From the NCBI RefSeq assembly GCF_900177765.1, contig NZ_FXWI01000003.1, positions 434,001 to 498,000 on the forward strand: a stretch of 64,000 bases of DNA, given 5' to 3'. Shown in pieces: positions 1-64,000 of this stretch (position 1 is the stretch's first letter; every line of letters begins with the position of its first letter). A model generated the notes under the pieces. It was given only the letters and a program-made list of their open reading frames with translations, had not been told where the DNA came from and did not search any database. Made by a program: the position numbers and the translations under genes. The DNA is from Agreia sp. VKM Ac-1783 (GTDB taxonomy: Bacteria > Actinomycetota > Actinomycetes > Actinomycetales > Microbacteriaceae).

Positions 1-134
1 ACGCTGGCCACCTCGACGCCCAACTGTGGATCAAACCGCCGGGCGAGAGCGACGGCGCGTGCAACGGCGGACCGGCCGCTGGAACCTGGTGGCCGCAGAG
101 CGCGAGCGAGCTCGCCGCCAATGCCGGCTGGTAA
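1..134 (+). CDS. Glycoside hydrolase family 6 (cellulase), C-terminal end only
   Basis: The reading frame enters from the left edge (first full codon at position 3) and stops at TAA 132-134. Its 43 visible residues include LWIKPPGESDG, then a Cys, a GGPAAGTWWP stretch and a closing ELAANAGW. The WIKPPGESDG block, with its catalytic-site Lys, Glu and Asp neighbourhood, is the typical C-terminal signature of GH6 endoglucanases and cellobiohydrolases, which are usually secreted and hydrolyse beta-1,4-glucans. The frame has no start codon inside the window, so most of the gene lies upstream. Its position next to a processive GT2 synthase suggests a role in trimming or releasing a beta-glucan, as cellulases do in cellulose-synthesis loci; that role is inference. 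Confidence 0.82.
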   Translation, partial: AGHLDAQLWIKPPGESDGACNGGPAAGTWWPQSASELAANAGW

Positions 135-210
135 CCGCGCGCTTTGATAGTGTGCACCGTACGTCGAAGGATTGGGGATCGCTGTGGGCTTTGACGCGCA
201 AGAGAGGCGG

Positions 211-1125
211 ATGGCCGTCATTATCGAAGATGACGCCGACATCCGGCACCTCCTTGAGAGCGTGCTCACGCAGGCCGGATTCGACGTGATCGCCACGAGT
301 AACGGCCACGACGGCATCCAGGCGGTGCGGGCATACGAACCTATCGTCACCACCCTCGACGTCAGCATGCCCGGCATGGACGGCTTCGAAGTGGCCAAGC
401 GTCTGCGCACGTTCAGCCAGACCTACATCGTGATGCTCACGGCACGCGACGAGGAGATCGACACCCTGCAGGGACTCGAGGCCGGGGCGGACGACTATCT
501 GACCAAGCCTTTCCGCCCTCGTGAGCTGCGAGCGCGCATCGATGCGATGCTGCGCCGTCCGCGCATGGCCGCGGCGGACGCCCCTGTGGTCGCTGCCCCG
601 GCTGAGCCGGTGGCGGCACCCGCTCCTGTCGCCGTCGCGGTCGTCGAAGCGACCCCCGCGCCGGCTCCAGCGCCTGCGGTCGCGATCGCCGAACAGAGCA
701 CGCGAACCGGCGCCCACGCCGCGCCGGGCGTTCTCGACGCTGTGCCGGATGCGGCCCCGCCCGTCGCGCGCGAGACGTCGGAGGACGGGGGTGAGGGATG
801 GATCGAGCACAACGGCCTGCGCCTCAATCGCGAGATGCGCCTCGCCTCGCTCGATGGCAAGGATCTCGAACTCACCCGCACCGAGTTCGATCTGCTGGTG
901 GCGGTCGTCGAATCGAGGCGTCGGGTTCGTACCAAGGCCGACCTGGCCCTGCTCTTGCGCGGCGAGAGCTATGTCACCGCCTATTACGTGACTGAGGCCG
1001 ACAAACGAGCCGTCGAGGTGCACATGGGCAACCTGCGCAAGAAACTCGGCGACAGCCTCACTGCTCCGCGGTGGCTCGAGACCGTGCGCGGCGTGGGCTA
1101 CAGACTGGCCGCTGCCGACGAATAG
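211..1125 (+). CDS. OmpR/PhoB-type response regulator with long Ala/Pro linker
   Basis: A two-component DNA-binding response regulator. The receiver domain covers residues 1-115: acidic pocket IIEDD, phospho-acceptor Asp in TLDVSMPGMDG, Thr in MLTARDE and Lys in LTKPF, so phosphorylation looks possible. An 80-residue Ala/Pro/Val linker follows, which is unusually long for the family. The C-terminal winged-helix domain ends with RGVGYRL. The ATG at 211 follows AGAGAGG; GTG at 184 (preceded by GGGGAT) and TTG at 172 are in-frame alternatives adding 9 or 13 residues. It is convergent with the Hpt-like gene, the stop codons lying 3 bases apart. A likely partner is the membrane histidine kinase at 4835-6490, since no other kinase lies nearby, but pairing is inferred only from proximity. 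Confidence 0.9.
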   Translation: MAVIIEDDADIRHLLESVLTQAGFDVIATSNGHDGIQAVRAYEPIVTTLDVSMPGMDGFEVAKRLRTFSQTYIVMLTARDEEIDTLQGLEAGADDYLTKPFRPRELRARIDAMLRRPRMAAADAPVVAAPAEPVAAPAPVAVAVVEATPAPAPAPAVAIAEQSTRTGAHAAPGVLDAVPDAAPPVARETSEDGGEGWIEHNGLRLNREMRLASLDGKDLELTRTEFDLLVAVVESRRRVRTKADLALLLRGESYVTAYYVTEADKRAVEVHMGNLRKKLGDSLTAPRWLETVRGVGYRLAAADE

Positions 1126-1149
1126 GCCTCAGACGGTGGAGTTGAGGCC
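1125..1149. terminator. Short inverted repeat between convergent genes
   Basis: GGCCTCA (1125-1131) pairs with TGAGGCC (1143-1149) around an 11-base loop. It overlaps the stop codons of both converging genes, so it could slow or end transcription in both directions. There is no clear T-run, so activity is uncertain. Confidence 0.35.
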
Positions 1150-1491
1150 GAACCGCGCGGCGAGTTCGTCGCAGGTCTCACGCCCCACCTGATCGAGCCG
1201 GTCGAGGTGACGGGCGCACCCGTCGAGATCCTCGCGAGCGAGCGAGCTGTGCATCAGAGATGCGGTTGCCTCGATGACCTGTGCGCCGATCATCTTGCTC
1301 GACGACCGGATGCTGAGGAGCACGACGTGCGTCTCCTCCGCATCGCGGCTGTCGAGGGCGTTCGTCAGCCTCTGAACACGGGTATCCCAGAGGCTGACGA
1401 AATCGCGGGCGAAACGGGTACGCGCCCCCTCGTCCCTTCCCAACGAAGTGAGAAGGTCGCGGAGGGCGTCCTCGTCGAGTAGACGACTCAT
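1129..1491 (-). CDS. Hpt-like protein lacking the phospho-acceptor histidine
   Basis: This 120-residue all-helical protein aligns with histidine phosphotransfer (Hpt) domains. The stretch LLSIRSSSKMIGAQV matches CheA P1-type sequence (AHSIKGGAGTFGF), with Leu59 exactly where the phosphorylatable His should be, Arg for Lys and Ser for Gly. A His exists four residues earlier (His55) but is out of register. It therefore probably cannot relay phosphate in the normal way and may act as a binding decoy for the adjacent receiver domain. ATG at 1491 overlaps the TGA of the GT2 gene (ATGA), so the two should be translationally coupled; upstream in-frame codons would lie inside that gene and are unlikely starts. 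The Hpt assignment rests on motif spacing only. Confidence 0.75.
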   Translation of the reverse strand: MSRLLDEDALRDLLTSLGRDEGARTRFARDFVSLWDTRVQRLTNALDSRDAEETHVVLLSIRSSSKMIGAQVIEATASLMHSSLAREDLDGCARHLDRLDQVGRETCDELAARFGLNSTV

Positions 1492-2933
1492 ACCTTGTAG
1501 CCGTGGTGACGTTTGACCAGCTTGGCGAACATGGTGAGTGTCTGAAGAACCGTGATGACACCGAGTACGGGCCATCCGATCCACAGGATGGTCGACTGAG
1601 CGACGATCGGCAGCTGCATCCAGATGACGACCAGCGCGACGACGATGCCGGCGGCGACGAGCAGAGGGGTGAGGTAGGCGTTACCGGAGCCTCGCTCTGC
1701 CTTGGCCTGCTCGGCCCAGTTGTCGACCTGCTTGTTGCTGGCGAACTTCGACCATGCGCGAACGAAGTGGCCGATGCGAACCCACATGTAGAGCTCGGCG
1801 GGGAACAGCGCGACGGCGAAGAAAGTGTCTCTCCAGCTGCGGTTCTTCATGGAGTAGGCGGTGCGCCAGTTGAGCGCCATCGCGACGACCGGGGGGATCA
1901 ACCAGACCGGGCTGAAGACGAAGGCGCCGATCGACAGCGAGGCGATGAGTAGCAGGAAGAACAGCCCGCGGGTGACGATGTTCGTCACCATCGAGAAGTT
2001 CTCGAGCCAGCGCAGACGCAGGTTGGGGTGCAGGGGCTGGCCCTTGGTGTCGCCGCGCTGCCCGGGCCACATGAGCTCGATGGCGCCGAAGTTCCACTTG
2101 ACCTGCTGGGCGTCGAGGCCGCGCAGAGACGTCATGCCGCCGACGTTGGCGCGGGCGCGGGCCGAGATCTTGGTGAGGTAGCCGGCGCTCTTGATCTGCA
2201 GCGAGAGCAGGGAGTCCTCGACCTCTGAGTCCTTGACCCACGGCGTCGCCTGGTGGCTGTCGACCATGACCTCGCGCAGTGCCTTGATCGAGAAGATCGA
2301 GAACTGGCCGCCGAGAACGGCCATGTTGCGGCCGCGGAGCATGTTCTGCATGTTGAAGGCCGCGAACTGTGCGCGCTGGCCCGAGATGAGGAACTTCGCC
2401 ATGGTGCCCGTGATGGGCGCCTCGTCGATCGAGTAGATCGCCGAAATGCCGCCGATGCGGGTGTCCGACGCGATCTCGGCCTCGAGCGATTCCACGGCGG
2501 TGGGGTCTGCGGTGGTGTCGCCGTCGACACCGAGGAGGTAATCGCATCCTTCGACGAGTGAGTAGCCGTAGTTGAGAGCTCCGACCTTCTTGTCGGGGTT
2601 CTCGCCGATGTCGTGGATGAAGATCTCGGTCTCCTGCGTGACGCCGTTGTCGGTGCGACTGTGCGGACCGGCGAATTCGCTGGCGATCTCGACCGTCTTG
2701 TCGGTCGAATTGTTGACGACTACGTGGATCACGTCGGGGAGTCGCGTCTGTGCGAGGAGCGATTCGAGAACCTCGGCGATCGAGTCGGCCTCGTTATAGG
2801 CCGGAACGATGCAGCCGACCATCGGGCGGTAACTCGGCAGGGCATCGACGATGTCGATGAACTCGGTCGCATAGGCGGCGAGTGCGGGGTCGACGTCCGG
2901 CTGGGGCTTCACGTATCGGTTCGTGTCGGTCAT
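1488..2933 (-). CDS. Processive family 2 glycosyltransferase (cellulose/hyaluronan synthase-like)
   Basis: 481 residues. A cytoplasmic GT-A catalytic domain (about 35-300) begins with VGCIVPAYNEAD and carries the UDP-sugar/metal motif GVDGDT (Asp137, Asp139), a catalytic-base candidate in VEDS (Glu239-Asp240) and QQVKW (276-280), matching the QxxRW acceptor motif of processive polysaccharide synthases. The C-terminal third has about four to five membrane segments (305-350, 360-380, 425-470). No PilZ domain is present, so direct c-di-GMP binding like BcsA is not expected. The product is probably a beta-linked extracellular polysaccharide; the adjacent GH6 cellulase makes a cellulose-like glucan the best guess. 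It is co-translated with the Hpt-like gene and divergent from the lipoprotein gene. Confidence 0.88.
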   Translation of the reverse strand: MTDTNRYVKPQPDVDPALAAYATEFIDIVDALPSYRPMVGCIVPAYNEADSIAEVLESLLAQTRLPDVIHVVVNNSTDKTVEIASEFAGPHSRTDNGVTQETEIFIHDIGENPDKKVGALNYGYSLVEGCDYLLGVDGDTTADPTAVESLEAEIASDTRIGGISAIYSIDEAPITGTMAKFLISGQRAQFAAFNMQNMLRGRNMAVLGGQFSIFSIKALREVMVDSHQATPWVKDSEVEDSLLSLQIKSAGYLTKISARARANVGGMTSLRGLDAQQVKWNFGAIELMWPGQRGDTKGQPLHPNLRLRWLENFSMVTNIVTRGLFFLLLIASLSIGAFVFSPVWLIPPVVAMALNWRTAYSMKNRSWRDTFFAVALFPAELYMWVRIGHFVRAWSKFASNKQVDNWAEQAKAERGSGNAYLTPLLVAAGIVVALVVIWMQLPIVAQSTILWIGWPVLGVITVLQTLTMFAKLVKRHHGYKV

Positions 2934-3059
2934 GAGTGCAACTCTGTCGTACCGAAATCAGGCTTTCGGCAACTCAGAGACAAGGTCTCCGCAAGATATG
3001 CTCAAGATTCGCGCACCTCATGTCTGGCGGTGCAACGCGGTGGCATGGGGGAGTGGCGC

Positions 3060-3677
3060 ATGGTTCGGACAGGCTGGAAGAAGACGGTCGCGACCGTGGC
3101 GCTCGGGTCTGCGCTCGTCGTGGCGATGAGCGGATGCGGCACGGCCCCGTGGTCTGTCGGCACGACATCGGCCGCCACGTCGACCAAGACGTCGACCCCG
3201 ACGCCCAAGGCCACGATCACATCGATCGTCAACGAGCTCGCGACAGGCTCGGCGCAGCACCAGCTGCAGGCTGGCGATGCCGCGCTGACCGCCAATTACT
3301 GGTCCACGCTGAGCATGGATCAGTGGAAAGCCGACGCGAACAAGCCGATCAGCTTTTCGCTGATCGGCGCTCTCGGCACCGATCAGGGGCAGGGCGTCTA
3401 CCTGTCACGCGTCAGCGTGGTCGTCGCCGTGTCCGGTCCCAAGGGTCCCCTCGACGCACCTGCACCGTTGAGCGACCAGTCGACGGTCTCGCCCGGGTAC
3501 GACATCAAGTCCCCCTACAGTTACAGCCAGACGTTCATTCTGCCGGCCGTCGACCCGACCGCGACGAGTGTCACGCTGTCGTTCACCTACGAGCTGCTCA
3601 TCCAGACCACACCGACATCGGCCGCCTACGCGAAGCAGACGGCGAGCGACCAGATCACGATCGCGATCGCAGAGTAG
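3060..3677 (+). CDS. Putative lipoprotein of unknown function
   Basis: The mature start is set by a lipoprotein signal peptide: basic MVRTGWKK, hydrophobic core, then lipobox VAMSGC about 25 residues in. A Ser/Thr-rich spacer follows, then a beta-rich soluble domain of about 150 residues with no motif I recognise. ATG at 3060 is preceded by GGGGAG at 3047-3052 with good spacing; an in-frame ATG at 3045 would add five residues. It is expected to be anchored to the outer face of the membrane. It diverges from the GT2 synthase across a 126-base gap that must hold both promoters and faces the GGDEF-like gene, so it may serve the same exopolysaccharide locus, though nothing in the sequence proves this. 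Confidence 0.8.
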   Translation: MVRTGWKKTVATVALGSALVVAMSGCGTAPWSVGTTSAATSTKTSTPTPKATITSIVNELATGSAQHQLQAGDAALTANYWSTLSMDQWKADANKPISFSLIGALGTDQGQGVYLSRVSVVVAVSGPKGPLDAPAPLSDQSTVSPGYDIKSPYSYSQTFILPAVDPTATSVTLSFTYELLIQTTPTSAAYAKQTASDQITIAIAE

Positions 3678-4838
3678 CTAGCGCGCCGTTCCGACCACGA
3701 TGCGGTTGCCCCCGGCCGCTCTGCTCTCGTCCACGGCCGCCTCGACCGCAGTGACCAGGGCGCTCAGTGCATGGCCGTGGTCGAACGATGTGGCGATTCC
3801 GAGACTCGCCGTGAGCCTGATGGTCTGCCGGTCAGGCAGCGGGGCGTCGACCAGGGCGATCTGGATGCGCTCGGCGAACGCGAGTGCCTCCGTCTCGCTG
3901 GCGACGGCGACGAGTACGAAGAACCGGCCTGCCGATGGATGCCCGATGGCGGCCATGACGGGCACCGTCGTGCGCAAGGTCTGGGCGAATGCCGAGATGG
4001 CCTCGTCGCCCGCCGCGCGCCCGAAGGCGACGTTCACTTCGGGCAGCCGGTCGACGTCAGCACCGATGAGGGCCATGTCGCCCCGCAGGATCGCGCTTCT
4101 CTCGAGGTGATCTTCGGCGGTCTGCCCGAAGGCCTCCGCCGAGAGCACGCCGGCCCGAGAGAAGATGCCCTCGCTGAGGTCTCCCACGGCGCTGTCCGCG
4201 CCGCGTTCGACTCGGAGCACAGAGACGGCGATCGCCGCACTGATGATCAGGGCCATCGTCACCACGGCGGCGACGCCCGAGTTGAAGTAGGTGCTGAAGG
4301 CTCGGCCGTCGGGACCGCCGAGGAGGAAGGCGAGGGTGCGGGCGAACATGAAGACCGCCACGATCCACAGCACGATGCTCAGCGACCGGCCGTTGACGGT
4401 GCGACGGAGTCTGCCTCGCTGCAACTCGATGGCCCCGAGAACGCTCAGGGCAGTGAGCCCGAGCCAGAGGACGGGCGCGCCCGCCCATTCGCCCTCACTG
4501 GCGGATTGCAGCGCGGTGATCACCGCCACGACGAAAGCCAACACCCAGACGATCCAGAGACGGGGCGACCGGTGATTGTGCAGTCTCGCACCGCACCACA
4601 GCGCTCCGACCGCGGCGATATAGGCCGCGTTTCCGACAAGCAGGCCCCACCAGGCATTCGGAGTCACCGCCGCGACCCCGTAGCCCGCCGCCACGATGAT
4701 GCCGCTGATGAAGCCCAGACTCCAGATGCGGCCCGTCGCGTCATTGCGCGTGAACGACGTGTTGAGAATGAACGAGATACCGCACAGCACGACGGCCAGG
4801 CTCGACATGGTCATCAAGGTGAGGACGTCGAGGTTCAT
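3678..4838 (-). CDS. Membrane protein with degenerate GGDEF domain
   Basis: 386 residues: about six membrane segments (10-205), then a GGDEF-fold domain (225-386). Fold landmarks are present: GADVDRLPEVN (metal-site Asp region), AFGRAAGDEAI (helix before the active site), the late TASLGIAT strand and AAGGNRIVV near the end. However, the signature GGDEF is replaced by SAGRF (302-306), so the catalytic acidic residues are gone and diguanylate cyclase activity is very unlikely. It may bind a nucleotide or a partner protein. Its start overlaps the end of the histidine kinase gene (ATGA, 4835-4838), indicating co-translation with that sensor. The stop codon abuts the convergent lipoprotein gene with no gap. 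Confidence 0.82.
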   Translation of the reverse strand: MNLDVLTLMTMSSLAVVLCGISFILNTSFTRNDATGRIWSLGFISGIIVAAGYGVAAVTPNAWWGLLVGNAAYIAAVGALWCGARLHNHRSPRLWIVWVLAFVVAVITALQSASEGEWAGAPVLWLGLTALSVLGAIELQRGRLRRTVNGRSLSIVLWIVAVFMFARTLAFLLGGPDGRAFSTYFNSGVAAVVTMALIISAAIAVSVLRVERGADSAVGDLSEGIFSRAGVLSAEAFGQTAEDHLERSAILRGDMALIGADVDRLPEVNVAFGRAAGDEAISAFAQTLRTTVPVMAAIGHPSAGRFFVLVAVASETEALAFAERIQIALVDAPLPDRQTIRLTASLGIATSFDHGHALSALVTAVEAAVDESRAAGGNRIVVGTAR

Positions 4839-6490
4839 ACGGTGGCCTTTGATTCGGGCGATGAGTCCCCGGCGGGCTCGCGGTCTTTCATGGGAACGGT
4901 CATGATCGCGGTGGTGCCCTTGCCTCGTTCGGACTCGAGGCGGAGGTCACCCCCATGCTGATTCACGATGTCGCGGCTGATACTGAGTCCGAGGCCCGAA
5001 CCATGAACCGCGGAGTTGCGCACAGAATCGGCCCTGTAGAAGCGATCGAACAGATGCGCCTGCTCGGAATCGGTCATGCCACGGCCCGTGTCGTGAACAC
5101 GCAGCTCGGCTACGCCGCCCGTCGCCGCTCTCAGCGATACGTCGATGCGGCCGTTTGCCACGTTGTACTTCACAGCGTTCGACAGGATGTTGTCGATGAC
5201 CTGGCGGAGTCTGAAAGCGTCGGCGTCGAAGACCAGGTTTTCGAGCTCGGGCGTGCTGAAGGTGATGTGGCTGACCGATGCGACGGGTCTGATCGACTCG
5301 ATGCCGTCGCGCACCAGCTGGGCGAGGTCGCAGGGCGCGAAGACCATCAGCAGGGTCTGCGTCGACTCGCTCGCCGCCGTGAGCAGATCGGCCACGATGC
5401 CGAGCATCCGGTCGGCGTTTCGAGACGTGATCTCGAGCATCGATCGTGTGCTGTCGGGGATGTCCTCATCGAGAGCCAACTCCGTGTAGCCGACGATCGA
5501 TGTCAGCGGAGTGCGGAGTTCGTGCGACACCGAGGCGACGAGGTCGTCGCGGGCTTTCACCGCCTTGAGCTCGGCGGTGATGTCGCGGAAGACGATGACG
5601 CCACCGTCATACTGCCCGCGCTCGTCGATCACGGGTCGTGACGAGGTGAGGATGGCCGCCTGCGCCTGACCGGGCTCACCGAACCACACCGTCTCGCGGT
5701 CGATGGTCTCGCCGAGCAGGGCGCGCTGGAACGGCCTCTCGTGCTCCTCGTACGGAGTGGTGCGATCCTCGCGATAGATGATGGCAGGAACGATCGCGTC
5801 GTGGCCGAGAGCATAGGGAGCGACCATTTGGCGCTGCGCTCGATTGATCAGGTTGACCCGACCGGAGCCATCAAAGCCGATGACGCCGAAGTCCACGGCG
5901 TCGAAGAGTTCGTCGAGGGTCTGCTTCTGCCTGCGTGAACTCTGCAGAGCCTGCTCGAAGAGATCGGCCTGCTGTCGTAGGAGCGAACGTTGAGCGGCCG
6001 CTTTGCGGGTCGTCGAATAGACGGTCGTGGCGACGAAGGCGAGCACGATCGGCACGACTCCCAGGCGAGGCAGGATCGCCGGATCGATCGTCTCCTCGCT
6101 GTGCCGCAGGAGTTCTCCGCCCCAGGTGAGGATCGCGGGAAGCAGCACCGAGACCGCGGCGCCCCAGAGGCCGAAGTGCATCGACATCCAGATCGCGGGA
6201 AACACGAACAGCAAGGTCGCGCCGAGCTGCGGCTGATCCTGACGGATCAGCGAGATCGCCAGGATGTCGAGTATCGGCACTGCGGCGATCCAGGCTTTGG
6301 CGATGATGCGCCAGGGAACGGCGGCGGCGAGTCCGGTGATGCTGAAGATCGCGACGACGCCGGCGAAGAACATCGGTGACGAGAGCGCGGCCGGATCGAC
6401 GAGGAACGAGATCATCGTGAGCACCAACGTGGCGCCCGCCAAGAGCAGTTGAGACAGGAACACGCTGCGCTCGACGGATGAACGAGCCAT
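4835..6490 (-). CDS. Membrane sensor histidine kinase with PAS domain
   Basis: 551 residues. Five or so membrane segments fill residues 10-160, a coiled coil follows (165-195), then a PAS-like domain (195-310) ending in FRDIT, a HisKA dimerisation domain with SVSHELRTPLTS (His323), and a HATPase domain with N box (DNILSNAVKYN), G1 (HDTGRGM), F box (FDRFYRAD) and G2 (GSGLGLSI). All kinase motifs are intact. ATG at 6490 follows GGGGGA; GTG at 6520 is an alternative adding ten residues without a visible ribosome site. It is co-translated with the degenerate GGDEF protein and is the obvious candidate kinase for the response regulator at 211-1125. The PAS domain suggests an internal signal such as redox state or a small ligand. 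Confidence 0.9.
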   Translation of the reverse strand: MARSSVERSVFLSQLLLAGATLVLTMISFLVDPAALSSPMFFAGVVAIFSITGLAAAVPWRIIAKAWIAAVPILDILAISLIRQDQPQLGATLLFVFPAIWMSMHFGLWGAAVSVLLPAILTWGGELLRHSEETIDPAILPRLGVVPIVLAFVATTVYSTTRKAAAQRSLLRQQADLFEQALQSSRRQKQTLDELFDAVDFGVIGFDGSGRVNLINRAQRQMVAPYALGHDAIVPAIIYREDRTTPYEEHERPFQRALLGETIDRETVWFGEPGQAQAAILTSSRPVIDERGQYDGGVIVFRDITAELKAVKARDDLVASVSHELRTPLTSIVGYTELALDEDIPDSTRSMLEITSRNADRMLGIVADLLTAASESTQTLLMVFAPCDLAQLVRDGIESIRPVASVSHITFSTPELENLVFDADAFRLRQVIDNILSNAVKYNVANGRIDVSLRAATGGVAELRVHDTGRGMTDSEQAHLFDRFYRADSVRNSAVHGSGLGLSISRDIVNQHGGDLRLESERGKGTTAIMTVPMKDREPAGDSSPESKATV

Positions 6491-6596
6491 CGCCCGACTG
6501 TCCCCCGAAACAGCTACCACTGTCGTAGCGTATCAACCGCTTCCCGCCCTCAAATACCCAGGTGCGCTCTCGGGTGCACGGCGTAGTGTCGAGCTC

Positions 6597-8129
6597 ATGC
6601 GAACACATGGGATCTCGGCACTCGTCGGAATGCTGTCGGCTCTCGTGGTGCTCGCGACGGCCGAGGTCGTCGCCGTGTTCGTCTCGAGTTCTTCTTCGCC
6701 GTTTTTCGCCGTCGGCCAGTTGGCCATCGATCTGGCTCCGGCCTGGCTCAAAGAGTCGATGATCGCGCTGTTCGGCACGGGCGACAAGATCGCCTTGTTC
6801 GTGATCCTGGCCGTCGTCGTCATCGCATTCGCCGCCCTCGCCGGGGTGCTCGAGCGGCGTCGACCGCCTCTCGGCGTGGCGATTCTGATTCTCTTCTCGG
6901 CGATCGCTGTCATCGCCGTGCAGACCCGACCGGAAGCCAGCGCGCTGTGGGCCTTCCCGACCGTGCTCGGAATGATCGCCGGCGTGCTGGTGCTGCGCTC
7001 CGGCATCCGGCGTCTAGGAGCCTGGCTCGATGTGCCCGAGGCTGCGCGCTCGGGCATGCAGCGCAGGCAGTTTCTGACCTTCGCAGGCGTCACCGGTGCG
7101 ACTGCTCTGATCGTGGCCATCGGTGCGCGGGCGATGAACGCCAGCACGGCGGCGGTCACCGCCATCCGGCAGGCGATCGCGCTGCCCGCTCCGACGACGG
7201 CCGCGCCCGCCATCGACCCGGCCACCAGCCTCGATGTCGAAGGCATCAGCGCGCTGATCACCCCGAACGAGCAGTTCTACCGCATCGACGTGGCCCTTCA
7301 GGTGCCGCAGATCAATCCGGACGACTGGCAGCTGAAGATCACCGGCCTTGTCGACAACGAGGTCACGATCGGTTACGCCGAGCTCCTCGCTCTTCCCCTC
7401 GTCGAGCACGTGACGACGATCGCCTGCGTGTCGAACGAGGTCGGCGGAGGGTTGATCGGCAACGCCACCTGGTTGGGCTACCCCATCCGTGAGCTACTGG
7501 CGCGTGCCGGCATTCAATCGGGTGCAGACATGGTGCTCTCGTCCGGGCCCGACGGGTTCAGCGCGGGCACGCCCATCGAGACGCTCACCGATCCGAATCG
7601 GCAGGCTCTCCTGGCGGTCGGCATGAACGGTGAGCCTCTGCCCACCGAGCACGGGTTTCCTGCCCGCATGATCGTGCCCGGCCTTTTCGGCTACGTCTCG
7701 GCGACGAAGTGGGTCACCGAGATGAAGGTCACCCGATTCGCCGACGCCGAGGGGTACTGGACCCCGCGAGGCTGGGACGCCCTCGGCCCGGTGGTGACCG
7801 AGTCGCGCATCGACGTTCCGCTCTCGGGCCAGACCGTCGCATCCGGAACCGTCGCGATCGCGGGCGTCGCGTGGGCGCCGCACACCGGAATCGCCGGTGT
7901 CGAGGTGCGCGTCGACGATGGCGCATGGCAGCAGGCGACGCTCGCGCCCGGCATCTCCGACGACACATGGGTGCAGTGGGTACTGCGGTGGCCGGCCTCG
8001 GCGGGCGCACACACGATCGCGGTGCGGGCTACCGACAAGTCGGGGTACACGCAGACCGATCGGCAGGCGCCTCCAGCTCCCAGCGGAGCGACGGGTTGGG
8101 ACACGATCAGGGTCACCGTCGGGAGCTGA
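6597..8129 (+). CDS. Membrane-anchored sulfite-oxidase-family molybdopterin oxidoreductase
   Basis: 510 residues. Four membrane segments (8-30, 65-85, 92-108, 117-135) precede an internal twin-arginine-like sequence SGMQRRQFLTFAG (Arg156-Arg157) and another hydrophobic stretch, so the catalytic part is probably placed outside the membrane. The molybdopterin domain (about 215-390) has the conserved Cys277 in IACVSNEVGGG, which would ligate molybdenum, and a later EHGFPARMIVPGLFGY block. The C-terminal immunoglobulin-like domain (400-510) is the Mo-cofactor dimerisation type. The family oxidises sulfite or reduces methionine sulfoxide and related compounds; the exact substrate cannot be told. 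It diverges from the histidine kinase across about 100 bases. Confidence 0.88.
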   Translation: MRTHGISALVGMLSALVVLATAEVVAVFVSSSSSPFFAVGQLAIDLAPAWLKESMIALFGTGDKIALFVILAVVVIAFAALAGVLERRRPPLGVAILILFSAIAVIAVQTRPEASALWAFPTVLGMIAGVLVLRSGIRRLGAWLDVPEAARSGMQRRQFLTFAGVTGATALIVAIGARAMNASTAAVTAIRQAIALPAPTTAAPAIDPATSLDVEGISALITPNEQFYRIDVALQVPQINPDDWQLKITGLVDNEVTIGYAELLALPLVEHVTTIACVSNEVGGGLIGNATWLGYPIRELLARAGIQSGADMVLSSGPDGFSAGTPIETLTDPNRQALLAVGMNGEPLPTEHGFPARMIVPGLFGYVSATKWVTEMKVTRFADAEGYWTPRGWDALGPVVTESRIDVPLSGQTVASGTVAIAGVAWAPHTGIAGVEVRVDDGAWQQATLAPGISDDTWVQWVLRWPASAGAHTIAVRATDKSGYTQTDRQAPPAPSGATGWDTIRVTVGS

Positions 8130-8202
8130 CGCCCGTGCGTTCCTCACCGCCGCCACGCGGCGGGTACTGTGAACGACGGTATAGATCGTGAGGGAGAACC
8201 GC

Positions 8203-10083
8203 GTGTCTCGAACAGATGGTGTCGACGCTGGGGCATCGAGACCCTTCCAGGTAGACCTGCGTGGCGTGGTCGACCTTCTCTCGAGGCACATCTACTCGAG
8301 TCCACAGGTGTTCTTGCGCGAGCTGCTGCAGAACGGGCGAGACGCGGTCATCGCCCGACGGCAGACTGCCGCAGAGCCCATCGCTGGCGGCGGCGGGATC
8401 TGGATCACCCCCGCCGACGGTGAGGGAGCGGAGTTCGTCTTCCGCGACGACGGCATAGGGCTGACTCTCGACGACGTCGGAGAACTGCTCGCCACGGTCG
8501 GACGGTCGTCGAAACGCGATCTGTTCGACCTGCCTCGAACCGATTACCTCGGCCAGTTCGGAATCGGACTGCTGAGCTGCTTCATGGTGGCCGATCGCAT
8601 CGTGATCCGCTCGCGTTCGGCGGCAGGAGGACCGGGGGTCGAGTGGATCGGAGCAACCGACGGAACCTACACGGCGCGCGAACTCAATGAGAACGAGACG
8701 GCCGCTCTGGCCATCGGCACCGAGGTTCGACTGGTGCCGCTCGACGGCATGTCCGAGCTCCTGTCGAGTGCGTCGGTCGTGGCTCTCGCCACGCGCTTCG
8801 GCGAGTTCCTCGATCTGCCCATTCGTATCGCCCTGCCCCGCGGGGGCGAGGAGACCATCAATCGTGACGCGGTCTTTCTGCAGGCGAACGCCGAGCCCTC
8901 GGCAGAACTCGTCACCTACGGCGCCGAGCTGCTCGGCGCGACGCCCTTCGACGCCATCCCGCTCGTGGTCCCGGGCACCGCGACTCGGGGTACGGCCTTC
9001 GTGCTCCCCTTCGCGCCGCCGCCTGGCTCACGCCAGTCGACCCGCGTCTACCTCGGACGGATGCTGCTCGGTGAGCGCATCGACGAGCTGCTGCCCGACT
9101 GGGCGTTCTTCGTTCGTGCCGTCATCGACACCGAGGGTCTGCAGCCCACCGCTTCGCGGGAGCAGTTAGTCGAGAACGAGTCGCTCGAGTACACCCGCTC
9201 TGAGCTCGGGGCGACGCTTCGGCGATGGATTCTGCAGAAGGCACTCGCCGAGCCTCACCGGCTGGCCGAGTTCGTCGCCATCCATCATGTTGCGCTCAAA
9301 TCGCTCGTCGTGCACGATGACGAACTCGCCGGAGTGTTGGCGCGGTGGCTCTCCGTGGAGACGTCCGCGGGCCCGATGACGCTCGATGCCGTCATGCAGC
9401 GCTCTGCGCACGTGCGTTACGCCGAGACGGTCGACGAGTTCAGGCAGGTGGCGGCGTTCGGCGACCGATCGTCGCCCATCGTGAACGGCGGATACATCTA
9501 CGACGCCGACATCGTGCGTCGGCTGCCCGACATCGTGGCGGGCGTGACCGTCGAGCGGGTCACCGTGCTCGGCGAACTCGACAACCTCGATTCACCGCCC
9601 ATGGCCGACCGGCCTGTCGCGCACACGCTGGAGGAGCGCGCCGCTGAAGCGCTGCGTCAGGTGTCGTGCGACGTCGACGTGCGGAGCTTCGAGCCGGCCG
9701 ACCTGCCGGCGCTCGCGGTCGCCGACCCCGACGCCCTCCGGTCGATCGGCCGTGCGGCCGCGCAGGAGACGGCGCCGCCCCTGTGGGGTTCCGTTCTCGG
9801 TCGCGTCGACAAGGCAACCGTCGCACATCGAGGGGGACAGGCTTCCGCGCGCCTGAGACTCTGCCTCAACTGGAACAACCCTCTGGTGCGCACACTCGCG
9901 GCGACCGACGACGACGCCGTCTTCAGCCGAAGCATCCAGCTCGTGTACGTTCAGGCGCTGCTCGCGGGCCACCGCCCGCTGCAGGCTGCCGACAGACGGA
10001 TGCTGACCTCGGCTCTGTCGGACCTGGTGCACCTCAGCGTCGGCCTGCCCGGATATCCCTCTCGAGAAAGCGACCCGTTGTAG
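8203..10083 (+). CDS. Hsp90-family chaperone (HtpG-like, divergent)
   Basis: 626 residues, close to the 624 of E. coli HtpG. The N-terminal GHKL ATPase domain is well preserved: FLRELLQNGRDAV (catalytic Glu40 and Mg-binding Asn44), FRDDGIGLT, TVGRSSKR and YLGQFGIGLLSCF (lid/G2 loop). TASREQLVEN in the middle domain is typical of Hsp90. The C-terminal third is divergent and has no MEEVD tail. GTG at 8203 is preferred because AGGGAG sits six bases upstream; GTG at 8188 would add five residues. The stop codon abuts the ATG of a large TPR protein, so the two are one operon. I see no CIRCE or HAIR heat-shock operator upstream; a TATAGAT at 8179-8185 could be a -10 box. Confidence 0.92.
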   Translation: MSRTDGVDAGASRPFQVDLRGVVDLLSRHIYSSPQVFLRELLQNGRDAVIARRQTAAEPIAGGGGIWITPADGEGAEFVFRDDGIGLTLDDVGELLATVGRSSKRDLFDLPRTDYLGQFGIGLLSCFMVADRIVIRSRSAAGGPGVEWIGATDGTYTARELNENETAALAIGTEVRLVPLDGMSELLSSASVVALATRFGEFLDLPIRIALPRGGEETINRDAVFLQANAEPSAELVTYGAELLGATPFDAIPLVVPGTATRGTAFVLPFAPPPGSRQSTRVYLGRMLLGERIDELLPDWAFFVRAVIDTEGLQPTASREQLVENESLEYTRSELGATLRRWILQKALAEPHRLAEFVAIHHVALKSLVVHDDELAGVLARWLSVETSAGPMTLDAVMQRSAHVRYAETVDEFRQVAAFGDRSSPIVNGGYIYDADIVRRLPDIVAGVTVERVTVLGELDNLDSPPMADRPVAHTLEERAAEALRQVSCDVDVRSFEPADLPALAVADPDALRSIGRAAAQETAPPLWGSVLGRVDKATVAHRGGQASARLRLCLNWNNPLVRTLAATDDDAVFSRSIQLVYVQALLAGHRPLQAADRRMLTSALSDLVHLSVGLPGYPSRESDPL

Positions 10084-12915
10084 ATGTCACGCAGCACGAT
10101 CCTGGAGTTGTTCGCGCAGATCGACTCCCTGCCGTTCGGCGCAGCCGAGCGATCGCTCATCGACCAGGCGATCGCCCTGGCAGACGAATCGGGCGAAGAA
10201 GGGCTCGCATACGAGGCGCGTCTCAGACTCACCGCCTCGGCCAAGATGACGGGCGACACCGACGCCATGCTGGCCTCGTTCGGCTGGTGCCTCGGCACGC
10301 ATGACAGCGATCCCGCCCGCTTTCCTCTGAAGGTGGGCGAGCTCGATCTGCTGTGGCAGTTCAAGTGGATGGCGGGCACGCTCGGTGCGTCGCCTGTCTT
10401 TCCGCGCGCCGAGATCGAGGCCGTGCTCGATGAGATGGAGACGCGATACCGCCGAGCCGGCGTGGGTCTGAGTGGCGTGCTGCAAGCGCGCTTCGACGAC
10501 GCGGTCGACAACCTGAGTGACGAAGAGGCCGAGAGCGCCCGGGCGGCGCTCCGCCGCGAGCCGCGCGACGAATACAGCCACTGTGACGCGTGCGTACGGA
10601 GCGAGGATGCCGCGTACCTCGCGTCGGTGGGCCGCGAGGCGGAGGCGATCGAACGCTTCGACGAGATCGTGGAGCAGGGCCTGAGCTGTGGCGAGGAGCC
10701 GGAGACGGCACTGAGCCGCGGACTGCTCTCGTGGCTGCGCGCCGGCGAACTCGACACGGCCAAAGCTGCCCACCTGCGCAGCTACCGCTTGGCGCGGTCT
10801 AACTCTGACAACATCGGCATCATCGCGAATCACCTCGTGTTCTGCGCCGTGACGGGCAACGAGGCACGCGGACTCACTCTGCTCGAGCGCCATATCGGCT
10901 GGCTCGCTCACGACTCGTTGAACGCCAGAGCGCACTTCGCGGCGCTGCGTTCATTCGGTGTCTTGCTCGATGCGGTCGTTCGAAGCGGACATGGAGACGC
11001 CGCCGTGCGTGGCGCAGGTGCCCCCGCACTGGAACCCTTCTTCGGGCCGCACGACGGTGACTGGAGCGCCGACGAACTCGCCGCCGCGTCCTGGCTCGCC
11101 GCCGAACGGCTGGCGCACGCCTTCGACGAGCGCAACGGCAACGACCGACACAGCAGACTCGTCGAGCAGTCTCGTTCCCTCGCCGACGAGCGTTACGACT
11201 TGCCGCTGCAGGGCGAAGGCTTCCTCCCCAGCATTCCCTCGGTTGCAGAGACCGACCCCGTGGATGCCGCGGGCTGGCTGGTGCGCGCGCGGGAACTCAT
11301 GGGTATGGGCGCGTACGACGATTCGGTGGCCGCGGCCCGACGTGGCCTCGAGGCCGGCCGACTCGAGAACGTGCCCGTCGATCGGAGCCCGGCGGGACGC
11401 ATCCGGTCGTTGCTGTACGCGGTGCTCATTCAGGCGCTCATCGCGGCGGGAGACCTCGATGAGGCCGCCGCTCGGCAGATCGATCGCATCGCGGTGCTGC
11501 GCGACATGGGCTGCGACGATCAGGCTGACATCGAGGTGGTGCTCGGGCTCATCCTGCTCGGTACTGCCGTCGACGACGATGTGCACGTTCTCGAGATGAC
11601 GCTGCAGGCGGCGGATGCTCGGGGTGCCGACGCTGAGGCCCGCGCCGATCTCGCACTCACGCTCGGATCGGTGCACCTACAGGAGGGGCGTGCCGACCAG
11701 GCGCTCGTCCTCTTCCGGCGCGCGGGGGAGCTGCTCGACGAGGTCGCTGACAGCCCGATGAGGATCTCGGCTCTGCTGTTCCTGGCGCACGCGCTGGCGA
11801 GAACCGACGAGCTCGCCGAGGCGGTCTCGACGCTTGATCGTCTTCTCGAGTTGGATCTCGACCGCGCGTTCCGCGCCACGGCCCATCATCTGCTGGCCCA
11901 GCTCGCCGGCGCGCAGGGCGAGATCGAACCCGGTCTGGCGTCGGCCGACGCCGCCCTCGCGCTGTGGACTCGTCTCGGCCACCGCTCCGGCATGGTCGAT
12001 TCCGCGGTGCTCAGCGCTTCACTGCTGCGCGATGCCGGTCGTCTCGACGAGGCCGTGACCCGGTGGCGTCTGGCTGTTCGCGAGGCCGAATTGGCCGAGA
12101 GGCCGGATGTCGACGGCCTGCGTTACGGGCTGGGCCGGCTGCTCGTGCAGGCGGGTCAAGCCGAGGCCGCCGCCGAGGTGCTCGATGAGGTCTACGCGTC
12201 GGAGGTCTCGTCGGATGCGGCGCCGGGCGCCCGGGCGGAGACCTTGTTCTGGTTGGGGCAGGCGCACAGGCAGTCAGGCGACGGGTCGGCGGCCTACGGC
12301 GCCTGGAGCGGCGCGATCTCGCTGTACACAGAGGCCGGGGACCCGATCGGGGCCACGCAGGCGGGCATTGCGCTCGGCGGACTTCTGCTGTCGTATGACG
12401 ACGAGCAGAGCATCGAGGTGCTGGAGGAGGCGCTGGCCTCGGCCCGCGGAGCCGACGAACTGCAGCTCCTGGTCGAGGCACTGCACTCGCTCGGTCGCGC
12501 CCGGTGCCGCTTCGGAGACGATGCCGGACTCGCGGAGCTCGACGAGGTGCTGAAGATCGCCCGTGCCGAGGAAGCGGAGTGGCTCGTCGCAGACGTCACC
12601 GATTCGAAGGCGAGGGCGCTGCAGCAACTCGACCGTCTGGCCGAGGCCGTGCCCGCGGCGCTCTCGGCATCCGACGGCTATGTGGCAGCCGGCGACGAGG
12701 TGGCCGCGGGCCTCGCCGAGCTGCTCGCCGCGCGCATGCTCGTCGCGCAGCAGAATGCGGAGTCCGCGGTGACGATCTACCGCGGCGCCATTGAGCGCCT
12801 GGGCGACGTTCCCCAGGCCCGCATTGCGGCAGCTCTCGAGCTCGGAGACGTGCTCGAACAGCTCGGCCGCCACGCCGAGGCTGCTGAGGCTCGGGCCTCG
12901 GTCGACGTCGACTGA
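10084..12915 (+). CDS. Large tetratricopeptide-repeat protein, partner of the Hsp90 gene
   Basis: 943 residues, almost wholly helical, Ala/Leu/Glu-rich, with many 34-residue helix-turn-helix units whose small-residue spacing (for example ALVLFRRAGELLDE and GLASADAALALWTRLG) is that of TPR repeats. Recognisable repeats run from about residue 400 to the end; the N-terminal 300 residues are helical but less regular. There is no enzymatic motif, signal peptide or membrane segment, so it is cytoplasmic and probably a protein-binding scaffold. ATG directly follows the TAG of the Hsp90 gene with zero spacing, implying coupled translation. TPR proteins are the classic Hsp90 co-chaperones in eukaryotes, so a client or co-chaperone role is an attractive inference. 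Confidence 0.88.
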   Translation: MSRSTILELFAQIDSLPFGAAERSLIDQAIALADESGEEGLAYEARLRLTASAKMTGDTDAMLASFGWCLGTHDSDPARFPLKVGELDLLWQFKWMAGTLGASPVFPRAEIEAVLDEMETRYRRAGVGLSGVLQARFDDAVDNLSDEEAESARAALRREPRDEYSHCDACVRSEDAAYLASVGREAEAIERFDEIVEQGLSCGEEPETALSRGLLSWLRAGELDTAKAAHLRSYRLARSNSDNIGIIANHLVFCAVTGNEARGLTLLERHIGWLAHDSLNARAHFAALRSFGVLLDAVVRSGHGDAAVRGAGAPALEPFFGPHDGDWSADELAAASWLAAERLAHAFDERNGNDRHSRLVEQSRSLADERYDLPLQGEGFLPSIPSVAETDPVDAAGWLVRARELMGMGAYDDSVAAARRGLEAGRLENVPVDRSPAGRIRSLLYAVLIQALIAAGDLDEAAARQIDRIAVLRDMGCDDQADIEVVLGLILLGTAVDDDVHVLEMTLQAADARGADAEARADLALTLGSVHLQEGRADQALVLFRRAGELLDEVADSPMRISALLFLAHALARTDELAEAVSTLDRLLELDLDRAFRATAHHLLAQLAGAQGEIEPGLASADAALALWTRLGHRSGMVDSAVLSASLLRDAGRLDEAVTRWRLAVREAELAERPDVDGLRYGLGRLLVQAGQAEAAAEVLDEVYASEVSSDAAPGARAETLFWLGQAHRQSGDGSAAYGAWSGAISLYTEAGDPIGATQAGIALGGLLLSYDDEQSIEVLEEALASARGADELQLLVEALHSLGRARCRFGDDAGLAELDEVLKIARAEEAEWLVADVTDSKARALQQLDRLAEAVPAALSASDGYVAAGDEVAAGLAELLAARMLVAQQNAESAVTIYRGAIERLGDVPQARIAAALELGDVLEQLGRHAEAAEARASVDVD

Positions 12916-12945
12916 CCCGGGGGCGCTCACTTGACCGAGGCGTGC

Positions 12946-13036
12946 GCTAACTGAGGACATTGCGTCGCCGCGCCGAGCCGAGTCCCGTGATTGCGGGGGT
13001 CTTAGCCGAGTGCGTCGAAAAATGTCCTCAGTTAGC
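12946..13036. repeat. Perfect 16-bp inverted repeat with 59-base loop
   Basis: GCTAACTGAGGACATT at 12946-12961 is exactly complementary to 13021-13036. The loop (12962-13020) holds further partial self-complementarity, with GCCGAG and TGCGTCG motifs repeated. It lies between the converging TPR and YhgE genes, so it may end transcription on both sides, or be a mobile-type intergenic palindrome. It shares the octamer TCACTTGA (12927-12934) with the palindromic region after sufU. Confidence 0.85.
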
Positions 13037-13044
13037 CAGCAGCG

Positions 13045-15051
13045 TCAGCCGATCAGCGACGGACGCAGGTCGCGCAGAGTGCGCGTCCTCGTCATTCGAC
13101 GTGCGCCGATCCATGACAGGGCGAGCGCTCCGAGCAGGAAGGCGAGCAGCACGGCCACGTCGGCCCACGCCAGTGCGAGGTTGCCGCCGTACATGAGTTG
13201 CCGGATGCCATCGACCGCGTATCCCATCGGCAGCGCGTGGTGCAGCGCGGCGAGGGGGCCAGGCAGGGTCTGCCACGGGAAGGTACCGCCGGCGGTCACG
13301 AGCTGCAGCACCATCAGCACGAGTCCCAGGAACTGGCCGACGCTGCCGAGCCACACGTTCAGGGCCAGGATGATTGCGGCGTAGGTCACCGAGGTCACGA
13401 TCATGAACCCGAGCATGCCTAGCGGGTTCGCCACCTGGTAGCCGAGGGCGAGGGTGACGATGCCGAACACGGCGATCATCTGCACGGCGCCGAGGATGGC
13501 TGGTGTCATCAGCCCGGACAGGGCCACCCGACCGGGCTTGCGGAGCGCAGTAAGAGCGCGCTTCGACAGGGGCTTGATGATGAGGAAAAGCGCGTAGATG
13601 CCGATCCACGCTGCGAGGCTGATGAAGAACGGAGCCATTCCGGCACCGTAGGTACTCGCCTTGGTGACGGCGCTGGTGTCGATCGCGGCCGGATCGGAGA
13701 TGACAGAGGCGCTCTTCTCGCGCTGCTCGGCCGTCTCGATGGGCAGCTTGCCGAGCCCCTCGGTGAGCCCTGCCGACAGCTTGTGCGCGCCGTCGTCGAG
13801 CTTCAGGATGCCGGTCTGCAGATCGGCGGCGCCCGTTGCGAGGGCGGGCGTGCCGGCCGCGAGGGTGGAGGCCCCGTCCGAGAGTTGCTGGGTGCCCGCA
13901 GCCAGGGTGGATGCGCCGGTCGACGCGTCGGAGATGCCGCCGGCCAGCGTCGGGGCCGATGCCGCCAGGGTCGCCGTGCCGTCGGCCACCTGCTGGCTTC
14001 CGGCCGCGAGGGCGGCGACCTTGCCGTTGAGAGTCTGAATCTTGTTGTTCGCGTCGACGACCTGCTGGCCCAGAGGGTTGAGGGCGGTGAGGATCTTGTC
14101 GGCCTGTTCTTGAGTGATGACCTTGTTCTTCAGGAGGTCATTCACCTGGGTGGTGATGTCGGTCTGGGCCTGGGGAACGTCTGTCGCGATGGTGCTCGCC
14201 TTGGTGGCGAGATCAGCTGCAGCGGTGGCGAGTTCGGCGTTTCCCGCTGCCACCTGCTGAGCGCCTGTGTTCAGCGCTTCGGTGCTTGCAGGCAGTGACG
14301 AGGTCGCGTCGGCCAGTTGCTGTAGCCCCGAGCTGAGGTCCGAGGCGCCAGTGTTCGCCTGCGATGCGCCGGTCGCGAGCTGCTGCGCTCCGTCGTTCGC
14401 AGACGCGGCGCCGGCCGCGAGCTGGGAGGAGCCATTGGCAGCCGTCGTCGTGCCGTCGGCGAGCTGGTTCGCGCCGTCGATGGCTGTCTCGAGGCTCGTG
14501 CCCACGTCGGCGAAACCGTCGAGGAACTTCAGCGCTGCCTCTTTTCCGACCTTCTCGGCGATCGAGGAGCGCACCTTCTCGGCGACGTTTCCGGCGATCG
14601 TGGTGGCCAGGAAGCTGTTCGTGTCGTTCGTGGTGAGCTCGACCGACGCCTGCTTCGGCGTGGTCGTGGTCGGCGACGTGAGATCGGTCGAGAAGTCCTT
14701 GCCCAGGGTGAGGACGAAGTCGAAGGTGCCGTCGCTGACGCCGGTCTTCGCCTCGGCCGAGGTCGCCTCGATCCACTTGACGCTGTTGTCCTTCAGCAGC
14801 TCGTCGCGCACCTCATCGCCGTAGTTCACGGTCGATGCGGTTCCGTCGGCATCGGTCTGCTTGGCGCCCGTGTCTTCGACGACGAGACCCACGGGCACGT
14901 CTTTCAGATTGCCGTAGGGGTCGTTGTTGCCCCAGAGGTACAGGCCGGCGTAGATGATGGGAACGCACATCAGCGCGATGAGCGCCAGAATTCCCATCTT
15001 CGATGAGGTGAGTCGGCGCAGTTCCGCGCGGACGAGCGTGACGATGGTCAT
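13045..15051 (-). CDS. YhgE/Pip-family membrane protein
   Basis: 668 residues. One N-terminal membrane segment (about 20-42, ending in the family hallmark YAGLYLWGN) is followed by a long extracellular region of about 440 residues. The middle of that region consists of short repeats of the type LAAGTQQLSDGA and LATGAADLQTG, which form a helical rod. About five membrane segments close the protein (485-650). This is the architecture of YhgE/phage-infection proteins and of YueB, the SPP1 phage receptor linked to type VII secretion in Bacillus. In other actinobacteria the protein is encoded with a TetR and an ABC-like protein, as here. The start ATG overlaps the stop of the preceding gene by four bases. 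Confidence 0.9.
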   Translation of the reverse strand: MTIVTLVRAELRRLTSSKMGILALIALMCVPIIYAGLYLWGNNDPYGNLKDVPVGLVVEDTGAKQTDADGTASTVNYGDEVRDELLKDNSVKWIEATSAEAKTGVSDGTFDFVLTLGKDFSTDLTSPTTTTPKQASVELTTNDTNSFLATTIAGNVAEKVRSSIAEKVGKEAALKFLDGFADVGTSLETAIDGANQLADGTTTAANGSSQLAAGAASANDGAQQLATGASQANTGASDLSSGLQQLADATSSLPASTEALNTGAQQVAAGNAELATAAADLATKASTIATDVPQAQTDITTQVNDLLKNKVITQEQADKILTALNPLGQQVVDANNKIQTLNGKVAALAAGSQQVADGTATLAASAPTLAGGISDASTGASTLAAGTQQLSDGASTLAAGTPALATGAADLQTGILKLDDGAHKLSAGLTEGLGKLPIETAEQREKSASVISDPAAIDTSAVTKASTYGAGMAPFFISLAAWIGIYALFLIIKPLSKRALTALRKPGRVALSGLMTPAILGAVQMIAVFGIVTLALGYQVANPLGMLGFMIVTSVTYAAIILALNVWLGSVGQFLGLVLMVLQLVTAGGTFPWQTLPGPLAALHHALPMGYAVDGIRQLMYGGNLALAWADVAVLLAFLLGALALSWIGARRMTRTRTLRDLRPSLIG

Positions 15052-15824
15052 TTCGTGTCTTCTTCTTCTACGACTTCGGGTGCTTCTACGACGTCTGGAT
15101 CTTCTGCAAACTCAGGTTCTTCCGCGCGCTCGGGTTCTTCGAGCACGAGCGGTTCGATGACCTCTTCGGCGACCTCTTGGGTCGGCGTTTCAGGCAGTAC
15201 ATGTTTCGGAGCCGCCGGCGCCTCGGGTTCGGCGAGCGCGGCGTCGAGCAATGCCACCGAGGCTGCACCCGCGATCACAAGGACCGCGTAGCCGCGTTCG
15301 GCCAGACCCTCGGCGATCGGGTACCACTCGAGCGGGTCACCACCGTGCCGATCGGGAGAGGTGAGGACGAGGGCCTCCACGCTGTCACGCATGGCCGCCA
15401 ATTCGGCGAGCACATGCAGCCGCACGGTGGCGGGCACGTGCTCGATGGGCGTGCGGGCGAATTCACGGGCGCCGAGGGTCTCGAGCGTCTCGAGAACGGC
15501 TTTCGCCGACGAGTGCATGTCGGCGAACATCAGCTCCTCCTGCACGATGCCGTCGAGTCGCAGGCCACTGGACGGCTCGGAGATGTCGGGGGCATCCACG
15601 ACGGCGACGGATGCGCGCAGCTCGTCGCCGCTCAGCTCGGGCTCGCGGGTCACCGAGCCGTGTTCCGGCACCATGCGCCCGCTGGCGATCAGCGCGAGCA
15701 GGGTCGGTCGTTGGGCGGTCTCCGTCGCCACGAGGGTGACGGAGCCGCTCTCGAAGCCGACCGTCGTCGGGGGCAGCGCATCCGAGCCCTCGCCCGCCGT
15801 CACATCGACGAGGTCGATTCTCAT
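15048..15824 (-). CDS. Degenerate ABC-transporter-ATPase-like protein
   Basis: 258 residues. The overall course resembles an ABC ATPase: FESGSVTLVA and TLLALIASGRMVPEHGSVT match the region around Walker A and the following strand, and ALVLTSPDRHGGDP sits where Walker B would be. Walker A itself (GxxGxGKS) is replaced by ATETAQRPT, there is no LSGGQ signature, and Walker B lacks the acidic pair, so ATP hydrolysis is not expected. The last 60 residues are a disordered Glu/Pro tail rich in EEPE repeats. It is locked by ATGA overlaps between tetR and the YhgE gene, so it is probably a structural subunit or regulator of the YhgE protein. Confidence 0.72.
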   Translation of the reverse strand: MRIDLVDVTAGEGSDALPPTTVGFESGSVTLVATETAQRPTLLALIASGRMVPEHGSVTREPELSGDELRASVAVVDAPDISEPSSGLRLDGIVQEELMFADMHSSAKAVLETLETLGAREFARTPIEHVPATVRLHVLAELAAMRDSVEALVLTSPDRHGGDPLEWYPIAEGLAERGYAVLVIAGAASVALLDAALAEPEAPAAPKHVLPETPTQEVAEEVIEPLVLEEPERAEEPEFAEDPDVVEAPEVVEEEDTK

Positions 15825-16528
15825 GCTTTTGCTCCTGTTGATGAGTCTGAATGACGTGTGGATGCCTCGGGCTGGGCGCCGAGGGCGAGTTCGGGCGAGG
15901 CGTCGATGAGCTCGGCCGCCTCACGCCATGAGAGACCGGCGGTGCTGAGAGCCACGAGGATCACGAGGCGGTGGCCTTCGGCGTGAGAGATGTCGTCGCG
16001 AACGGCCTCGTCGAGCACAGAGAGTGCTGCGCCCTCGATGAGGCGAGCGAGTGTGCGCGGCTCGATGTCGGTGCGCAGCTGGCCTGCGGCCACTCCCTGC
16101 TCGACGATCGCCAGCACTCCACTACGCACCGGTTCGAGCCCTTCGGCCACGATTTCTCGCCGTGGTCCGCGGATCGCGAGTTGGGCCGTCACGCGCACGT
16201 CCTCGACCTCGCTCCAGAGGCGAGCACCCACCAGGGCGAGTGCTACCCGCGCGTCGGAGTGGCGGATGGGAGCGAGCGCGGCGGTCACCCGGGCGATACC
16301 GCGATCGTTCAGCTCGGCGACGAGCTCGTCGCGGGTGCTGAAGTGGCCGTAGATCGAGCGACGCGACAGGCCGGCGGCCGACGCGATCGTCTCGAGCGAC
16401 GCATCCGGGTCGTGATTGAGCTCGGAGATCGCGGCGTCGAGAATGGCGATTCTGTTCTCTGCAGCATCGCGCCTCGGGGCGCGAGCTGGCCGAGAAGCTC
16501 GATGGGCGGAGGTGCTGGTGTCGGTCAC
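15821..16528 (-). CDS. TetR-family transcriptional regulator
   Basis: 235 residues. The N-terminal helix-turn-helix domain (about 25-70) has ILDAAISEL, ETIASAAGLSRRSIYGHFSTRDEL, which is the canonical TetR pattern; the C-terminal helical domain would bind an effector. It is first in the operon with the ABC-like and YhgE genes (four-base overlap at 15821-15824), and a perfect 12-bp inverted repeat sits 12 bases ahead of its start codon, so self-repression of the whole operon is likely. The effector cannot be predicted. Confidence 0.93.
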   Translation of the reverse strand: MTDTSTSAHRASRPARAPRRDAAENRIAILDAAISELNHDPDASLETIASAAGLSRRSIYGHFSTRDELVAELNDRGIARVTAALAPIRHSDARVALALVGARLWSEVEDVRVTAQLAIRGPRREIVAEGLEPVRSGVLAIVEQGVAAGQLRTDIEPRTLARLIEGAALSVLDEAVRDDISHAEGHRLVILVALSTAGLSWREAAELIDASPELALGAQPEASTRHSDSSTGAKA

Positions 16529-16539
16529 TTGTCGATTCT

Positions 16540-16569
16540 AATAACTTGCACACTCATGTGCAAGTTATT
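16540..16569. promoter_or_regulatory. TetR-type operator, perfect 12-bp inverted repeat
   Basis: AATAACTTGCAC (16540-16551) and GTGCAAGTTATT (16558-16569) are exact reverse complements around six bases. The AT-rich palindrome sits immediately upstream of the tetR start codon and 140 bases from the next rightward gene. This size and position are typical of autoregulatory TetR operators. Confidence 0.8.
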
Positions 16570-16708
16570 TAGGAGTTGCTCAGAATCGCGGTTGGGTAGC
16601 GCAAGACGAAGCAGTGAGTAATGCCTGCTCAGTCGCGGTGGCAGCTGTCGGACGAGAGTGGGGTCCAGCCGAAGAACGGCAGCACACACCGACAGAAACG
16701 AGACGAAC

Positions 16709-17104
16709 ATGAACATCATCAAAGGCTTCCGCGACATGGGCGCGATGCTCAACGCGGCCCCCGGACTGATCGAGTCCGGCAACGAGATGGCAGCCCAGGC
16801 GAAGGCAATGCAGACGCCCGCCGCCGGATCCTCCGCAGGTGCCTACGGATTCGGCGCGCCCGTGCAGATCGAGCCGAACCCCGCCAACCTCGTGCCCATC
16901 GCCGGCGTCGACATCGAGCTCTGGGCCCGCATCGCCAAAGGCATCGCCCCCTACGGCTACGACGTGTCGAAGCTGCCGGCAGTCGCCGCATCGTTCGGTG
17001 TCGCTCCCGCCGACTGGGAGATCGCCGTCGAGGGATGGAACACCCGTCTCGCTGCCGACCCCGGCATCGCTCAGCGCTTCAACGCCATCTACCGGGCCGT
17101 CTGA
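16709..17104 (+). CDS. Conserved small protein, function unknown
   Basis: 131 residues. A helical N-terminus (MNIIKGFRDMGAMLNAAPGLIESGNE is split by small residues) and an Ala/Gln-rich linker lead to a C-terminal domain with PIAGVDIELWARI, GYDVSKLPAVAASFGV and WEIAVEGWNTRL. No signal peptide, membrane segment or catalytic motif is visible. ATG at 16709 is chosen because it begins the conserved-looking sequence; the upstream frame has no better start. It is followed after two bases by a second small gene and the two clearly form an operon. I recall similar pairs of small cytoplasmic proteins in other actinobacteria but cannot name a function. Confidence 0.7.
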   Translation: MNIIKGFRDMGAMLNAAPGLIESGNEMAAQAKAMQTPAAGSSAGAYGFGAPVQIEPNPANLVPIAGVDIELWARIAKGIAPYGYDVSKLPAVAASFGVAPADWEIAVEGWNTRLAADPGIAQRFNAIYRAV

Positions 17105-17106
17105 TC

Positions 17107-17550
17107 ATGGGTCTGATCTCGAGCTATTTCAAGGTGATGAAACTCACCGACGAGATGGAGAAGAAGAGCGATGTGAAGGGCGATCTCGCTCGCATGCAGG
17201 TCGGCATGAACGGGGCGAATCAGGCCCTTGCCACGATGACGGCGCAGCGTCAGGCTGCGGAGCAGTCGCTCACCGCCGGGCCCGTCGACGGAGAGGTCGG
17301 TCGCGTCGAGGCGGCAGCGACGGTCACCCAGTTCGCTCCCACCGGCATGATGATCGCGGGCCGCACCGTGATCGAGTTGCAGCTGCTCGTGACGTTGCCC
17401 GGAGGCATCCCGCTGCCGGTCGCACACAGCGCGGCCCTCGACATGGGTCAGATTCCTCGCCTGGTGCCGGGCGGGCGCATCGCCGTGACGCTCGATCCGG
17501 TCGACCCCGCGTCGCTGCGCATCGACTGGAGCAAGCCGTCGCCGGTCTAG
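17107..17550 (+). CDS. Conserved small protein, function unknown, paired with upstream gene
   Basis: 147 residues. The first 60 are helical and charged (SSYFKVMKLTDEMEKKSD), with Met/Gln-rich continuation suggesting a coiled coil. The C-terminal 85 residues form a beta-rich domain (TVIELQLLVTLPGGIPLPV, then PGGRIAVTLDPVDPASLRID) that resembles small barrel domains. ATG lies two bases after the stop of the preceding gene. Nothing indicates an enzyme; co-expression with the previous protein suggests a shared complex. It ends four bases inside the convergent thioredoxin-like gene. Confidence 0.7.
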   Translation: MGLISSYFKVMKLTDEMEKKSDVKGDLARMQVGMNGANQALATMTAQRQAAEQSLTAGPVDGEVGRVEAAATVTQFAPTGMMIAGRTVIELQLLVTLPGGIPLPVAHSAALDMGQIPRLVPGGRIAVTLDPVDPASLRIDWSKPSPV

Positions 17551-17816
17551 AGGTGGCGGGCGAGCAGGGTCAACACCTGGTCGGCCGTCGGCACACCGGA
17601 TGCCCGGGCGAGCTCCGTGCCCGATTCGTCGCGAACCACGACGGTCGGTGTCGCGATGATGCTCGCCCGTTCGGCGTCGTCTGGGCTCGACGCCACGTTC
17701 GATTCGCTGAAGTCGACGCGGTCGCGCACGAACGGCTTCACCCGCTCGAGAACGTCACGGGTCTGCGTGCAGGCTCCGCAGAAACTCGAGCTGTAGAGGT
17801 GTACGGAAAGCGGCAT
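17547..17816 (-). CDS. Glutaredoxin/thioredoxin-like protein
   Basis: 89 residues with the thioredoxin fold in short form: beta strand HLYSS, redox motif FCGACTQT (CxxC), and cis-Pro region IIATPTVVV. Length and the single small domain match glutaredoxin-like or NrdH-like reductases of actinobacteria. It probably reduces disulfides or is recycled through mycothiol or thioredoxin reductase, but the specific partner is not visible. It diverges from the DUF3151 gene across 60 bases. Confidence 0.82.
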   Translation of the reverse strand: MPLSVHLYSSSFCGACTQTRDVLERVKPFVRDRVDFSESNVASSPDDAERASIIATPTVVVRDESGTELARASGVPTADQVLTLLARHL

Positions 17817-17876
17817 ACAGAGTGCAACGCGAGTGCCGCCCCGAGATTCCCGATGTCGCTGGCGTACCATCGAGAT

Positions 17877-18362
17877 ATGAGCGGCGACAACCTCCTCGGC
17901 CTGCCCGAGACACTCCTTCCCGAAGACACTGCTGTCATGGAGGCGCTCGCGGAGCGTTCTCCCGCGACGGCGGCCGATCTCGGCGAGCTGGTCAAGCAGT
18001 TCCCCACCTCGTCGCTGCTGTGGGCGCTGCTGGCCGAAGAGCTGTGGGCCGTCGGAGCGGTGCTGCCGTCGTACGCGTACGCCCGGGTCGGCTACCACCG
18101 CGGCCTCGATGCGCTTCGCAAGGGCGGCTGGCGCGGGCAGGGCCCCGTTCCCTGGTCGCACGAACCCAACCGCGGAGTGCTCCTGTCGCTCTACGCGCTG
18201 CGCCGGGCCGCTGAGGCTTTCGGCGAGGTCGACGAGGTCAAGCGACTCGGAGACTTCCTGCAGATGTCGGATCCGCGAGCGATCGACGCCATCGAAGCAA
18301 CGATCCGGCCCGTCAACGATCAGCCGGTGACCGAGGCGATCATCATCCGCGGTCAGGACTGA
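17877..18362 (+). CDS. DUF3151 family protein
   Basis: 161 residues. Recognisable family features are LLGLPETLLPED near the start, LLWALLAEELW, then SYAYARVGYHRGLDALRKGGWRGQ divided by small residues, VPWSHEPNRGVL and a closing AIDAIEA. This family is restricted to actinobacteria and, from memory, lies near purA and fructose-bisphosphate aldolase in mycobacteria; here purA is also close (770 bases away). No enzymatic motif is known for the family. The Trp/Arg-rich central block is strongly conserved and may bind a phosphorylated ligand, which is speculative. Confidence 0.85.
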   Translation: MSGDNLLGLPETLLPEDTAVMEALAERSPATAADLGELVKQFPTSSLLWALLAEELWAVGAVLPSYAYARVGYHRGLDALRKGGWRGQGPVPWSHEPNRGVLLSLYALRRAAEAFGEVDEVKRLGDFLQMSDPRAIDAIEATIRPVNDQPVTEAIIIRGQD

Positions 18363-18988
18363 CGCCGGATCGCTTCTCTGCCCACACGCCTGCTGTAGAC
18401 GATCGCGAGTGCGGCCAGTCCTAGCAGCACGAGGCTCAGTGCCACGATGTAGGCGATCACGCTGCCCCAGCCGGCGGTTGCCGGATCGAGGAACGGGTAC
18501 GGGTAGATGCCGTTCGACACGGCTCCGCGAACCAGCGAGTAGGCGAGCCACAGCAGCGGGTAGATCATGACGACCCGGAGGGCTTTCCAGCTGAGTGCGG
18601 GTCGACCGGGTGAGATGAGCCAGTCGAGAACGATGAGAATCGGGATCCAGACGTGGATGACCTCGTTCGGCCAGCTGAGTCCTTGGAACCCGTTGTACGG
18701 CACGTTGCGCAGCAGCAGGTTGTAGACGCCCGCGGTGATGATCGCGTAGGTGAGCGTCGCCATCCGCACGGTGGTGAAGAGTTCGGTGTCGCGCGAGAGT
18801 CGGAACGCGAGGATACCCCCGACGATGAAGACGACGATGTTCATCAACGAGGTCTCGATGGTGAAGTAGCTGAAGTACTCCCACGGGTCGAAAGCGTTGT
18901 TCAGCACGCGGTCGTTGATCTGAATCACGATGGTCGCCAAGAGCCCGACGCCCGCCAGAAGGCGCACCGCTCCCACAAGTCTTCTCAT
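18353..18988 (-). CDS. Pr6Pr-type six-helix membrane protein
   Basis: 211 residues with six predicted membrane helices starting at about 8, 40, 75, 110, 140 and 180. Characteristic sequence is YFTIETSLMNIVVF in helix 2, NEVIHVWIPILIVLDWL in helix 4 and NGIYPYPFLDP before helix 6, all seen in the Pr6Pr family (related to eukaryotic FAR-17a/AIG1-like proteins). No transport or enzymatic activity is established for bacterial members. The gene ends ten bases inside the convergent DUF3151 gene and is divergent from purA. Confidence 0.85.
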   Translation of the reverse strand: MRRLVGAVRLLAGVGLLATIVIQINDRVLNNAFDPWEYFSYFTIETSLMNIVVFIVGGILAFRLSRDTELFTTVRMATLTYAIITAGVYNLLLRNVPYNGFQGLSWPNEVIHVWIPILIVLDWLISPGRPALSWKALRVVMIYPLLWLAYSLVRGAVSNGIYPYPFLDPATAGWGSVIAYIVALSLVLLGLAALAIVYSRRVGREAIRRQS

Positions 18989-19134
18989 GTCATCGATTCG
19001 TAGCAGACCAGATTGGGGGTTGGCCTTGTCGGCGAAGTCTCAGACATCGGCCCTGGCGTTACTATGGGGTGGAATCTCTTAGCGGGTTCCGGCCACACCT
19101 CGATACCGAGGCTTCTGACCGATAGGACACATTC

Positions 19135-20421
<1,287 letters not shown>

Positions 20422-20426
20422 CAGCG

Positions 20427-21074
20427 GTGCGGTGCAGCCGGCCGCCCTTCGGTGAGGTCGTAGAGGGGCGCTTCATCTCTCTCGAGCCGCTGACCCGGCA
20501 ACTCGTGCCGGAGCTGTTCGCGGCCGTCGGGCATCCGCAGGTCTTCGATGGCGGCTACGGCGGCGGGCCCGCCGCCTACCGCGACACGCTCGAGGGCTTC
20601 ACCGAGTTCGCCGACACGTACTACGCGTGGGATGCCGCCAACGTGCACGCGGTGCGTCTGCTGGGCGGGCCGCACGACGGCCTGTTGGTCGGCACCTCGA
20701 CACTCGGCGATTTCGAAGTGTCGCTCGGCTACGCGCACCTCGGGTGGACCGCCTATGACCCGCGGGTGTGGGGCACGGTGGTGAACGCCGAGGCGAAGCT
20801 GCTGATTCTCGGATCGGCCTTCGACAACGGATTCGAGCGCGTCAAGATTCAGGCCGACGTGCTGAACACGCGGTCGCGGGCGGCCATCCAGAAGCTCGGG
20901 GCGACCTTCGAGGGTATTGCTCGCCACGACATGCGTCGCGCAGACGGGGCCTGGCGCGACTCCGCCATCTTCTCGATCTTGAGCGCCGAGTGGCCGCACG
21001 TCAGACGCGGGCTCGAGAAGCGGCTCGAGAAGCAGGGCGGGCGACCGGTCGAACTGGCTCCGGGCAGAGGGTAG
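20427..21074 (+). CDS. GNAT-family N-acetyltransferase (RimJ/RimL type)
   Basis: 215 residues. The order of elements is that of RimJ/RimL-like acetyltransferases: GRFISLEPLTRQLVPELF at the start, GTSTLGDFEV, LGWTAYDPRVWGTVVNAEAK (acetyl-CoA entry and helix), FERVKIQADVLNTRSRAAIQKLGATFEG. It transfers an acetyl group from acetyl-CoA to an amine, possibly a protein N-terminus or small molecule. GTG at 20427 lies five bases after purA, so it may be transcribed from the purA promoter. Substrate unknown. Confidence 0.85.
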   Translation: MRCSRPPFGEVVEGRFISLEPLTRQLVPELFAAVGHPQVFDGGYGGGPAAYRDTLEGFTEFADTYYAWDAANVHAVRLLGGPHDGLLVGTSTLGDFEVSLGYAHLGWTAYDPRVWGTVVNAEAKLLILGSAFDNGFERVKIQADVLNTRSRAAIQKLGATFEGIARHDMRRADGAWRDSAIFSILSAEWPHVRRGLEKRLEKQGGRPVELAPGRG

Positions 21075-21094
21075 TCCCTGGAAAGACACATCCT

Positions 21095-21559
21095 ATGACG
21101 CTGCATCAGACGCCGTTTCGTGGTGGACTTGTGTCTATGGACGCTCTCTACACTGCAATTGCCCACGCATCCGGCGGTGGCCGCGATGGTCACGTTCGAA
21201 GCGAAGACGACCGCCTCGACTTCGACACCAGGCCACCTGTCGAGATGGGCGGAAGCGGCGAGGGTACGAACCCCGAGCAGCTCTTCGCCGCCGGCTACTC
21301 GGCGTGCTTCCTCGGCGCGGTTCACGCCGTGGGCCGCGAGATGAAGCTCGATACGAAGGATGCCGCGGTGTCGGCCAGCGTGTCGATCGGCCCGAGCGCC
21401 GACACCGGCTTCGAGATCGCTGCCGAGCTCGACATCTACATCCCGAACGTCACGGCCGATGAGGCGCGCACCATCGCCGAGACCGCTCACCGCGACATCT
21501 GCCCCTACTCGAAGGCGATCTCGGGCAACGTGCCCGTGGTCCTCAACATCGTCGAATAG
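21095..21559 (+). CDS. Organic hydroperoxide resistance protein (Ohr/OsmC)
   Basis: 154 residues. The Ohr hallmarks are MDALYTAIAHASGGGRDG, GTNPEQLFAAGYSACFLGA with the peroxidatic Cys, and HRDICPYSKA with the resolving Cys. Ohr dimers reduce organic and fatty-acid hydroperoxides in the cytoplasm, usually with lipoylated partners. ATG at 21095 has GGAAAG nine bases upstream; ATG at 21137 is the more typical family start and would give 140 residues, so the first 14 residues are uncertain. No MarR-type ohrR gene is adjacent. Confidence 0.92.
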   Translation: MTLHQTPFRGGLVSMDALYTAIAHASGGGRDGHVRSEDDRLDFDTRPPVEMGGSGEGTNPEQLFAAGYSACFLGAVHAVGREMKLDTKDAAVSASVSIGPSADTGFEIAAELDIYIPNVTADEARTIAETAHRDICPYSKAISGNVPVVLNIVE

Positions 21560-21568
21560 CACCCGGGT

Positions 21569-21617
21569 CGTTCCCTGAGCCTGTCGAAGGGCATCCTTTC
21601 GACAGGCTCAGGGAACG
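21569..21617. repeat. 23-bp palindromic repeat element
   Basis: CGTTCCCTGAGCCTGTCGAA at 21569-21588 continues to 21591; its near-perfect complement is 21595-21617, with one mismatch and a three-base loop. The CCTGAGCCTGTCGAA core is, from memory, a recurring intergenic palindrome in many high-G+C genomes. It sits between the Ohr and chorismate mutase genes and may form a strong hairpin that separates them. Confidence 0.9.
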
Positions 21618-21646
21618 CACTTATTTAAGTCGCTAAAGTTCTGGTT

Positions 21647-21961
21647 ATGTCTGACACCGCCGCTGCACCCGACGATGCACTCCGCAAGCTCGAAGCCATC
21701 AGGCAGTCGATCGATAATATCGATGCGGCACTGATCCACCTTCTGGCCGAGCGATTCAAGTTCACGCAGGGTGTGGGCGAGCTCAAGGCCGCCAATGGCC
21801 TGCCGCCGGCCGACCTCGATCGCGAGGCCCGTCAGATCAAGCGCCTGCGTGCGCTGGCCGAGGAGTCGCACCTCGACCCCGACCTCGCCGAGAAGTTCCT
21901 GAACTTCATCGTGGCCGAGGTCATCCACCACCACCGCCGTATCGCCGGCGAAAGCGAGTAG
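21647..21961 (+). CDS. Chorismate mutase (AroQ class)
   Basis: 104 residues, the length of a single AroQ domain. It converts chorismate to prephenate for phenylalanine and tyrosine synthesis. Active-site elements are RQSIDNIDAALIHLLAERF (Arg of helix 1), the Arg/Lys in FTQGVGELKA, LDREARQIKRLR and a terminal VAEVIHHHRRI. There is no extra regulatory or DAHP-synthase domain. Actinobacterial stand-alone mutases often need DAHP synthase for full activity. The start is preceded by an AT-rich TTATTTAAGT, possibly a -10 region close to the ATG. Confidence 0.92.
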   Translation: MSDTAAAPDDALRKLEAIRQSIDNIDAALIHLLAERFKFTQGVGELKAANGLPPADLDREARQIKRLRALAEESHLDPDLAEKFLNFIVAEVIHHHRRIAGESE

Positions 21962-21971
21962 GGGCGAAGCC

Positions 21972-22109
21972 CTAGAACTGGTTGTTCTTGTTGTGGCGGC
22001 GCAGGGCGCGGGCCACGATGAAGAGCGCAGCTCCGACGAGCAGCACCACGAGTCCGAGCACGATGTAGGTCGAGACGGTCAGACCGGTCTGGGCAAGTTC
22101 AATGGGCAT
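21972..22109 (-). CDS. Tiny LAQTG-type wall-anchored or membrane protein, 45 residues
   Basis: Too short for normal gene finding but well supported: ATG at 22109 has GGAAAGG six bases upstream, and the product reads as a complete sorting signal. It begins MPIELAQTG (an LAxTG motif at residues 5-9), then has one hydrophobic segment (15-33) and a basic tail ARALRRHNKNNQF. LAxTG is the substrate motif recognised by class E sortases of actinobacteria. With no exported domain ahead of the motif, it could be a minimal wall-linked peptide, or simply a small one-helix membrane protein that keeps the motif. The same architecture closes the 5'-nucleotidase at 32727-35474. Confidence 0.75.
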   Translation of the reverse strand: MPIELAQTGLTVSTYIVLGLVVLLVGAALFIVARALRRHNKNNQF

Positions 22110-22194
22110 GTCGGCACCTTTCCTCTCGATACTCTCTCATGTTTGGCGCGGGTCGCGATCAGCCCGCCGAAACACGATGAGCGTCGCCGCGTTC

Positions 22195-22587
22195 TTATGA
22201 GAGATTCTTGGGCAGTCCGCGCGACTGGCGCACTTTCTGAGCTCGCCGTTCCTTCGCGTAATAGATCCACGACCAGACGGGAAAAACGAAGGTAAGGCCA
22301 AGGAAAACGGCCATGACCGGTGAGAGCTTCGTGTAATTGTCGGGACGGGCGAGTAAACCCATCTCTTGCGCGATGCTGGTGCAAATCAAGACGAGAAGCA
22401 CCACACAAATGACGGTGAGGATTATTGAGAGGACGAGAAGGCCGCTGGCCGAGTTCACGGGTTTCACGAGGCTGCCCTCGCTGCCCTTATACACGCCATA
22501 TTCGTCCATGTTGAGTCCGCGGCTGTTCGCGTCGTTATAGGAGCGAGCGTCAAAATTGCCGAAGTTCGGCGGCGAACCTTTGCTCAT
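22195..22587 (-). CDS. Two-helix membrane protein in the WXG100 operon
   Basis: 130 residues. A polar N-terminus (about 45 residues, including FGNFDARSYNDANSRGLN) precedes two strongly hydrophobic segments (about 48-72 and 88-108) and a basic C-terminus RAQKVRQSRGLPKNLS. I do not recognise the family. Its start overlaps the stop of the 213-residue gene by four bases, so it is co-translated with it. G+C is low: a hand count of 22201-22500 gives about 56 percent against 70 percent in a sampled purL line. As the last gene behind a possible exported effector, a membrane immunity protein is one reasonable guess. Confidence 0.65.
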   Translation of the reverse strand: MSKGSPPNFGNFDARSYNDANSRGLNMDEYGVYKGSEGSLVKPVNSASGLLVLSIILTVICVVLLVLICTSIAQEMGLLARPDNYTKLSPVMAVFLGLTFVFPVWSWIYYAKERRAQKVRQSRGLPKNLS

Positions 22588-23225
22588 GAACCCACCGGCA
22601 TCAAATTCGATCGCAACTCAACGAGTGCCTCGAGAAGGTCGCTCTCGGTCAAGCCAGTCTCTTCACTCACGTCTTCTTTGCCGGGAACAACGCGCCCCAC
22701 CGCGAATCCGCCGCCGTCGGGTCGCACGAGGAGAACGTCGTCATGCCCATCGACCCGGACCCGCAGCATGGCGGTGCCATCCGGGTGCTGTCTCATGTGT
22801 TCGCGGATGACGTCGAGCTGTGCCTCAGGACCAGACAGGTCGGGATCTTGTGCGAATGCGAACCAGGTCATCAGCGTGCGAGGCTGCATGAGCAGGGAAA
22901 CGGGATCCGACTCGATTTGAACGACCGTGTCCACGGTATCTGCCTGCATGAGACTGATCTCCGTCCAGAGTGTCGCGCGTCCCAACGCGTAGGCGACAGG
23001 CACGGCCTCTTCAACAATTTCGATGTCATCGTTCTCAACGATTGCGAATCCCCTGCCCAGCAGAGTCGAAGCGCCCGCAAAAACGAGAACGTCGTTATTC
23101 ATTTCTTCGGAGAGCCGAAGGACCCGCGCTGTCATCTCGGCAGAGGGTGTCGACATGCGTTTGAGGAGGTAGGCAATTTCGGCGTATCCGAATCCAATCG
23201 CCTTGGCGTCAGTCGAATCAGTCAT
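22584..23225 (-). CDS. Soluble protein in the WXG100 operon, unknown
   Basis: 213 residues, no signal peptide or membrane segment. Predicted alpha/beta: EIAYLLKRM, VLVFAGASTLLGRGFAIVE, then a region with LWTEISLMQADTV and MTWFAFAQD, and a late VRVDGHDDVLLVRPDG strand pair followed by a helical TESDLLEALVELRSNL. The shape loosely recalls EspG-type chaperones that accompany type VII substrates, but there is no diagnostic motif and I give that low weight. It lies between the WXG100 gene (34-base gap) and the two-helix membrane protein (four-base overlap), so it is either a chaperone or an immunity protein of this module. Confidence 0.65.
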   Translation of the reverse strand: MTDSTDAKAIGFGYAEIAYLLKRMSTPSAEMTARVLRLSEEMNNDVLVFAGASTLLGRGFAIVENDDIEIVEEAVPVAYALGRATLWTEISLMQADTVDTVVQIESDPVSLLMQPRTLMTWFAFAQDPDLSGPEAQLDVIREHMRQHPDGTAMLRVRVDGHDDVLLVRPDGGGFAVGRVVPGKEDVSEETGLTESDLLEALVELRSNLMPVGS

Positions 23226-23259
23226 GTGCTTGTGTACCTTTCACCGGTGAATCCATTGT

Positions 23260-24324
23260 CTACCAACCGAAGAAGTCAGCGGCGCCCTTGCCGAGATCCT
23301 GAATTCCCTTACCCACGTCGTTCGCGAATTTCCCCGGATCCTTGACGGCATTCGACACGGCGTTCCAGGACTCTTGGGCGGCATTGCCGACGGCGTTCCC
23401 CACTGTGGCCAGTCCCGAATCGACAAAATTCTTGACCGCGGGAATCTCGTAGATCGCGATTCCCACGCTGGCGACCTGAGCGACGGTGCCGACGGGTGGC
23501 GGCAAGAAGCATGCAACGCCCAGGCCTGCTTTGGCGACCGATCCGGCGGCGCCCCAGCCGTCTCCAGCCTGTGCTTTGTCCGCCGCGTCGATGAGATTGA
23601 ATCCAACTCCGGCCCAACCAAGAGCGCGTCCAAGCCCTCCCATGCCCAGGGCTTTAAGGTCGTCGCCCTTATCTGCGAAGAAGGCGGGCGTTTCCTCGAG
23701 GAAACCGGCGGCTCCCTTGAGGGACGGAAAGTAATTCGACAGATTCTTTAGACCTGCGATGTCACTCATGCCGCTGAGGCCTCCGTAGAGCCCATTCACG
23801 TTTGCCAGATTCTTCCACTGGGCGATGTCGTAGAACGCATCGGAACCCTGTCGCATCATCAGCCCGAGTCCCAGCAGATTCTTCGGCAGACCGATGGTGT
23901 TCTTGAGCGTGCCCCACTTGCCCCAGACATCGCGGAAGGGGGATCCCTGAGAGAAGAACCCAGGCTCACCGGGTGACTTCGACGTTCCGGATCCTGACCC
24001 GCCCGGCCCGCCGTTCGTCCCTGGTCCGCCGTTACCGCCAGCGCCACCATCGACCTGACTTGTCGCCGTCTGCTCGTCGGCATTCTTGATGAGCGTCGTC
24101 GAACCGAGCTCGAGGGCGTGCACGACCGTGTTGCCCAGCTGCTTGACCTGAGAGTTCCACCGCTGCTGAAACGCGCTTGCGTCGGGGCCTTGCCAGCTCT
24201 GCGTGGAGTTGACGAGAGACGACACCGTCTCGAGCGACGAGCGGATCTGATTAGAGCCAGACGAGAACTGCTTCGCCAGGGCCCTGAGCTGTTCCGGATC
24301 CGCGCCGTAGAACCCTTGTGCCAT
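23260..24324 (-). CDS. WXG100-domain protein with C-terminal extension, candidate type VII effector
   Basis: 354 residues. Residues 1-92 are a WXG100 helical hairpin: LRALAKQFSSGSNQI, the turn SWQGPDASAF (Trp44, Gly46) and a second helix. A Gly/Pro/Ser linker (93-122) leads to a 230-residue C-terminal domain rich in Gly and Ala, with amphipathic and hydrophobic stretches (LGLGLMMRQG, GLGRALGWAGVGFNLIDAADK, GVACFLPPPVGTVAQVASVG). This organisation, export domain plus linker plus variable domain, is that of LXG/WXG polymorphic toxins. I recognise no nuclease or NADase motif; a membrane-active domain is possible. GGAGG seven bases ahead of ATG 24324 fixes the start. It heads the three-gene operon; no secretion ATPase is in the window. 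Confidence 0.8.
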   Translation of the reverse strand: MAQGFYGADPEQLRALAKQFSSGSNQIRSSLETVSSLVNSTQSWQGPDASAFQQRWNSQVKQLGNTVVHALELGSTTLIKNADEQTATSQVDGGAGGNGGPGTNGGPGGSGSGTSKSPGEPGFFSQGSPFRDVWGKWGTLKNTIGLPKNLLGLGLMMRQGSDAFYDIAQWKNLANVNGLYGGLSGMSDIAGLKNLSNYFPSLKGAAGFLEETPAFFADKGDDLKALGMGGLGRALGWAGVGFNLIDAADKAQAGDGWGAAGSVAKAGLGVACFLPPPVGTVAQVASVGIAIYEIPAVKNFVDSGLATVGNAVGNAAQESWNAVSNAVKDPGKFANDVGKGIQDLGKGAADFFGW

Positions 24325-24394
24325 CGTGATCCTCCGTGCTGAATTCGAGCGTGTTGTTGTCGGTTCAGGCTAACGTCGGGGCCGGTCGACTTCG

Positions 24395-24412
24395 ATGGGG
24401 AGAACTCCCCAT
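24395..24412 (-). terminator. Hairpin downstream of purL
   Basis: ATGGGGAG (24395-24402) pairs with CTCCCCAT (24405-24412) around two bases, 20 bases past the purL stop. There is no strong T-run, common for terminators in high-G+C actinobacteria. Confidence 0.6.
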
Positions 24413-24431
24413 GCCATCGACGCGCGCCGCC

Positions 24432-26771
24432 TCAGTAGCCGACGACGTCGCCGAAGTGCTGCTGCAGAGTTGCCCGGTGGGTGCCGCGCAACTCGTCGAG
24501 CGACACGTCGAACTGGCCCTGGATGCTGATGCCCGGCTCGGTCGAGTCGGTCACGCCGACCCGCATCACCGGGTAACCGCGACCCTCGCACAGGCCGATG
24601 AACTTCACGTCGTCTTCGCGCGGAACGCTGACGAGCACGCGGCCCGTTGTCTCGGAGAAGAGTGCGGTCGTGATGTCTACGCCATCGCGCAGCATGAGCT
24701 CGTCGAGGAAGACGCGGGCGCCCACACCGAAGCGCATGACGCTCTCGACCAGCGCGGTCGCGAGACCGCCATCGGAGAGATCGTGCGCCGAGGCGATGAT
24801 CGACTGCTGCGCTCCAGCGGCCAGGAGGCCGGCCAGGGTGGCCTCGTTCGCGAGCGAGACCGCCGGCGGGCGACCACCGAGGTGGTCGTGCACGACGCCG
24901 GCCCAGGCCGAGCCGTCGAACTCCTCGGTCGTGGTGCCGAGCAGGTAGATGTTGTTGCCCTCGTCTTGCCAGCCGCTCGGGATGCGCTTGGCCACGTCGT
25001 CGATCACGCCGAGAATGGCGACCACCGGAGTCGGGTGGATCGGCTTGGTTCCGGTCTGGTTGTAGAACGAGACGTTTCCGCCCGTGACGGGGATCTCGAG
25101 CTCGAGGCATCCGTCGGCCAGGCCCTCGACGGCCTTCGAGAACTGCCACATCACCTCGGGGTCCTCTGGCGATCCGAAGTTGAGGCAGTCGGAGACAGCG
25201 ACCGGCGTGGCACCTGTCGCGGCGACGTTGCGGTAGGCCTCGGCGAGGGCCAGCTGCGCGCCCTGGTACGGGTCGAGCTGGCAATAGCGGCCATTGGCAT
25301 CCGTCGCGATCGCGAAACCGAGGCCCGACTCCTCGTCGACGCGGATCATGCCGCCGTCGTCGGGGAAGCTGAGCGCGGTGTTGCCGAGCACGTAGCGGTC
25401 GTACTGGTTGGTGATCCAGCTCGGGTCTGCGAGGTTCGGCGATCCCAGCAGGCGCAGCAACTGGTCGCGCAGCTCGGCCGGCGTCGTGGCGCGGGGGAGT
25501 GTGGCGGCGGTGTCGGCCTGCAGAGCATCGATCCAGCTCGGGTAGGCGACCGGACGCGTGTAGACCGGGCCATCGACGGCCACGGTGCGCGGCTCGACGT
25601 TGACGATCTCCTCGCCGTGCCAGTTGATGATCAGGCGGCCCGTGTCGGTGACCTCGCCGAGAACGCTCGTCTCGACGTCCCACTTCTCGACGACCTTCAA
25701 GAAGCCCTCGAGCTTCTCTGGGGTCACCACGGCCATCATGCGCTCCTGGCTCTCCGACATCAGAATCTCTTCGGCCGTGAGCGACGGGTCGCGCAGCAGC
25801 ACCTTCTCGAGCTCGATGAACATGCCGCCGTCTCCGTTGGAGGCGAGCTCGCTGGTCGCGCACGAGATTCCCGCGGCTCCGAGGTCTTGGATGCCCTCGA
25901 CGAGCTTCTCGCTGAACAGTTCGAGGCAGCACTCGATGAGCACCTTCTCGGCGAAGGGGTCGCCGACCTGAACGGCCGGGCGCTTGGTGGGGCCGCCTGC
26001 CGAGAATGTGTCAGAGGCGAGAATGGATGCTCCGCCGATGCCGTCGCCGCCGGTCCGGGCTCCGAAGAGCACGACCTTGTTGCCGACGCCGCGCGCGTTC
26101 GCGAGGTGCAGGTCTTCGTGGCGCAGCACGCCGACGCTCAGCGCGTTGACCAGCGGGTTGCCCTGATATACCGGGTCGAACCAGGTCTCTCCGCCGATGT
26201 TCGGCAGGCCCAGGCAGTTGCCGTAGAACGAGATGCCCGAGACCACACCGTGAACGACGCGAGCCGTGTCGGGGTCTGAGATGTCGCCGAAGCGCAACGC
26301 ATCCATCACGGCCACCGGCCGCGCGCCCATCGAGATGATGTCGCGAACGATGCCGCCGACGCCGGTCGCGGCGCCCTGGAACGGCTCGATGTAGCTGGGG
26401 TGGTTGTGGCTCTCGATCTTGAAGGTGACGGCCCAGCCCTCACCCACGTCGACGACGCCGGCGTTCTCGCCCATGCCGACCATGAGGTTCTGCTTCATCT
26501 TGGGCGACACCTTCTCGCCGAACTGTCGCAGGTAGATCTTCGAGCTCTTGTACGAGCAGTGCTCGCTCCACATCACCGAGTACATGGCGAGCTCACCCGA
26601 GGTGGGGCGGCGGCCGAGAATCTCACGCACCTTGGCGTACTCGTCGGGCTTCATGCCGAGTGCTGCGTAGGGCTGCTCCCGGTCTGGAGTGTCGATCGCG
26701 TTCTGCACGGTATCGGCGGCGGCGCGGGCGGAGCCCGTGTGAATGGGGTTCGGGGCAGCGGATTCAGACAC
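24432..26771 (-). CDS. purL: Phosphoribosylformylglycinamidine synthase, large subunit
   Basis: 779 residues, the small (non-fused) PurL type that works with PurQ and PurS. It makes FGAM from FGAR, ATP and ammonia. Landmarks are [80 protein letters not shown] at 26771 is chosen: it begins the conserved N-terminus and is preceded by AAGGAG on the same strand. Longer frames start without support. The gene is divergent from sufS; purQ and purS lie 2.2 kb away, so the three subunits are not co-transcribed. Confidence 0.97.
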
Positions 26772-26920
26772 GCGGAAAAGGCTCCTTAGTGGGGCAGGCG
26801 GTGAGCGCCTCAATCCTATCTGTCCCGGGAATGCCGCGGCCCGGGGCGGGGTTTGCTCTGACGAAGTAGCGTTAGACGGTGGGCTTGCCCCGCGCCACCT
26901 CCCGAACAAGTGAAAGTTGA

Positions 26921-28719
<1,799 letters not shown>

Positions 28720-28742
28720 CCCCGCGTCCCCTTGGGGCGAGC

Positions 28743-28847
28743 GTGGGTCACTTGACTCGGCGCGAATGCACCCAAGAAAGCACCCTTGAGTGCTTCTTCG
28801 CCGAGTCGATTCCGGCCCTGCCGTCGACTCGGCGGATAAGCACCCAC
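28743..28847. repeat. Nested palindromic intergenic region
   Basis: Several competing hairpins: AAGCAC/GTGCTT (28778-28783 and 28790-28795); CGCCGAGTCGA (28799-28809) with TCGACTCGGCG (28824-28834, 11 bp perfect); and GACTCGGCG again at 28754-28762 that could pair with the same CGCCGAGTC. GTGGGT at 28743 is complementary to ACCCAC near 28842. The region separates convergent sufU and purQ. Confidence 0.75.
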
Positions 28848-28930
28848 CTGTGTGAGTGTGAGTGGTTTTGCGCTGACTTGATTTCTCGCCCTCACCGCCA
28901 CATGGATGCCCGCGGCTTATGTGCGTCGGG

Positions 28931-29629
28931 TTACGCGCGGGCGAGCAGGCCCTCGAGCGCTGAGGTGAAGAATGTGAGGCCGTCTACTCCCGAGCGCATC
29001 GCATCCGGGGTATCGGGGCCGAAGCCGGGCTCGACCGCGTGCTCGGGGTGCGGCATCAGGCCGACCACGTTGCCGCGGGCGTTCGTGATGCCGGCGATGT
29101 TGTTGAGCGAACCGTTCGGGTTCACATCGAGGTAGCGGAAGACCACGTGGTTCTCGCCCTCGAGCCGCTCCAGCTCGGCGGCCGACGCGATGAAGCCGCC
29201 CTCGCCGTTCTTGAGCGGGATGGTGATCTCCTGCGCCTCGGTGAAGCCGTTGGTCCAGTCGGTCGTCGTGTTCTCGACGCGCAGGCGCTGGTCGCGGCAG
29301 ATGAACGAGCCGTGGTCGTTGCGGATGAGTCCGCCGGGCAGCAGGTGCGCCTCGGTCAGCATCTGGAAGCCGTTGCAGATACCGAGCACCGGAACGCCTC
29401 GATCTGCCGCCTGGATGACCTCGGCCATGATCGGCGAGTGGCTCGCGATGGCGCCGCAGCGCAGGTAGTCGCCGTAGCTGAATCCGCCGGGCAGCACGAT
29501 GGCGTCGACGCCGTCGAGGTCGTGCGTGCCGTGCCACAGGGCCACGGGCTCGGCACCGGCGATGCGCACCGCGCGCTGCGCGTCGCGGTCGTCGAGCGAA
29601 CCGGGGAAGGTGACGACGCCGATGCGCAT
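28931..29629 (-). CDS. purQ: FGAM synthase glutaminase subunit
   Basis: 232 residues. A class I glutamine amidotransferase that supplies ammonia to PurL. Nucleophile Cys lies in [13 protein letters not shown], with [13 protein letters not shown] at the start and [10 protein letters not shown] carrying the catalytic His and Glu near the end. ATG at 29629 shares one base with the purS stop (TGATG), so the two are translationally coupled. Confidence 0.97.
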
Positions 29630-29925
29630 CAGGCGGATGCCCCGGCGGCGGAGATCACGGAGGCGGGGCCAGCGGGCGTCTCCACGACGTGGATGCCGAC
29701 GACGTCTTCGATGACCGAGTTCGACAGCATCTCGTCGGCCAGAGTCGCCACCTCGGCGAGAACCGCGTCGGTGACCTCGCCGTCGACGGTGAGTTCGAAG
29801 CGCTTGCCCACGCGAACCGAGCTGAACTGCGACTGGCCGAGACGTGTGAGGGCGCCGAGCACGGCCTTGCCCTGGGGATCGAGAAGTTCGGCCTTGGGCA
29901 TGACCTCGACGACGATTGTGGGCAC
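29629..29925 (-). CDS. purS: FGAM synthase PurS subunit
   Basis: 98 residues. PurS bridges PurL and PurQ in the ammonia-channelling complex. Recognisable from [20 protein letters not shown], then [13 protein letters not shown] and the helix [23 protein letters not shown] at 29925 is chosen because PurS proteins begin at this strand; it has AAAAGAG seven bases upstream. It is the first gene of the purS-purQ pair. The C-terminus is about 15 residues longer than minimal family members. Confidence 0.94.
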
Positions 29926-30071
29926 CGGAGAACTCTTTTCGAGAAGTGACGGGTGGATTCGCCCCCAGTCTAAACGCTGGGCGTGCGGTTCACGCCCGAG
30001 CGTGGCACTTGGCACGAGAGGCGCCCGACCGTAGCCTCGGAGTCTGAGGTCAATGACGACTGGAGATCGTG

Positions 30072-31670
30072 ATGAGTGAATCCGTGAGCCCCGCTGCAGC
30101 ATCCGCCCCGACGGGGTACGCGACCGTCTCGGTCGCCGCCATCCTGGCTGAGACGGCTTCGCGCCGGCCAGACAAGACCGCGCTGATCGTGGGGGAGCAG
30201 AGCATCAGCTACGCGGTGCTGTGGGAGGAGACGCTCGCCTATGCCGGAGCCCTTCGCGAACGAGGGGTGAGGCGAGCCGACCCCGTCGCCATCCTGATCC
30301 CGAACGTGCCCGACTTTCCCCGGGTCCATTACGCGCTCCTGGCGCTCGGCGCGATCGTCGTGCCGATCCACGCGCTGCTCAAGGCCGAGGAGATCGCGTT
30401 CGTGCTGCGCGACAGCGGCGCCACTCTGCTCGTCTGCTCCGCACCGCTTCTGGGCGAGGGTGCCAAGGGTGCGGCGCTCGCGGGCGTCGACGTGGTGTCG
30501 CTGATGATGCCGCCGCACTCGGGCGACGAGCCGCTGGATGCCGTCGGTTTCGATCGCCTCGAAGACCTGGCCGAGCAGGCGGTTCCGCTCGAGACCTACG
30601 TGGCCTGTGCCCCGAGCGATACGGCGACCATTCTGTACACGAGCGGCACCACGGGCTCTCCGAAGGGAGCAGAGGGCAGCCACTTCTCGCTCGTCGAGCA
30701 GACGAGCACGCTTCTGCTCGACACCTTTGACATGACGAGCGAGGACGTGCTGCTCGGATGCCTGCCGCTGTTCCACACCTTCGGCCAGACGTGTGTTCTC
30801 AACACCGGCTTTCGCGCGGGCGCGACGATCGTGCTGATGCCGAAGTTCGATGGGGCGGCGGCGATCGAGTTGATCAAACGGCACGGGTGCACGATCTTCT
30901 TCGGTGTGCCGACGATGTACATGGTGATCCTCTCCGCCGCCGGAAGCGAGCCCGTTGAGACGAAGCTGCGCTACGGGATCTCCGGCGGCGCGGCCATCCC
31001 GGTCGCCATCATCGAGAGGTTCACGCAGCTGTTCGGTGCCGACATCCACGAGGGCTACGGCCTGACCGAGACCTCGCCCGTGGCGAGTTTCAACCAGCGC
31101 GGCGTGCCGCCTCGGCCCGGCACGATCGGCAAGCCGATCTGGGGTGTGGATGTCGAGATCGCCCGGGCCGACAACGACGATGCGATCGAGTTGCTCGCTC
31201 GAGGCGAGCTCGGCGAACTCGTGATCAGGGGGCACAATCTCATGAAGGGATACCTCCACAGGCACGAGGACACGGCTCGCGCGGTCGTCGACGGTTGGTT
31301 CCGAACGGGTGACCTCGGAACGAAGGACGACGACGGCTATCTGCGCATTCTCGATCGCAAGAAGGACATGATCCTGCGCAACGGCTACAACGTGTATCCC
31401 CGTGAGGTGGAGGAGGTGCTCGCCGGGCATCCGGAGGTGTCGATGGCCGCGGTCTACGGGATCCCGCACGAGGTTCATGGCCAGGAGGTGGTGGCCGCCG
31501 TCGTGCTGATCGCCGGTGCGAGCGTGACGGGCGCCGACCTGGTGGCCTTCGCCGAGGAGCACGTCGCGGCCTACAAGTACCCGCGTGAGATCGCGATCGT
31601 GGAGGCTCTGCCGATGGGGCCGAGCGGCAAGGTGCTGAAGCGAGAACTCGTGGCACGCCACGGGTCGTAG
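30072..31670 (+). CDS. Acyl-CoA synthetase / AMP-forming ligase (FadD-like)
   Basis: 532 residues. An ANL-superfamily enzyme that activates a carboxylate as acyl-AMP and then acyl-CoA. Motifs: P-loop-like ATILYTSGTTGSPKGAEGSH, LPLFHTFGQT, GISGGAAIPVA, HEGYGLTETSPVA, GWFRTGDLG, RKKDMILRNGYNVYPREVEE and GKVLKRELV with the catalytic Lys. It most resembles medium/long-chain fatty acyl-CoA ligases, but substrate is not certain. ATG 30072 follows GGAG; GTG 30069 is a one-codon alternative. Confidence 0.92.
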   Translation: MSESVSPAAASAPTGYATVSVAAILAETASRRPDKTALIVGEQSISYAVLWEETLAYAGALRERGVRRADPVAILIPNVPDFPRVHYALLALGAIVVPIHALLKAEEIAFVLRDSGATLLVCSAPLLGEGAKGAALAGVDVVSLMMPPHSGDEPLDAVGFDRLEDLAEQAVPLETYVACAPSDTATILYTSGTTGSPKGAEGSHFSLVEQTSTLLLDTFDMTSEDVLLGCLPLFHTFGQTCVLNTGFRAGATIVLMPKFDGAAAIELIKRHGCTIFFGVPTMYMVILSAAGSEPVETKLRYGISGGAAIPVAIIERFTQLFGADIHEGYGLTETSPVASFNQRGVPPRPGTIGKPIWGVDVEIARADNDDAIELLARGELGELVIRGHNLMKGYLHRHEDTARAVVDGWFRTGDLGTKDDDGYLRILDRKKDMILRNGYNVYPREVEEVLAGHPEVSMAAVYGIPHEVHGQEVVAAVVLIAGASVTGADLVAFAEEHVAAYKYPREIAIVEALPMGPSGKVLKRELVARHGS

Positions 31671-31680
31671 TCCTCGACGG

Positions 31681-32565
31681 CTACGCGACCGGCGTCGTAC
31701 CCGCCGCGACGATCTTGATCTGGTTGTCCCAGGGGTCGGAGACCATGAGCGAGCGACCGTCGTTGCGGGTCTGCAGCCCGTAGTGCCCGAGCCGCTCACC
31801 GACCCGCCCGACTTCGTCTGCCGTGGGTACCGCGATCTCGACGAGCCCGAGCCCGAGGGCCAGCGGTCGACGCCCGGCCCCCTTCGACTCCCAGACGTTC
31901 ATCGCCATGTGGTGGTGGTAGCCACCTGCCGAGACGAAGAGGGCGGAGTCGCCGAACGCGGTCGTGGTCTCGAACCCCAGACGGTCGACGTAGAACTCCT
32001 TGGCCGTGGCCACGTCGCCCACCGAGAGGTGCACGTGCCCGACCGTCGTGCCACCGAGCCGGGGATTCTCGACCAGCTCGGGCGTGACGTGTTGCTGCAG
32101 AAAGTCGTTCGGGTCGAGGTAGGCGGTGCCCATCTCGATCTGCCCGTGCGCCCAGCTCCACTCGGTGCGGGCACGATCCCAGTAGAGCTCGACGCCGTTG
32201 CCCTCAGGGTCGGTGAAGTAGAAGGCCTTCGATACGAGATGATCGGCGCTTCCGGTGAACAATCCGGGAGCGCGGCGCGCCATCGAATACAGGGCAGCGG
32301 CGAGCGCCGGTTCCGACTCGAACAGGATGGCCGTGTGGTAGAGCCCCGCAGATCGAGGCGCGGCGTGCTTCAGCTCGGGCGCGTGCTGCAGAATGACGAC
32401 CGGTACACCGCCGCGGCCGAGCACGGCCACATCGCCCTCCTGGCTCTGCAGCTCGAGCGTCACGGCGTCGCGGTAGTAGGCGATCATGGCGTCGAGATCG
32501 CCGACGCGCAGGGTCACCGCTCCCATTCCGGTCTGGGCTGACAGCAGATCGTCACGTGTGTTCAT
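31681..32565 (-). CDS. VOC-family dioxygenase (catechol 2,3-dioxygenase/CatE-like)
   Basis: 294 residues with two vicinal-oxygen-chelate repeats. Metal-ligand candidates are His in LYHTAIL (first module), His in VGHVHLSV and Glu in FTDPEGNGVELYW and in a later GLGLVEIAV. The HHHMAMNVWESKG run is typical of CatE/YfiE-type extradiol dioxygenases of Gram-positive bacteria. It may cleave a catechol ring, but the family has many orphan members. It converges on the acyl-CoA ligase gene with a ten-base gap. Confidence 0.86.
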   Translation of the reverse strand: MNTRDDLLSAQTGMGAVTLRVGDLDAMIAYYRDAVTLELQSQEGDVAVLGRGGVPVVILQHAPELKHAAPRSAGLYHTAILFESEPALAAALYSMARRAPGLFTGSADHLVSKAFYFTDPEGNGVELYWDRARTEWSWAHGQIEMGTAYLDPNDFLQQHVTPELVENPRLGGTTVGHVHLSVGDVATAKEFYVDRLGFETTTAFGDSALFVSAGGYHHHMAMNVWESKGAGRRPLALGLGLVEIAVPTADEVGRVGERLGHYGLQTRNDGRSLMVSDPWDNQIKIVAAGTTPVA

Positions 32566-32726
32566 GCGGGTGACAACGCCACCGTCGCGCGATCTATTCC
32601 TTGTAGTTACAAGTAATCGCGCGCTGTGTGAACATCTGGTTACGGGCGGAGATTCGGTTGACGGAGCTCCAAGCTTCGGATTGAGTGGGAATCGTCCCCG
32701 AATCCACCTTGGAGTACGTCACCTCT

Positions 32727-35474
32727 ATGCAGTCATCTATCAATCGGAGGCGCGCTGCGCGCGCCGCCGCCCTGTTCACCTCCGCAACCGTGGCCCTGAT
32801 CGGTCTGGGCGCGCTGCCTGCCTCCGCGGCCCCCGGCGACGTCTCGATCGACGTCTACACCATCAACGATTTCCACGGGCACCTCGAGCAGAACCTTTCG
32901 AGCGGAGAGGCCGGAGCGGCATCGATCGCCACGGCCGTCGCGTCGTTCCGGGCCGCCAACCCCAACACGACCCTCGTGTCGGCGGGCGACAACATCAGCG
33001 GCTCGCCCTTCATCTCTCAGGCATTGAACGACGAGCCCACGATTGACGTGCTGAACCAGATCGGCGTGAGTGTCACGTCGCTCGGCAACCATGAGTTCGA
33101 CCACGGCAGGTCCGATGTCGACGGTCGGATCTCGGACAGCTCGAACTTTCCGTACATCTCGGCCAACCTCTTCGACACGGCCACGGGTGAGCATGCTTAC
33201 GCGCCCTACAACGTTCAGACGTTCGACGGAGTCAAGGTCGGTTTCATCGGTGCTGTCACCGAGGACCTGCCCACGCTGGTGAACCCCGACGGCATCAACA
33301 CCGTCAAAGTCGCGGGGATCGTCGAGAGTGTCAACGCTGCTGCGGCCGAACTGAAAGACGGCATCGACGACGGCGAGAACGGTGAGGCCGATGTACTCGT
33401 GCTGCTGCTGCACGAGGGAGCAGCCTCCGCGACGGCGAATCTGACCGACACGAGCACCGTCTTCGGCAAGATCGTGACCGGCACAGCACCGAGCGTCGAT
33501 GCGATCGCGTCTGCCCACACTCATAATCTCTACGCACAGAACGTGACGGTCGGCTCGAAAACGCTGCCGGTTCTGCAGACGGCCAGTTACGGAACGAACC
33601 TGGGCCACTTTAACTTCCAGGTCAACCCGACCAGCAAGGCCATCTCCTCATCGAAGGCGGAGACGATTCCGCTCGTGGTCAAGGCGGTCGCGAGCTACGC
33701 GCAGGATCCGACCGTCGCGGCTATCGTCGCCGACGCCAAGCAGCGCTCCAGCGTCATCGGTCTGCAACCCGTGGGATCGATCTCGGCCGACTTCAAGCGT
33801 GCGGTACAGACCGACGGCAAAGAGAACCGGGGCGGCGAGTCGACCCTCGGTAACATCGTGGCCGATGGTCAGCTCTGGGCGACACGAGACCTGGGAACGC
33901 AGCTCGCGTTCATGAATCCGGGCGGTCTTCGCGCCGACATCGCGGTCGCGCCAGACGGCGTCGTCACCTATGAGGAGTCGGCCACCGTTCAACCGTTCGC
34001 CAACAGCCTGTTCACGCAGACCCTCACCGGCGCGCAGGTCAAGACCGTGCTCGAGCAGCAGTGGCAGCCAGGCCAGTCTCGACCGTTCTTGAAGCTCGGA
34101 ATCAACAAGGCGCTGAGCTACACCTACGACCCCTCGGCTGCCACAGGCTCGCATGTGACCGAGATCCGTTACAACGGCGCCGTGGTGAGCGACACCGACT
34201 CCTTCCAGGTCGTGACCAACAGCTTCCTCGCCGGAGGCGGTGACAACTTCAAAGAACTGGCTCTCGGGGCAGCTAAGACCGACACGGGACGCGTCGATCT
34301 CGACGCGTTCAAGCAATACATCGGCGCGAACTCCCCGCTCACGCCCGACTACGGATCTCGCTCGATCGGCGTGACTCTGACGTCGCCGGCAACGACCCCC
34401 GGAACACCGATCGACCTCGGAACGGTCGCGCCCGAGACCACGTTCTCGTTCGCCCTCAGTTCCCTCGTTCTCTCGGGCGCTCCGGTTCAGGACTCGACGG
34501 TGTCGGTGCAGTTCGACGGCGTCGAGATCGCCACGGCGCCGATCAACCCGGCCATCGTCGACACCTTCGATGAGCAGGGCACCGCAACAGTCGAGGTCAC
34601 GGTTCCGAAGCTCACCCGAAACGGCGACCACGTCGTGAGCTTCGTGCTCCCGACCACGGGCAAGTCCGTGTCGCTTCCGGTCACGACCACGGGTGAGATT
34701 CCGTTCGTGGCTCCGGATGCGCCGGCCGCGCCGACACTTGCGGCCGATGGCTTCTCCGCCGTGACGGCCTCATGGGCTCCGCCCGCCGTCGATGGTGGAA
34801 CACCCGTCACCGGCTACGAGGTGACTCTCTACGCCGACGGCACGAAGGCGGACTCCGCCTCGGTCGACGCTGCGACGACCTCGGTCGGCTTCGCGGGACT
34901 GAAGACCGACACCGACTACACGGCAACGGTCAAGGCGATCAACGCCGTGGGTTCGTCGGCCGAGTCGCAAGCGTCGAACGTCATCACCACCCCGCTGCCG
35001 AAGCCGACCACTGAGCCTGCGCTGCCATCGGCCGAGTCGCTTCCGGCCACCGAAACCGATGCCTTCAGTCTGAGCACGGGCAGCGCGACGAACGGACAGG
35101 CGGTGACGGTCTCCGGGCTCACACCGGGCGACTGGTACTACGTGTCGATCTTCTCCGATCCGGTGCGACTGGGCTGGTTCCAGGCCGATGAGTCGGGTTC
35201 GTTCTCGGTCACGATCAGCAACGTCCCGACAGGCACTCACCGCCTCGTCATCCAGGATCGGGATGGAACGGTGATCGGCTACCGCACGATCGTCGTTGCA
35301 GCCGACGGCACGGTCTCGGTCGTCGACCCCGCAGGTTCGGCCGGTGCATCACCGACAGGCTTGGCGGCCACGGGCATGGATGCGACGCTGCCGCTTCTCG
35401 GGGCGGGCCTCCTCCTCGCGGCGGGCGCGCTGCTGACGCTGCGCCGCCGTCGTGCGGCGAGGTCGACTTCGTAA
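32727..35474 (+). CDS. Cell-wall-anchored 5'-nucleotidase / cyclic phosphodiesterase (UshA-like)
   Basis: 915 residues. Signal peptide (1-36, ending PASAAPG), calcineurin-like phosphatase domain with YTINDFHGHLE, SAGDNISGSP, LGNHEFDHG and HTHNLY metal sites, then the 5'-nucleotidase C-terminal domain (GESTLGNIVADGQLW, NPGGLRADI, FLAGGGDNF). A fibronectin-type-III domain follows (about 670-760), then a further beta domain, an LAATG sorting motif, a hydrophobic helix and RRRRAARSTS. It should scavenge phosphate or nucleosides from extracellular nucleotides while linked to the wall by a class E sortase. ATG 32727 starts the signal peptide; the GGAG at 32711 is rather far upstream, and an in-frame start at 32685 would add 14 residues. 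Confidence 0.93.
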   Translation: MQSSINRRRAARAAALFTSATVALIGLGALPASAAPGDVSIDVYTINDFHGHLEQNLSSGEAGAASIATAVASFRAANPNTTLVSAGDNISGSPFISQALNDEPTIDVLNQIGVSVTSLGNHEFDHGRSDVDGRISDSSNFPYISANLFDTATGEHAYAPYNVQTFDGVKVGFIGAVTEDLPTLVNPDGINTVKVAGIVESVNAAAAELKDGIDDGENGEADVLVLLLHEGAASATANLTDTSTVFGKIVTGTAPSVDAIASAHTHNLYAQNVTVGSKTLPVLQTASYGTNLGHFNFQVNPTSKAISSSKAETIPLVVKAVASYAQDPTVAAIVADAKQRSSVIGLQPVGSISADFKRAVQTDGKENRGGESTLGNIVADGQLWATRDLGTQLAFMNPGGLRADIAVAPDGVVTYEESATVQPFANSLFTQTLTGAQVKTVLEQQWQPGQSRPFLKLGINKALSYTYDPSAATGSHVTEIRYNGAVVSDTDSFQVVTNSFLAGGGDNFKELALGAAKTDTGRVDLDAFKQYIGANSPLTPDYGSRSIGVTLTSPATTPGTPIDLGTVAPETTFSFALSSLVLSGAPVQDSTVSVQFDGVEIATAPINPAIVDTFDEQGTATVEVTVPKLTRNGDHVVSFVLPTTGKSVSLPVTTTGEIPFVAPDAPAAPTLAADGFSAVTASWAPPAVDGGTPVTGYEVTLYADGTKADSASVDAATTSVGFAGLKTDTDYTATVKAINAVGSSAESQASNVITTPLPKPTTEPALPSAESLPATETDAFSLSTGSATNGQAVTVSGLTPGDWYYVSIFSDPVRLGWFQADESGSFSVTISNVPTGTHRLVIQDRDGTVIGYRTIVVAADGTVSVVDPAGSAGASPTGLAATGMDATLPLLGAGLLLAAGALLTLRRRRAARSTS

Positions 35475-35488
35475 GATCAGAGGTGTCA

Positions 35489-35528
35489 CGACGAAGGCCC
35501 GGGGTTCTCGCCCCGGGCCTTCGTCGTT
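35489..35528. terminator. Strong bidirectional terminator hairpin
   Basis: ACGACGAAGGCCCGGGG (35489-35505) is perfectly complementary to 35512-35528 around a six-base loop. The 17-bp stem sits between the convergent 5'-nucleotidase and purF genes, 14 and 12 bases past their stop codons, so it likely serves both. Confidence 0.92.
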
Positions 35529-35540
35529 CTCGAACTCGTT

Positions 35541-37013
35541 CTACGAGTGCTGAGTCGCTTCGACCCAGGCGAGGTACTCGGGGCTGACCGTGCCGGTGAC
35601 GTACTCGCCGGTGAAGCAGCTCATCTCGAGGTTCTTCACCTGGCTGCCCTCGAGAATGGCGCTCTCCATGTCGGAGATCTCCTGGTAGATGAGGTGGTCG
35701 GCGCCGAGCTCGCGGGCGATCTCGGGAAAACTGCGTCCGTGGGCGATCAGCTCCTCGCGCGAAGGCATGTTGATGCCGTAGACGTGCGGAAAGCGAACCG
35801 GGGGAGCGGCCGAGGTGAACGTGACCTTGTTCGCGCCAGCGGCCCTCGCCATCTCGACGATCTCCTTCGAGGTCGTACCGCGCACGATCGAGTCGTCGAC
35901 GATGAGGATGTTCTTGCCCTTGAACTCCGTCGACATGGCGTTCAGCTTCTGCCTGACGCTCTTCTTGCGCTCGGCCTGCCCGGGCATGATGAAGGTGCGC
36001 CCCACGTAGCGGTTCTTGTAGAACCCCTCGCGGTACTCGACGCCGAGCTTCTGTGCGACCTGCATCGCGGCAGGGCGTGACGAGTCGGGGATAGGCATGA
36101 CGACGTCGATGTCGCCCATCGGGGTGAGATCGGCGATGGTCGTGGCCAGCCGATTGCCGAGCCGGAGTCGAGCCTCGTAGACCGAGATGCCGTTCATGAC
36201 GCTGTCGGGTCGGGCGAGGTAGACGTACTCGAACGAGCAGGGCACGAGAACGGGGTTCTTCGCGCACTGGCGGGAGTACATCTCGCCGTTCTGCGTGATG
36301 AAGATGGCCTCGCCGGGCGCGACCTCGCGCACGACCTCGTAGCCGGATGCCTCGAGCACCAGGGATTCGCTGGCGACGACCCATTCGTCGCGCTGCACTC
36401 CGGCCAGCGCGTTGGCGTCGCTGCGCTTGCCGAGTACCAGGGGGCGGATGCCGAATGGATCGCGGAAGGCCAGCAGTCCATGACCCGCGATGATCGAGAT
36501 CACCGCGTAGGAGCCCTCGATGCGTTCGTGCACGTTGGCGACGGCATCGAAGACCTGATCCGGCTCGAGGTCGAGGCCCGACACCTGACCCTGCAGCTCG
36601 GTCGCCAGAACATTGAGCAGCAGCTCGGTGTCGCTCGACGTGTTCAGGTGGCGGCGATCGATGTGGAAGAGCTCCTGATTGAGCTCGCGGGTATTGGTCA
36701 GATTGCCGTTGTGGATGAGCACGATGCCGTAGGGCGCGTTCACGTAGAACGGCTGCGCCTCCTGCTCGTTGCCCGCGACACCCTTCGTGGCGTAGCGCAC
36801 GTGCCCCAGACCCACATTGCCGAGCAGCGACCGCATGTCGCGGGTGCGGAACGCTTCTCGCACCTGCCCCTTGGCCTTGACGATGTGGAACGTCGACCCG
36901 TCGGCGGTGGCGATGCCGGTCGAGTCCTGTCCACGGTGCTGAAGCAGAAGGAGGCTGTCGTACACCTGTTGATTGACCGGACCGGACGAGACGATACCGA
37001 CGATGCCGCACAT
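35541..37013 (-). CDS. purF: Amidophosphoribosyltransferase
   Basis: 490 residues. First committed step of purine synthesis: PRPP plus glutamine to phosphoribosylamine. It begins MCGIVGIV, so the nucleophilic Cys is exposed after removal of Met alone, with no propeptide. The PRPP-binding motif is ILIVDDSIVRGTTSKEIV. The VYGINMPSREELIAHGR block resembles E. coli PurF rather than the Fe-S cluster-bearing Bacillus type. Frame and length are normal. Confidence 0.97.
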   Translation of the reverse strand: MCGIVGIVSSGPVNQQVYDSLLLLQHRGQDSTGIATADGSTFHIVKAKGQVREAFRTRDMRSLLGNVGLGHVRYATKGVAGNEQEAQPFYVNAPYGIVLIHNGNLTNTRELNQELFHIDRRHLNTSSDTELLLNVLATELQGQVSGLDLEPDQVFDAVANVHERIEGSYAVISIIAGHGLLAFRDPFGIRPLVLGKRSDANALAGVQRDEWVVASESLVLEASGYEVVREVAPGEAIFITQNGEMYSRQCAKNPVLVPCSFEYVYLARPDSVMNGISVYEARLRLGNRLATTIADLTPMGDIDVVMPIPDSSRPAAMQVAQKLGVEYREGFYKNRYVGRTFIMPGQAERKKSVRQKLNAMSTEFKGKNILIVDDSIVRGTTSKEIVEMARAAGANKVTFTSAAPPVRFPHVYGINMPSREELIAHGRSFPEIARELGADHLIYQEISDMESAILEGSQVKNLEMSCFTGEYVTGTVSPEYLAWVEATQHS

Positions 37014-37086
37014 ACCGGGCGGGCTCCAGACGCTGTAGAGAAATAGGCCGTGCCCTATTGTACGGGAGCGCGGAGGTGCAGGTCCC

Positions 37087-37989
37087 TTAGAGGATCTCGA
37101 CCGACAGCAGGCGGTACTCCCTGCTGCGGCCCGCCCGCGTCGCCGAGCAGGTCGACAGCAGCGGCTCTGACAGCGTCTCTGCCAGCATCACCTTGATGAC
37201 CGCCGCGGGGTACTCGAGCTCGATGCGCCACACCCCGTCGGCGAACTGGGCGGTTCTCGGGCCGAGGATGTCGATGCGTTCGTCGTCGAGGGTGGCCCGA
37301 GCGTGGTGCTGCGCGGCTTGCACGGCATTCGGTAGCGAGCTACGGCCGCGGAAGAAGCGTTCGTCGACCCGGCCCTCCAGGTAGCGGTTGACGAGGCCCA
37401 CCGCATCCGCGCCGTCTGCCCGACCGTAATACAGGCCGTGGGGCAGCAGCACCAGGGTGCCCGCGAAACGGTCGCCACCGAGGTGCGAGCACTCCCACGT
37501 CTCGTCGGGAAAGGCCTCTGCGAGCGTCTTCACGACCTGTCGGCCGCGTACGGCGCAGCACTGATCATGGCGAGCGTGGGCGCAGACCGCGACGATCGGC
37601 CTGTGCGAGACGACGCCGACAGAGCCGTCGAGGGGAACATCGAGCAGCTCCTCGGCGGTCTCGACCCATCCCCACTTCACTCCCTCTGAACCGGGCCGCG
37701 AGTCGACGAGGGCCCAGCGGTAGCCGTCTTGCGGCCCGCGCTTGCCGGTTCTGCGGATGGCGAGCGGCCGCATGCCGAGCGACTCGACTCTCTTCACAAG
37801 CGCCCGGCCGACATCGGTCGGCAGAGTGGATTCGAGGAAGGCGTGCTGGCCCCACGCCCCGGAGATCTCGACGAGAAACCACTCCGTTCCTCGAGACCCC
37901 GTGCCCGGCAGAGGGTCGCCGCGCTCGCGGGAGCGGTCGCTGCACGGGCGCCAGTCGGGCAGCACCTGCCGAGCGCTGAGGTCTGTCAC
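37087..37989 (-). CDS. Sucrase/ferredoxin-like protein
   Basis: 300 residues. The C-terminal half carries the thioredoxin-like ferredoxin signature of this family: VAVCAHARHDQCCAVRGR, then WECSHLGGDRFAGTLVLLP and LYYGRADG. The paired Cys and the Cys/His of WECSHLGG could bind a 2Fe-2S cluster. The N-terminal half (SGAWGQHAF, ALVKRVESLGMRP) is a related thioredoxin-fold domain without the Cys pattern. It is the last gene of a three-gene operon; its start overlaps the oxygenase stop by four bases. A plausible role is electron supply to, or redox upkeep of, the Fe(II) oxygenase encoded just upstream; that is inference. Confidence 0.85.
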   Translation of the reverse strand: MTDLSARQVLPDWRPCSDRSRERGDPLPGTGSRGTEWFLVEISGAWGQHAFLESTLPTDVGRALVKRVESLGMRPLAIRRTGKRGPQDGYRWALVDSRPGSEGVKWGWVETAEELLDVPLDGSVGVVSHRPIVAVCAHARHDQCCAVRGRQVVKTLAEAFPDETWECSHLGGDRFAGTLVLLPHGLYYGRADGADAVGLVNRYLEGRVDERFFRGRSSLPNAVQAAQHHARATLDDERIDILGPRTAQFADGVWRIELEYPAAVIKVMLAETLSEPLLSTCSATRAGRSREYRLLSVEIL

Positions 37990-39245
37990 GCCTCGAGCAC
38001 CAGAACACCCTCGCGCACGAGGCGCCGACAGACCACGATGGCGTCTTCGTCGTCGAGCCCGGGCAGGGCACCCACCGGGGTCGACTCTCCGAGCAGCAGT
38101 CGGTCGAGCGCGGCGTGGGCCACGATCGGCAGCGAGAGCGTGCGCGAGCCGGCCGTGAGGCTCACGGTGTCGCCCCGTGCCTCGACCCGCCCCGCAAGCC
38201 CGAGACGCCAGCGAACGGTGGATGCGACGTCGAGATGGGCCAGACCCGTCACGGTGGCGAGGGGGCGCACCGGCTCGGGCCGGGTGATGTTCGTGAGCCG
38301 GCGAGCGAGCGACGTTGCGGCGGCGGCCGGCGTGACGGGATCGCGCTGGATCGCTGCGACGAGGTCGGCCAGCGTCTCGGCGAGAATGTCGGCCAGCGCC
38401 TGCGGGTCGTCGAGGTCGAGGCCCAAGGGCAGAGACGAGCGCAGGGATGCGTCGGCGCGGGTCTTCGCGATCACTTGCGCGACGAGATCCGCCCGAGTGA
38501 ACGCGCTCATGCCGATCGTGAGGTGCACAGACGTGTCGCCGAGCGCTTCGGCGGAGTGGATCCAGCCGCGGGGAAGATACAGGGCGTCACCCGGCTGCAG
38601 CACTTCGTCGATGACGGGCTCGTTCTTCGCCTCGTCGGCGACGGCCTTCGTGTGTTGAGACCACGGCTGGTCGGCCAGCGGATCGGGATGCACGGGGGAG
38701 TGGATTCTCCAGCGCTTCTCGCCGGCTATCTGCAGGACGAAGACATCGTGCACGTCGTAGTGGGGGTCGAAGCCGCGCGACGACGCGGGCGTTATGTACG
38801 CGTTGACCTGCACCGGATGCCCGAGGTCGGCCACCAGCCGCGTGGTGAAGTCGATGATCGGCGGCCATGTGCGGTGCAACCCCTGCAGCACGATGGTGGC
38901 GCCGTTCGCGAATTCTGCGAGTACTTTGTCGCTCGAGACCTGGTCGGCGATCTCTGCTCCGAAGCCTCCCGGGGCCGTGAACCTGTCTTTGGCGAGCACC
39001 TGGCCCTCGATGGCCATGCGCATGAACGGAGTGCGAAGTCCGCGCTCGGAGACGAGCTCGTCGACGGCATCGCTCGAGAAGAAGTCTGAGAAGTCGTGTT
39101 CGAGGCTCTCGGCCCGAGAGAGAAGGGGGCCACGCCCCCAGTAGTCAGCGGCGAACTCGTCGGTGCCGATGTTGATGCAGCGAGAAAGCGCGGGCCGGTT
39201 TCCCGACCCGCGCTCGGCCCTCGCTTCGTGAGGGCTAGGGTTCAT
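37986..39245 (-). CDS. JmjC/cupin-type 2-oxoglutarate oxygenase (ribosomal-oxygenase-like)
   Basis: 419 residues. A cupin_4/JmjC domain fills residues 20-250. Iron ligands are in FDPHYDVHDVFVLQIAGEKRW (HxD) and YLPRGWIHSAEAL (distal His); TWPPIIDFTTRL and VQVNAYITPASSRGF precede them. YLPRGWIH is closest to the MINA53/NO66 group (histidine hydroxylases) and the first motif also to bacterial YcfD (arginine hydroxylase of ribosomal protein L16). The C-terminal 150 residues form helical dimerisation and winged-helix regions, as in those enzymes. ATG 39245 is preferred; GTG 39248 adds one residue. Its start overlaps the stop of the repeat-peptide gene (TGATG) and its stop overlaps the ferredoxin-like gene (ATGA), so all three are co-translated. 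Confidence 0.88.
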   Translation of the reverse strand: MNPSPHEARAERGSGNRPALSRCINIGTDEFAADYWGRGPLLSRAESLEHDFSDFFSSDAVDELVSERGLRTPFMRMAIEGQVLAKDRFTAPGGFGAEIADQVSSDKVLAEFANGATIVLQGLHRTWPPIIDFTTRLVADLGHPVQVNAYITPASSRGFDPHYDVHDVFVLQIAGEKRWRIHSPVHPDPLADQPWSQHTKAVADEAKNEPVIDEVLQPGDALYLPRGWIHSAEALGDTSVHLTIGMSAFTRADLVAQVIAKTRADASLRSSLPLGLDLDDPQALADILAETLADLVAAIQRDPVTPAAAATSLARRLTNITRPEPVRPLATVTGLAHLDVASTVRWRLGLAGRVEARGDTVSLTAGSRTLSLPIVAHAALDRLLLGESTPVGALPGLDDEDAIVVCRRLVREGVLVLEA

Positions 39246-39502
39246 CACGCCGATCCGTCGGCTCCGCCGTCGTGGCCGCCAGGGTTGGCGCCGCCGTCAG
39301 CGGTGCCCTCTCCCTCATCGGCCGATCCGTCGGCGCCGCCGTCGTGGCCGTCGGGGTTCGCGCCACCGTCTGCCGGGCCTTCGCCCGCAGACGCTGCGCC
39401 GTCCGCGCCACCGTCGTGTCCGCCTACGTTGGCTCCGCCATCAGCGGGGCCCTCGCCTGCGTTGTCGGTTCCTGATGTGATGTCCTCGTCGTTGATACCC
39501 AT
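39245..39502 (-). CDS. Acidic repeat peptide, three 24-residue units, first gene of the oxygenase operon
   Basis: 85 residues. The gene is real: GGAGGAG lies six bases before ATG 39502. After a short leader (MGINDEDITSGTDNA) come three tandem units beginning at residues 16, 40 and 64, each of form GEG(P/T)ADGGAN, two to three variable residues, GHDGGADG. Each unit has one His (29, 53, 77), one Asn (25, 49, 73) and several Asp; there are no Cys, aromatic or basic residues apart from His. It is soluble and disordered, with no signal peptide or membrane segment. Translational coupling to a histidine-hydroxylase-like oxygenase makes it a candidate substrate or precursor peptide. The function itself is not known to me. 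Confidence 0.75.
   Translation of the reverse strand: MGINDEDITSGTDNAGEGPADGGANVGGHDGGADGAASAGEGPADGGANPDGHDGGADGSADEGEGTADGGANPGGHDGGADGSA
39248..39457 (-). repeat. 72-bp tandem repeat array encoding the peptide units
   Basis: Two full and one nearly full copy of a 72-base unit encode residues 16-85 of the repeat peptide. Copies differ at several bases but keep the His, Asn and Asp codons, so the repeats have diverged while the protein pattern was kept. Confidence 0.8.
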
Positions 39503-39636
39503 CGGTTCTCCTCCCACGGTGGATGTCTGGCCACCATCGGAGAACACGCTACTCCCGTCGACCGACAGTGCGGCAGGGGGTTTACAGATGTTGCTACGAC
39601 CGTCGCAGGTGGCGCACATAGGGAAGAATGAACAGC

Positions 39637-40737
39637 ATGAGCAACAGCTATGCCCAGGCCGGCGTCGATACTCACGCCGGAGACCTCGCCGTCGAACTGA
39701 TGAAGGCCGCGGTCTCGAACACGCACGGCCCTCAGGTCGTCGGCGGCTTCGGCGGATTCGCCGGGCTCTTCGATGTCTCCGCCCTCAAGCAGTTCGATCG
39801 ACCGCTGCTGGCCACGTCGACCGATGGCGTGGGCACGAAGGTGGCCATCGCGCAGGCCATCGACAAGCACGACACCATCGGACAAGACCTGGTGGGCATG
39901 GTCGTCGACGACATCATCGTCGTCGGTGCCACTCCGCTCTTTATGACCGACTACATCGCCTGCGGCAAGGTCGTTCCCGACCGCATCGCCGACATCGTCG
40001 CCGGCATCGCGCGTGCATGCTCCGACACGGGCACCGCGCTGGTCGGGGGCGAAACGGCAGAGCACCCCGGCCTCCTCGGGCCGGATGACTACGACGTGGC
40101 GGGAGCGGCGGTCGGAGCGGTCGAGGCCGACGCCCTTCTCGGCGCACACCTCGTCGAAGACGGCGACGTGGTTCTCGCCCTCGAATCATCGGGCCTGCAC
40201 TCCAACGGATTCTCTCTCGTTCGACACATTCTCTCGACACGGGGCATCGGCTACACAGATACGTCAGCCGAGCTCGGCGGCGTGGTGGGCGAAGTCCTTC
40301 TCGAGCCGACGCGTCTCTACACCTCCCCGCTCCTGCGTGTCCTCGGCGACTCTGCCCTCGCTGGCGCGGTGCATTCGTTGTCGCACGTCACCGGCGGCGG
40401 CATCGCAGCGAACCTCGCGCGGGTTCTCCCGAAGGGTTCGTGGGTCGAGCTGGAGCGCTCGACGTGGTCACCCGCGCCGGTGTTCCGTGTTCTCTCAGAC
40501 CTCGCAGGTTCGACTCTCGAGAGCTCGGAAGGCACCTGGAATCTGGGTATCGGAATGTTCGCCGTGGTGAAAGCCGATGCGTCCGACGCCATCGCCTCTG
40601 CACTGACGGTCGACGGCATCCGCACCTGGAAAGCCGGCGTCGTGTCGCTCGGCCAGCGCGATCTAGCCGGTTTCGAGCAGGGAGCCAAGGGTGTAGACGG
40701 GGGAGCGGTGCGACTCGTCGGAGACTTCGCAAGCTGA
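39637..40737 (+). CDS. purM: Phosphoribosylformylglycinamidine cyclo-ligase (AIR synthetase)
   Basis: 366 residues. It closes the imidazole ring of FGAM to give AIR using ATP. Landmarks: GDLAVELMKAAV, GGFGGFAGLFDVS, LLATSTDGVGTKVAIA, DLVGMVVDDIIVVGATPLFMTDY (divided), LVGGETAEHPGLL and HVTGGGIAANLARVLP. ATG 39637 is chosen because GGGAAG lies ten bases upstream; ATG 39628 sits too close to that site. It is divergent from the oxygenase operon and ends at a hairpin. Confidence 0.96.
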   Translation: MSNSYAQAGVDTHAGDLAVELMKAAVSNTHGPQVVGGFGGFAGLFDVSALKQFDRPLLATSTDGVGTKVAIAQAIDKHDTIGQDLVGMVVDDIIVVGATPLFMTDYIACGKVVPDRIADIVAGIARACSDTGTALVGGETAEHPGLLGPDDYDVAGAAVGAVEADALLGAHLVEDGDVVLALESSGLHSNGFSLVRHILSTRGIGYTDTSAELGGVVGEVLLEPTRLYTSPLLRVLGDSALAGAVHSLSHVTGGGIAANLARVLPKGSWVELERSTWSPAPVFRVLSDLAGSTLESSEGTWNLGIGMFAVVKADASDAIASALTVDGIRTWKAGVVSLGQRDLAGFEQGAKGVDGGAVRLVGDFAS

Positions 40738-40744
40738 TTCAGAC

Positions 40745-40769
40745 CTCCCGCAGCCTTCATATGCGGGAG
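40745..40769 (+). terminator. Terminator hairpin after purM
   Basis: CTCCCGCA (40745-40752) pairs perfectly with TGCGGGAG (40762-40769) around nine bases, eight bases past the purM stop, followed by an A-rich and AT-rich stretch. Confidence 0.7.
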
Positions 40770-40875
40770 AAAGAATATAACGGAGCTGTAACGAGACCTT
40801 GAGATCGTCGGAGCCCAAGCGCTACTGTCGGTGAGCACGCCAACCCGGGCGTCCACGATTTGAGGAAGGGAGTTG

Positions 40876-40968
40876 ATGGCAATGGACAAGAACAACGCGA
40901 ATGCGACAGGCAATTTCTGCGCAAGCACCCTTATCCCGGCGCTCCTCCCTTCGGTAGTCATCGACTGA
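40876..40968 (+). CDS. Possible 30-residue peptide
   Basis: A short frame with an unusually good ribosome site (GGAAGGGAG at 40864-40872) runs from ATG 40876 to TGA 40968. The product begins MAMDKNNANATGNF, has one Cys and ends in a hydrophobic LIPALLPSVVID. It has no recognisable family. It lies 43 bases before the next gene and could be a leader peptide, a small membrane-associated peptide, or chance. An AT-rich AGAATATAAC near 40771 could be part of its promoter. Confidence 0.35.
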   Translation: MAMDKNNANATGNFCASTLIPALLPSVVID

Positions 40969-41011
40969 ACCAAGCCGAGCAGCGCCTCCACTTCTCTCGG
41001 AGGATACTCTC

Positions 41012-41383
41012 GTGTTCCGTTCAACCACCGGCTCCGACCTCGGCGCCGTTCTCTCTTTCTCGTCTCCCGGGCCCGGCCCGTGGGTAGACGCTCTGCAGTT
41101 CCTCGCCGGCCAAGACTCCGGCAACTATCGTGACGAGTGGACCTGGCTCGCCTTCCTCGACGGCCGCCCGCTAGCCCGAGGTATCTGGTGGGGCCCGGCG
41201 CACTCGCCGCACCCCACTCGGCTCGACTGTCTGCTGGTCGACCCGAGCGTGCCGCATCCTGAGGTGTGGAGCGGGGCGCTCGAACGCTCGGCCACCCGCG
41301 CCTTCATCGAAGCGGGCGCTCCCATGCTGCCCGAGGAAGCACACGTTCCACGCCCCGCGCTGATCTCGGCGAGACGGCTGTGA
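41012..41383 (+). CDS. Hypothetical protein resembling the N-terminal half of a GNAT acetyltransferase
   Basis: 123 residues. GTG 41012 has GGAGGA seven bases upstream. The sequence WTWLAFLDGRPLARGIWWGP, HPTRLDCLLVDPSVPHPEV and LERSATRAFIEAGAP reads like the first domain of a two-domain GNAT protein (substrate and strand region before the acetyl-CoA site). The frame then ends with a short Pro/Arg tail and no acetyl-CoA-binding domain follows before purC. It may be a stand-alone truncated relic or a distinct small family. Its stop lies 19 bases from the convergent purC stop. Confidence 0.65.
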   Translation: MFRSTTGSDLGAVLSFSSPGPGPWVDALQFLAGQDSGNYRDEWTWLAFLDGRPLARGIWWGPAHSPHPTRLDCLLVDPSVPHPEVWSGALERSATRAFIEAGAPMLPEEAHVPRPALISARRL

Positions 41384-41402
41384 TCCAGAGCGCGAGGGGT
41401 GA

Positions 41403-42281
41403 CTACGTGGTGAGTCGCGTCAGCAGCTCGCGATAGCGCGCTGCGGTGCGTTCGACGATCTCTGTCGGAAGCTCCGGCGGCGGGCCGGCGTCCGGGTCGG
41501 TGGTGTTCCAGTGGGCGGAGAGCCAATTGCGCACGATCTGCTTGTCGAAGCTGGCGAGTCGGTCACCCGCAGCATAGGCCTCGGCGTCCCAGTACCTGCT
41601 CGAGTCGCTCGTGAGTACCTCGTCGGCCAGGGTGATCTCGCCGGTGGTGCGGTCGGCGCCGAACTCGAACTTCGTGTCGGCGAGGATGATTCCGTGGGCT
41701 TCGGCAATAGCGGATGCCCGAGAGTAGATCTCGAGCGAGAGGTCACGCAGGCGTTCGGCCACGTCGAGGCCGACGAGCTCGATCGTGCGCTCGAACGTGA
41801 TGTTCTCGTCGTGATCACCCAGCTCGGCCTTGAACGCCGGGGTGTAGATGGGTTCGGGCAGTCTGTCGCCGCTCGCAAGACCTGAAGGCAAGGCGACGCC
41901 GCAGACCGACTCCGACTCCTGGTACTCCTTCCAGCCGGAGCCCGAGAGGTAACCGCGCACCACGCACTCGATCGGGAACATGTCGAGGGGCTTCACGAGC
42001 ATCGCTCGGCCGGCGACCTCGACCGGAACGTCGTCTTGACTGCCCACGAGGTGGTTCGGAACGCCGGTGAGCTGGTCGAACCACCACAGGCTCAGGGTGG
42101 TGAGCAGCTCGCCCTTGCCCGGGATGCCGGGTTCGAGCACGTGGTCGTAGGCGCTGACCCTGTCGCTGGCGACGACCAACAGGGTCTCGGCGTCATCGAG
42201 GCTCACGGCGTCGGTCGGAATATAGAGGTCGCGCACCTTGCCGCTGTAGACGTCGGTGAATCCCTCGATCTCGATCGTCAT
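41403..42281 (-). CDS. purC: SAICAR synthetase
   Basis: 292 residues. It joins aspartate to CAIR using ATP. Motifs: YSGKVRDLYIP, VVASDRVSAYDHVLEPGIPGKGE (divided), MFPIECVVRGYLSGSGWKEY, LADTKFEFG and LADEVLTSDSSRYWDAE. Normal length. Its start overlaps the purD stop by four bases (ATGA), giving a purD-purC operon. Confidence 0.97.
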   Translation of the reverse strand: MTIEIEGFTDVYSGKVRDLYIPTDAVSLDDAETLLVVASDRVSAYDHVLEPGIPGKGELLTTLSLWWFDQLTGVPNHLVGSQDDVPVEVAGRAMLVKPLDMFPIECVVRGYLSGSGWKEYQESESVCGVALPSGLASGDRLPEPIYTPAFKAELGDHDENITFERTIELVGLDVAERLRDLSLEIYSRASAIAEAHGIILADTKFEFGADRTTGEITLADEVLTSDSSRYWDAEAYAAGDRLASFDKQIVRNWLSAHWNTTDPDAGPPPELPTEIVERTAARYRELLTRLTT

Positions 42282-43549
42282 GCCGTTGTGACCTTCGCAG
42301 CGATGTCGGTGCGGTGCTGAGAGCCTTCGAGCCCGATCAGGTCGACTGCTTCGTAGACCCGACGCCGGGCCTCGGCGAAATCGGACGCGGTGGACACGAC
42401 ACTCAGAACGCGTCCTCCCGTGGCGACGAATTCGCCGTCTTTCACGGCGGTGGCCGCGTGGGCGATATGTGTGCCGGCCAGAGACTCCGCTTCGGACAGA
42501 CCCGTGAGCACGCGACCCGTGACGGGCGTGCCCGGGTAGTTCTCGCTCGCGACGACGACGGTGACTGCGACGTCGCTCGAGAACGACGGCCGGGGCTGAT
42601 CGACCAGCGTGCCGCTCGCCGCGGCGAAGAGCAGGTCGCTGAGCGGTGTCTCGAGCCGGGGCAGCACGACCTGGGTCTCGGGGTCACCGAAACGGGCGTT
42701 GAACTCGATGACGCGGATTCCGTCTCGGGTGAGGATCAATCCGCAGTAGAGCAGACCGATGAAGGGCTTCTCTTCTGCAGCGAGCTGTCGGATCGTGGGA
42801 AGCGCAATGGTGTCGATGACCTCGTCGACGAACGCGTCTTCGCTGCCGAAACGCTCATCGAGCCAGGGAAGGGGAGAGTAAGCGCCCATTCCGCCGGTAT
42901 TCGGGCCGGCGTCGCCGTCGGCGAGTCGCTTGTAGTCCTGTGCCGGTGACAGTGGGCGAACGGTGTGCCCGTCGCTGAGCAAGAAGAGCGAGACCTCTTC
43001 TCCGTCGAGGAACTCCTCGATCAGAACCTCGCCGTGGCCCAGCCAGTGCCGAGCGTGCTCGAGGGCCGCGTCACGGCTCTCGGTGACGAGAACGCCTTTG
43101 CCGGCGGCCAGCCCATCGGCCTTGACCACGTAGGGTGCGCCGAATTCGTCAAGGATGCGCTCCGCGGCGGCGACAGTGCCCGCGAGTTCGGCCCGGCCGG
43201 TGGGAACCCCGGCCTCCGCCATGATGTGCTTCGCGAACGTCTTGCTGCCCTCGAGGGCGGCAGCCTCTCGGCTCGGCCCGAAGACAGGAATTCCGCGGCT
43301 GCGCAGCGCGTCGGCAACTCCGGCGACCAACGGCGCCTCCGGCCCCACCACGACGAGGTCGATGTCGCCGTCCTGCGCGAACTCGACCACGGCATCCGGG
43401 TCTTCTGCATCGATGCCGACAACGGGAACGACGAGCGCGATGCCCGCGTTGCCGGGTGCCGCAACGATGTCGTGTTGCCCGGGCTCACTCAGGAGCGCGG
43501 TGATGATGGCATGCTCGCGCGCGCCGGATCCGAGGACAAGAATCTTCAC
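42278..43549 (-). CDS. purD: Phosphoribosylamine-glycine ligase (GAR synthetase)
   Basis: 423 residues. An ATP-grasp enzyme making GAR from phosphoribosylamine and glycine. It begins VKILVLGSGAREHAI, with VVGPEAPLVAG, YVVKADGLAAGKGV (ATP-grasp lysine region), GPNTGGMGAYSPLP and EFNARFGDPETQVVLPRL. GTG 43549 places the start at the conserved first strand; GTG 43555 would add two residues. First gene of the purD-purC pair, divergent from the SCP2-like gene. Confidence 0.96.
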   Translation of the reverse strand: MKILVLGSGAREHAIITALLSEPGQHDIVAAPGNAGIALVVPVVGIDAEDPDAVVEFAQDGDIDLVVVGPEAPLVAGVADALRSRGIPVFGPSREAAALEGSKTFAKHIMAEAGVPTGRAELAGTVAAAERILDEFGAPYVVKADGLAAGKGVLVTESRDAALEHARHWLGHGEVLIEEFLDGEEVSLFLLSDGHTVRPLSPAQDYKRLADGDAGPNTGGMGAYSPLPWLDERFGSEDAFVDEVIDTIALPTIRQLAAEEKPFIGLLYCGLILTRDGIRVIEFNARFGDPETQVVLPRLETPLSDLLFAAASGTLVDQPRPSFSSDVAVTVVVASENYPGTPVTGRVLTGLSEAESLAGTHIAHAATAVKDGEFVATGGRVLSVVSTASDFAEARRRVYEAVDLIGLEGSQHRTDIAAKVTTA

Positions 43550-43604
43550 AGGCACAGCTTAGCTTCGAAGACATTTTCAGACCGCGCGTCATACCCTGAG
43601 AGCT

Positions 43605-43970
43605 ATGGCAAAGACACGCATTCGGGCTCTCGACGGAGAAGCGGCCCTTGCGGCCACCACGGCGGACGGGGCCGCTGCCTCGCGCGACGCGACGGCGACC
43701 GCGACCCGGTACCTGCTGCAGTGCCTGGCAGACGCGGCCCAGGGCAACACCGTCGAGGTCCGGGTTCCGCCGTTCGGCGCGGTGCAGTGCATCGAAGGCC
43801 CCGGTCACACGCGGGGCACCCCGCCGAATGTCGTCGAGATGGATGCCGCAACCTGGCTCGATTTGGCGACCGGGCGCCTGTCGTGGGCCGACGGCGTCGC
43901 CTCCGCACGCATCCACGCGTCAGGACAACGCGCCGATCTCACCGGCTACGTGCCTGTCGAGCGACCGTAA
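43605..43970 (+). CDS. SCP2/sterol-carrier-like family protein
   Basis: 121 residues. After an Ala-rich start, TRYLLQCLADAAQGNTVEVRVPPFGAVQCIEG leads to MDAATWLDLATGRLSWADGV and ASGQRADLTGYVPV. The WLDLATGRLSW...ASGxRADL pattern is that of the small actinobacterial sterol-carrier-type family that is often found beside purine genes. The fold would bind a hydrophobic ligand; no substrate is known to me. It diverges from purD across 55 bases. Confidence 0.78.
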   Translation: MAKTRIRALDGEAALAATTADGAAASRDATATATRYLLQCLADAAQGNTVEVRVPPFGAVQCIEGPGHTRGTPPNVVEMDAATWLDLATGRLSWADGVASARIHASGQRADLTGYVPVERP

Positions 43971-43973
43971 CGA

Positions 43974-44378
43974 TCAGTCCCGCACGGCCGCGATCGCCTC
44001 GACCTCGACGAGCTGATTCGGGTAGCCGAGCACGGTCACGCCCAGAAGAGTGCTCGGGGCATCGTGCTCGCCGAAGGCCTCGCGCACGACATCCCACGCA
44101 GCAACGAGGTCGGGCTGTCTCGTCGTCGCGACGAGCACGCGGGTCGACAGCACGTCGTCGAGCTTCGCTCCGGCCGCCGACAGTGCCGTCTCGAGGTTCC
44201 GCATGCACAGGCGCGCCTGGGCGCCGATGTCGCCGCGAGCCGTGGTTTCGCCGTCTTCATCGAGCGGGCACGCGCCGGCCAGAAAGACGAGCCGCGCATC
44301 GGCCGGAGCCGTCGAGGCGTACGCATAGGGGGCCGACTGAGCCAAGGAATCCGAGCGGATGAGCGAGACAGCGGTCAT
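43974..44378 (-). CDS. RidA-family reactive-imine deaminase
   Basis: 134 residues. RidA/YjgF fold with FLAGACPLDEDG, QARLCMRNLETALSAAGAKLDDV (divided), STRVLVAT (catalytic-site Arg) and a closing LVEVEAIAAV (Glu). The family hydrolyses enamine/imine by-products of PLP enzymes. It converges on the SCP2-like gene with a three-base gap and is not obviously in an operon. Confidence 0.9.
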   Translation of the reverse strand: MTAVSLIRSDSLAQSAPYAYASTAPADARLVFLAGACPLDEDGETTARGDIGAQARLCMRNLETALSAAGAKLDDVLSTRVLVATTRQPDLVAAWDVVREAFGEHDAPSTLLGVTVLGYPNQLVEVEAIAAVRD

Positions 44379-44410
44379 GCCTGCAGCCTAGCGAGAGGGG
44401 TTTCGCGAGC

Positions 44411-45040
44411 TCAGAACCCGACGGCCATGCGGATGCCGAGGGTCAGCATGACCACGGCGATGACGGCATCCAGGATGCGCCACGAGTTCGCTCGGGCGAA
44501 GAACGGTCGGAGCAGACGTGCGCCGAATCCGAGTGCACTGAACCACAGCACACTGCCGACCATTGCGCCGCCGGCCCACCACCAGCGCTCGGCCACACCC
44601 TGCTGGTTGGCGACCGACCCGAGAAAGACGACGGTGTCGAGGTAGACGTGGGGATTGAGCCAGGTGAGGGCCAGCGTGGTCAGCGCCGCGGACTTCAGCG
44701 CGATCGAGCCCTGCTGCTTGGCGGGTTCCAGGGTCTGTGGGCGGAATACGCGACGTGCGGCGAGAAGTCCGTAGACGACGAGAAAGGCCGAGCCGACGAT
44801 GCGGATGATCACGAGCGCGACAGGCACCTTGTCGATCACCACCCCGATCCCGAGTACTCCCGCGGCGATGAGTACGGCGTCGGAGACGGCGCAGATCGCG
44901 ACGACCACGGCGACGGTGCGCAGGCGGCCCGCGATCCCGAGTCGCAGAACATAGGCGTTCTGTGCCCCGATCGCGATGATCAGCGCGAGTCCGGTGCCGA
45001 GACCGAACAGGGCGGGAAGGAGAGTGGTATCGAGAGGCAC
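44411..45040 (-). CDS. LysE/ArgO-type basic amino acid exporter
   Basis: 209 residues with six membrane segments. Family hallmarks are GLALIIAIGAQNAYVLRLGI in helix 1, CAVSDAVLIAAGVLGIG in helix 2, LTWLNPHVYLDTVVFLGS and the small-residue-rich last helices. LysE-type proteins export lysine and arginine. The divergent LysR regulator at 45109 reproduces the lysE-lysG arrangement of Corynebacterium. Confidence 0.92.
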   Translation of the reverse strand: MPLDTTLLPALFGLGTGLALIIAIGAQNAYVLRLGIAGRLRTVAVVVAICAVSDAVLIAAGVLGIGVVIDKVPVALVIIRIVGSAFLVVYGLLAARRVFRPQTLEPAKQQGSIALKSAALTTLALTWLNPHVYLDTVVFLGSVANQQGVAERWWWAGGAMVGSVLWFSALGFGARLLRPFFARANSWRILDAVIAVVMLTLGIRMAVGF

Positions 45041-45076
45041 ACCCTGAAAGTAGAAGATCCTCGACAGGAGGTACAG

Positions 45077-45100
45077 CTAATCTTTCTTACGATCGATTAG
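45077..45100. promoter_or_regulatory. Candidate LysR-type operator in the lysE/lysG-like gap
   Basis: CTAATC (45077-45082) and GATTAG (45095-45100) form a dyad with 12 bases between, in the 68-base AT-richer gap between the exporter and regulator genes. Position fits an activator site for the exporter that also covers the regulator promoter. Confidence 0.5.
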
Positions 45101-45108
45101 GAGCGCTA

Positions 45109-46020
45109 ATGTCGGGATTTCAGCTCGAGCATCTTCAGACGCTTCTTGCCGTCGTCGAGGAGGGAAGCTTCGACTCCGCGGCTCGCCGACTTCGCCTGAC
45201 CCCGTCGGCCGTGTCGCAGCGTATCAAGGCTCTCGAACAGTCCTCGGGACAGATCGTGCTGCAGCGCACAACGCCGGTGGTACCCACCGAGGCTGGCGAG
45301 ATCGTGCTGCGACTGGCCAGGCAGGTCTCGCTTCTCGATGCGGATGCTCGGGCGGCCCTCCGCACAGACGAGCGCGAGGGCGCGTTCCCCCTCGCGGTCG
45401 CGGTCAACGCCGACAGCCTCGCGACCTGGTTCCTCGAGGCAGTGGCGCCCCTGGCGGTCGCAGGCGAGATCGTCTTCGACATTCATCGCGAAGACCAGGA
45501 GCACACGACGTCGCTGCTGCGTTCGGGAACAGTGATGGCGGCGGTGACCTCGACGTCGGACGCCGTTCAGGGATGCTCCGTTGAACCGCTCGGAGCCATG
45601 CGCTACCTGGCGGTCTGCGCACCCCGGTTTCTCACCGATCACGCGATCGAACCGGGCGACGTGTCGTCTCTCGCGCGAGCGCCGAGAGTCGACTTCGACA
45701 GGCGCGACGAGTTGCAGGCCGGGTTCGTTCGTCGTGGTGCGGCCGATGCTGACGCGGCGGCGCAGACTCGCCACTTCGTTCCCACCTCGAGTGATTTCGC
45801 CCGAGCGGTCGTGCTCGGCTTCGGCTGGGCCATGCTTCCTGAGCAGCAGTGTGCCGATGAGCTCGCGTCGGGCCGTCTGATCGAGCTGGCGCCCGGCAGC
45901 TTCACCGAGGTCCGGCTGTTCTGGCAACGCTGGAACCTCGCATCGGCCATTCTCGATTCGGTCACCGACGCCGTCCGTGCCGGAGCGCGTGAGTCGCTAC
46001 ACTCCTTCGAGCGGCTCTAG
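45109..46020 (+). CDS. LysR-family regulator, ArgP/LysG type
   Basis: 303 residues. N-terminal winged helix-turn-helix (LQTLLAVVEEGSFDSAARRL and TPSAVSQRIKALEQSSGQ) and a two-lobed effector domain. The start FQLEHLQTLLAV and the phrase SGQIVLQRTTPVVPTEAG are typical of ArgP/LysG regulators, which sense lysine or arginine and activate the divergent exporter. AGGAG five bases before ATG 45109 fixes the start. Confidence 0.92.
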   Translation: MSGFQLEHLQTLLAVVEEGSFDSAARRLRLTPSAVSQRIKALEQSSGQIVLQRTTPVVPTEAGEIVLRLARQVSLLDADARAALRTDEREGAFPLAVAVNADSLATWFLEAVAPLAVAGEIVFDIHREDQEHTTSLLRSGTVMAAVTSTSDAVQGCSVEPLGAMRYLAVCAPRFLTDHAIEPGDVSSLARAPRVDFDRRDELQAGFVRRGAADADAAAQTRHFVPTSSDFARAVVLGFGWAMLPEQQCADELASGRLIELAPGSFTEVRLFWQRWNLASAILDSVTDAVRAGARESLHSFERL

Positions 46021-46835
46021 CGCGGATTCGTCGAGACCACGATCGAGGTGTCGTAGTCGTCGGAGTACTCGACGCGGCTTCTGAGCCCCGCACGCTCGAA
46101 CAATTCGACTGATCGTGGCGCTTGCTCACTGCTCGCCTCGACCATCACATGGCCGCCCGGTGCGAGCCACGCGCGGCATTCGGCGGCGACACGGCGCTGC
46201 ACGTCGAGGCCGTCGTCGCCGCCGTCGAGCGCCAGCGCCGCCTCGAAGAGCCGAGCCTCCGGCGGCATCGAGCCGATCGCATCCGTCGGCACATACGGGG
46301 TGTTGCAGACGAGTACGTCGACGCGTTCGAGCAGCGTGCGGGGGAGCGGGTCGAACAGGTCGCCGCAGACAACGATGGCCGGATGCGGCAGGTTGCGTCG
46401 AGCGCTCGCCACCGCGCGGGGATCGATATCGGCCGCATAGATCTCGGCCGCGGGCGCCGACGGCCCCCGCGACTCGCGCACCGCGACGGCGATCGCGCCC
46501 GACCCGCAGCAGAGATCGACGACGACCGGATGCTCGTGGCCGGGCATGAGCGCCGTTTCGCGGGCCAGTTCGGCGGCGTGTGCCGCGAGGAACTCGGTTC
46601 GGCGACGCGGAACGAAGACGCCCTCGTCGACCAGCACCCGGATTCCGGCGAACTCGGCCCAGCCGAGGAGATGCTCGAGGGGTACGCCAGACACGCGTCG
46701 AGCAACGAGTGCATCGAGGGTGTCGAGGTCAACTGACGAACCGGTGCTCGTCGCCTCGATGAGCAGCCGTGCCTCGTCTTCGGCGAACACGCACCCCGCT
46801 GCGCGCAGGGCACGCACGGTGCGGTCGAGATCCAT
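46017..46835 (-). CDS. PrmC-related methyltransferase with NTPY motif
   Basis: 272 residues. The N-terminal helical domain and the SAM-binding domain (VVDLCCGSGAIAVAV, IYAADIDPRAVASA) match the HemK/PrmC protein-glutamine methyltransferases. The substrate-binding loop reads VLVCNTPYVP, so NTPY replaces the NPPY that binds the glutamine side chain. A PrmC-like subgroup with NTPY and unknown substrate is known. The true prmC would sit beside prfA and is not here. ATG 46835 begins the conserved N-terminus. Its stop overlaps the LysR gene by four bases. Confidence 0.88.
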   Translation of the reverse strand: MDLDRTVRALRAAGCVFAEDEARLLIEATSTGSSVDLDTLDALVARRVSGVPLEHLLGWAEFAGIRVLVDEGVFVPRRRTEFLAAHAAELARETALMPGHEHPVVVDLCCGSGAIAVAVRESRGPSAPAAEIYAADIDPRAVASARRNLPHPAIVVCGDLFDPLPRTLLERVDVLVCNTPYVPTDAIGSMPPEARLFEAALALDGGDDGLDVQRRVAAECRAWLAPGGHVMVEASSEQAPRSVELFERAGLRSRVEYSDDYDTSIVVSTNPR

Positions 46836-46893
46836 CAGACGATTATGCTCTCGGGGCACGGCGACCACGCGGCAATGTGCGAGACAATAGTGT

Positions 46894-47271
46894 GTGGCTC
46901 ATCCCGACGACTCGACTTCTTCTGTCCCTGCCAGCGCAACGCACGATGTGGTGGTGAGGCGATCGCCGCGCTTCGTGCGGTTCATCGCCGTCGGCGTCGT
47001 TCTCGCGATTCTCATCACGCTGGTTCTGACCTTCGTGTTTCCCGAGCAGCCGAACTACTCGCGAGCGCAGGTCTTCGGGTTCGTCGGAATCATCTTGGTC
47101 ACCGTGTTCGTCGGGCTCTCTGCCGCGGTCGCCGTGGCGGTCGACCGTTCCTCGAGCCGACGCGCCCGCACCGTCGTCATGACGACGAGCGAGCGTGTCG
47201 AGGTCGACTCCGAGGTGGCAGCCGTCGAGGCTGACTCGGAGGCGAAGCCGAACGAGGCTTCGGCGAACTAG
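46894..47271 (+). CDS. Two-helix membrane protein, unknown
   Basis: 125 residues with two membrane segments (about 30-50 and 62-85) and a charged C-terminal tail rich in Glu, Val and Ala. It has the shape of a small conserved actinobacterial membrane protein (SPRFVRFIAVGVVLA, FPEQPNYSRAQVFGFVG). GTG 46894 has no ribosome site; an AT-rich ACAATAG just upstream hints at a leaderless transcript. It converges on the DUF3073 gene with four bases of overlap. Confidence 0.75.
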   Translation: MAHPDDSTSSVPASATHDVVVRRSPRFVRFIAVGVVLAILITLVLTFVFPEQPNYSRAQVFGFVGIILVTVFVGLSAAVAVAVDRSSSRRARTVVMTTSERVEVDSEVAAVEADSEAKPNEASAN

Positions 47272-47501
47272 GCGCGCTTCTGGCGAGGCTCGTCGGAATC
47301 GAGCAGCTCGGGGTTCACAACCGCGACGCCGTCGAGTTCAGACTCGTCTTCGTCTTCGTCGATCCACTTGGAGTAGTCGGGCTCACCGTCGGAGGGGTGG
47401 CTCAATTCGCGCTCGAGCGCGGAGTAGTTGGTGTCGGGACTGAAATACTTCAGCTCGCGAGCAACCTTGGTGTGCTTAGCTTTTTGACGGCCGCGCCCCA
47501 T
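47268..47501 (-). CDS. DUF3073 family protein
   Basis: 77 residues. The basic start MGRGRQKAKHTKVARELKYFSP and the acidic second half (KWIDEDEDESEL) are exactly the DUF3073 layout found in nearly all actinobacteria. The basic end suggests RNA or ribosome contact, but no function is established. ATG 47501 begins this conserved sequence; an upstream ATG at 47516 would add five residues. Confidence 0.92.
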   Translation of the reverse strand: MGRGRQKAKHTKVARELKYFSPDTNYSALERELSHPSDGEPDYSKWIDEDEDESELDGVAVVNPELLDSDEPRQKRA

Positions 47502-47586
47502 GCGAGACCCCCTCACCTCTCGGGCCGGGGGATCAGAACGCCACCCGGGAGTCGAATAACTTACAAAACTTGCGTCAGTTTAGCAC

Positions 47587-49629
47587 CTACTGCTGATGCG
47601 ACTTCGCGTGTCGCCGTTCCTGGCGGGGCGTGCGCACAACCGGGCGCACCGGCTCGCCTCGGCGCTCCGCTCCCGGCAGGGGGCGCGACCTGCGGCCGTA
47701 GATGACCTCTGACGAGTCGAGAAGCCACGGCACCAGGGCGATCGTGACACCGTGCACCAGCATCAGACGCTTGCGGATTCGACGCGCCTTGTGGTTGTGC
47801 AGCAGGGTCTCCCACCAGTGACCGACGATGTAGATGGGCGTGTAGACGGTCACGACTTCTGAGCCGTGGATCGTGCGCCGCTTCGCGATGTACTGGCAGA
47901 GAGGCTCGGCCACGTCGCGGTAGGGCGAGACGATGATCTTCAGTGGCACCTGAATGTTCATCTCTGCCCAGGCCTTTTCGAGAGCGTTCGTCGACTCGTC
48001 GTCGATCGACAGGTGCACTGCCTCGATGCTGTCGTGCTGAGCCGCGATCGCGTAATCGAGGGCCTTGAGAACCGGCTTTTGCATGCGTCCGACCAGCACG
48101 ATGGCGTGGTCTCCGTCGGCGCCGAAGGTCGTGGTGGCGTCGACCTCGATCTCTTTGTTCACGTCGCGGTAGTAGCGGTTGACACCCAGCATTAGAACGT
48201 AGAGCACGGGCATGATCGCGAAGACCAGCCAGGCGCCGTGGGTGAACTTCGTGATGGTGACGACGATGAGCACGACGGCGGTGAGCAGGGCACCGAAGGC
48301 GTTGATGATCAGACCGCGCCACACCGCGCCACGGTTCGAGCATCCACCTTTCAGCATTCCCCACCAGTGCTTGACCATGCCGGTCTGGCCCAGGGTGAAC
48401 GACACGAAGACGCCGATGATGTAGAGCTGGATCAGCTGGGTGAGGCTGGCCTGGTAGACCACGATGATGAGCGTGGCGAAGAGGCCCAGAATGAGCACGC
48501 CATTCGAGAAGACGAGGCGGTCGCCGCGGGTGAGCAGCGATTTGGGAGCGTAGGAGTCCTTGGCCAGAACCGATCCGAGCAGCGGGAAGCCGTTGAAGGC
48601 TGTATTGGCGGCGAGCAGCAGCACTGCGGCGGTGGCCGCCTGGATCACATAGAACAGCACGGAGTTGTTGCCGAAGACGGCCGAGGCGATCTGCGCGATC
48701 AGGCTGCGTTGCGGCTGACCTTCGCAATTCTCGAAGCCGATGAGATGGCACGCGTTTTCGGCGTAATGCACGCGGGCGATCAGCGCCAGCGTCACGAGGC
48801 CAGCGAAGAGCAGGATGGCGATGCTGCCCATGAGAACGAGGGTGCGCTGGGCGTTCTTGACCTTGGGTGTGCGGAAGGCGGGCACCCCGTTCGAGATGGC
48901 CTCGACACCGGTGAGGGCGCTGCACCCGCTTGAGAAGGCTCGCAGCAGAAGCAGGATGACGGCGGCCTGAGTCAGGCCCTCCGCCTTGACGCCGTAGTCG
49001 GCAGACTCGGCCACGGGCGCGTGACCCAGAATCGCCTGGACTAGGCCCGTGATGATCATCAGCGCGACACTGCCCACGAAGAGATAGGTGGGGATGGCGA
49101 AGGCCTTGCTCGACTCGGCAACGCCCCTGAGGTTCACGGCGGCCAGCACGATCACGAAGAAGACGGCGATCTCTACCCGGTAGTCATTGAGGAAAGGGAG
49201 GGCCGAGATGATGTTGTCGACGCCCGATGCGACCGAGACGGCCACGGTCAAGACGTAGTCGACCAGCAGCGCAGACGCGACCACGAGCCCGGCCTTCTCG
49301 CCGAGGTTCTTGTGAGCGACCTCGTAGTCTCCGCCGCCCGAGGGGTAGGCCTTCACCAACTGGCGGTACGAGGCCACGACGACCACGAGCAGAATCACGA
49401 CCGCCGCTGCGACCCAGGGCGCGAAGCTCAGGAACGCGAGACCGCCGATGAGCAGGATCATGAGCAGTTCCTGCGGCGCGTACGCCACGGAGGAAAGCGG
49501 GTCGCTGGCGAAGATGGGCAGCGCGAGCCTCTTCGGAAGAAGCTGCCCTTCGAGTTTGTCGGTCGGGAGCGGTTCGCCGATAAACCAGCGTTTTGCCGAC
49601 TTGACTTCGTTAGTCACGAGTGAGAACAC
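47587..49629 (-). CDS. APC-superfamily permease, KimA-like potassium importer
   Basis: 680 residues: about 12 membrane helices (30-490) and a 190-residue cytoplasmic tail. FASDPLSSVAYAPQELL in helix 1, YRQLVKAYPSGGGDYEVAHKNLG and LLVDYVLTVAVSVASG match Bacillus KimA (YdaO), a proton-coupled high-affinity potassium importer. The tail has the universal-stress-like fold (HAIVLVGRMQKPVLKAL, VVTVYTPIYIVGHWWE) to which c-di-AMP binds in KimA. Other APC permeases import amino acids, so the substrate is inferred from similarity. The 5' leader is too short for a ydaO-type riboswitch. Confidence 0.87.
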   Translation of the reverse strand: MFSLVTNEVKSAKRWFIGEPLPTDKLEGQLLPKRLALPIFASDPLSSVAYAPQELLMILLIGGLAFLSFAPWVAAAVVILLVVVVASYRQLVKAYPSGGGDYEVAHKNLGEKAGLVVASALLVDYVLTVAVSVASGVDNIISALPFLNDYRVEIAVFFVIVLAAVNLRGVAESSKAFAIPTYLFVGSVALMIITGLVQAILGHAPVAESADYGVKAEGLTQAAVILLLLRAFSSGCSALTGVEAISNGVPAFRTPKVKNAQRTLVLMGSIAILLFAGLVTLALIARVHYAENACHLIGFENCEGQPQRSLIAQIASAVFGNNSVLFYVIQAATAAVLLLAANTAFNGFPLLGSVLAKDSYAPKSLLTRGDRLVFSNGVLILGLFATLIIVVYQASLTQLIQLYIIGVFVSFTLGQTGMVKHWWGMLKGGCSNRGAVWRGLIINAFGALLTAVVLIVVTITKFTHGAWLVFAIMPVLYVLMLGVNRYYRDVNKEIEVDATTTFGADGDHAIVLVGRMQKPVLKALDYAIAAQHDSIEAVHLSIDDESTNALEKAWAEMNIQVPLKIIVSPYRDVAEPLCQYIAKRRTIHGSEVVTVYTPIYIVGHWWETLLHNHKARRIRKRLMLVHGVTIALVPWLLDSSEVIYGRRSRPLPGAERRGEPVRPVVRTPRQERRHAKSHQQ

Positions 49630-49685
49630 TACTCCGCGCGCACCTCATGTCAATGTGGCCGAGGTGAGCGTGCGGTCACGATTGA

Positions 49686-50978
49686 CTACGTAGACAGGCC
49701 GAGCCGGGGGTAGAGCGTCTCGAAGGCGTGGTTCAGGCCGTATTCGAGCGTCGCCCCGCCGTGAGACGTGCCGGGCGAGATCTCGAGACTCGTCGTCATG
49801 CCCGCGGCGGAGGCCGCCTTTACGAGGGTTCTGGATGCGCCGAGGTACGGCTCGTCGAAGGAGCCGCTGGCGAAGATCGCCCAGGTGTCGGTGTAGCGGT
49901 GCGTGGCCAGGATCGACGTGGGCTTGGCTCGGTTATAGGCAGCGCTGTCGCCGTCGAAGCCGGTATCGATCGTCTCCCCGACCGACCCGAGATCGGGTTG
50001 CAGCTCGCCGGAGACATCGATGATGTTGCCGAACGTCTCCGGGAAGAGGGCTCCGAGAGTGAGCGCGCAGATGCCGCCGTTCGAGAACCCCGCCACCGTC
50101 CAGGCCTCCCGCGCATCCTGCACGTTGAAAGTGGAGCGGATGAACGCCGGCACGTCGATCGACACATACGTGCGTGCGTCTCCCTGATATCCGTCGATGC
50201 AGAGCGGATTGTTGGTGTCGGAGCCGCCGAGCTGATCGACGGAGATGACGATGGGCGCCAGCCCCGAGTGGCGAGCAGCGAACTCGTCGAGCACGTCTCC
50301 GATGATGTCGACGCTGGGGCTGCCGGGCTGACCCATCATCATCACGACGACGGGCAGATCGGGCGGGTCGTCGACGAGAGCGGCCGGGGGCAACCACACG
50401 ACCGCGTCTCGTGCGCTGAAGTCGGAGGCGGTGGAGGGGATGACGATGCGACCCGTGCGAGAGGCCGGCAGCGTCGCGGGCGGCGTCCAACGGTCGGCGA
50501 GCGGAATCGTGCTGTCTGGCTCCGACGATGTGCGTTGAACGATAGGGGGAACCAGCAGAGCCGGTTGCGTCTCGACTCCGATGAGGTCGCCGATCGTCGG
50601 CTCGAGACCGAATCCCGCGTTCACTCCGAGTGCCGCTGTGACGAGAAACCAGGGAACGGCGAAGACCGCGACGGCTCGTCGCCACCCGCGAGTCGTCCAC
50701 AGGCTCGCGACGGCAAGGCCGCACGCGGCGGACGCGGCGTAGATCCAGGTTCGAGACAGCACGCTGATAGGGGAGTTGAATACATCGAGGAGGTCCTGCA
50801 CGACGAAGACGACGGCCAGGCCGATGATCAGGCCGGCGAGCGCGCCGAGGCCCGCCACCCGCATCCATCGCCTGGCGGGACGGCGCACGACGAGCCCCGC
50901 CAGTGCAGCGATGGCCAGGATGCCGGCGATCCAGAGCCCGGGGCCGGTACGGATGTCGAGATCGAGCAGCGAGGTCAT
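49686..50978 (-). CDS. Membrane-anchored esterase with alpha/beta-hydrolase fold (mycolyltransferase/esterase D-like)
   Basis: 430 residues. Four membrane helices (12-150) precede an extracellular hydrolase domain with nucleophile elbow VAGFSNGGICAL, strand region LPVVVMMMGQPGSPS, an Asp candidate in DTWAIFASGSFDEPYLG and a His in SPGTSHGGATLEYGL. The domain is of the antigen-85/esterase D type; mycolyltransfer is unlikely outside mycolic-acid bacteria, so an acyl ester or polysaccharide ester is a better guess. Its start overlaps the stop of the membrane protein gene by four bases. Confidence 0.82.
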   Translation of the reverse strand: MTSLLDLDIRTGPGLWIAGILAIAALAGLVVRRPARRWMRVAGLGALAGLIIGLAVVFVVQDLLDVFNSPISVLSRTWIYAASAACGLAVASLWTTRGWRRAVAVFAVPWFLVTAALGVNAGFGLEPTIGDLIGVETQPALLVPPIVQRTSSEPDSTIPLADRWTPPATLPASRTGRIVIPSTASDFSARDAVVWLPPAALVDDPPDLPVVVMMMGQPGSPSVDIIGDVLDEFAARHSGLAPIVISVDQLGGSDTNNPLCIDGYQGDARTYVSIDVPAFIRSTFNVQDAREAWTVAGFSNGGICALTLGALFPETFGNIIDVSGELQPDLGSVGETIDTGFDGDSAAYNRAKPTSILATHRYTDTWAIFASGSFDEPYLGASRTLVKAASAAGMTTSLEISPGTSHGGATLEYGLNHAFETLYPRLGLST

Positions 50979-52063
50979 CGCTCGGCTCGATAGGCCGCAC
51001 GAACGGACAGCGCCGCGCGCGCCTCGTCGAGCAGAGGCTCATAGAAGGAGGCTCGGTATGCCGGCGCGGTCGACACGGAGACGAGAAAGTTGAGAGAAGA
51101 GACGCAGCTGAGAAAGACGGCGGTCTTCAGCATCGCGGTTCGCACCGGTAGCTCGACACCGAGAAGTCGCACGCTGTCTCCGTTGCCGCCCAGCCAGCTG
51201 GTCAGAACCTCGTCGCTGAACGCGAGCGTGCCGAGCACGACGAGGAATGCGCAGACCAGAGCGGCGAAGAGCGCCACCTGAAACGCTTGCGCCATCACCA
51301 TGACGACCCCGAGGTTGAATCGCTCGAGCAGTGTGAGAGGCGGGCCCTCGGTCTCCGGGGTCTGGCCCAGGGCCGACAGCTCCGTGCGCATGATCGGAAC
51401 GGCGAACAAGAAGCCGAGCACGACGAAGAAGAGAGCGACGCCGAGGAGCCGCGGCACGGTCATGCTCGACGTCACCTCCCAGAGGGCGCGGGCGAAATAG
51501 GCGAAGACCACCACGAGCATCAGGATGGGCAGGGCTCGCGTGGCCAGTTGGCCGAGCGCGCCGAATTGGCGCAGTGCCGCGCGCAGCGCCCACGAGAGCA
51601 GCGCTCCTATTCCCAACCACGTGAGGGCGAGTGCGGCGAGTGCGACCGCAGCATTCTGCACGAAGGATTCGACAGGTTCGCCGTATCCCACGATGCCGAA
51701 GACCAGAGGATCGACGATGAGATAGAGCGCGAGCGCACCGACGGCGACCGGCATCTTGGCGCCCGCCCGGGAACGCAGGATGCGGGCTGTTGCGACGCCG
51801 AGCAACGCGGGTAGCACGGGAACCGCGACGACGAGCAGCAGCGCCACGAGCGCGAGTATCAGTTCGCTCGCCGAGGCGGTGTCGAGGTCGACGGCGACCT
51901 CGAGGATCACCGAACTCAGAACGTCGAAGGCGAGGGCGAAGACGAGAAAAGGGGCCGTGCGCGCCAGGAGTGCTCTCGAGCGAGCCCGCGGTGCCACGAA
52001 ATAGGGCAGCCCGTGGAGGCGCAGCCAGTGCTCGGTGTCGCGGTCCCCCATGGCCCCTCCCAT
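50975..52063 (-). CDS. Polytopic membrane protein, unknown
   Basis: 362 residues with about seven or eight hydrophobic helices (30-60, 65-95, 105-125, 135-165, 175-195, 208-225, 250-280, 310-330). The N-terminus includes HWLRLHGLPYFVAPRARSRALL, a basic cytoplasmic segment. No transporter or enzyme motif is recognised. It is first in a two-gene operon with the membrane esterase and diverges from glyS across 59 bases. A supporting role for the esterase substrate is possible but not visible. Confidence 0.75.
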   Translation of the reverse strand: MGGAMGDRDTEHWLRLHGLPYFVAPRARSRALLARTAPFLVFALAFDVLSSVILEVAVDLDTASASELILALVALLLVVAVPVLPALLGVATARILRSRAGAKMPVAVGALALYLIVDPLVFGIVGYGEPVESFVQNAAVALAALALTWLGIGALLSWALRAALRQFGALGQLATRALPILMLVVVFAYFARALWEVTSSMTVPRLLGVALFFVVLGFLFAVPIMRTELSALGQTPETEGPPLTLLERFNLGVVMVMAQAFQVALFAALVCAFLVVLGTLAFSDEVLTSWLGGNGDSVRLLGVELPVRTAMLKTAVFLSCVSSLNFLVSVSTAPAYRASFYEPLLDEARAALSVRAAYRAER

Positions 52064-52122
52064 AAGATTGTGGCTTATCCACCCGCTGGCAGCCGGCCGG
52101 TGGGCGACTTACGGAAGCCGTT

Positions 52123-53505
52123 ATGCCCACATCTCCTCTTGATTCTGTCATTGCCCTCGCCAAGCGCCGAGGATTCGTCTTTCCCACCGGAGAGATCTAT
52201 GGCGGCACTCGCAGTGCCTGGGACTACGGGCCACTCGGCGTCGAGCTCAAAGAGAACATCAAGCGGCAGTGGTGGAAGTTCATGGTGCAGAGCCGTGACA
52301 ACGTCGTAGGCCTCGACTCCGCGGTCATCCTTCCCCGCCAGGTATGGGAGGCCTCGGGACACGTCGAGGTGTTCAACGACCCCATGGTCGAGTCGCTCGC
52401 GACCAACAAGCGCTACCGCGCCGACCACCTGCTCGAGGCCTACGAGGCCAAGCACGGACATCCGCCGGTCAACGGCCTCGCCGACGTGCGCGACCCCGAC
52501 ACCGGCAATGCGGGCCAGTGGTCAGAGGTCAAGAAGTTCTCGGGAATGCTGAAGACCACCCTCGGTGTGCTCGAAGACGAGTCGGGCATGGCGTACCTGC
52601 GGCCCGAGACGGCTCAGGGAATCTTCGTGGACTTCGCCACGGTGCTCAACACCTCGAGGCAGAAGCCGCCCTTCGGCATCGCCCAGGTAGGAAAGGCCTT
52701 CCGCAACGAGATCACGCCCGGAAACTTCATCTTCCGAACCCGCGAGTTCGAGCAGATGGAGATGGAGTACTTCGTGCAGCCCGGCACAGACGAAGAGGCG
52801 CACCAGTACTGGATCGACCAGAGTTGGGAGTGGTTCATCGGCCTCGGCATCAACCCCGAGAACATCCGCCAGTTCGAGCACCCTCAAGAGAAGCTGTCTC
52901 ACTACTCCAAGCGCACGGTCGACATCGAGTACCGCTTCCAGTTCCCTGGCAGCCAGTGGGGTGAACTCATGGGCGTCGCGAACCGCACCGACTTCGACCT
53001 CAAGACGCACTCCGAGGCGTCGGGCACCGACCTGTCGTACTTCGACCAGACGTCGAACGAGCGGTGGATCCCCTACGTCATCGAGCCGTCGTTCGGTCTG
53101 ACCCGCGCGCTCATGGCGTTCCTCGTCGACTCGTACCACGAAGACGAGGCCCCGAACTCGAAGGGCGGAGTCGACAAGCGCACCGTTCTGAAGCTCGACC
53201 CGCGCATCGCTCCGGTCAAGGCCGCCGTGCTTCCTCTCTCGCGCAATGAGGCCCTGTCGCCTCTCGCCCGCAAGGTTGCTCAGGACCTGCGCCAGAGCTG
53301 GAACGTCGACTTCGATGACGCCGGCGCCATCGGCCGCCGCTACCGTCGTCAAGACGAGATCGGCACGCCGTTCGCGATCACGGTCGACTTCGAGTCGCTC
53401 GAAGACAACGCCGTGACCGTGCGCGAGCGCGACTCGATGGCGCAGGAGCGCGTCTCGCTCGATCGCCTGCAGGCGTATCTGGCCGAGAGGCTCATCGGCG
53501 CCTAG
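52123..53505 (+). CDS. glyS: Glycyl-tRNA synthetase, dimeric class II
   Basis: 460 residues, the alpha2-type enzyme with no separate beta subunit. Motifs: [25 protein letters not shown] at the start (divided here), [14 protein letters not shown] (motif 2 approach), [23 protein letters not shown] (divided), [27 protein letters not shown] (motif 3) and an anticodon-binding domain from about 365. Charges tRNA-Gly with glycine. No T-box-like leader can be seen in the 59-base upstream gap. Confidence 0.97.
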
Positions 53506-53514
53506 CCCGTGGTG

Positions 53515-53544
53515 GCTCCGCCGCATCACAAACTGCGGCGGAGC
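53515..53544 (+). terminator. Terminator hairpin after glyS
   Basis: GCTCCGCCGCA (53515-53525) pairs perfectly with TGCGGCGGAGC (53534-53544) around eight bases, nine bases past the glyS stop. It separates glyS from glgX. Confidence 0.8.
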
Positions 53545-53634
53545 GCTAGCCCCCACCGCCGATCCGTCGGGTAGAGCTCGGCGCTTCTATTCTGCGAGAG
53601 CGATAGTTTCGCCCTCTTCAGAACAGGATCACCG

Positions 53635-55707
53635 ATGGCCTCCGTCCGTTCCCTTCCCTACCCGCTCGGGTTCTCCTCTATCGACGGGCGGTGGAACTTC
53701 GCCCTCTACTCCGAGACGGCCGATGCCGTGTTCGTGTGCATCTTCGACGAGGCGGGCGACGAGAGTCGCGTCGAGCTCTCCGAACGAACCGGACACGTCT
53801 TCCACGGCTTCGTCGATGGTGTGGGCGTCGGCACCCGCTACGGCATCCGGGTCGACGGGGAGTGGAACCCAGAAGCCGGGCTTCGGCACAACGTGAACAA
53901 GCTGCTGCTCGATCCCCACGCCACCGCCATCGAGGGCGGGTACGACTGGGAGGCAGACAACCAGTCGTTCTTCGGACACGACATGAACTCTCCCGCCGAC
54001 CGAAACGACTCGGACTCGGCGCCGTACTCGCCGCGCTGCGTCATCGCCGACACCGAGTTCGACTGGGCGGGCGACACCGCGCCGCGCACCCTGCTCTCGG
54101 AATCGGTCATCTACGAGACCCACGTGAAGGGGTTCACCAAGCTGCACCCCGAGGTGCCCGAAGAGATCCGGGGCACCTACGCGGGCCTGGCACATCCGGC
54201 CGCCCTCAAGCACCTCACCGATCTCGGTGTGACCGCCGTCGAGCTCCTTCCTGTGCACCAGTTCGTGCAAGACAGCCACCTCGCCGAGAAGGGTCTTCGC
54301 AACTACTGGGGCTACAACTCGATCGGGTTCTTCGCGCCGCATAACGAGTACGTGTCGGATGCCGCGGGTCAGGCCGGCGGCCAGGTCACCGAGTTCAAGG
54401 AGATGGTCAAGGCCATCCACGCGGCCGGGCTCGAGGTGATCCTCGACGTCGTCTACAACCACACGGCGGAGGGCAACGACCTCGGCCCGACGCTCAGCTT
54501 CAAGGGCATCGACAACGAGGCCTACTACCGACTGGTCGAGGGTGATGAAGCGCACTACTTCGACACCACGGGCACGGGCAACAGCCTGAACGTCAGCCAC
54601 CCGGCCGCACTCGGGCTGATCATGGACAGCCTGCGCTACTGGGTGACCGAGATGCACGTCGACGGCTTCCGCTTCGACCTGGCGACGACGCTCACCCGCC
54701 AGGGCGGAGATGCCGAGATCCACAGCGCCTTCCTCACGCTGATCTCGCAGGACCCGGTGCTCGCGCCCGTGAAGATGATCGCCGAGCCGTGGGACACCGC
54801 GGGCTATCAGGTGGGCGGATTCCCCGCCGACTGGTCGGAGTGGAACGGCAAGTTCCGTGACGACGTGCGTGACTTCTGGAACGGCACCGACTCGGTGCTG
54901 GGCACCGTGTCGCAGCGCATTCTGGGCTCGCCCGACGTCTACGAGGCCTCGCGTCGCTCGCCGCTCTCGAGCGTCAACTTCATCACCGCCCACGACGGCT
55001 TCACCATGCACGACCTCACGTCGTACAACTCCAAGCACAACGCGGCGAACGGCGAGGACAACAACGACGGCGAGAGCGACAACAGATCGGCGAACGGAGG
55101 GGCCGAGGGTCCGACCGACGACGAGGCCATCAATGCTCGGCGCGATCGCAAGCGGCGCAATCTGCTCGCCACCCTGCTGCTCTCCGCCGGCGTGCCCATG
55201 CTGCTCGGGGGCGACGAACTTGGGCGAACCCAGGGCGGCAATAACAATGCGTATTGCCAGGACGACGAGATCTCGTGGTTCGACTGGGAGCACGCCGACC
55301 ACGAGCTGTTCGAGTTCACCCGGTCGCTGATCGCTCTGCGTGCCGAGAACCCGGCCCTTCGCCCGACGTGGTTCCGTCAGGCGCCCGAGATGCTGTCAGA
55401 GGTGCCGGATGCGATCGCCTCCGACGCCGTGGAGATCGTGCGAAGCGACGGCGAGAGCTTCGACGACCACGACTGGGACAACCCGAATGCCCGCACCGAG
55501 ACCCTCGTGTTCACCCACGAGGGGGCGGACTCGTTCGCCCTGCTCTTGAACGCCGCTGAGAACGGCGTCGAGTTCCAGGTGCCGGATGCGCCGGGATCGG
55601 AGTGGGAATTGGCTCTCTCGAGCGACCCTGCTCAGGTCGTCGAGGGCCCCGTCACCACGCTGATCATCTCGGGTGGTTCGTTCACGCTGCTGCGCTCGCG
55701 GGCGTAG
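53635..55707 (+). CDS. glgX: Glycogen debranching enzyme (isoamylase-type GlgX)
   Basis: 690 residues. N-terminal CBM48 domain (about 5-150) and GH13 catalytic domain with VILDVVYNHTAEGN (region I), VDGFRFDLATTL (nucleophile Asp), MIAEPWDTAGYQ (acid/base Glu) and ITAHDGFTMHDL (second Asp). It removes alpha-1,6 branches from glycogen limit dextrins. An inserted segment with Asn/Asp repeats before the region-IV end (GEDNNDGESDNRSANGG) is usual for GlgX. Stand-alone gene here; other glycogen genes are not in the window. Confidence 0.94.
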   Translation: MASVRSLPYPLGFSSIDGRWNFALYSETADAVFVCIFDEAGDESRVELSERTGHVFHGFVDGVGVGTRYGIRVDGEWNPEAGLRHNVNKLLLDPHATAIEGGYDWEADNQSFFGHDMNSPADRNDSDSAPYSPRCVIADTEFDWAGDTAPRTLLSESVIYETHVKGFTKLHPEVPEEIRGTYAGLAHPAALKHLTDLGVTAVELLPVHQFVQDSHLAEKGLRNYWGYNSIGFFAPHNEYVSDAAGQAGGQVTEFKEMVKAIHAAGLEVILDVVYNHTAEGNDLGPTLSFKGIDNEAYYRLVEGDEAHYFDTTGTGNSLNVSHPAALGLIMDSLRYWVTEMHVDGFRFDLATTLTRQGGDAEIHSAFLTLISQDPVLAPVKMIAEPWDTAGYQVGGFPADWSEWNGKFRDDVRDFWNGTDSVLGTVSQRILGSPDVYEASRRSPLSSVNFITAHDGFTMHDLTSYNSKHNAANGEDNNDGESDNRSANGGAEGPTDDEAINARRDRKRRNLLATLLLSAGVPMLLGGDELGRTQGGNNNAYCQDDEISWFDWEHADHELFEFTRSLIALRAENPALRPTWFRQAPEMLSEVPDAIASDAVEIVRSDGESFDDHDWDNPNARTETLVFTHEGADSFALLLNAAENGVEFQVPDAPGSEWELALSSDPAQVVEGPVTTLIISGGSFTLLRSRA

Positions 55708-55734
55708 GCGCCCGAGCAAGCCTCTGCACTGCGA

Positions 55735-56562
55735 CTACTCGAAGCTGACCCCGTCGATCACGGCGGGGTCGGCGGGAGCGCCGTCACTGGCCCCGGTCTT
55801 CGTGCCATCATCGGCGATCTTCGTGACCACGTCGAGCCCGCTCGTGATCGTGCCGAGCACCGTGTAGCCGCCGGCGGCATCCGAGGGGATCATCGAGTCG
55901 TCGTAGACGATGAAGAACTGGCTGCCCATGCTGTCGCCGTCGCCGCCGATGCGCGCCATCGCGAGGGTGCCTGCCGGGTAGACATCGTCTTTCGGTGCGT
56001 TCTCGACGGGGCCGTACGAGTATCCTGGGCCGCCTGTCCCCGTGCCCGTGGGATCACCGCACTGCAGCACGTAGATACCCTCGGTCACCAGCCGGTGGCA
56101 CGAGGTGCCGTCGAAGAAGCCCTCGTCGCCGAGCGCGAGGAACGACGACACGGCCTGGGGAGCAGCGGCTCCGTCGAGCGTGACGCCGACATCCTGCCCG
56201 TTGATGGTGATGGTGATGGTGCCCGTCCAGTCACGGTTCTCTGCGAGTGAGGGCGACGGCAGTTCGTACACCTCGCTTGTCGAAGCGCCTGAGGGCACAG
56301 GCTCGGCGAGCTGATCGTTCACGGCCGCGATGCCGCCGGTGATGAGGACCGCGATGACGACGATGCCGGCGACGAGGCCTGCGTAGCCGATGGTCATGCC
56401 GGCGATGGCGAGTCCGCGTCCGCCTTCTCCGGTGCGCTTGATCTGCCGCAGCGCGATATGCCCGGTGATGACGGCCGCCAGCGAGAGGAAGAAGGCCGAG
56501 ACGAGCGAGACGATCGCCAGGGGATTGGTGCGAGTGCTACCTGGCCGGTATGGGTTGGTCAT
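55735..56562 (-). CDS. Membrane-anchored cyclophilin (DUF4190 + peptidyl-prolyl isomerase)
   Basis: 275 residues. Residues 10-75 are a DUF4190 pair of membrane helices (TNPLAIVSLVSAF, ITGHIALRQIKRTGEGGRGLA); a spacer then leads to a cyclophilin domain with FFDGTSCHRLVTEG, GGPGYSYGPVENA, GTLAMARIGGDGDSMGSQFFI and a C-terminal VLGTITSGLDVV. The catalytic Arg of FxR lies at CHRLV. It would aid folding of exported proteins outside the membrane. GAGGAG seven bases before ATG 56562 confirms a start that overlaps the preceding gene by 26 bases. Confidence 0.9.
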   Translation of the reverse strand: MTNPYRPGSTRTNPLAIVSLVSAFFLSLAAVITGHIALRQIKRTGEGGRGLAIAGMTIGYAGLVAGIVVIAVLITGGIAAVNDQLAEPVPSGASTSEVYELPSPSLAENRDWTGTITITINGQDVGVTLDGAAAPQAVSSFLALGDEGFFDGTSCHRLVTEGIYVLQCGDPTGTGTGGPGYSYGPVENAPKDDVYPAGTLAMARIGGDGDSMGSQFFIVYDDSMIPSDAAGGYTVLGTITSGLDVVTKIADDGTKTGASDGAPADPAVIDGVSFE

Positions 56563-57196
56563 CGGAACTCCTCGGTGCTGGCGCTGGCGCGGCTGTCGCG
56601 GCCAGTCTGCCAGAGCGCACGCCCATCAGGGGGAGGGTGATGTTGCAGAGTGGGCCGATCAGGAGTGCGAACGCGAGTGTTCCCAGGCCGACGTTGCCAC
56701 CCAGCAGCCAGCCGATGAGCAATACGGTGGCCTCGACCCCGAAGCGGCCCACCCAGATGGGCCATCCGAAACGGTTGTGGATGCCGGTCATCAGCCCGTC
56801 CCGCGGGCCCGGGCCCATGTGGGCACCGATGTAGATGCCGCTGGCGACCGCGAGCAGTACGAGCCCCGCAGTGAACATGCCGGCTTGTGCCCAGATGTTC
56901 GGCATGGCCGGCAGGATCCACAGACTCAGTTCGATGAATGGCCCGATCAGCAGCACGTTCAGGACGGTGCCGAGTCCGGGCCTCTGCCGTAGCGGAATCC
57001 ACAGCAGAAGAACGAGGCCGCCGACGATGTTCGTGAGCAGGCCGAAACTGAGGCCCGTCTGCGCGACGAGGCCCTGAGCGAAGACCGTCCACGGGTCGAC
57101 CCCGAGAGCGGCCCGAATCATCAGGGCATCGGCGAAGGCATACAGCGCGAGACCGCAGATGAGGCGAACGAGGCGACGGGCGAACAAGAAGGTCAT
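56537..57196 (-). CDS. YczE/YitT-type membrane protein
   Basis: 219 residues with five membrane helices. FARRLVRLICGLALYAFADALMI (divided), GVDPWTVFAQGLV, GIYIGAHMGPGPRDGLMTG and GNVGLGTLAFALLIGPL mark the YczE family. In many Gram-positive bacteria it is divergently paired with a MocR-type regulator (YczR), exactly as here. The transported or sensed compound is not known. ATG 57196 is preferred over upstream in-frame starts at 57214, which lie within the operator. The last 26 bases overlap the cyclophilin gene. Confidence 0.88.
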   Translation of the reverse strand: MTFLFARRLVRLICGLALYAFADALMIRAALGVDPWTVFAQGLVAQTGLSFGLLTNIVGGLVLLLWIPLRQRPGLGTVLNVLLIGPFIELSLWILPAMPNIWAQAGMFTAGLVLLAVASGIYIGAHMGPGPRDGLMTGIHNRFGWPIWVGRFGVEATVLLIGWLLGGNVGLGTLAFALLIGPLCNITLPLMGVRSGRLAATAAPAPAPRSSDDQPIPAR

Positions 57197-57204
57197 GCAT
57201 GCAT

Positions 57205-57241
57205 CCAATTGCAAAATTGGCCCTGTATCAAGAAGCCAATT
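57205..57241. promoter_or_regulatory. Three-half-site operator in the yczE/mocR gap
   Basis: CCAATT at 57205-57210, AATTGG at 57215-57220 and CCAATT at 57236-57241 lie in the 61-base divergent gap. The first two form an inverted repeat with four bases between; the second and third form another with 15 bases. The mixed direct and inverted arrangement is characteristic of dimeric MocR-family regulators. Confidence 0.75.
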
Positions 57242-57257
57242 TAGCTAAAGTGGTTGC

Positions 57258-58694
57258 ATGTCTGACGCACTCCTCGGCACCCGCGCGCTGCGTTCCCTGC
57301 TCGGCGACTGGAAAGACGGCGGCGGGCCGCTCTACCAGGCCCTGTTCGACCGCATCCGTCTTCTCGTTCTCGACGGCCGCATCCCCGCGGGCACGCGGCT
57401 CCCCGCCGAACGCGAGCTGGCGCAGGCGCTCGAGGTGAGTCGCACGCTTGTCACCAGCGCCTACCGCGAGCTGCGAGAAGGCGGCTACACGACGAGCGTC
57501 CGAGGATCGGGCAGCGTCGCCCGCGTGCCCGGACGGGCCAGCCTCGCGGTCGACGCAGGGGGAGGGTTCCTCGACTTCACCAAGGCGGTGATGCCGGCGA
57601 GCCCCGGCATCGCGTTGGCCACCGAGCAGTCGATGGACGACTTCGGCCGCTATCTGCAGGGGCCCGGCTATAACTTCGAGGGCATCCCCGAGTTGCGCGA
57701 CGCGGTCGCCGAGCGCTACACGGCGCGCGGGCTGCCGACGACGCCAGACCAGATCCTCGTGACAACGGGAGCTCAGGCCGCCATCGCACTGTTGTCGCGG
57801 GTGCTGCTCAGTCGCGGCGATCGGGCCCTCGTAGAACTGCCGAGCTATCCGCATGCGTACGAGGCCCTCGCCCTGGCCGGGGCGCGACTCGCGCCGGTGA
57901 GCGTCACCCCGGGTGAAGGGTGGGACGAGTCGGCGCTCGAGCAGCTGATGCGTCGGACGACTCCCGCGGTGGGCTATCTCATGCCCGACTTTCACAATCC
58001 CACGGGCGAGTCGATGTCCGTCGAACTGCGCGAACGCGTCATCGACCAGGCGATGCGGGCAGGAACGACCCTGCTCATCGACGAGACCTCGGGCGAACTC
58101 GACATCGACCGCGAAGGCAGTTTCCTGCCCTTCGCCGCCTACGCTACTCCGGGAGACGAACGCAGCGTCGTCTCGATCGGATCGGTCGGCAAGACCATCT
58201 GGGACGGCCTGCGCGTGGGCTGGATCCGCGCGGAACCCGGGCTCATCCGCACCCTCGCCGCAGCCCGGCCCGCCAGCGACCTCGGCACGCCCATTCTCGA
58301 GCAGCTCATCGTGACACGCATGCTCGGTGACATGCCGGCGATTCTCGAGGGTCGTCGCGAGCAGCTCCGGGCCGGACGCGACCGACTGCAGCAGATCGTC
58401 GCCACCAGCTTTCCGTCGTGGAGCGCACCCCCGGTGGCTGGCGGCATCGCGAGTTGGGTCGCACTCGGCTCGCCCGTCTCGTCGCAACTCGCGCTCGCCG
58501 CTCGCGCCGAGGGGCTCCTCATCACCGCTGGGCCGCGATTCGGGCTCGACGGAGCCCTCGAGCGTTTTCTGCGCATCCCGCTCGGCTACCCGACGGCGCA
58601 ACTCGAACAGGGCATGGATGCGCTGGGCCGGGCTTGGCAGGCGATCATGCGCAACCCGGTTCCCGGGGCGCAGGCCTTCGGCGATGTGGCCTGA
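57258..58694 (+). CDS. MocR-family (GntR-aminotransferase) regulator, YczR-like
   Basis: 478 residues. GntR winged helix at 20-90 (LYQALFDRIRLLVLDGRI, LPAERELAQALEVSRTLVTSAYRELREGG, divided) then a fold-type-I aminotransferase domain. The PLP-binding Lys is in SIGSVGKTIWDGLRVGW, and LVTTGAQAAIALL, MPDFHNPTGESM and an Asp in LLIDETSGEL complete the cofactor site. It probably uses PLP as effector and controls the divergent YczE gene through the CCAATT sites. A Ser-Asp start follows an AT-rich region without a clear ribosome site. Confidence 0.92.
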   Translation: MSDALLGTRALRSLLGDWKDGGGPLYQALFDRIRLLVLDGRIPAGTRLPAERELAQALEVSRTLVTSAYRELREGGYTTSVRGSGSVARVPGRASLAVDAGGGFLDFTKAVMPASPGIALATEQSMDDFGRYLQGPGYNFEGIPELRDAVAERYTARGLPTTPDQILVTTGAQAAIALLSRVLLSRGDRALVELPSYPHAYEALALAGARLAPVSVTPGEGWDESALEQLMRRTTPAVGYLMPDFHNPTGESMSVELRERVIDQAMRAGTTLLIDETSGELDIDREGSFLPFAAYATPGDERSVVSIGSVGKTIWDGLRVGWIRAEPGLIRTLAAARPASDLGTPILEQLIVTRMLGDMPAILEGRREQLRAGRDRLQQIVATSFPSWSAPPVAGGIASWVALGSPVSSQLALAARAEGLLITAGPRFGLDGALERFLRIPLGYPTAQLEQGMDALGRAWQAIMRNPVPGAQAFGDVA

Positions 58695-58712
58695 CGCGCC
58701 AGACCAGCCGGA

Positions 58713-59069
58713 TCAGGCCAGCGGCGGGTCGGGAACCTCGGTCGGTTCGTCGAGATCGGGATAGTCGGAGGTGTTGTTCGATGCCACGGGCCTGGGCGCC
58801 TGAAGGTGTCCGGTTCTCTCGCGGATAGTCTCCACAAGGCCGAGGTCTACGGGGTCTTCGATGGTCGTCTCGATCTCTTCGACAATGAACTGGCTGGCCG
58901 GGCCGAGAAGCAATTGGGTGTGCACAAGGGTGCCGGCATCGTTGATGCTCGGCACGTCGATCGTGTCGCTGGATTCCTGTCGGGCGAGCTCGCTCGCGTA
59001 CTCGAGGATGGCATCCGCCACTTGGTCGCCGGTAACGACGGCGCCGCCGCTGTAGAGGATACGTTTCAT
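58713..59069 (-). CDS. Conserved hypothetical protein
   Basis: 118 residues. It starts MKRILYSGGAVVTGDQVADAIL, continues with ELARQESSDTIDVPSINDAG and LVHTQLLLGPASQFIVEEIE, and ends in an acidic Pro/Asp tail. I recall similar small proteins in related actinobacteria but no function. The GGAG is only a base or two from ATG 59069, so the start may lie elsewhere in the same frame; the conserved-looking sequence begins here. It faces the MocR gene with an 18-base gap and diverges from the RND gene. Confidence 0.72.
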   Translation of the reverse strand: MKRILYSGGAVVTGDQVADAILEYASELARQESSDTIDVPSINDAGTLVHTQLLLGPASQFIVEEIETTIEDPVDLGLVETIRERTGHLQAPRPVASNNTSDYPDLDEPTEVPDPPLA

Positions 59070-59229
59070 ACTCCGATATTGGCTGGGATCACCCGGAGCC
59101 ACAACGCCTTGCGTTGCGGGGCTGTTCGCCGTAAGCATGGCCTCGCGAGTGCGGCCAGAGCGAGGCCGGATGTCATAGTTGTCAGAGCTCGCGAAACGGT
59201 CGCCGCACCGCTCGACAGAAGGTAGCCCT

Positions 59230-62200
59230 GTGCATTTTCTTGCCATTCTCAGCATGAAGAACCGTGCGTTGATCGCACTCGTCACGATTGTGGCGGCCGT
59301 CTTCGGCGGCCTGGCCCTGACGAGCCTGAAGCAGGAGCTCATTCCGTCGATCGAGTTTCCTCAGCTCGCCGTGCTCACCAACTATCCCGGGGCCTCACCG
59401 GAGGTCGTCAACGACGACGTCTCCGTGCCCATCGAGACGGCGATCCAGGGCGTGGCCGGCATTGAGACCACCACCGCGACATCGAGCACGAACCTGTCGA
59501 TCATCAGCGCCACGTTCACGTACGGCACGAACCTCGCCACGGCCGAGCAGAAGATCAATCAGGCGATCAACCGCATCAAGTCGAGCCTGCCCGAAGACCT
59601 CGATCCCCAGGTTCTGTCGGGGGGCATCGACGACTTCCCGGTTGTACAGATCGCCGTGACTCCGGCGGATGGCGCGACGGACACCAAGGCGCTCGCGGCA
59701 CTGGTACGCGCCAACACCCTGCCAGACATCACCGATGTGGCCGGGGTGCGCGACGCCCAGCTGGTGGGCGACATCGGTCAGCGTGTCACGATCACGCCCG
59801 ACTCAGCGAAGCTCGCCTCGGCCGGGCTGTCGACGCAGGCGATCCGGGATGCCGTCAAGAACAATGGGCTGCTGATTCCGGCGGGCTCGCTCACCGAGAA
59901 CGACAAGACTCTGTCCGTGCAGGCCGGGCAGAAGCTCACCAGCGTCGCAGACATCCAGGGGCTTCCGCTCGGCGGAGCGCCGAAGCCCGGGGGTGGCGTC
60001 TTCACGATCGCCGATGTGGCGACGGTCGCACTGACCGACAACCCCGTCACCTCGATCTCGAGGGTCGACGGCAAACCCGCCCTCACCATCGCCATCACGA
60101 AGCTACCCGCGGCGAATACGGTCGAGGTGTCGAACGCGGTTCAAGACCTGCTGCCGAAGCTCAAGGACGCTCTCGACGGTGCCACTTTCACGGTGGTGTT
60201 CGATCAGGCTCCCTACATTCAGCAGTCGATTCAGTCGCTGACCGAAGAAGGCCTGCTCGGGCTCTTCTTCGCCGTCGTGGTGATCCTCGTGTTCCTGCTG
60301 TCGATTCGCTCGACGCTCGTCACCGCGATCTCCATTCCCACCTCGCTGCTCATCACCTTCATCGGTCTGCAGACCGCGGGGTACTCGCTCAACATCCTCA
60401 CTCTCGGCGCCCTCACGATCGCTATCGGTCGAGTGGTCGACGACTCCATCGTGGTGATCGAGAACATCCGACGACATCTCGCCTCCCCTGAGGGCGTCGC
60501 CCGCATGCAGGGCGGCACCGATCGCGCGGGCGTCGCCCGGGCTGCCATCATCGTCGAGGCCGTTCGCGAGGTGGCCGGTGCCATCACCGCGTCGACGATC
60601 ACGACGGTCGCCGTGTTCCTTCCGATCTCGTTCGTCGAGGGGACGACAGGCGAACTGTTCCGGCCGTTCGCGCTCACCGTGACCATCGCGTTGCTCGCGT
60701 CGCTCATCGTGGCGCTCACGATCGTGCCCGTGCTCGCCTACTGGTTCCTTCGCTCACGCAAGCCGAAGAATCACGCGCACGACATCGCATCCGCGCCTGT
60801 CGCGCCGGTCGACCCGGCCACAGGTCTCGAGTCGCGGCGTGCCAGGCGGCAGGAGCAGCTGGTCACCGAGGACGAGAAGCCGTCTGGACTGCAGAAGCGG
60901 TACCTGCCGATTCTCGAGGGCACGCTCAAGCGGCCCGTTCTCACGCTCGTATCGGCGGCCCTTCTGCTGATCCTCACCCTCGGGCTGACCCCGTTCATGA
61001 AGACGAACTTCCTCGGGTCGAGCGGGCAGAACACCCTGACGGTCACGCAGACGGTGCCTGTCGGCACGAGTCTGGATGCGCAGAACACCGCCGCGCAATC
61101 GGTCGAGAAGGCGCTGCTCGGAATCAAGGGCATCAAGACGGTGCAGCTCAGCATCGGATCGAGCGGTTCTGCGCTTCGAGACGCCTTCGTCGGCGGCGGA
61201 GCGGGAGCGATCACCTACTCGATCACCACCGACGAGAGCGCCGATCAAGATGCTCTCGCCGAGACGGTTCGCACGACGCTCGAGAAGACCAGCGACGCCG
61301 GCGACATCCAGGTGGCGGCCTCGGCGGGCTTCGGAACGTCGAGCGACATCGCCATCGACGTGACCGCGACCAGCGCGTCCGATCTGCAGACGGCATCTGA
61401 TGCCATTCTGGCCAAGGTCTCGAAGCTCGACGCCATCACGCAGAGCGAGAGCAACCTCAGCAACTCGAGGCCCTACATCGCCGTCACGGTCGACCGGGTC
61501 AAAGCGACCGAGGCGGGGCTCAGCGAGACGGTCGTGGGCGGCATCGTGTCGCAGGCGATGCAGCCGCAGACTCTCGGCACGATCTTCATCGACGACACCA
61601 GCTACACGATGTACATCCAGTCGCAGACGTCGCCGGCAACGGTCGCAGATCTCGCCGGGCTCCAGATTCCCAGCGCAGCGGGACTGATTCGCCTCGACTC
61701 GGTCGCGAAGGTCGAGACGGTCGACGGACCGGCATCGATCACGACCGTCAAGGGGGTGCGTACCGCCACGATCACGGCGACGCCGGCGAGTGACAACCTC
61801 GGCACCGCGAGTGCCGAGGTGCAGGCAGCGGTCGACGACACCAAGCTCCCCGCCGGAGCGACGGCGTCTCTGGGTGGCGTGACGAGCGACCAGGGCGACG
61901 CCTTCAGTCAGCTGGGAATCGCGCTGCTCGTGGCCATCCTCATCGTCTACGTCGTGATGGTCGCGACCTTCCGCAGCCTGCTTCAGCCCCTGCTGCTGCT
62001 GGTGTCGGTGCCGTTCGCGGCCACGGGTGCGATCATCCTGCAGCTGGTGTCGGGCATCCCGCTCGGTGTGCCGTCGATCATCGGTGTGCTGATGCTCATC
62101 GGCATCGTCGTGACGAACGCGATCGTGCTGATCGACCTGGTGAACCAGTATCGCGAGAAGGGGCGGTCAGTGCGTGAGGCGCTCATCGATGGCGCGAGCC

Positions 62201-62445
62201 GCAGGCTTCGGCCCATTCTGATGACGGCACTGGCCACCATCTTCGCGCTTCTGCCTATGGCCGTGGGGCTCACGGGTCACGGCGGCTTCATCTCGCAGCC
62301 GCTCGCGCTCGTCGTCATCGGCGGCCTCGTCTCATCGACGGTGTTGACGCTGCTCGTGCTCCCGGTGCTGTACTCGGTTGTCTACGGCGGGCTCGAGCGG
62401 CGAAAGGCGCGTCGTCTAGAACGCGAAGAGGGACTCACGACGTAA
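59230..62445 (+). CDS. RND-family efflux transporter (AcrB/SwrC-like)
   Basis: 1071 residues, the full length of the family: 12 membrane helices with two large extracellular loops (about 40-330 and 610-880). Family landmarks are FPQLAVLTNYPGASPEVVNDDV (divided), the proton-relay Asp pair in IGRVVDDSIVVIENI, LPISFVEGTTGELFRPFA and the late VTNAIVLIDLVNQYREKG. Gram-positive members such as SwrC export surfactants or lipids without an outer-membrane partner; no membrane-fusion protein gene is adjacent. GTG 59230 has AAGG eight bases upstream and begins the conserved helix 1; longer frames start inside the divergent gene's leader. Confidence 0.92.
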   Translation: MHFLAILSMKNRALIALVTIVAAVFGGLALTSLKQELIPSIEFPQLAVLTNYPGASPEVVNDDVSVPIETAIQGVAGIETTTATSSTNLSIISATFTYGTNLATAEQKINQAINRIKSSLPEDLDPQVLSGGIDDFPVVQIAVTPADGATDTKALAALVRANTLPDITDVAGVRDAQLVGDIGQRVTITPDSAKLASAGLSTQAIRDAVKNNGLLIPAGSLTENDKTLSVQAGQKLTSVADIQGLPLGGAPKPGGGVFTIADVATVALTDNPVTSISRVDGKPALTIAITKLPAANTVEVSNAVQDLLPKLKDALDGATFTVVFDQAPYIQQSIQSLTEEGLLGLFFAVVVILVFLLSIRSTLVTAISIPTSLLITFIGLQTAGYSLNILTLGALTIAIGRVVDDSIVVIENIRRHLASPEGVARMQGGTDRAGVARAAIIVEAVREVAGAITASTITTVAVFLPISFVEGTTGELFRPFALTVTIALLASLIVALTIVPVLAYWFLRSRKPKNHAHDIASAPVAPVDPATGLESRRARRQEQLVTEDEKPSGLQKRYLPILEGTLKRPVLTLVSAALLLILTLGLTPFMKTNFLGSSGQNTLTVTQTVPVGTSLDAQNTAAQSVEKALLGIKGIKTVQLSIGSSGSALRDAFVGGGAGAITYSITTDESADQDALAETVRTTLEKTSDAGDIQVAASAGFGTSSDIAIDVTATSASDLQTASDAILAKVSKLDAITQSESNLSNSRPYIAVTVDRVKATEAGLSETVVGGIVSQAMQPQTLGTIFIDDTSYTMYIQSQTSPATVADLAGLQIPSAAGLIRLDSVAKVETVDGPASITTVKGVRTATITATPASDNLGTASAEVQAAVDDTKLPAGATASLGGVTSDQGDAFSQLGIALLVAILIVYVVMVATFRSLLQPLLLLVSVPFAATGAIILQLVSGIPLGVPSIIGVLMLIGIVVTNAIVLIDLVNQYREKGRSVREALIDGASRRLRPILMTALATIFALLPMAVGLTGHGGFISQPLALVVIGGLVSSTVLTLLVLPVLYSVVYGGLERRKARRLEREEGLTT

Positions 62446-62455
62446 TCGTCGAGAT

Positions 62456-62488
62456 CGACATGCGGGGTGCTCTGTGCCCCGCATGTCG
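62456..62488 (+). terminator. Terminator hairpin after the RND gene
   Basis: CGACATGCGGGG (62456-62467) pairs perfectly with CCCCGCATGTCG (62477-62488) around nine bases, ten bases after the stop, followed by a short GCATTTAC. Confidence 0.85.
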
Positions 62489-62799
62489 GCATTTACAGAG
62501 TCGATCTGAGCGACGCGAGTGACAAAGTGCCGCGCGACGTGTAACGTTTACAGGTCGGCTCTAGACACCGCGATTCGTCGCGGAAGGGTTTGTAAGTCTG
62601 GTGGGCCGGTTTTCCTTTGTCAGCGTATGGACGCGCTGGCCAGCGGTCATTCGTGTCGTATACGAATATCCCCGTTGCTCACAAGGAATTGTCAACGTAT
62701 GACACGGCCCCGGACTGAAGATATTCCGGGTTCTAGCGAAGTTACAACCAATTCCGGTTGTCGTTTTGCCATGCAATCTAATAAAACCCGGAAAGTACC
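62489..62799 (+). promoter_or_regulatory. Long AT-richer leader region of the DEAD-box helicase gene
   Basis: The 311 bases before the helicase start contain no convincing gene; frames in it are open only by chance. The composition is clearly less GC-rich than neighbours. Small hairpins occur: ATTCGT/ACGAAT near 62650, CCCGGA/TCCGGG (62709-62714, 62725-62730) and ACAACC/GGTTGT (62744-62749, 62756-62761). A long structured leader is common for cold-induced RNA helicase genes. Promoter position cannot be fixed by eye. Confidence 0.5.
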
Positions 62800-64000
62800 A
62801 TGCCTAAAACCAACAAATCCGGCGGCTTCAAGCCTGCCAAGAACTACGTGCCGAACGGCTCGAAGTCCGGCAGCAAGTCGCCCGGACACCGCGGCTACCA
62901 GGCCGCCCCCGCATCCGGCGCCCCGAAGAAGGCCCGCTGGAACGCCGACGAGCGCGCAGCGCGCTCCTCTGAGCGTCCCGCGTACAGCAACAGCGAGCGT
63001 CCCTCGTACGGTGACCGCCCGCAGCGTTCAGAGCGTCCCTCGTACGGTGACCGCCCGCAGCGTTCAGAGCGTCCCTCGTACGGTGACCGCCCGCAGCGTT
63101 CAGAGCGTCCCTCGTACGGTGACCGCCCGCAGCGCAGCAACGACCGTCCTTCCTATGGTGACCGTCCTGCGCGCACGGAGCGTCCGTCGTACGGTGACCG
63201 CACCGAGCGCCCTTCGTATGGTGACCGCCCGCAGCGTTCAGAGCGTCCCTCTTACGGCGACCGCCCGCAGCGCAGCAACGACCGTCCGTCCTACGGTGAC
63301 CGTCCTGCGCGCACGGAGCGCCCGTCCTATGGCGACCGCCCGCAGCGCAGCAACGACCGTCCTTCCTATGGCGACCGCAACGAGCGCCCGTCGTATGGTG
63401 ACCGTCCGGCACGCACCGAGCGCCCGTCCTACGGTGACCGCCCCCAGCGCAGCAACGATCGCCCGTCTTACGGCGACCGTCCGGCTCGCACGGAGCGCCC
63501 TTCCTACGGCGACCGTCCGGCTCGCACCGAGCGTCCCTCCTACGGTGACCGCCCGCAGCGCAGCAACGACCGCGGCTCCGACTTCTACCCCAAGCGCGAC
63601 GACCGCCCCAGCACCGGACACGCGCCGGTAGACGACGTCGTGCTCGAGCGCCTCGAGGCCCAGGCCACGACCGCCGTCGAGGTCGAGGGTGTCTCGTTCA
63701 AGGACCTCGGTCTCGGAGACAACATCGAGCGTCAGCTGCAGTCGATGGGCGCGCTCAGCCCGTTCCCGATCCAGGCTGCGACCATCCCCGACGTTCTCGC
63801 CGGCAAAGATGTTCTCGGTCGAGGCAAGACCGGCTCCGGCAAGACCATCGCCTTCGGCGCACCCGTCGTCGAGCGTCTCATGGAGAACGGTGGAGCGAAG
63901 GGCCGCAAGCCCGGTCGTCTTCCTCGCGCACTCATCCTGGCTCCGACCCGCGAGCTCGCCATGCAGATCGACCGCACGGTGCAGCCGATCGCTCGCGCCG
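62800..64000 (+). CDS. DEAD-box RNA helicase with N-terminal RPSYGDR repeats, incomplete at right edge
   Basis: 400 residues are visible and the frame stays open to the window end. Residues 1-65 are basic and Gly/Ser-rich (MPKTNKSGGFKPAKNYVPNG). Residues 66-256 hold 16 copies of RPSYGDR joined by PQRSE, PARTE, PQRSND or a single T or N. The helicase core starts near 285: Q motif FKDLGLGD and FPIQAATIP, Walker A GRGKTGSGKT and motif Ia LAPTRELAMQ. The rest lies outside. It unwinds RNA, probably in ribosome assembly or cold adaptation. GGAAAG precedes ATG 62800. The Arg/Tyr-rich, disordered repeat region is expected to bind RNA or form condensates. Confidence 0.93.
   Translation, partial: MPKTNKSGGFKPAKNYVPNGSKSGSKSPGHRGYQAAPASGAPKKARWNADERAARSSERPAYSNSERPSYGDRPQRSERPSYGDRPQRSERPSYGDRPQRSERPSYGDRPQRSNDRPSYGDRPARTERPSYGDRTERPSYGDRPQRSERPSYGDRPQRSNDRPSYGDRPARTERPSYGDRPQRSNDRPSYGDRNERPSYGDRPARTERPSYGDRPQRSNDRPSYGDRPARTERPSYGDRPARTERPSYGDRPQRSNDRGSDFYPKRDDRPSTGHAPVDDVVLERLEAQATTAVEVEGVSFKDLGLGDNIERQLQSMGALSPFPIQAATIPDVLAGKDVLGRGKTGSGKTIAFGAPVVERLMENGGAKGRKPGRLPRALILAPTRELAMQIDRTVQPIARA
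62995..63567 (+). repeat. Tandem repeat array encoding 16 RPSYGDR units
   Basis: Imperfect 33- to 39-base coding repeats. The first four copies are almost identical in DNA (GAGCGTCCCTCGTACGGTGA pattern), while later copies use other synonymous codons, so recent duplication at the 5' end is superimposed on an older array. All copies stay in frame. Confidence 0.92.

Follow-up and report, generated by a model that had tools for sequence, protein, structure and literature searches.

The genes considered here lie on the minus strand of a 64,000-nucleotide stretch of the Agreia sp. VKM Ac-1783 genome (the window, by whose first letter all positions are counted) and encode, in reading order, a short repeat peptide, a JmjC_2 oxygenase and a Suc_Fer-like protein (Table 1). 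An earlier note on this DNA had described three overlapping genes in the order peptide, oxygenase, ferredoxin-like protein, and all three open reading frames were found where it placed them; both junctions, that of peptide with oxygenase and that of oxygenase with Suc_Fer-like protein, are 4-nt GTGA overlaps. Together they form a stand-alone cassette between the divergent purF and purM genes (window 37014-39627). In G005, a congener that lacks the cassette, approximately 140 bp separate the head-to-head purF and purM genes (L217), as against 2.6 kb here, and since the interval is thus nearly closed up the cassette appears to come and go as a unit. The gene beside purF, at window 32685-35474, encodes a 5'-nucleotidase-like protein of 929 aa whose start is signal-like and whose tail, by eye, is LPxTG-like or transmembrane; all six of its NCBIfam matches fall below their cut-offs.

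Table 1. Features of the cassette and its flanking genes, in window positions.
Feature	Position	Strand	Basis
purF	35541-37013	-	flank of cassette
Suc_Fer-like protein, 300 aa, GTG start, putative redox partner	37087..37989	-	PF06999; adjacency
JmjC_2 oxygenase, 420 aa, GTG start	37986..39248	-	PF08007; NO66/MINA53 fold
C-terminal winged helix, residues 325-420, RRE-like element order	37989..38276	-	predicted model, structure matches
Pfam JmjC_2 match, residues 144-254, including H163, D165, K178, H231	38487..38819	-	Pfam
Repeat peptide gene (85 aa + stop), putative precursor	39245..39502	-	upstream homologues; mainly synonymous codon differences
Repeat unit 3, 22 aa	39248..39313	-	ORF translation
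Repeat unit 2, 24 aa	39314..39385	-	ORF translation
Repeat unit 1, 24 aa	39386..39457	-	ORF translation
Leader-like start, residues 1-15, MGINDEDITSGTDNA	39458..39502	-	DDDIT-type motif in most relatives; leader role inferred
Putative Shine-Dalgarno-like GGAGGAG, 5' of peptide gene	39508..39514	-	read from sequence
purM	39628-40737	+	flank of cassette

The repeat units of the peptide begin at residues 16, 40 and 64. Of the three 24-residue units originally proposed, the first two have that length and the third is shorter (22 residues), while one GHDGGADG and one GGAN are present in every unit, as had been read. The peptide matched no family in Pfam or NCBIfam. Its gene is under purifying selection: against the five congeners whose peptide has the same length (L003-L007; L002 has two units only), synonymous/non-synonymous codon differences number 12/0, 11/1, 15/1, 13/1 and 16/5, and within the window gene units 1 and 2 show 12 synonymous and three non-synonymous codon differences. 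Because these differences are mainly synonymous, the protein sequence of the repeat is evidently maintained. Most related peptides share a DDDIT-type start followed by a variable Asp core, the motif being absent from 13 rows of one 16-row clade, and Cys accounts for 0.1% of core residues. The three-gene cassette holds no protease gene. A scan upstream of 151 peptides for a DtxR/IdeR-type consensus gave best matches of 6 mismatches in 19 bases, and thus no box.

The oxygenase matches PF08007 (JmjC_2) with 107.8 bits (cut-off 22). The HxD motif and distal His recognized earlier are conserved across the family: H163 and D165, together with K178, are identical in 165/165 aligned rows, and H231 in 161, the remaining four having a gap there. 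As in other JmjC proteins, H163, D165 and H231 would bind the metal and K178 would bind 2OG. The proposed kinship with NO66 and MINA53 also held, these being the best PDB matches by sequence as well as by predicted fold; a JmjC core with HxD...H, the 2OG Lys and a C-terminal winged helix is the arrangement found in ribosomal oxygenases (ROX). R126 and Q147 are invariant across the oxygenase family, and the NO66 residue aligned with V120 is an Arg, presumably the substrate-binding Arg297. The putative modifying enzyme is JmjC_2, and no MNIO (DUF692) family is among the Pfam matches up to E 1.

In the predicted model, the C-terminal winged helix (pLDDT 91.5) resembles RiPP recognition elements (RREs). 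Its structure matches are MINA53/NO66, PqqD, the PbtF RRE and TbiB1, and its strands precede its helices as in RRE domains, a fold likewise present in NO66 and MINA53. Co-variation of the leader motif with this domain was considered and set aside. Among 92 representatives, the motif and the full domain occur together in 70, and neither occurs in 13, with six in which only the domain is shortened and three in which only the motif is absent. The domain is shortened in 16/16 rows of a single clade, so that the joint change is close to one event and its Fisher value does not constitute independent evidence.

The third protein matches PF06999 (Suc_Fer-like; 63.6 bits, cut-off 34.9), and a sequence search of the PDB gave no match better than E 0.25. 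C16, C136, H138, C144, C145 and H169 are identical in 136/136 proteins and C281 in all 135 that have a residue there, a set of invariant Cys and His whose sequence pattern fits a cluster-binding redox protein. Asp173, found in 134/136, occupies the position of the second His of the pair among the [2Fe-2S] cluster ligands of Apd1.

How closely these genes travel together can be gauged among 60 related genomes, 19 of which encode the oxygenase. A peptide profile (A2) matches 17 of the 60, that is, 17/19 with the oxygenase and 0/41 without it; all matches lie directly beside the oxygenase, and this profile found no peptide elsewhere in the 60 genomes. The two oxygenase genomes without an A2 match (G037 and G050) have other Asp-rich peptides upstream (L019 and L018). 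PF06999 was found in 22 of the relatives, namely all 19 with the oxygenase and three others. Peptide and oxygenase are thus gained and lost jointly, with the Suc_Fer gene following almost as closely.

The same gene order recurs across Actinomycetota (Actinobacteria), where the earlier note had proposed to look for it, and an oxygenase usually found without the peptide, which it had named as refuting its reading, was not seen. We worked with 168 loci (170 minus L020 and L021), 155 of which have an oxygenase scoring above 300 bits with the A1 profile; these are partly redundant, some genomes standing under two records (e.g. L010/L054), and genera are unevenly sampled. In 153 of the 155 a script biased to Asp-rich ORFs picked one directly upstream of the oxygenase (its pick at L149 is an unconvincing repeat); inspected by eye, the other two have a peptide broken by Ns (L071) and a peptide in two frames (L128). 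As a control on the window and 79 named loci, using a cruder criterion than for that count, a DG-rich, R/K-poor ORF was found upstream of 45/58 oxygenase starts and of 2/860 other long-ORF starts. The Suc_Fer gene lies directly downstream of the oxygenase in 135/155 loci. Nine of the 20 loci lacking it belong to searchable genomes, five with a Suc_Fer gene elsewhere and four with none at all, so that we regard the protein as accessory. A larger operon was rejected, as only the oxygenase and Suc_Fer genes recur widely around the 79 named loci: clustering of neighbouring ORFs of ≥110 aa, over 23 genus labels, revealed no other family in more than six labels, apart from two widespread clusters on the opposite strand over the same two genes, which were taken as spurious antisense ORFs.

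In a class-wide draw 131/393 genomes match at E <= 0.001, distant JmjC paralogues counted in, and the best 80 of 558 loci encoding a relative in a scan of named genomes come from genera such as Leifsonia, Herbiconiux, Cellulomonas, Rhodococcus, Gordonia, Dietzia and Mycolicibacterium. A phylum-wide draw gave matches at E <= 1e-60 in 16/119 genomes, ten of them from other classes (11 loci, L183-L193), and the Suc_Fer gene is adjacent at 10/11 of these loci.

Distant JmjC_2 paralogues offer a further comparison. At 20 of 34 such loci (<300 bits) a script found a short acidic candidate ORF upstream, and at 14 none; because the picker favours tails that contain Asp, the Asp-richness of these ORFs is partly built in, but their recurrence is not. 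The same types recur across different genomes, with Asp in SD, ND or DG contexts: type B, with the ending GGDSDGTDSSSDFI or a near match, at nine loci (L167, L197-L199, L202-L204, L207, L208); type C, ending SDGND or SDMNDS, at three (L164, L169, L200); type D (SDTNDG, SDLND) at three (L163, L205, L209); and type E (DPDGSDG) at two (L170, L214), with single types at L155, L194 and L213. Seven representatives of the paralogue and other-class peptides matched nothing in Pfam or NCBIfam. With their four or more recurring types, these actinomycete ORFs look, by sequence, like additional families of JmjC-modified peptides.

Some individual loci are recorded here for their own sake. On plasmid pSCL4 of S. 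clavuligerus (L194:3760-5155), a 48-aa hypothetical protein directly 5' of a cupin/JmjC gene starts LEPDEIEV and has a core with ADNDPSDP and ADPDPFDP; S9 peptidase and ABC transporter genes are nearby. On plasmid pPg_03 of Pseudanabaena galeata (L195:2947-4167), a distant JmjC homologue (28% identity) has a gene for a LanM-type lanthipeptide synthetase at a distance of approximately 3 kb. At L155, a Cys-rich precursor-like ORF (start MDEIQV, core ICDPDPSDDCWIVCNPNYCY) stands 5' of a distant JmjC gene. Among the matches listed, 7/8 plasmid-borne distant homologues are annotated as cupin-domain proteins only.

We lean, somewhat beyond even chances, towards reading the cassette as a RiPP-like system in which a leader-binding JmjC oxygenase hydroxylates the Asp residues of the repeats, with the Suc_Fer-like protein as an accessory. 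The earlier suggestion of a RiPP-like peptide-modification system is supported, a gene for a short putative precursor recurring beside that of a putative modifying enzyme, but its choice of His and Asn as targets is not. The 85-aa peptide would be the precursor, its DDDIT-type leader followed by an Asp-rich core of tandem repeats, and we consider it quite likely that it is the substrate of the oxygenase. The peptide might instead be an acidic disordered partner, a metal-delivery peptide or a translational-coupling ORF, with the oxygenase acting on another, e.g. ribosomal, protein. Such a role would suit the ribosomal oxygenase fold and the overlapping genes, and a low-complexity acidic peptide could well be a disordered partner. 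However, a mere coupling ORF is disfavoured because the amino-acid sequence of the peptide is conserved; moreover, a leader-like motif joined to a variable core is precursor-like, oxygenase and peptide are both missing from 41/60 relatives, and distant paralogues stand beside different short precursor-like peptides. We therefore hold a non-substrate role to be unlikely.

If the peptide is the substrate, the question becomes which of its residues the oxygenase modifies. Hydroxylation is the default chemistry of JmjC hydroxylases, and the substrate residues of JmjC proteins, FIH among them, include Asp, Asn and His. To judge from the aligned sequences, Asp is the constant residue of the peptides, while His, Asn and, in other classes, even Gly change. 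Each of the 153 script-picked peptides consists of Asp to at least 10%, and 10/11 other-class loci encode a D-x-(D/Q)-(I/M) start with an Asp-rich core that lacks HDGG (for example DADGTDGDGTDG, DADAADADAS and TDTDTTDSTD); at paralogue L193 no convincing peptide was found. HDGG occurs in 131/153 peptides and GG(A/S)N in 109/153. A rapidly built tree of 92 representatives (<82% core identity) requires at least 10 changes of the HDGG label and three of GG(A/S)N, counts made uncertain by long branches and open forks. The earlier note had seen His and Asn as target-like residues, a general role which we set aside because both disappear in many relatives. Hydroxylation by the oxygenase of His, and perhaps also of Asn, within GHDGGADG and GGAN, much as NO66 and MINA53 hydroxylate His in ribosomal proteins, would nevertheless agree with these two being the closest solved structures and with the presence of HDGG in 73/92 representatives. 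Against this, many peptides lack His or HDGG, there is a His difference between the sister rows L138 and L140, HDGG is found in 0/10 other-class peptides (with one His, in L186), and the ligands, R126 and Q147 are unchanged in members with His-less peptides, all of which render His hydroxylation quite improbable. Asp, as the residue common to all cores, is the likeliest target, and we think it probable that it is the main one. Chemistry beyond hydroxylation, such as oxidative rearrangement or cross-linking at Asp with the participation of the Suc_Fer-like protein, has a reported parallel in SmaO and SmaX, which convert Asp via beta-hydroxy-Asp to aminomalonate (PMC13097080), but is highly improbable for a cassette with one oxygenase only, the usual JmjC ligand positions and a Suc_Fer gene that is dispensable in some genomes.

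In the Asp hydroxylation that we prefer, the leader would be bound by the RRE-like winged helix of the oxygenase, a step to which we give about even chances, and the repeat Asp residues would be hydroxylated, most likely at the beta-carbon, several times per molecule. The Suc_Fer-like protein would be accessory and might donate the electrons needed to hold the iron in the Fe(II) state, although a redox role of this kind falls slightly short of even odds in our estimation. The resulting peptide would be soluble, polyanionic and rich in hydroxy-Asp. Hydroxy-Asp serves as a ligand in siderophores, and by analogy with these and with bufferins we guess, doubtful as this is, that the product might bind metal, e.g. 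Fe(III) or Ca. Only tentatively would we extend the proposal to its widest form, in which a single RRE-fused JmjC oxygenase, acting repeatedly on a genetically encoded Asp-repeat chain, makes poly-(beta-hydroxyaspartate) metal-binding peptides in Actinomycetota, sister JmjC_2 enzymes make other Asp-hydroxylated short peptides, and the winged helix of eukaryotic ROX is akin to a RiPP leader-binding domain. Should the oxygenase indeed hydroxylate the repeats, the cassette would represent an undescribed RiPP-like family in many actinobacterial genera, would show how nature can make hydroxylated Asp chains, would provide bacterial JmjC_2 enzymes with a substrate, and would bear on why human NO66 and MINA53 have a winged helix resembling a leader-binding domain. 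With one short peptide, one oxygenase and one accessory protein, the system is compact and directly testable.

Several known systems share parts of this arrangement. NO66, MINA53 and YcfD (PF08007) agree with the cassette oxygenase in their JmjC core, in the ligand positions and in the C-terminal winged helix, whereas the cassette oxygenase is encoded beside its own Asp-repeat peptide and its family-invariant R126 and Q147 align to other residues in NO66. The thioredoxin-like ferredoxins Apd1 and Aim32 (PF06999) belong to the Suc_Fer-like family of the third protein, with its invariant Cys and His, which differs from Apd1 at Asp173. The main texts of the open-licence literature yielded no description of the Asp-repeat precursor, the three-gene cassette or its spread, nor any strings of the peptide repeat, in agreement with the earlier note, which knew of no described system of this form. 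JmjC enzymes acting on RiPP precursors are described for BipG, a hydroxylase (PMC12707348), and for the JmjC-related PbsQ and BpmG (PMC12257519). The biphenomycin clusters (BipG, BpmG) therefore parallel our proposal but add a B12 radical SAM enzyme, an MNIO, an arginase and an HExxH hydroxylase and target Arg/Orn, in contrast to the one oxygenase and Asp-repeat peptide found here. RRE-like folds fused to PF08007, with bacterial homologues in RiPP-like contexts, have been reported (PMC12710340, section 6) and combine the Pfam family and RRE-like domain of the cassette oxygenase, while the main text of that report describes no such precursor, no Suc_Fer partner and no Asp repeats. Bufferins, as presented in PMC12452194, resemble the cassette in their small, strictly ordered gene set and a possible metal role, but have Cys targets, an MNIO enzyme and a Sec signal peptide where the cassette has a JmjC enzyme and essentially no Cys. 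That JmjC enzymes hydroxylate RiPP precursors is thus already known, and JmjC-RRE proteins have been mentioned from RiPP-like contexts; new with respect to the literature searched are the Asp-repeat precursor, the cassette and its spread.
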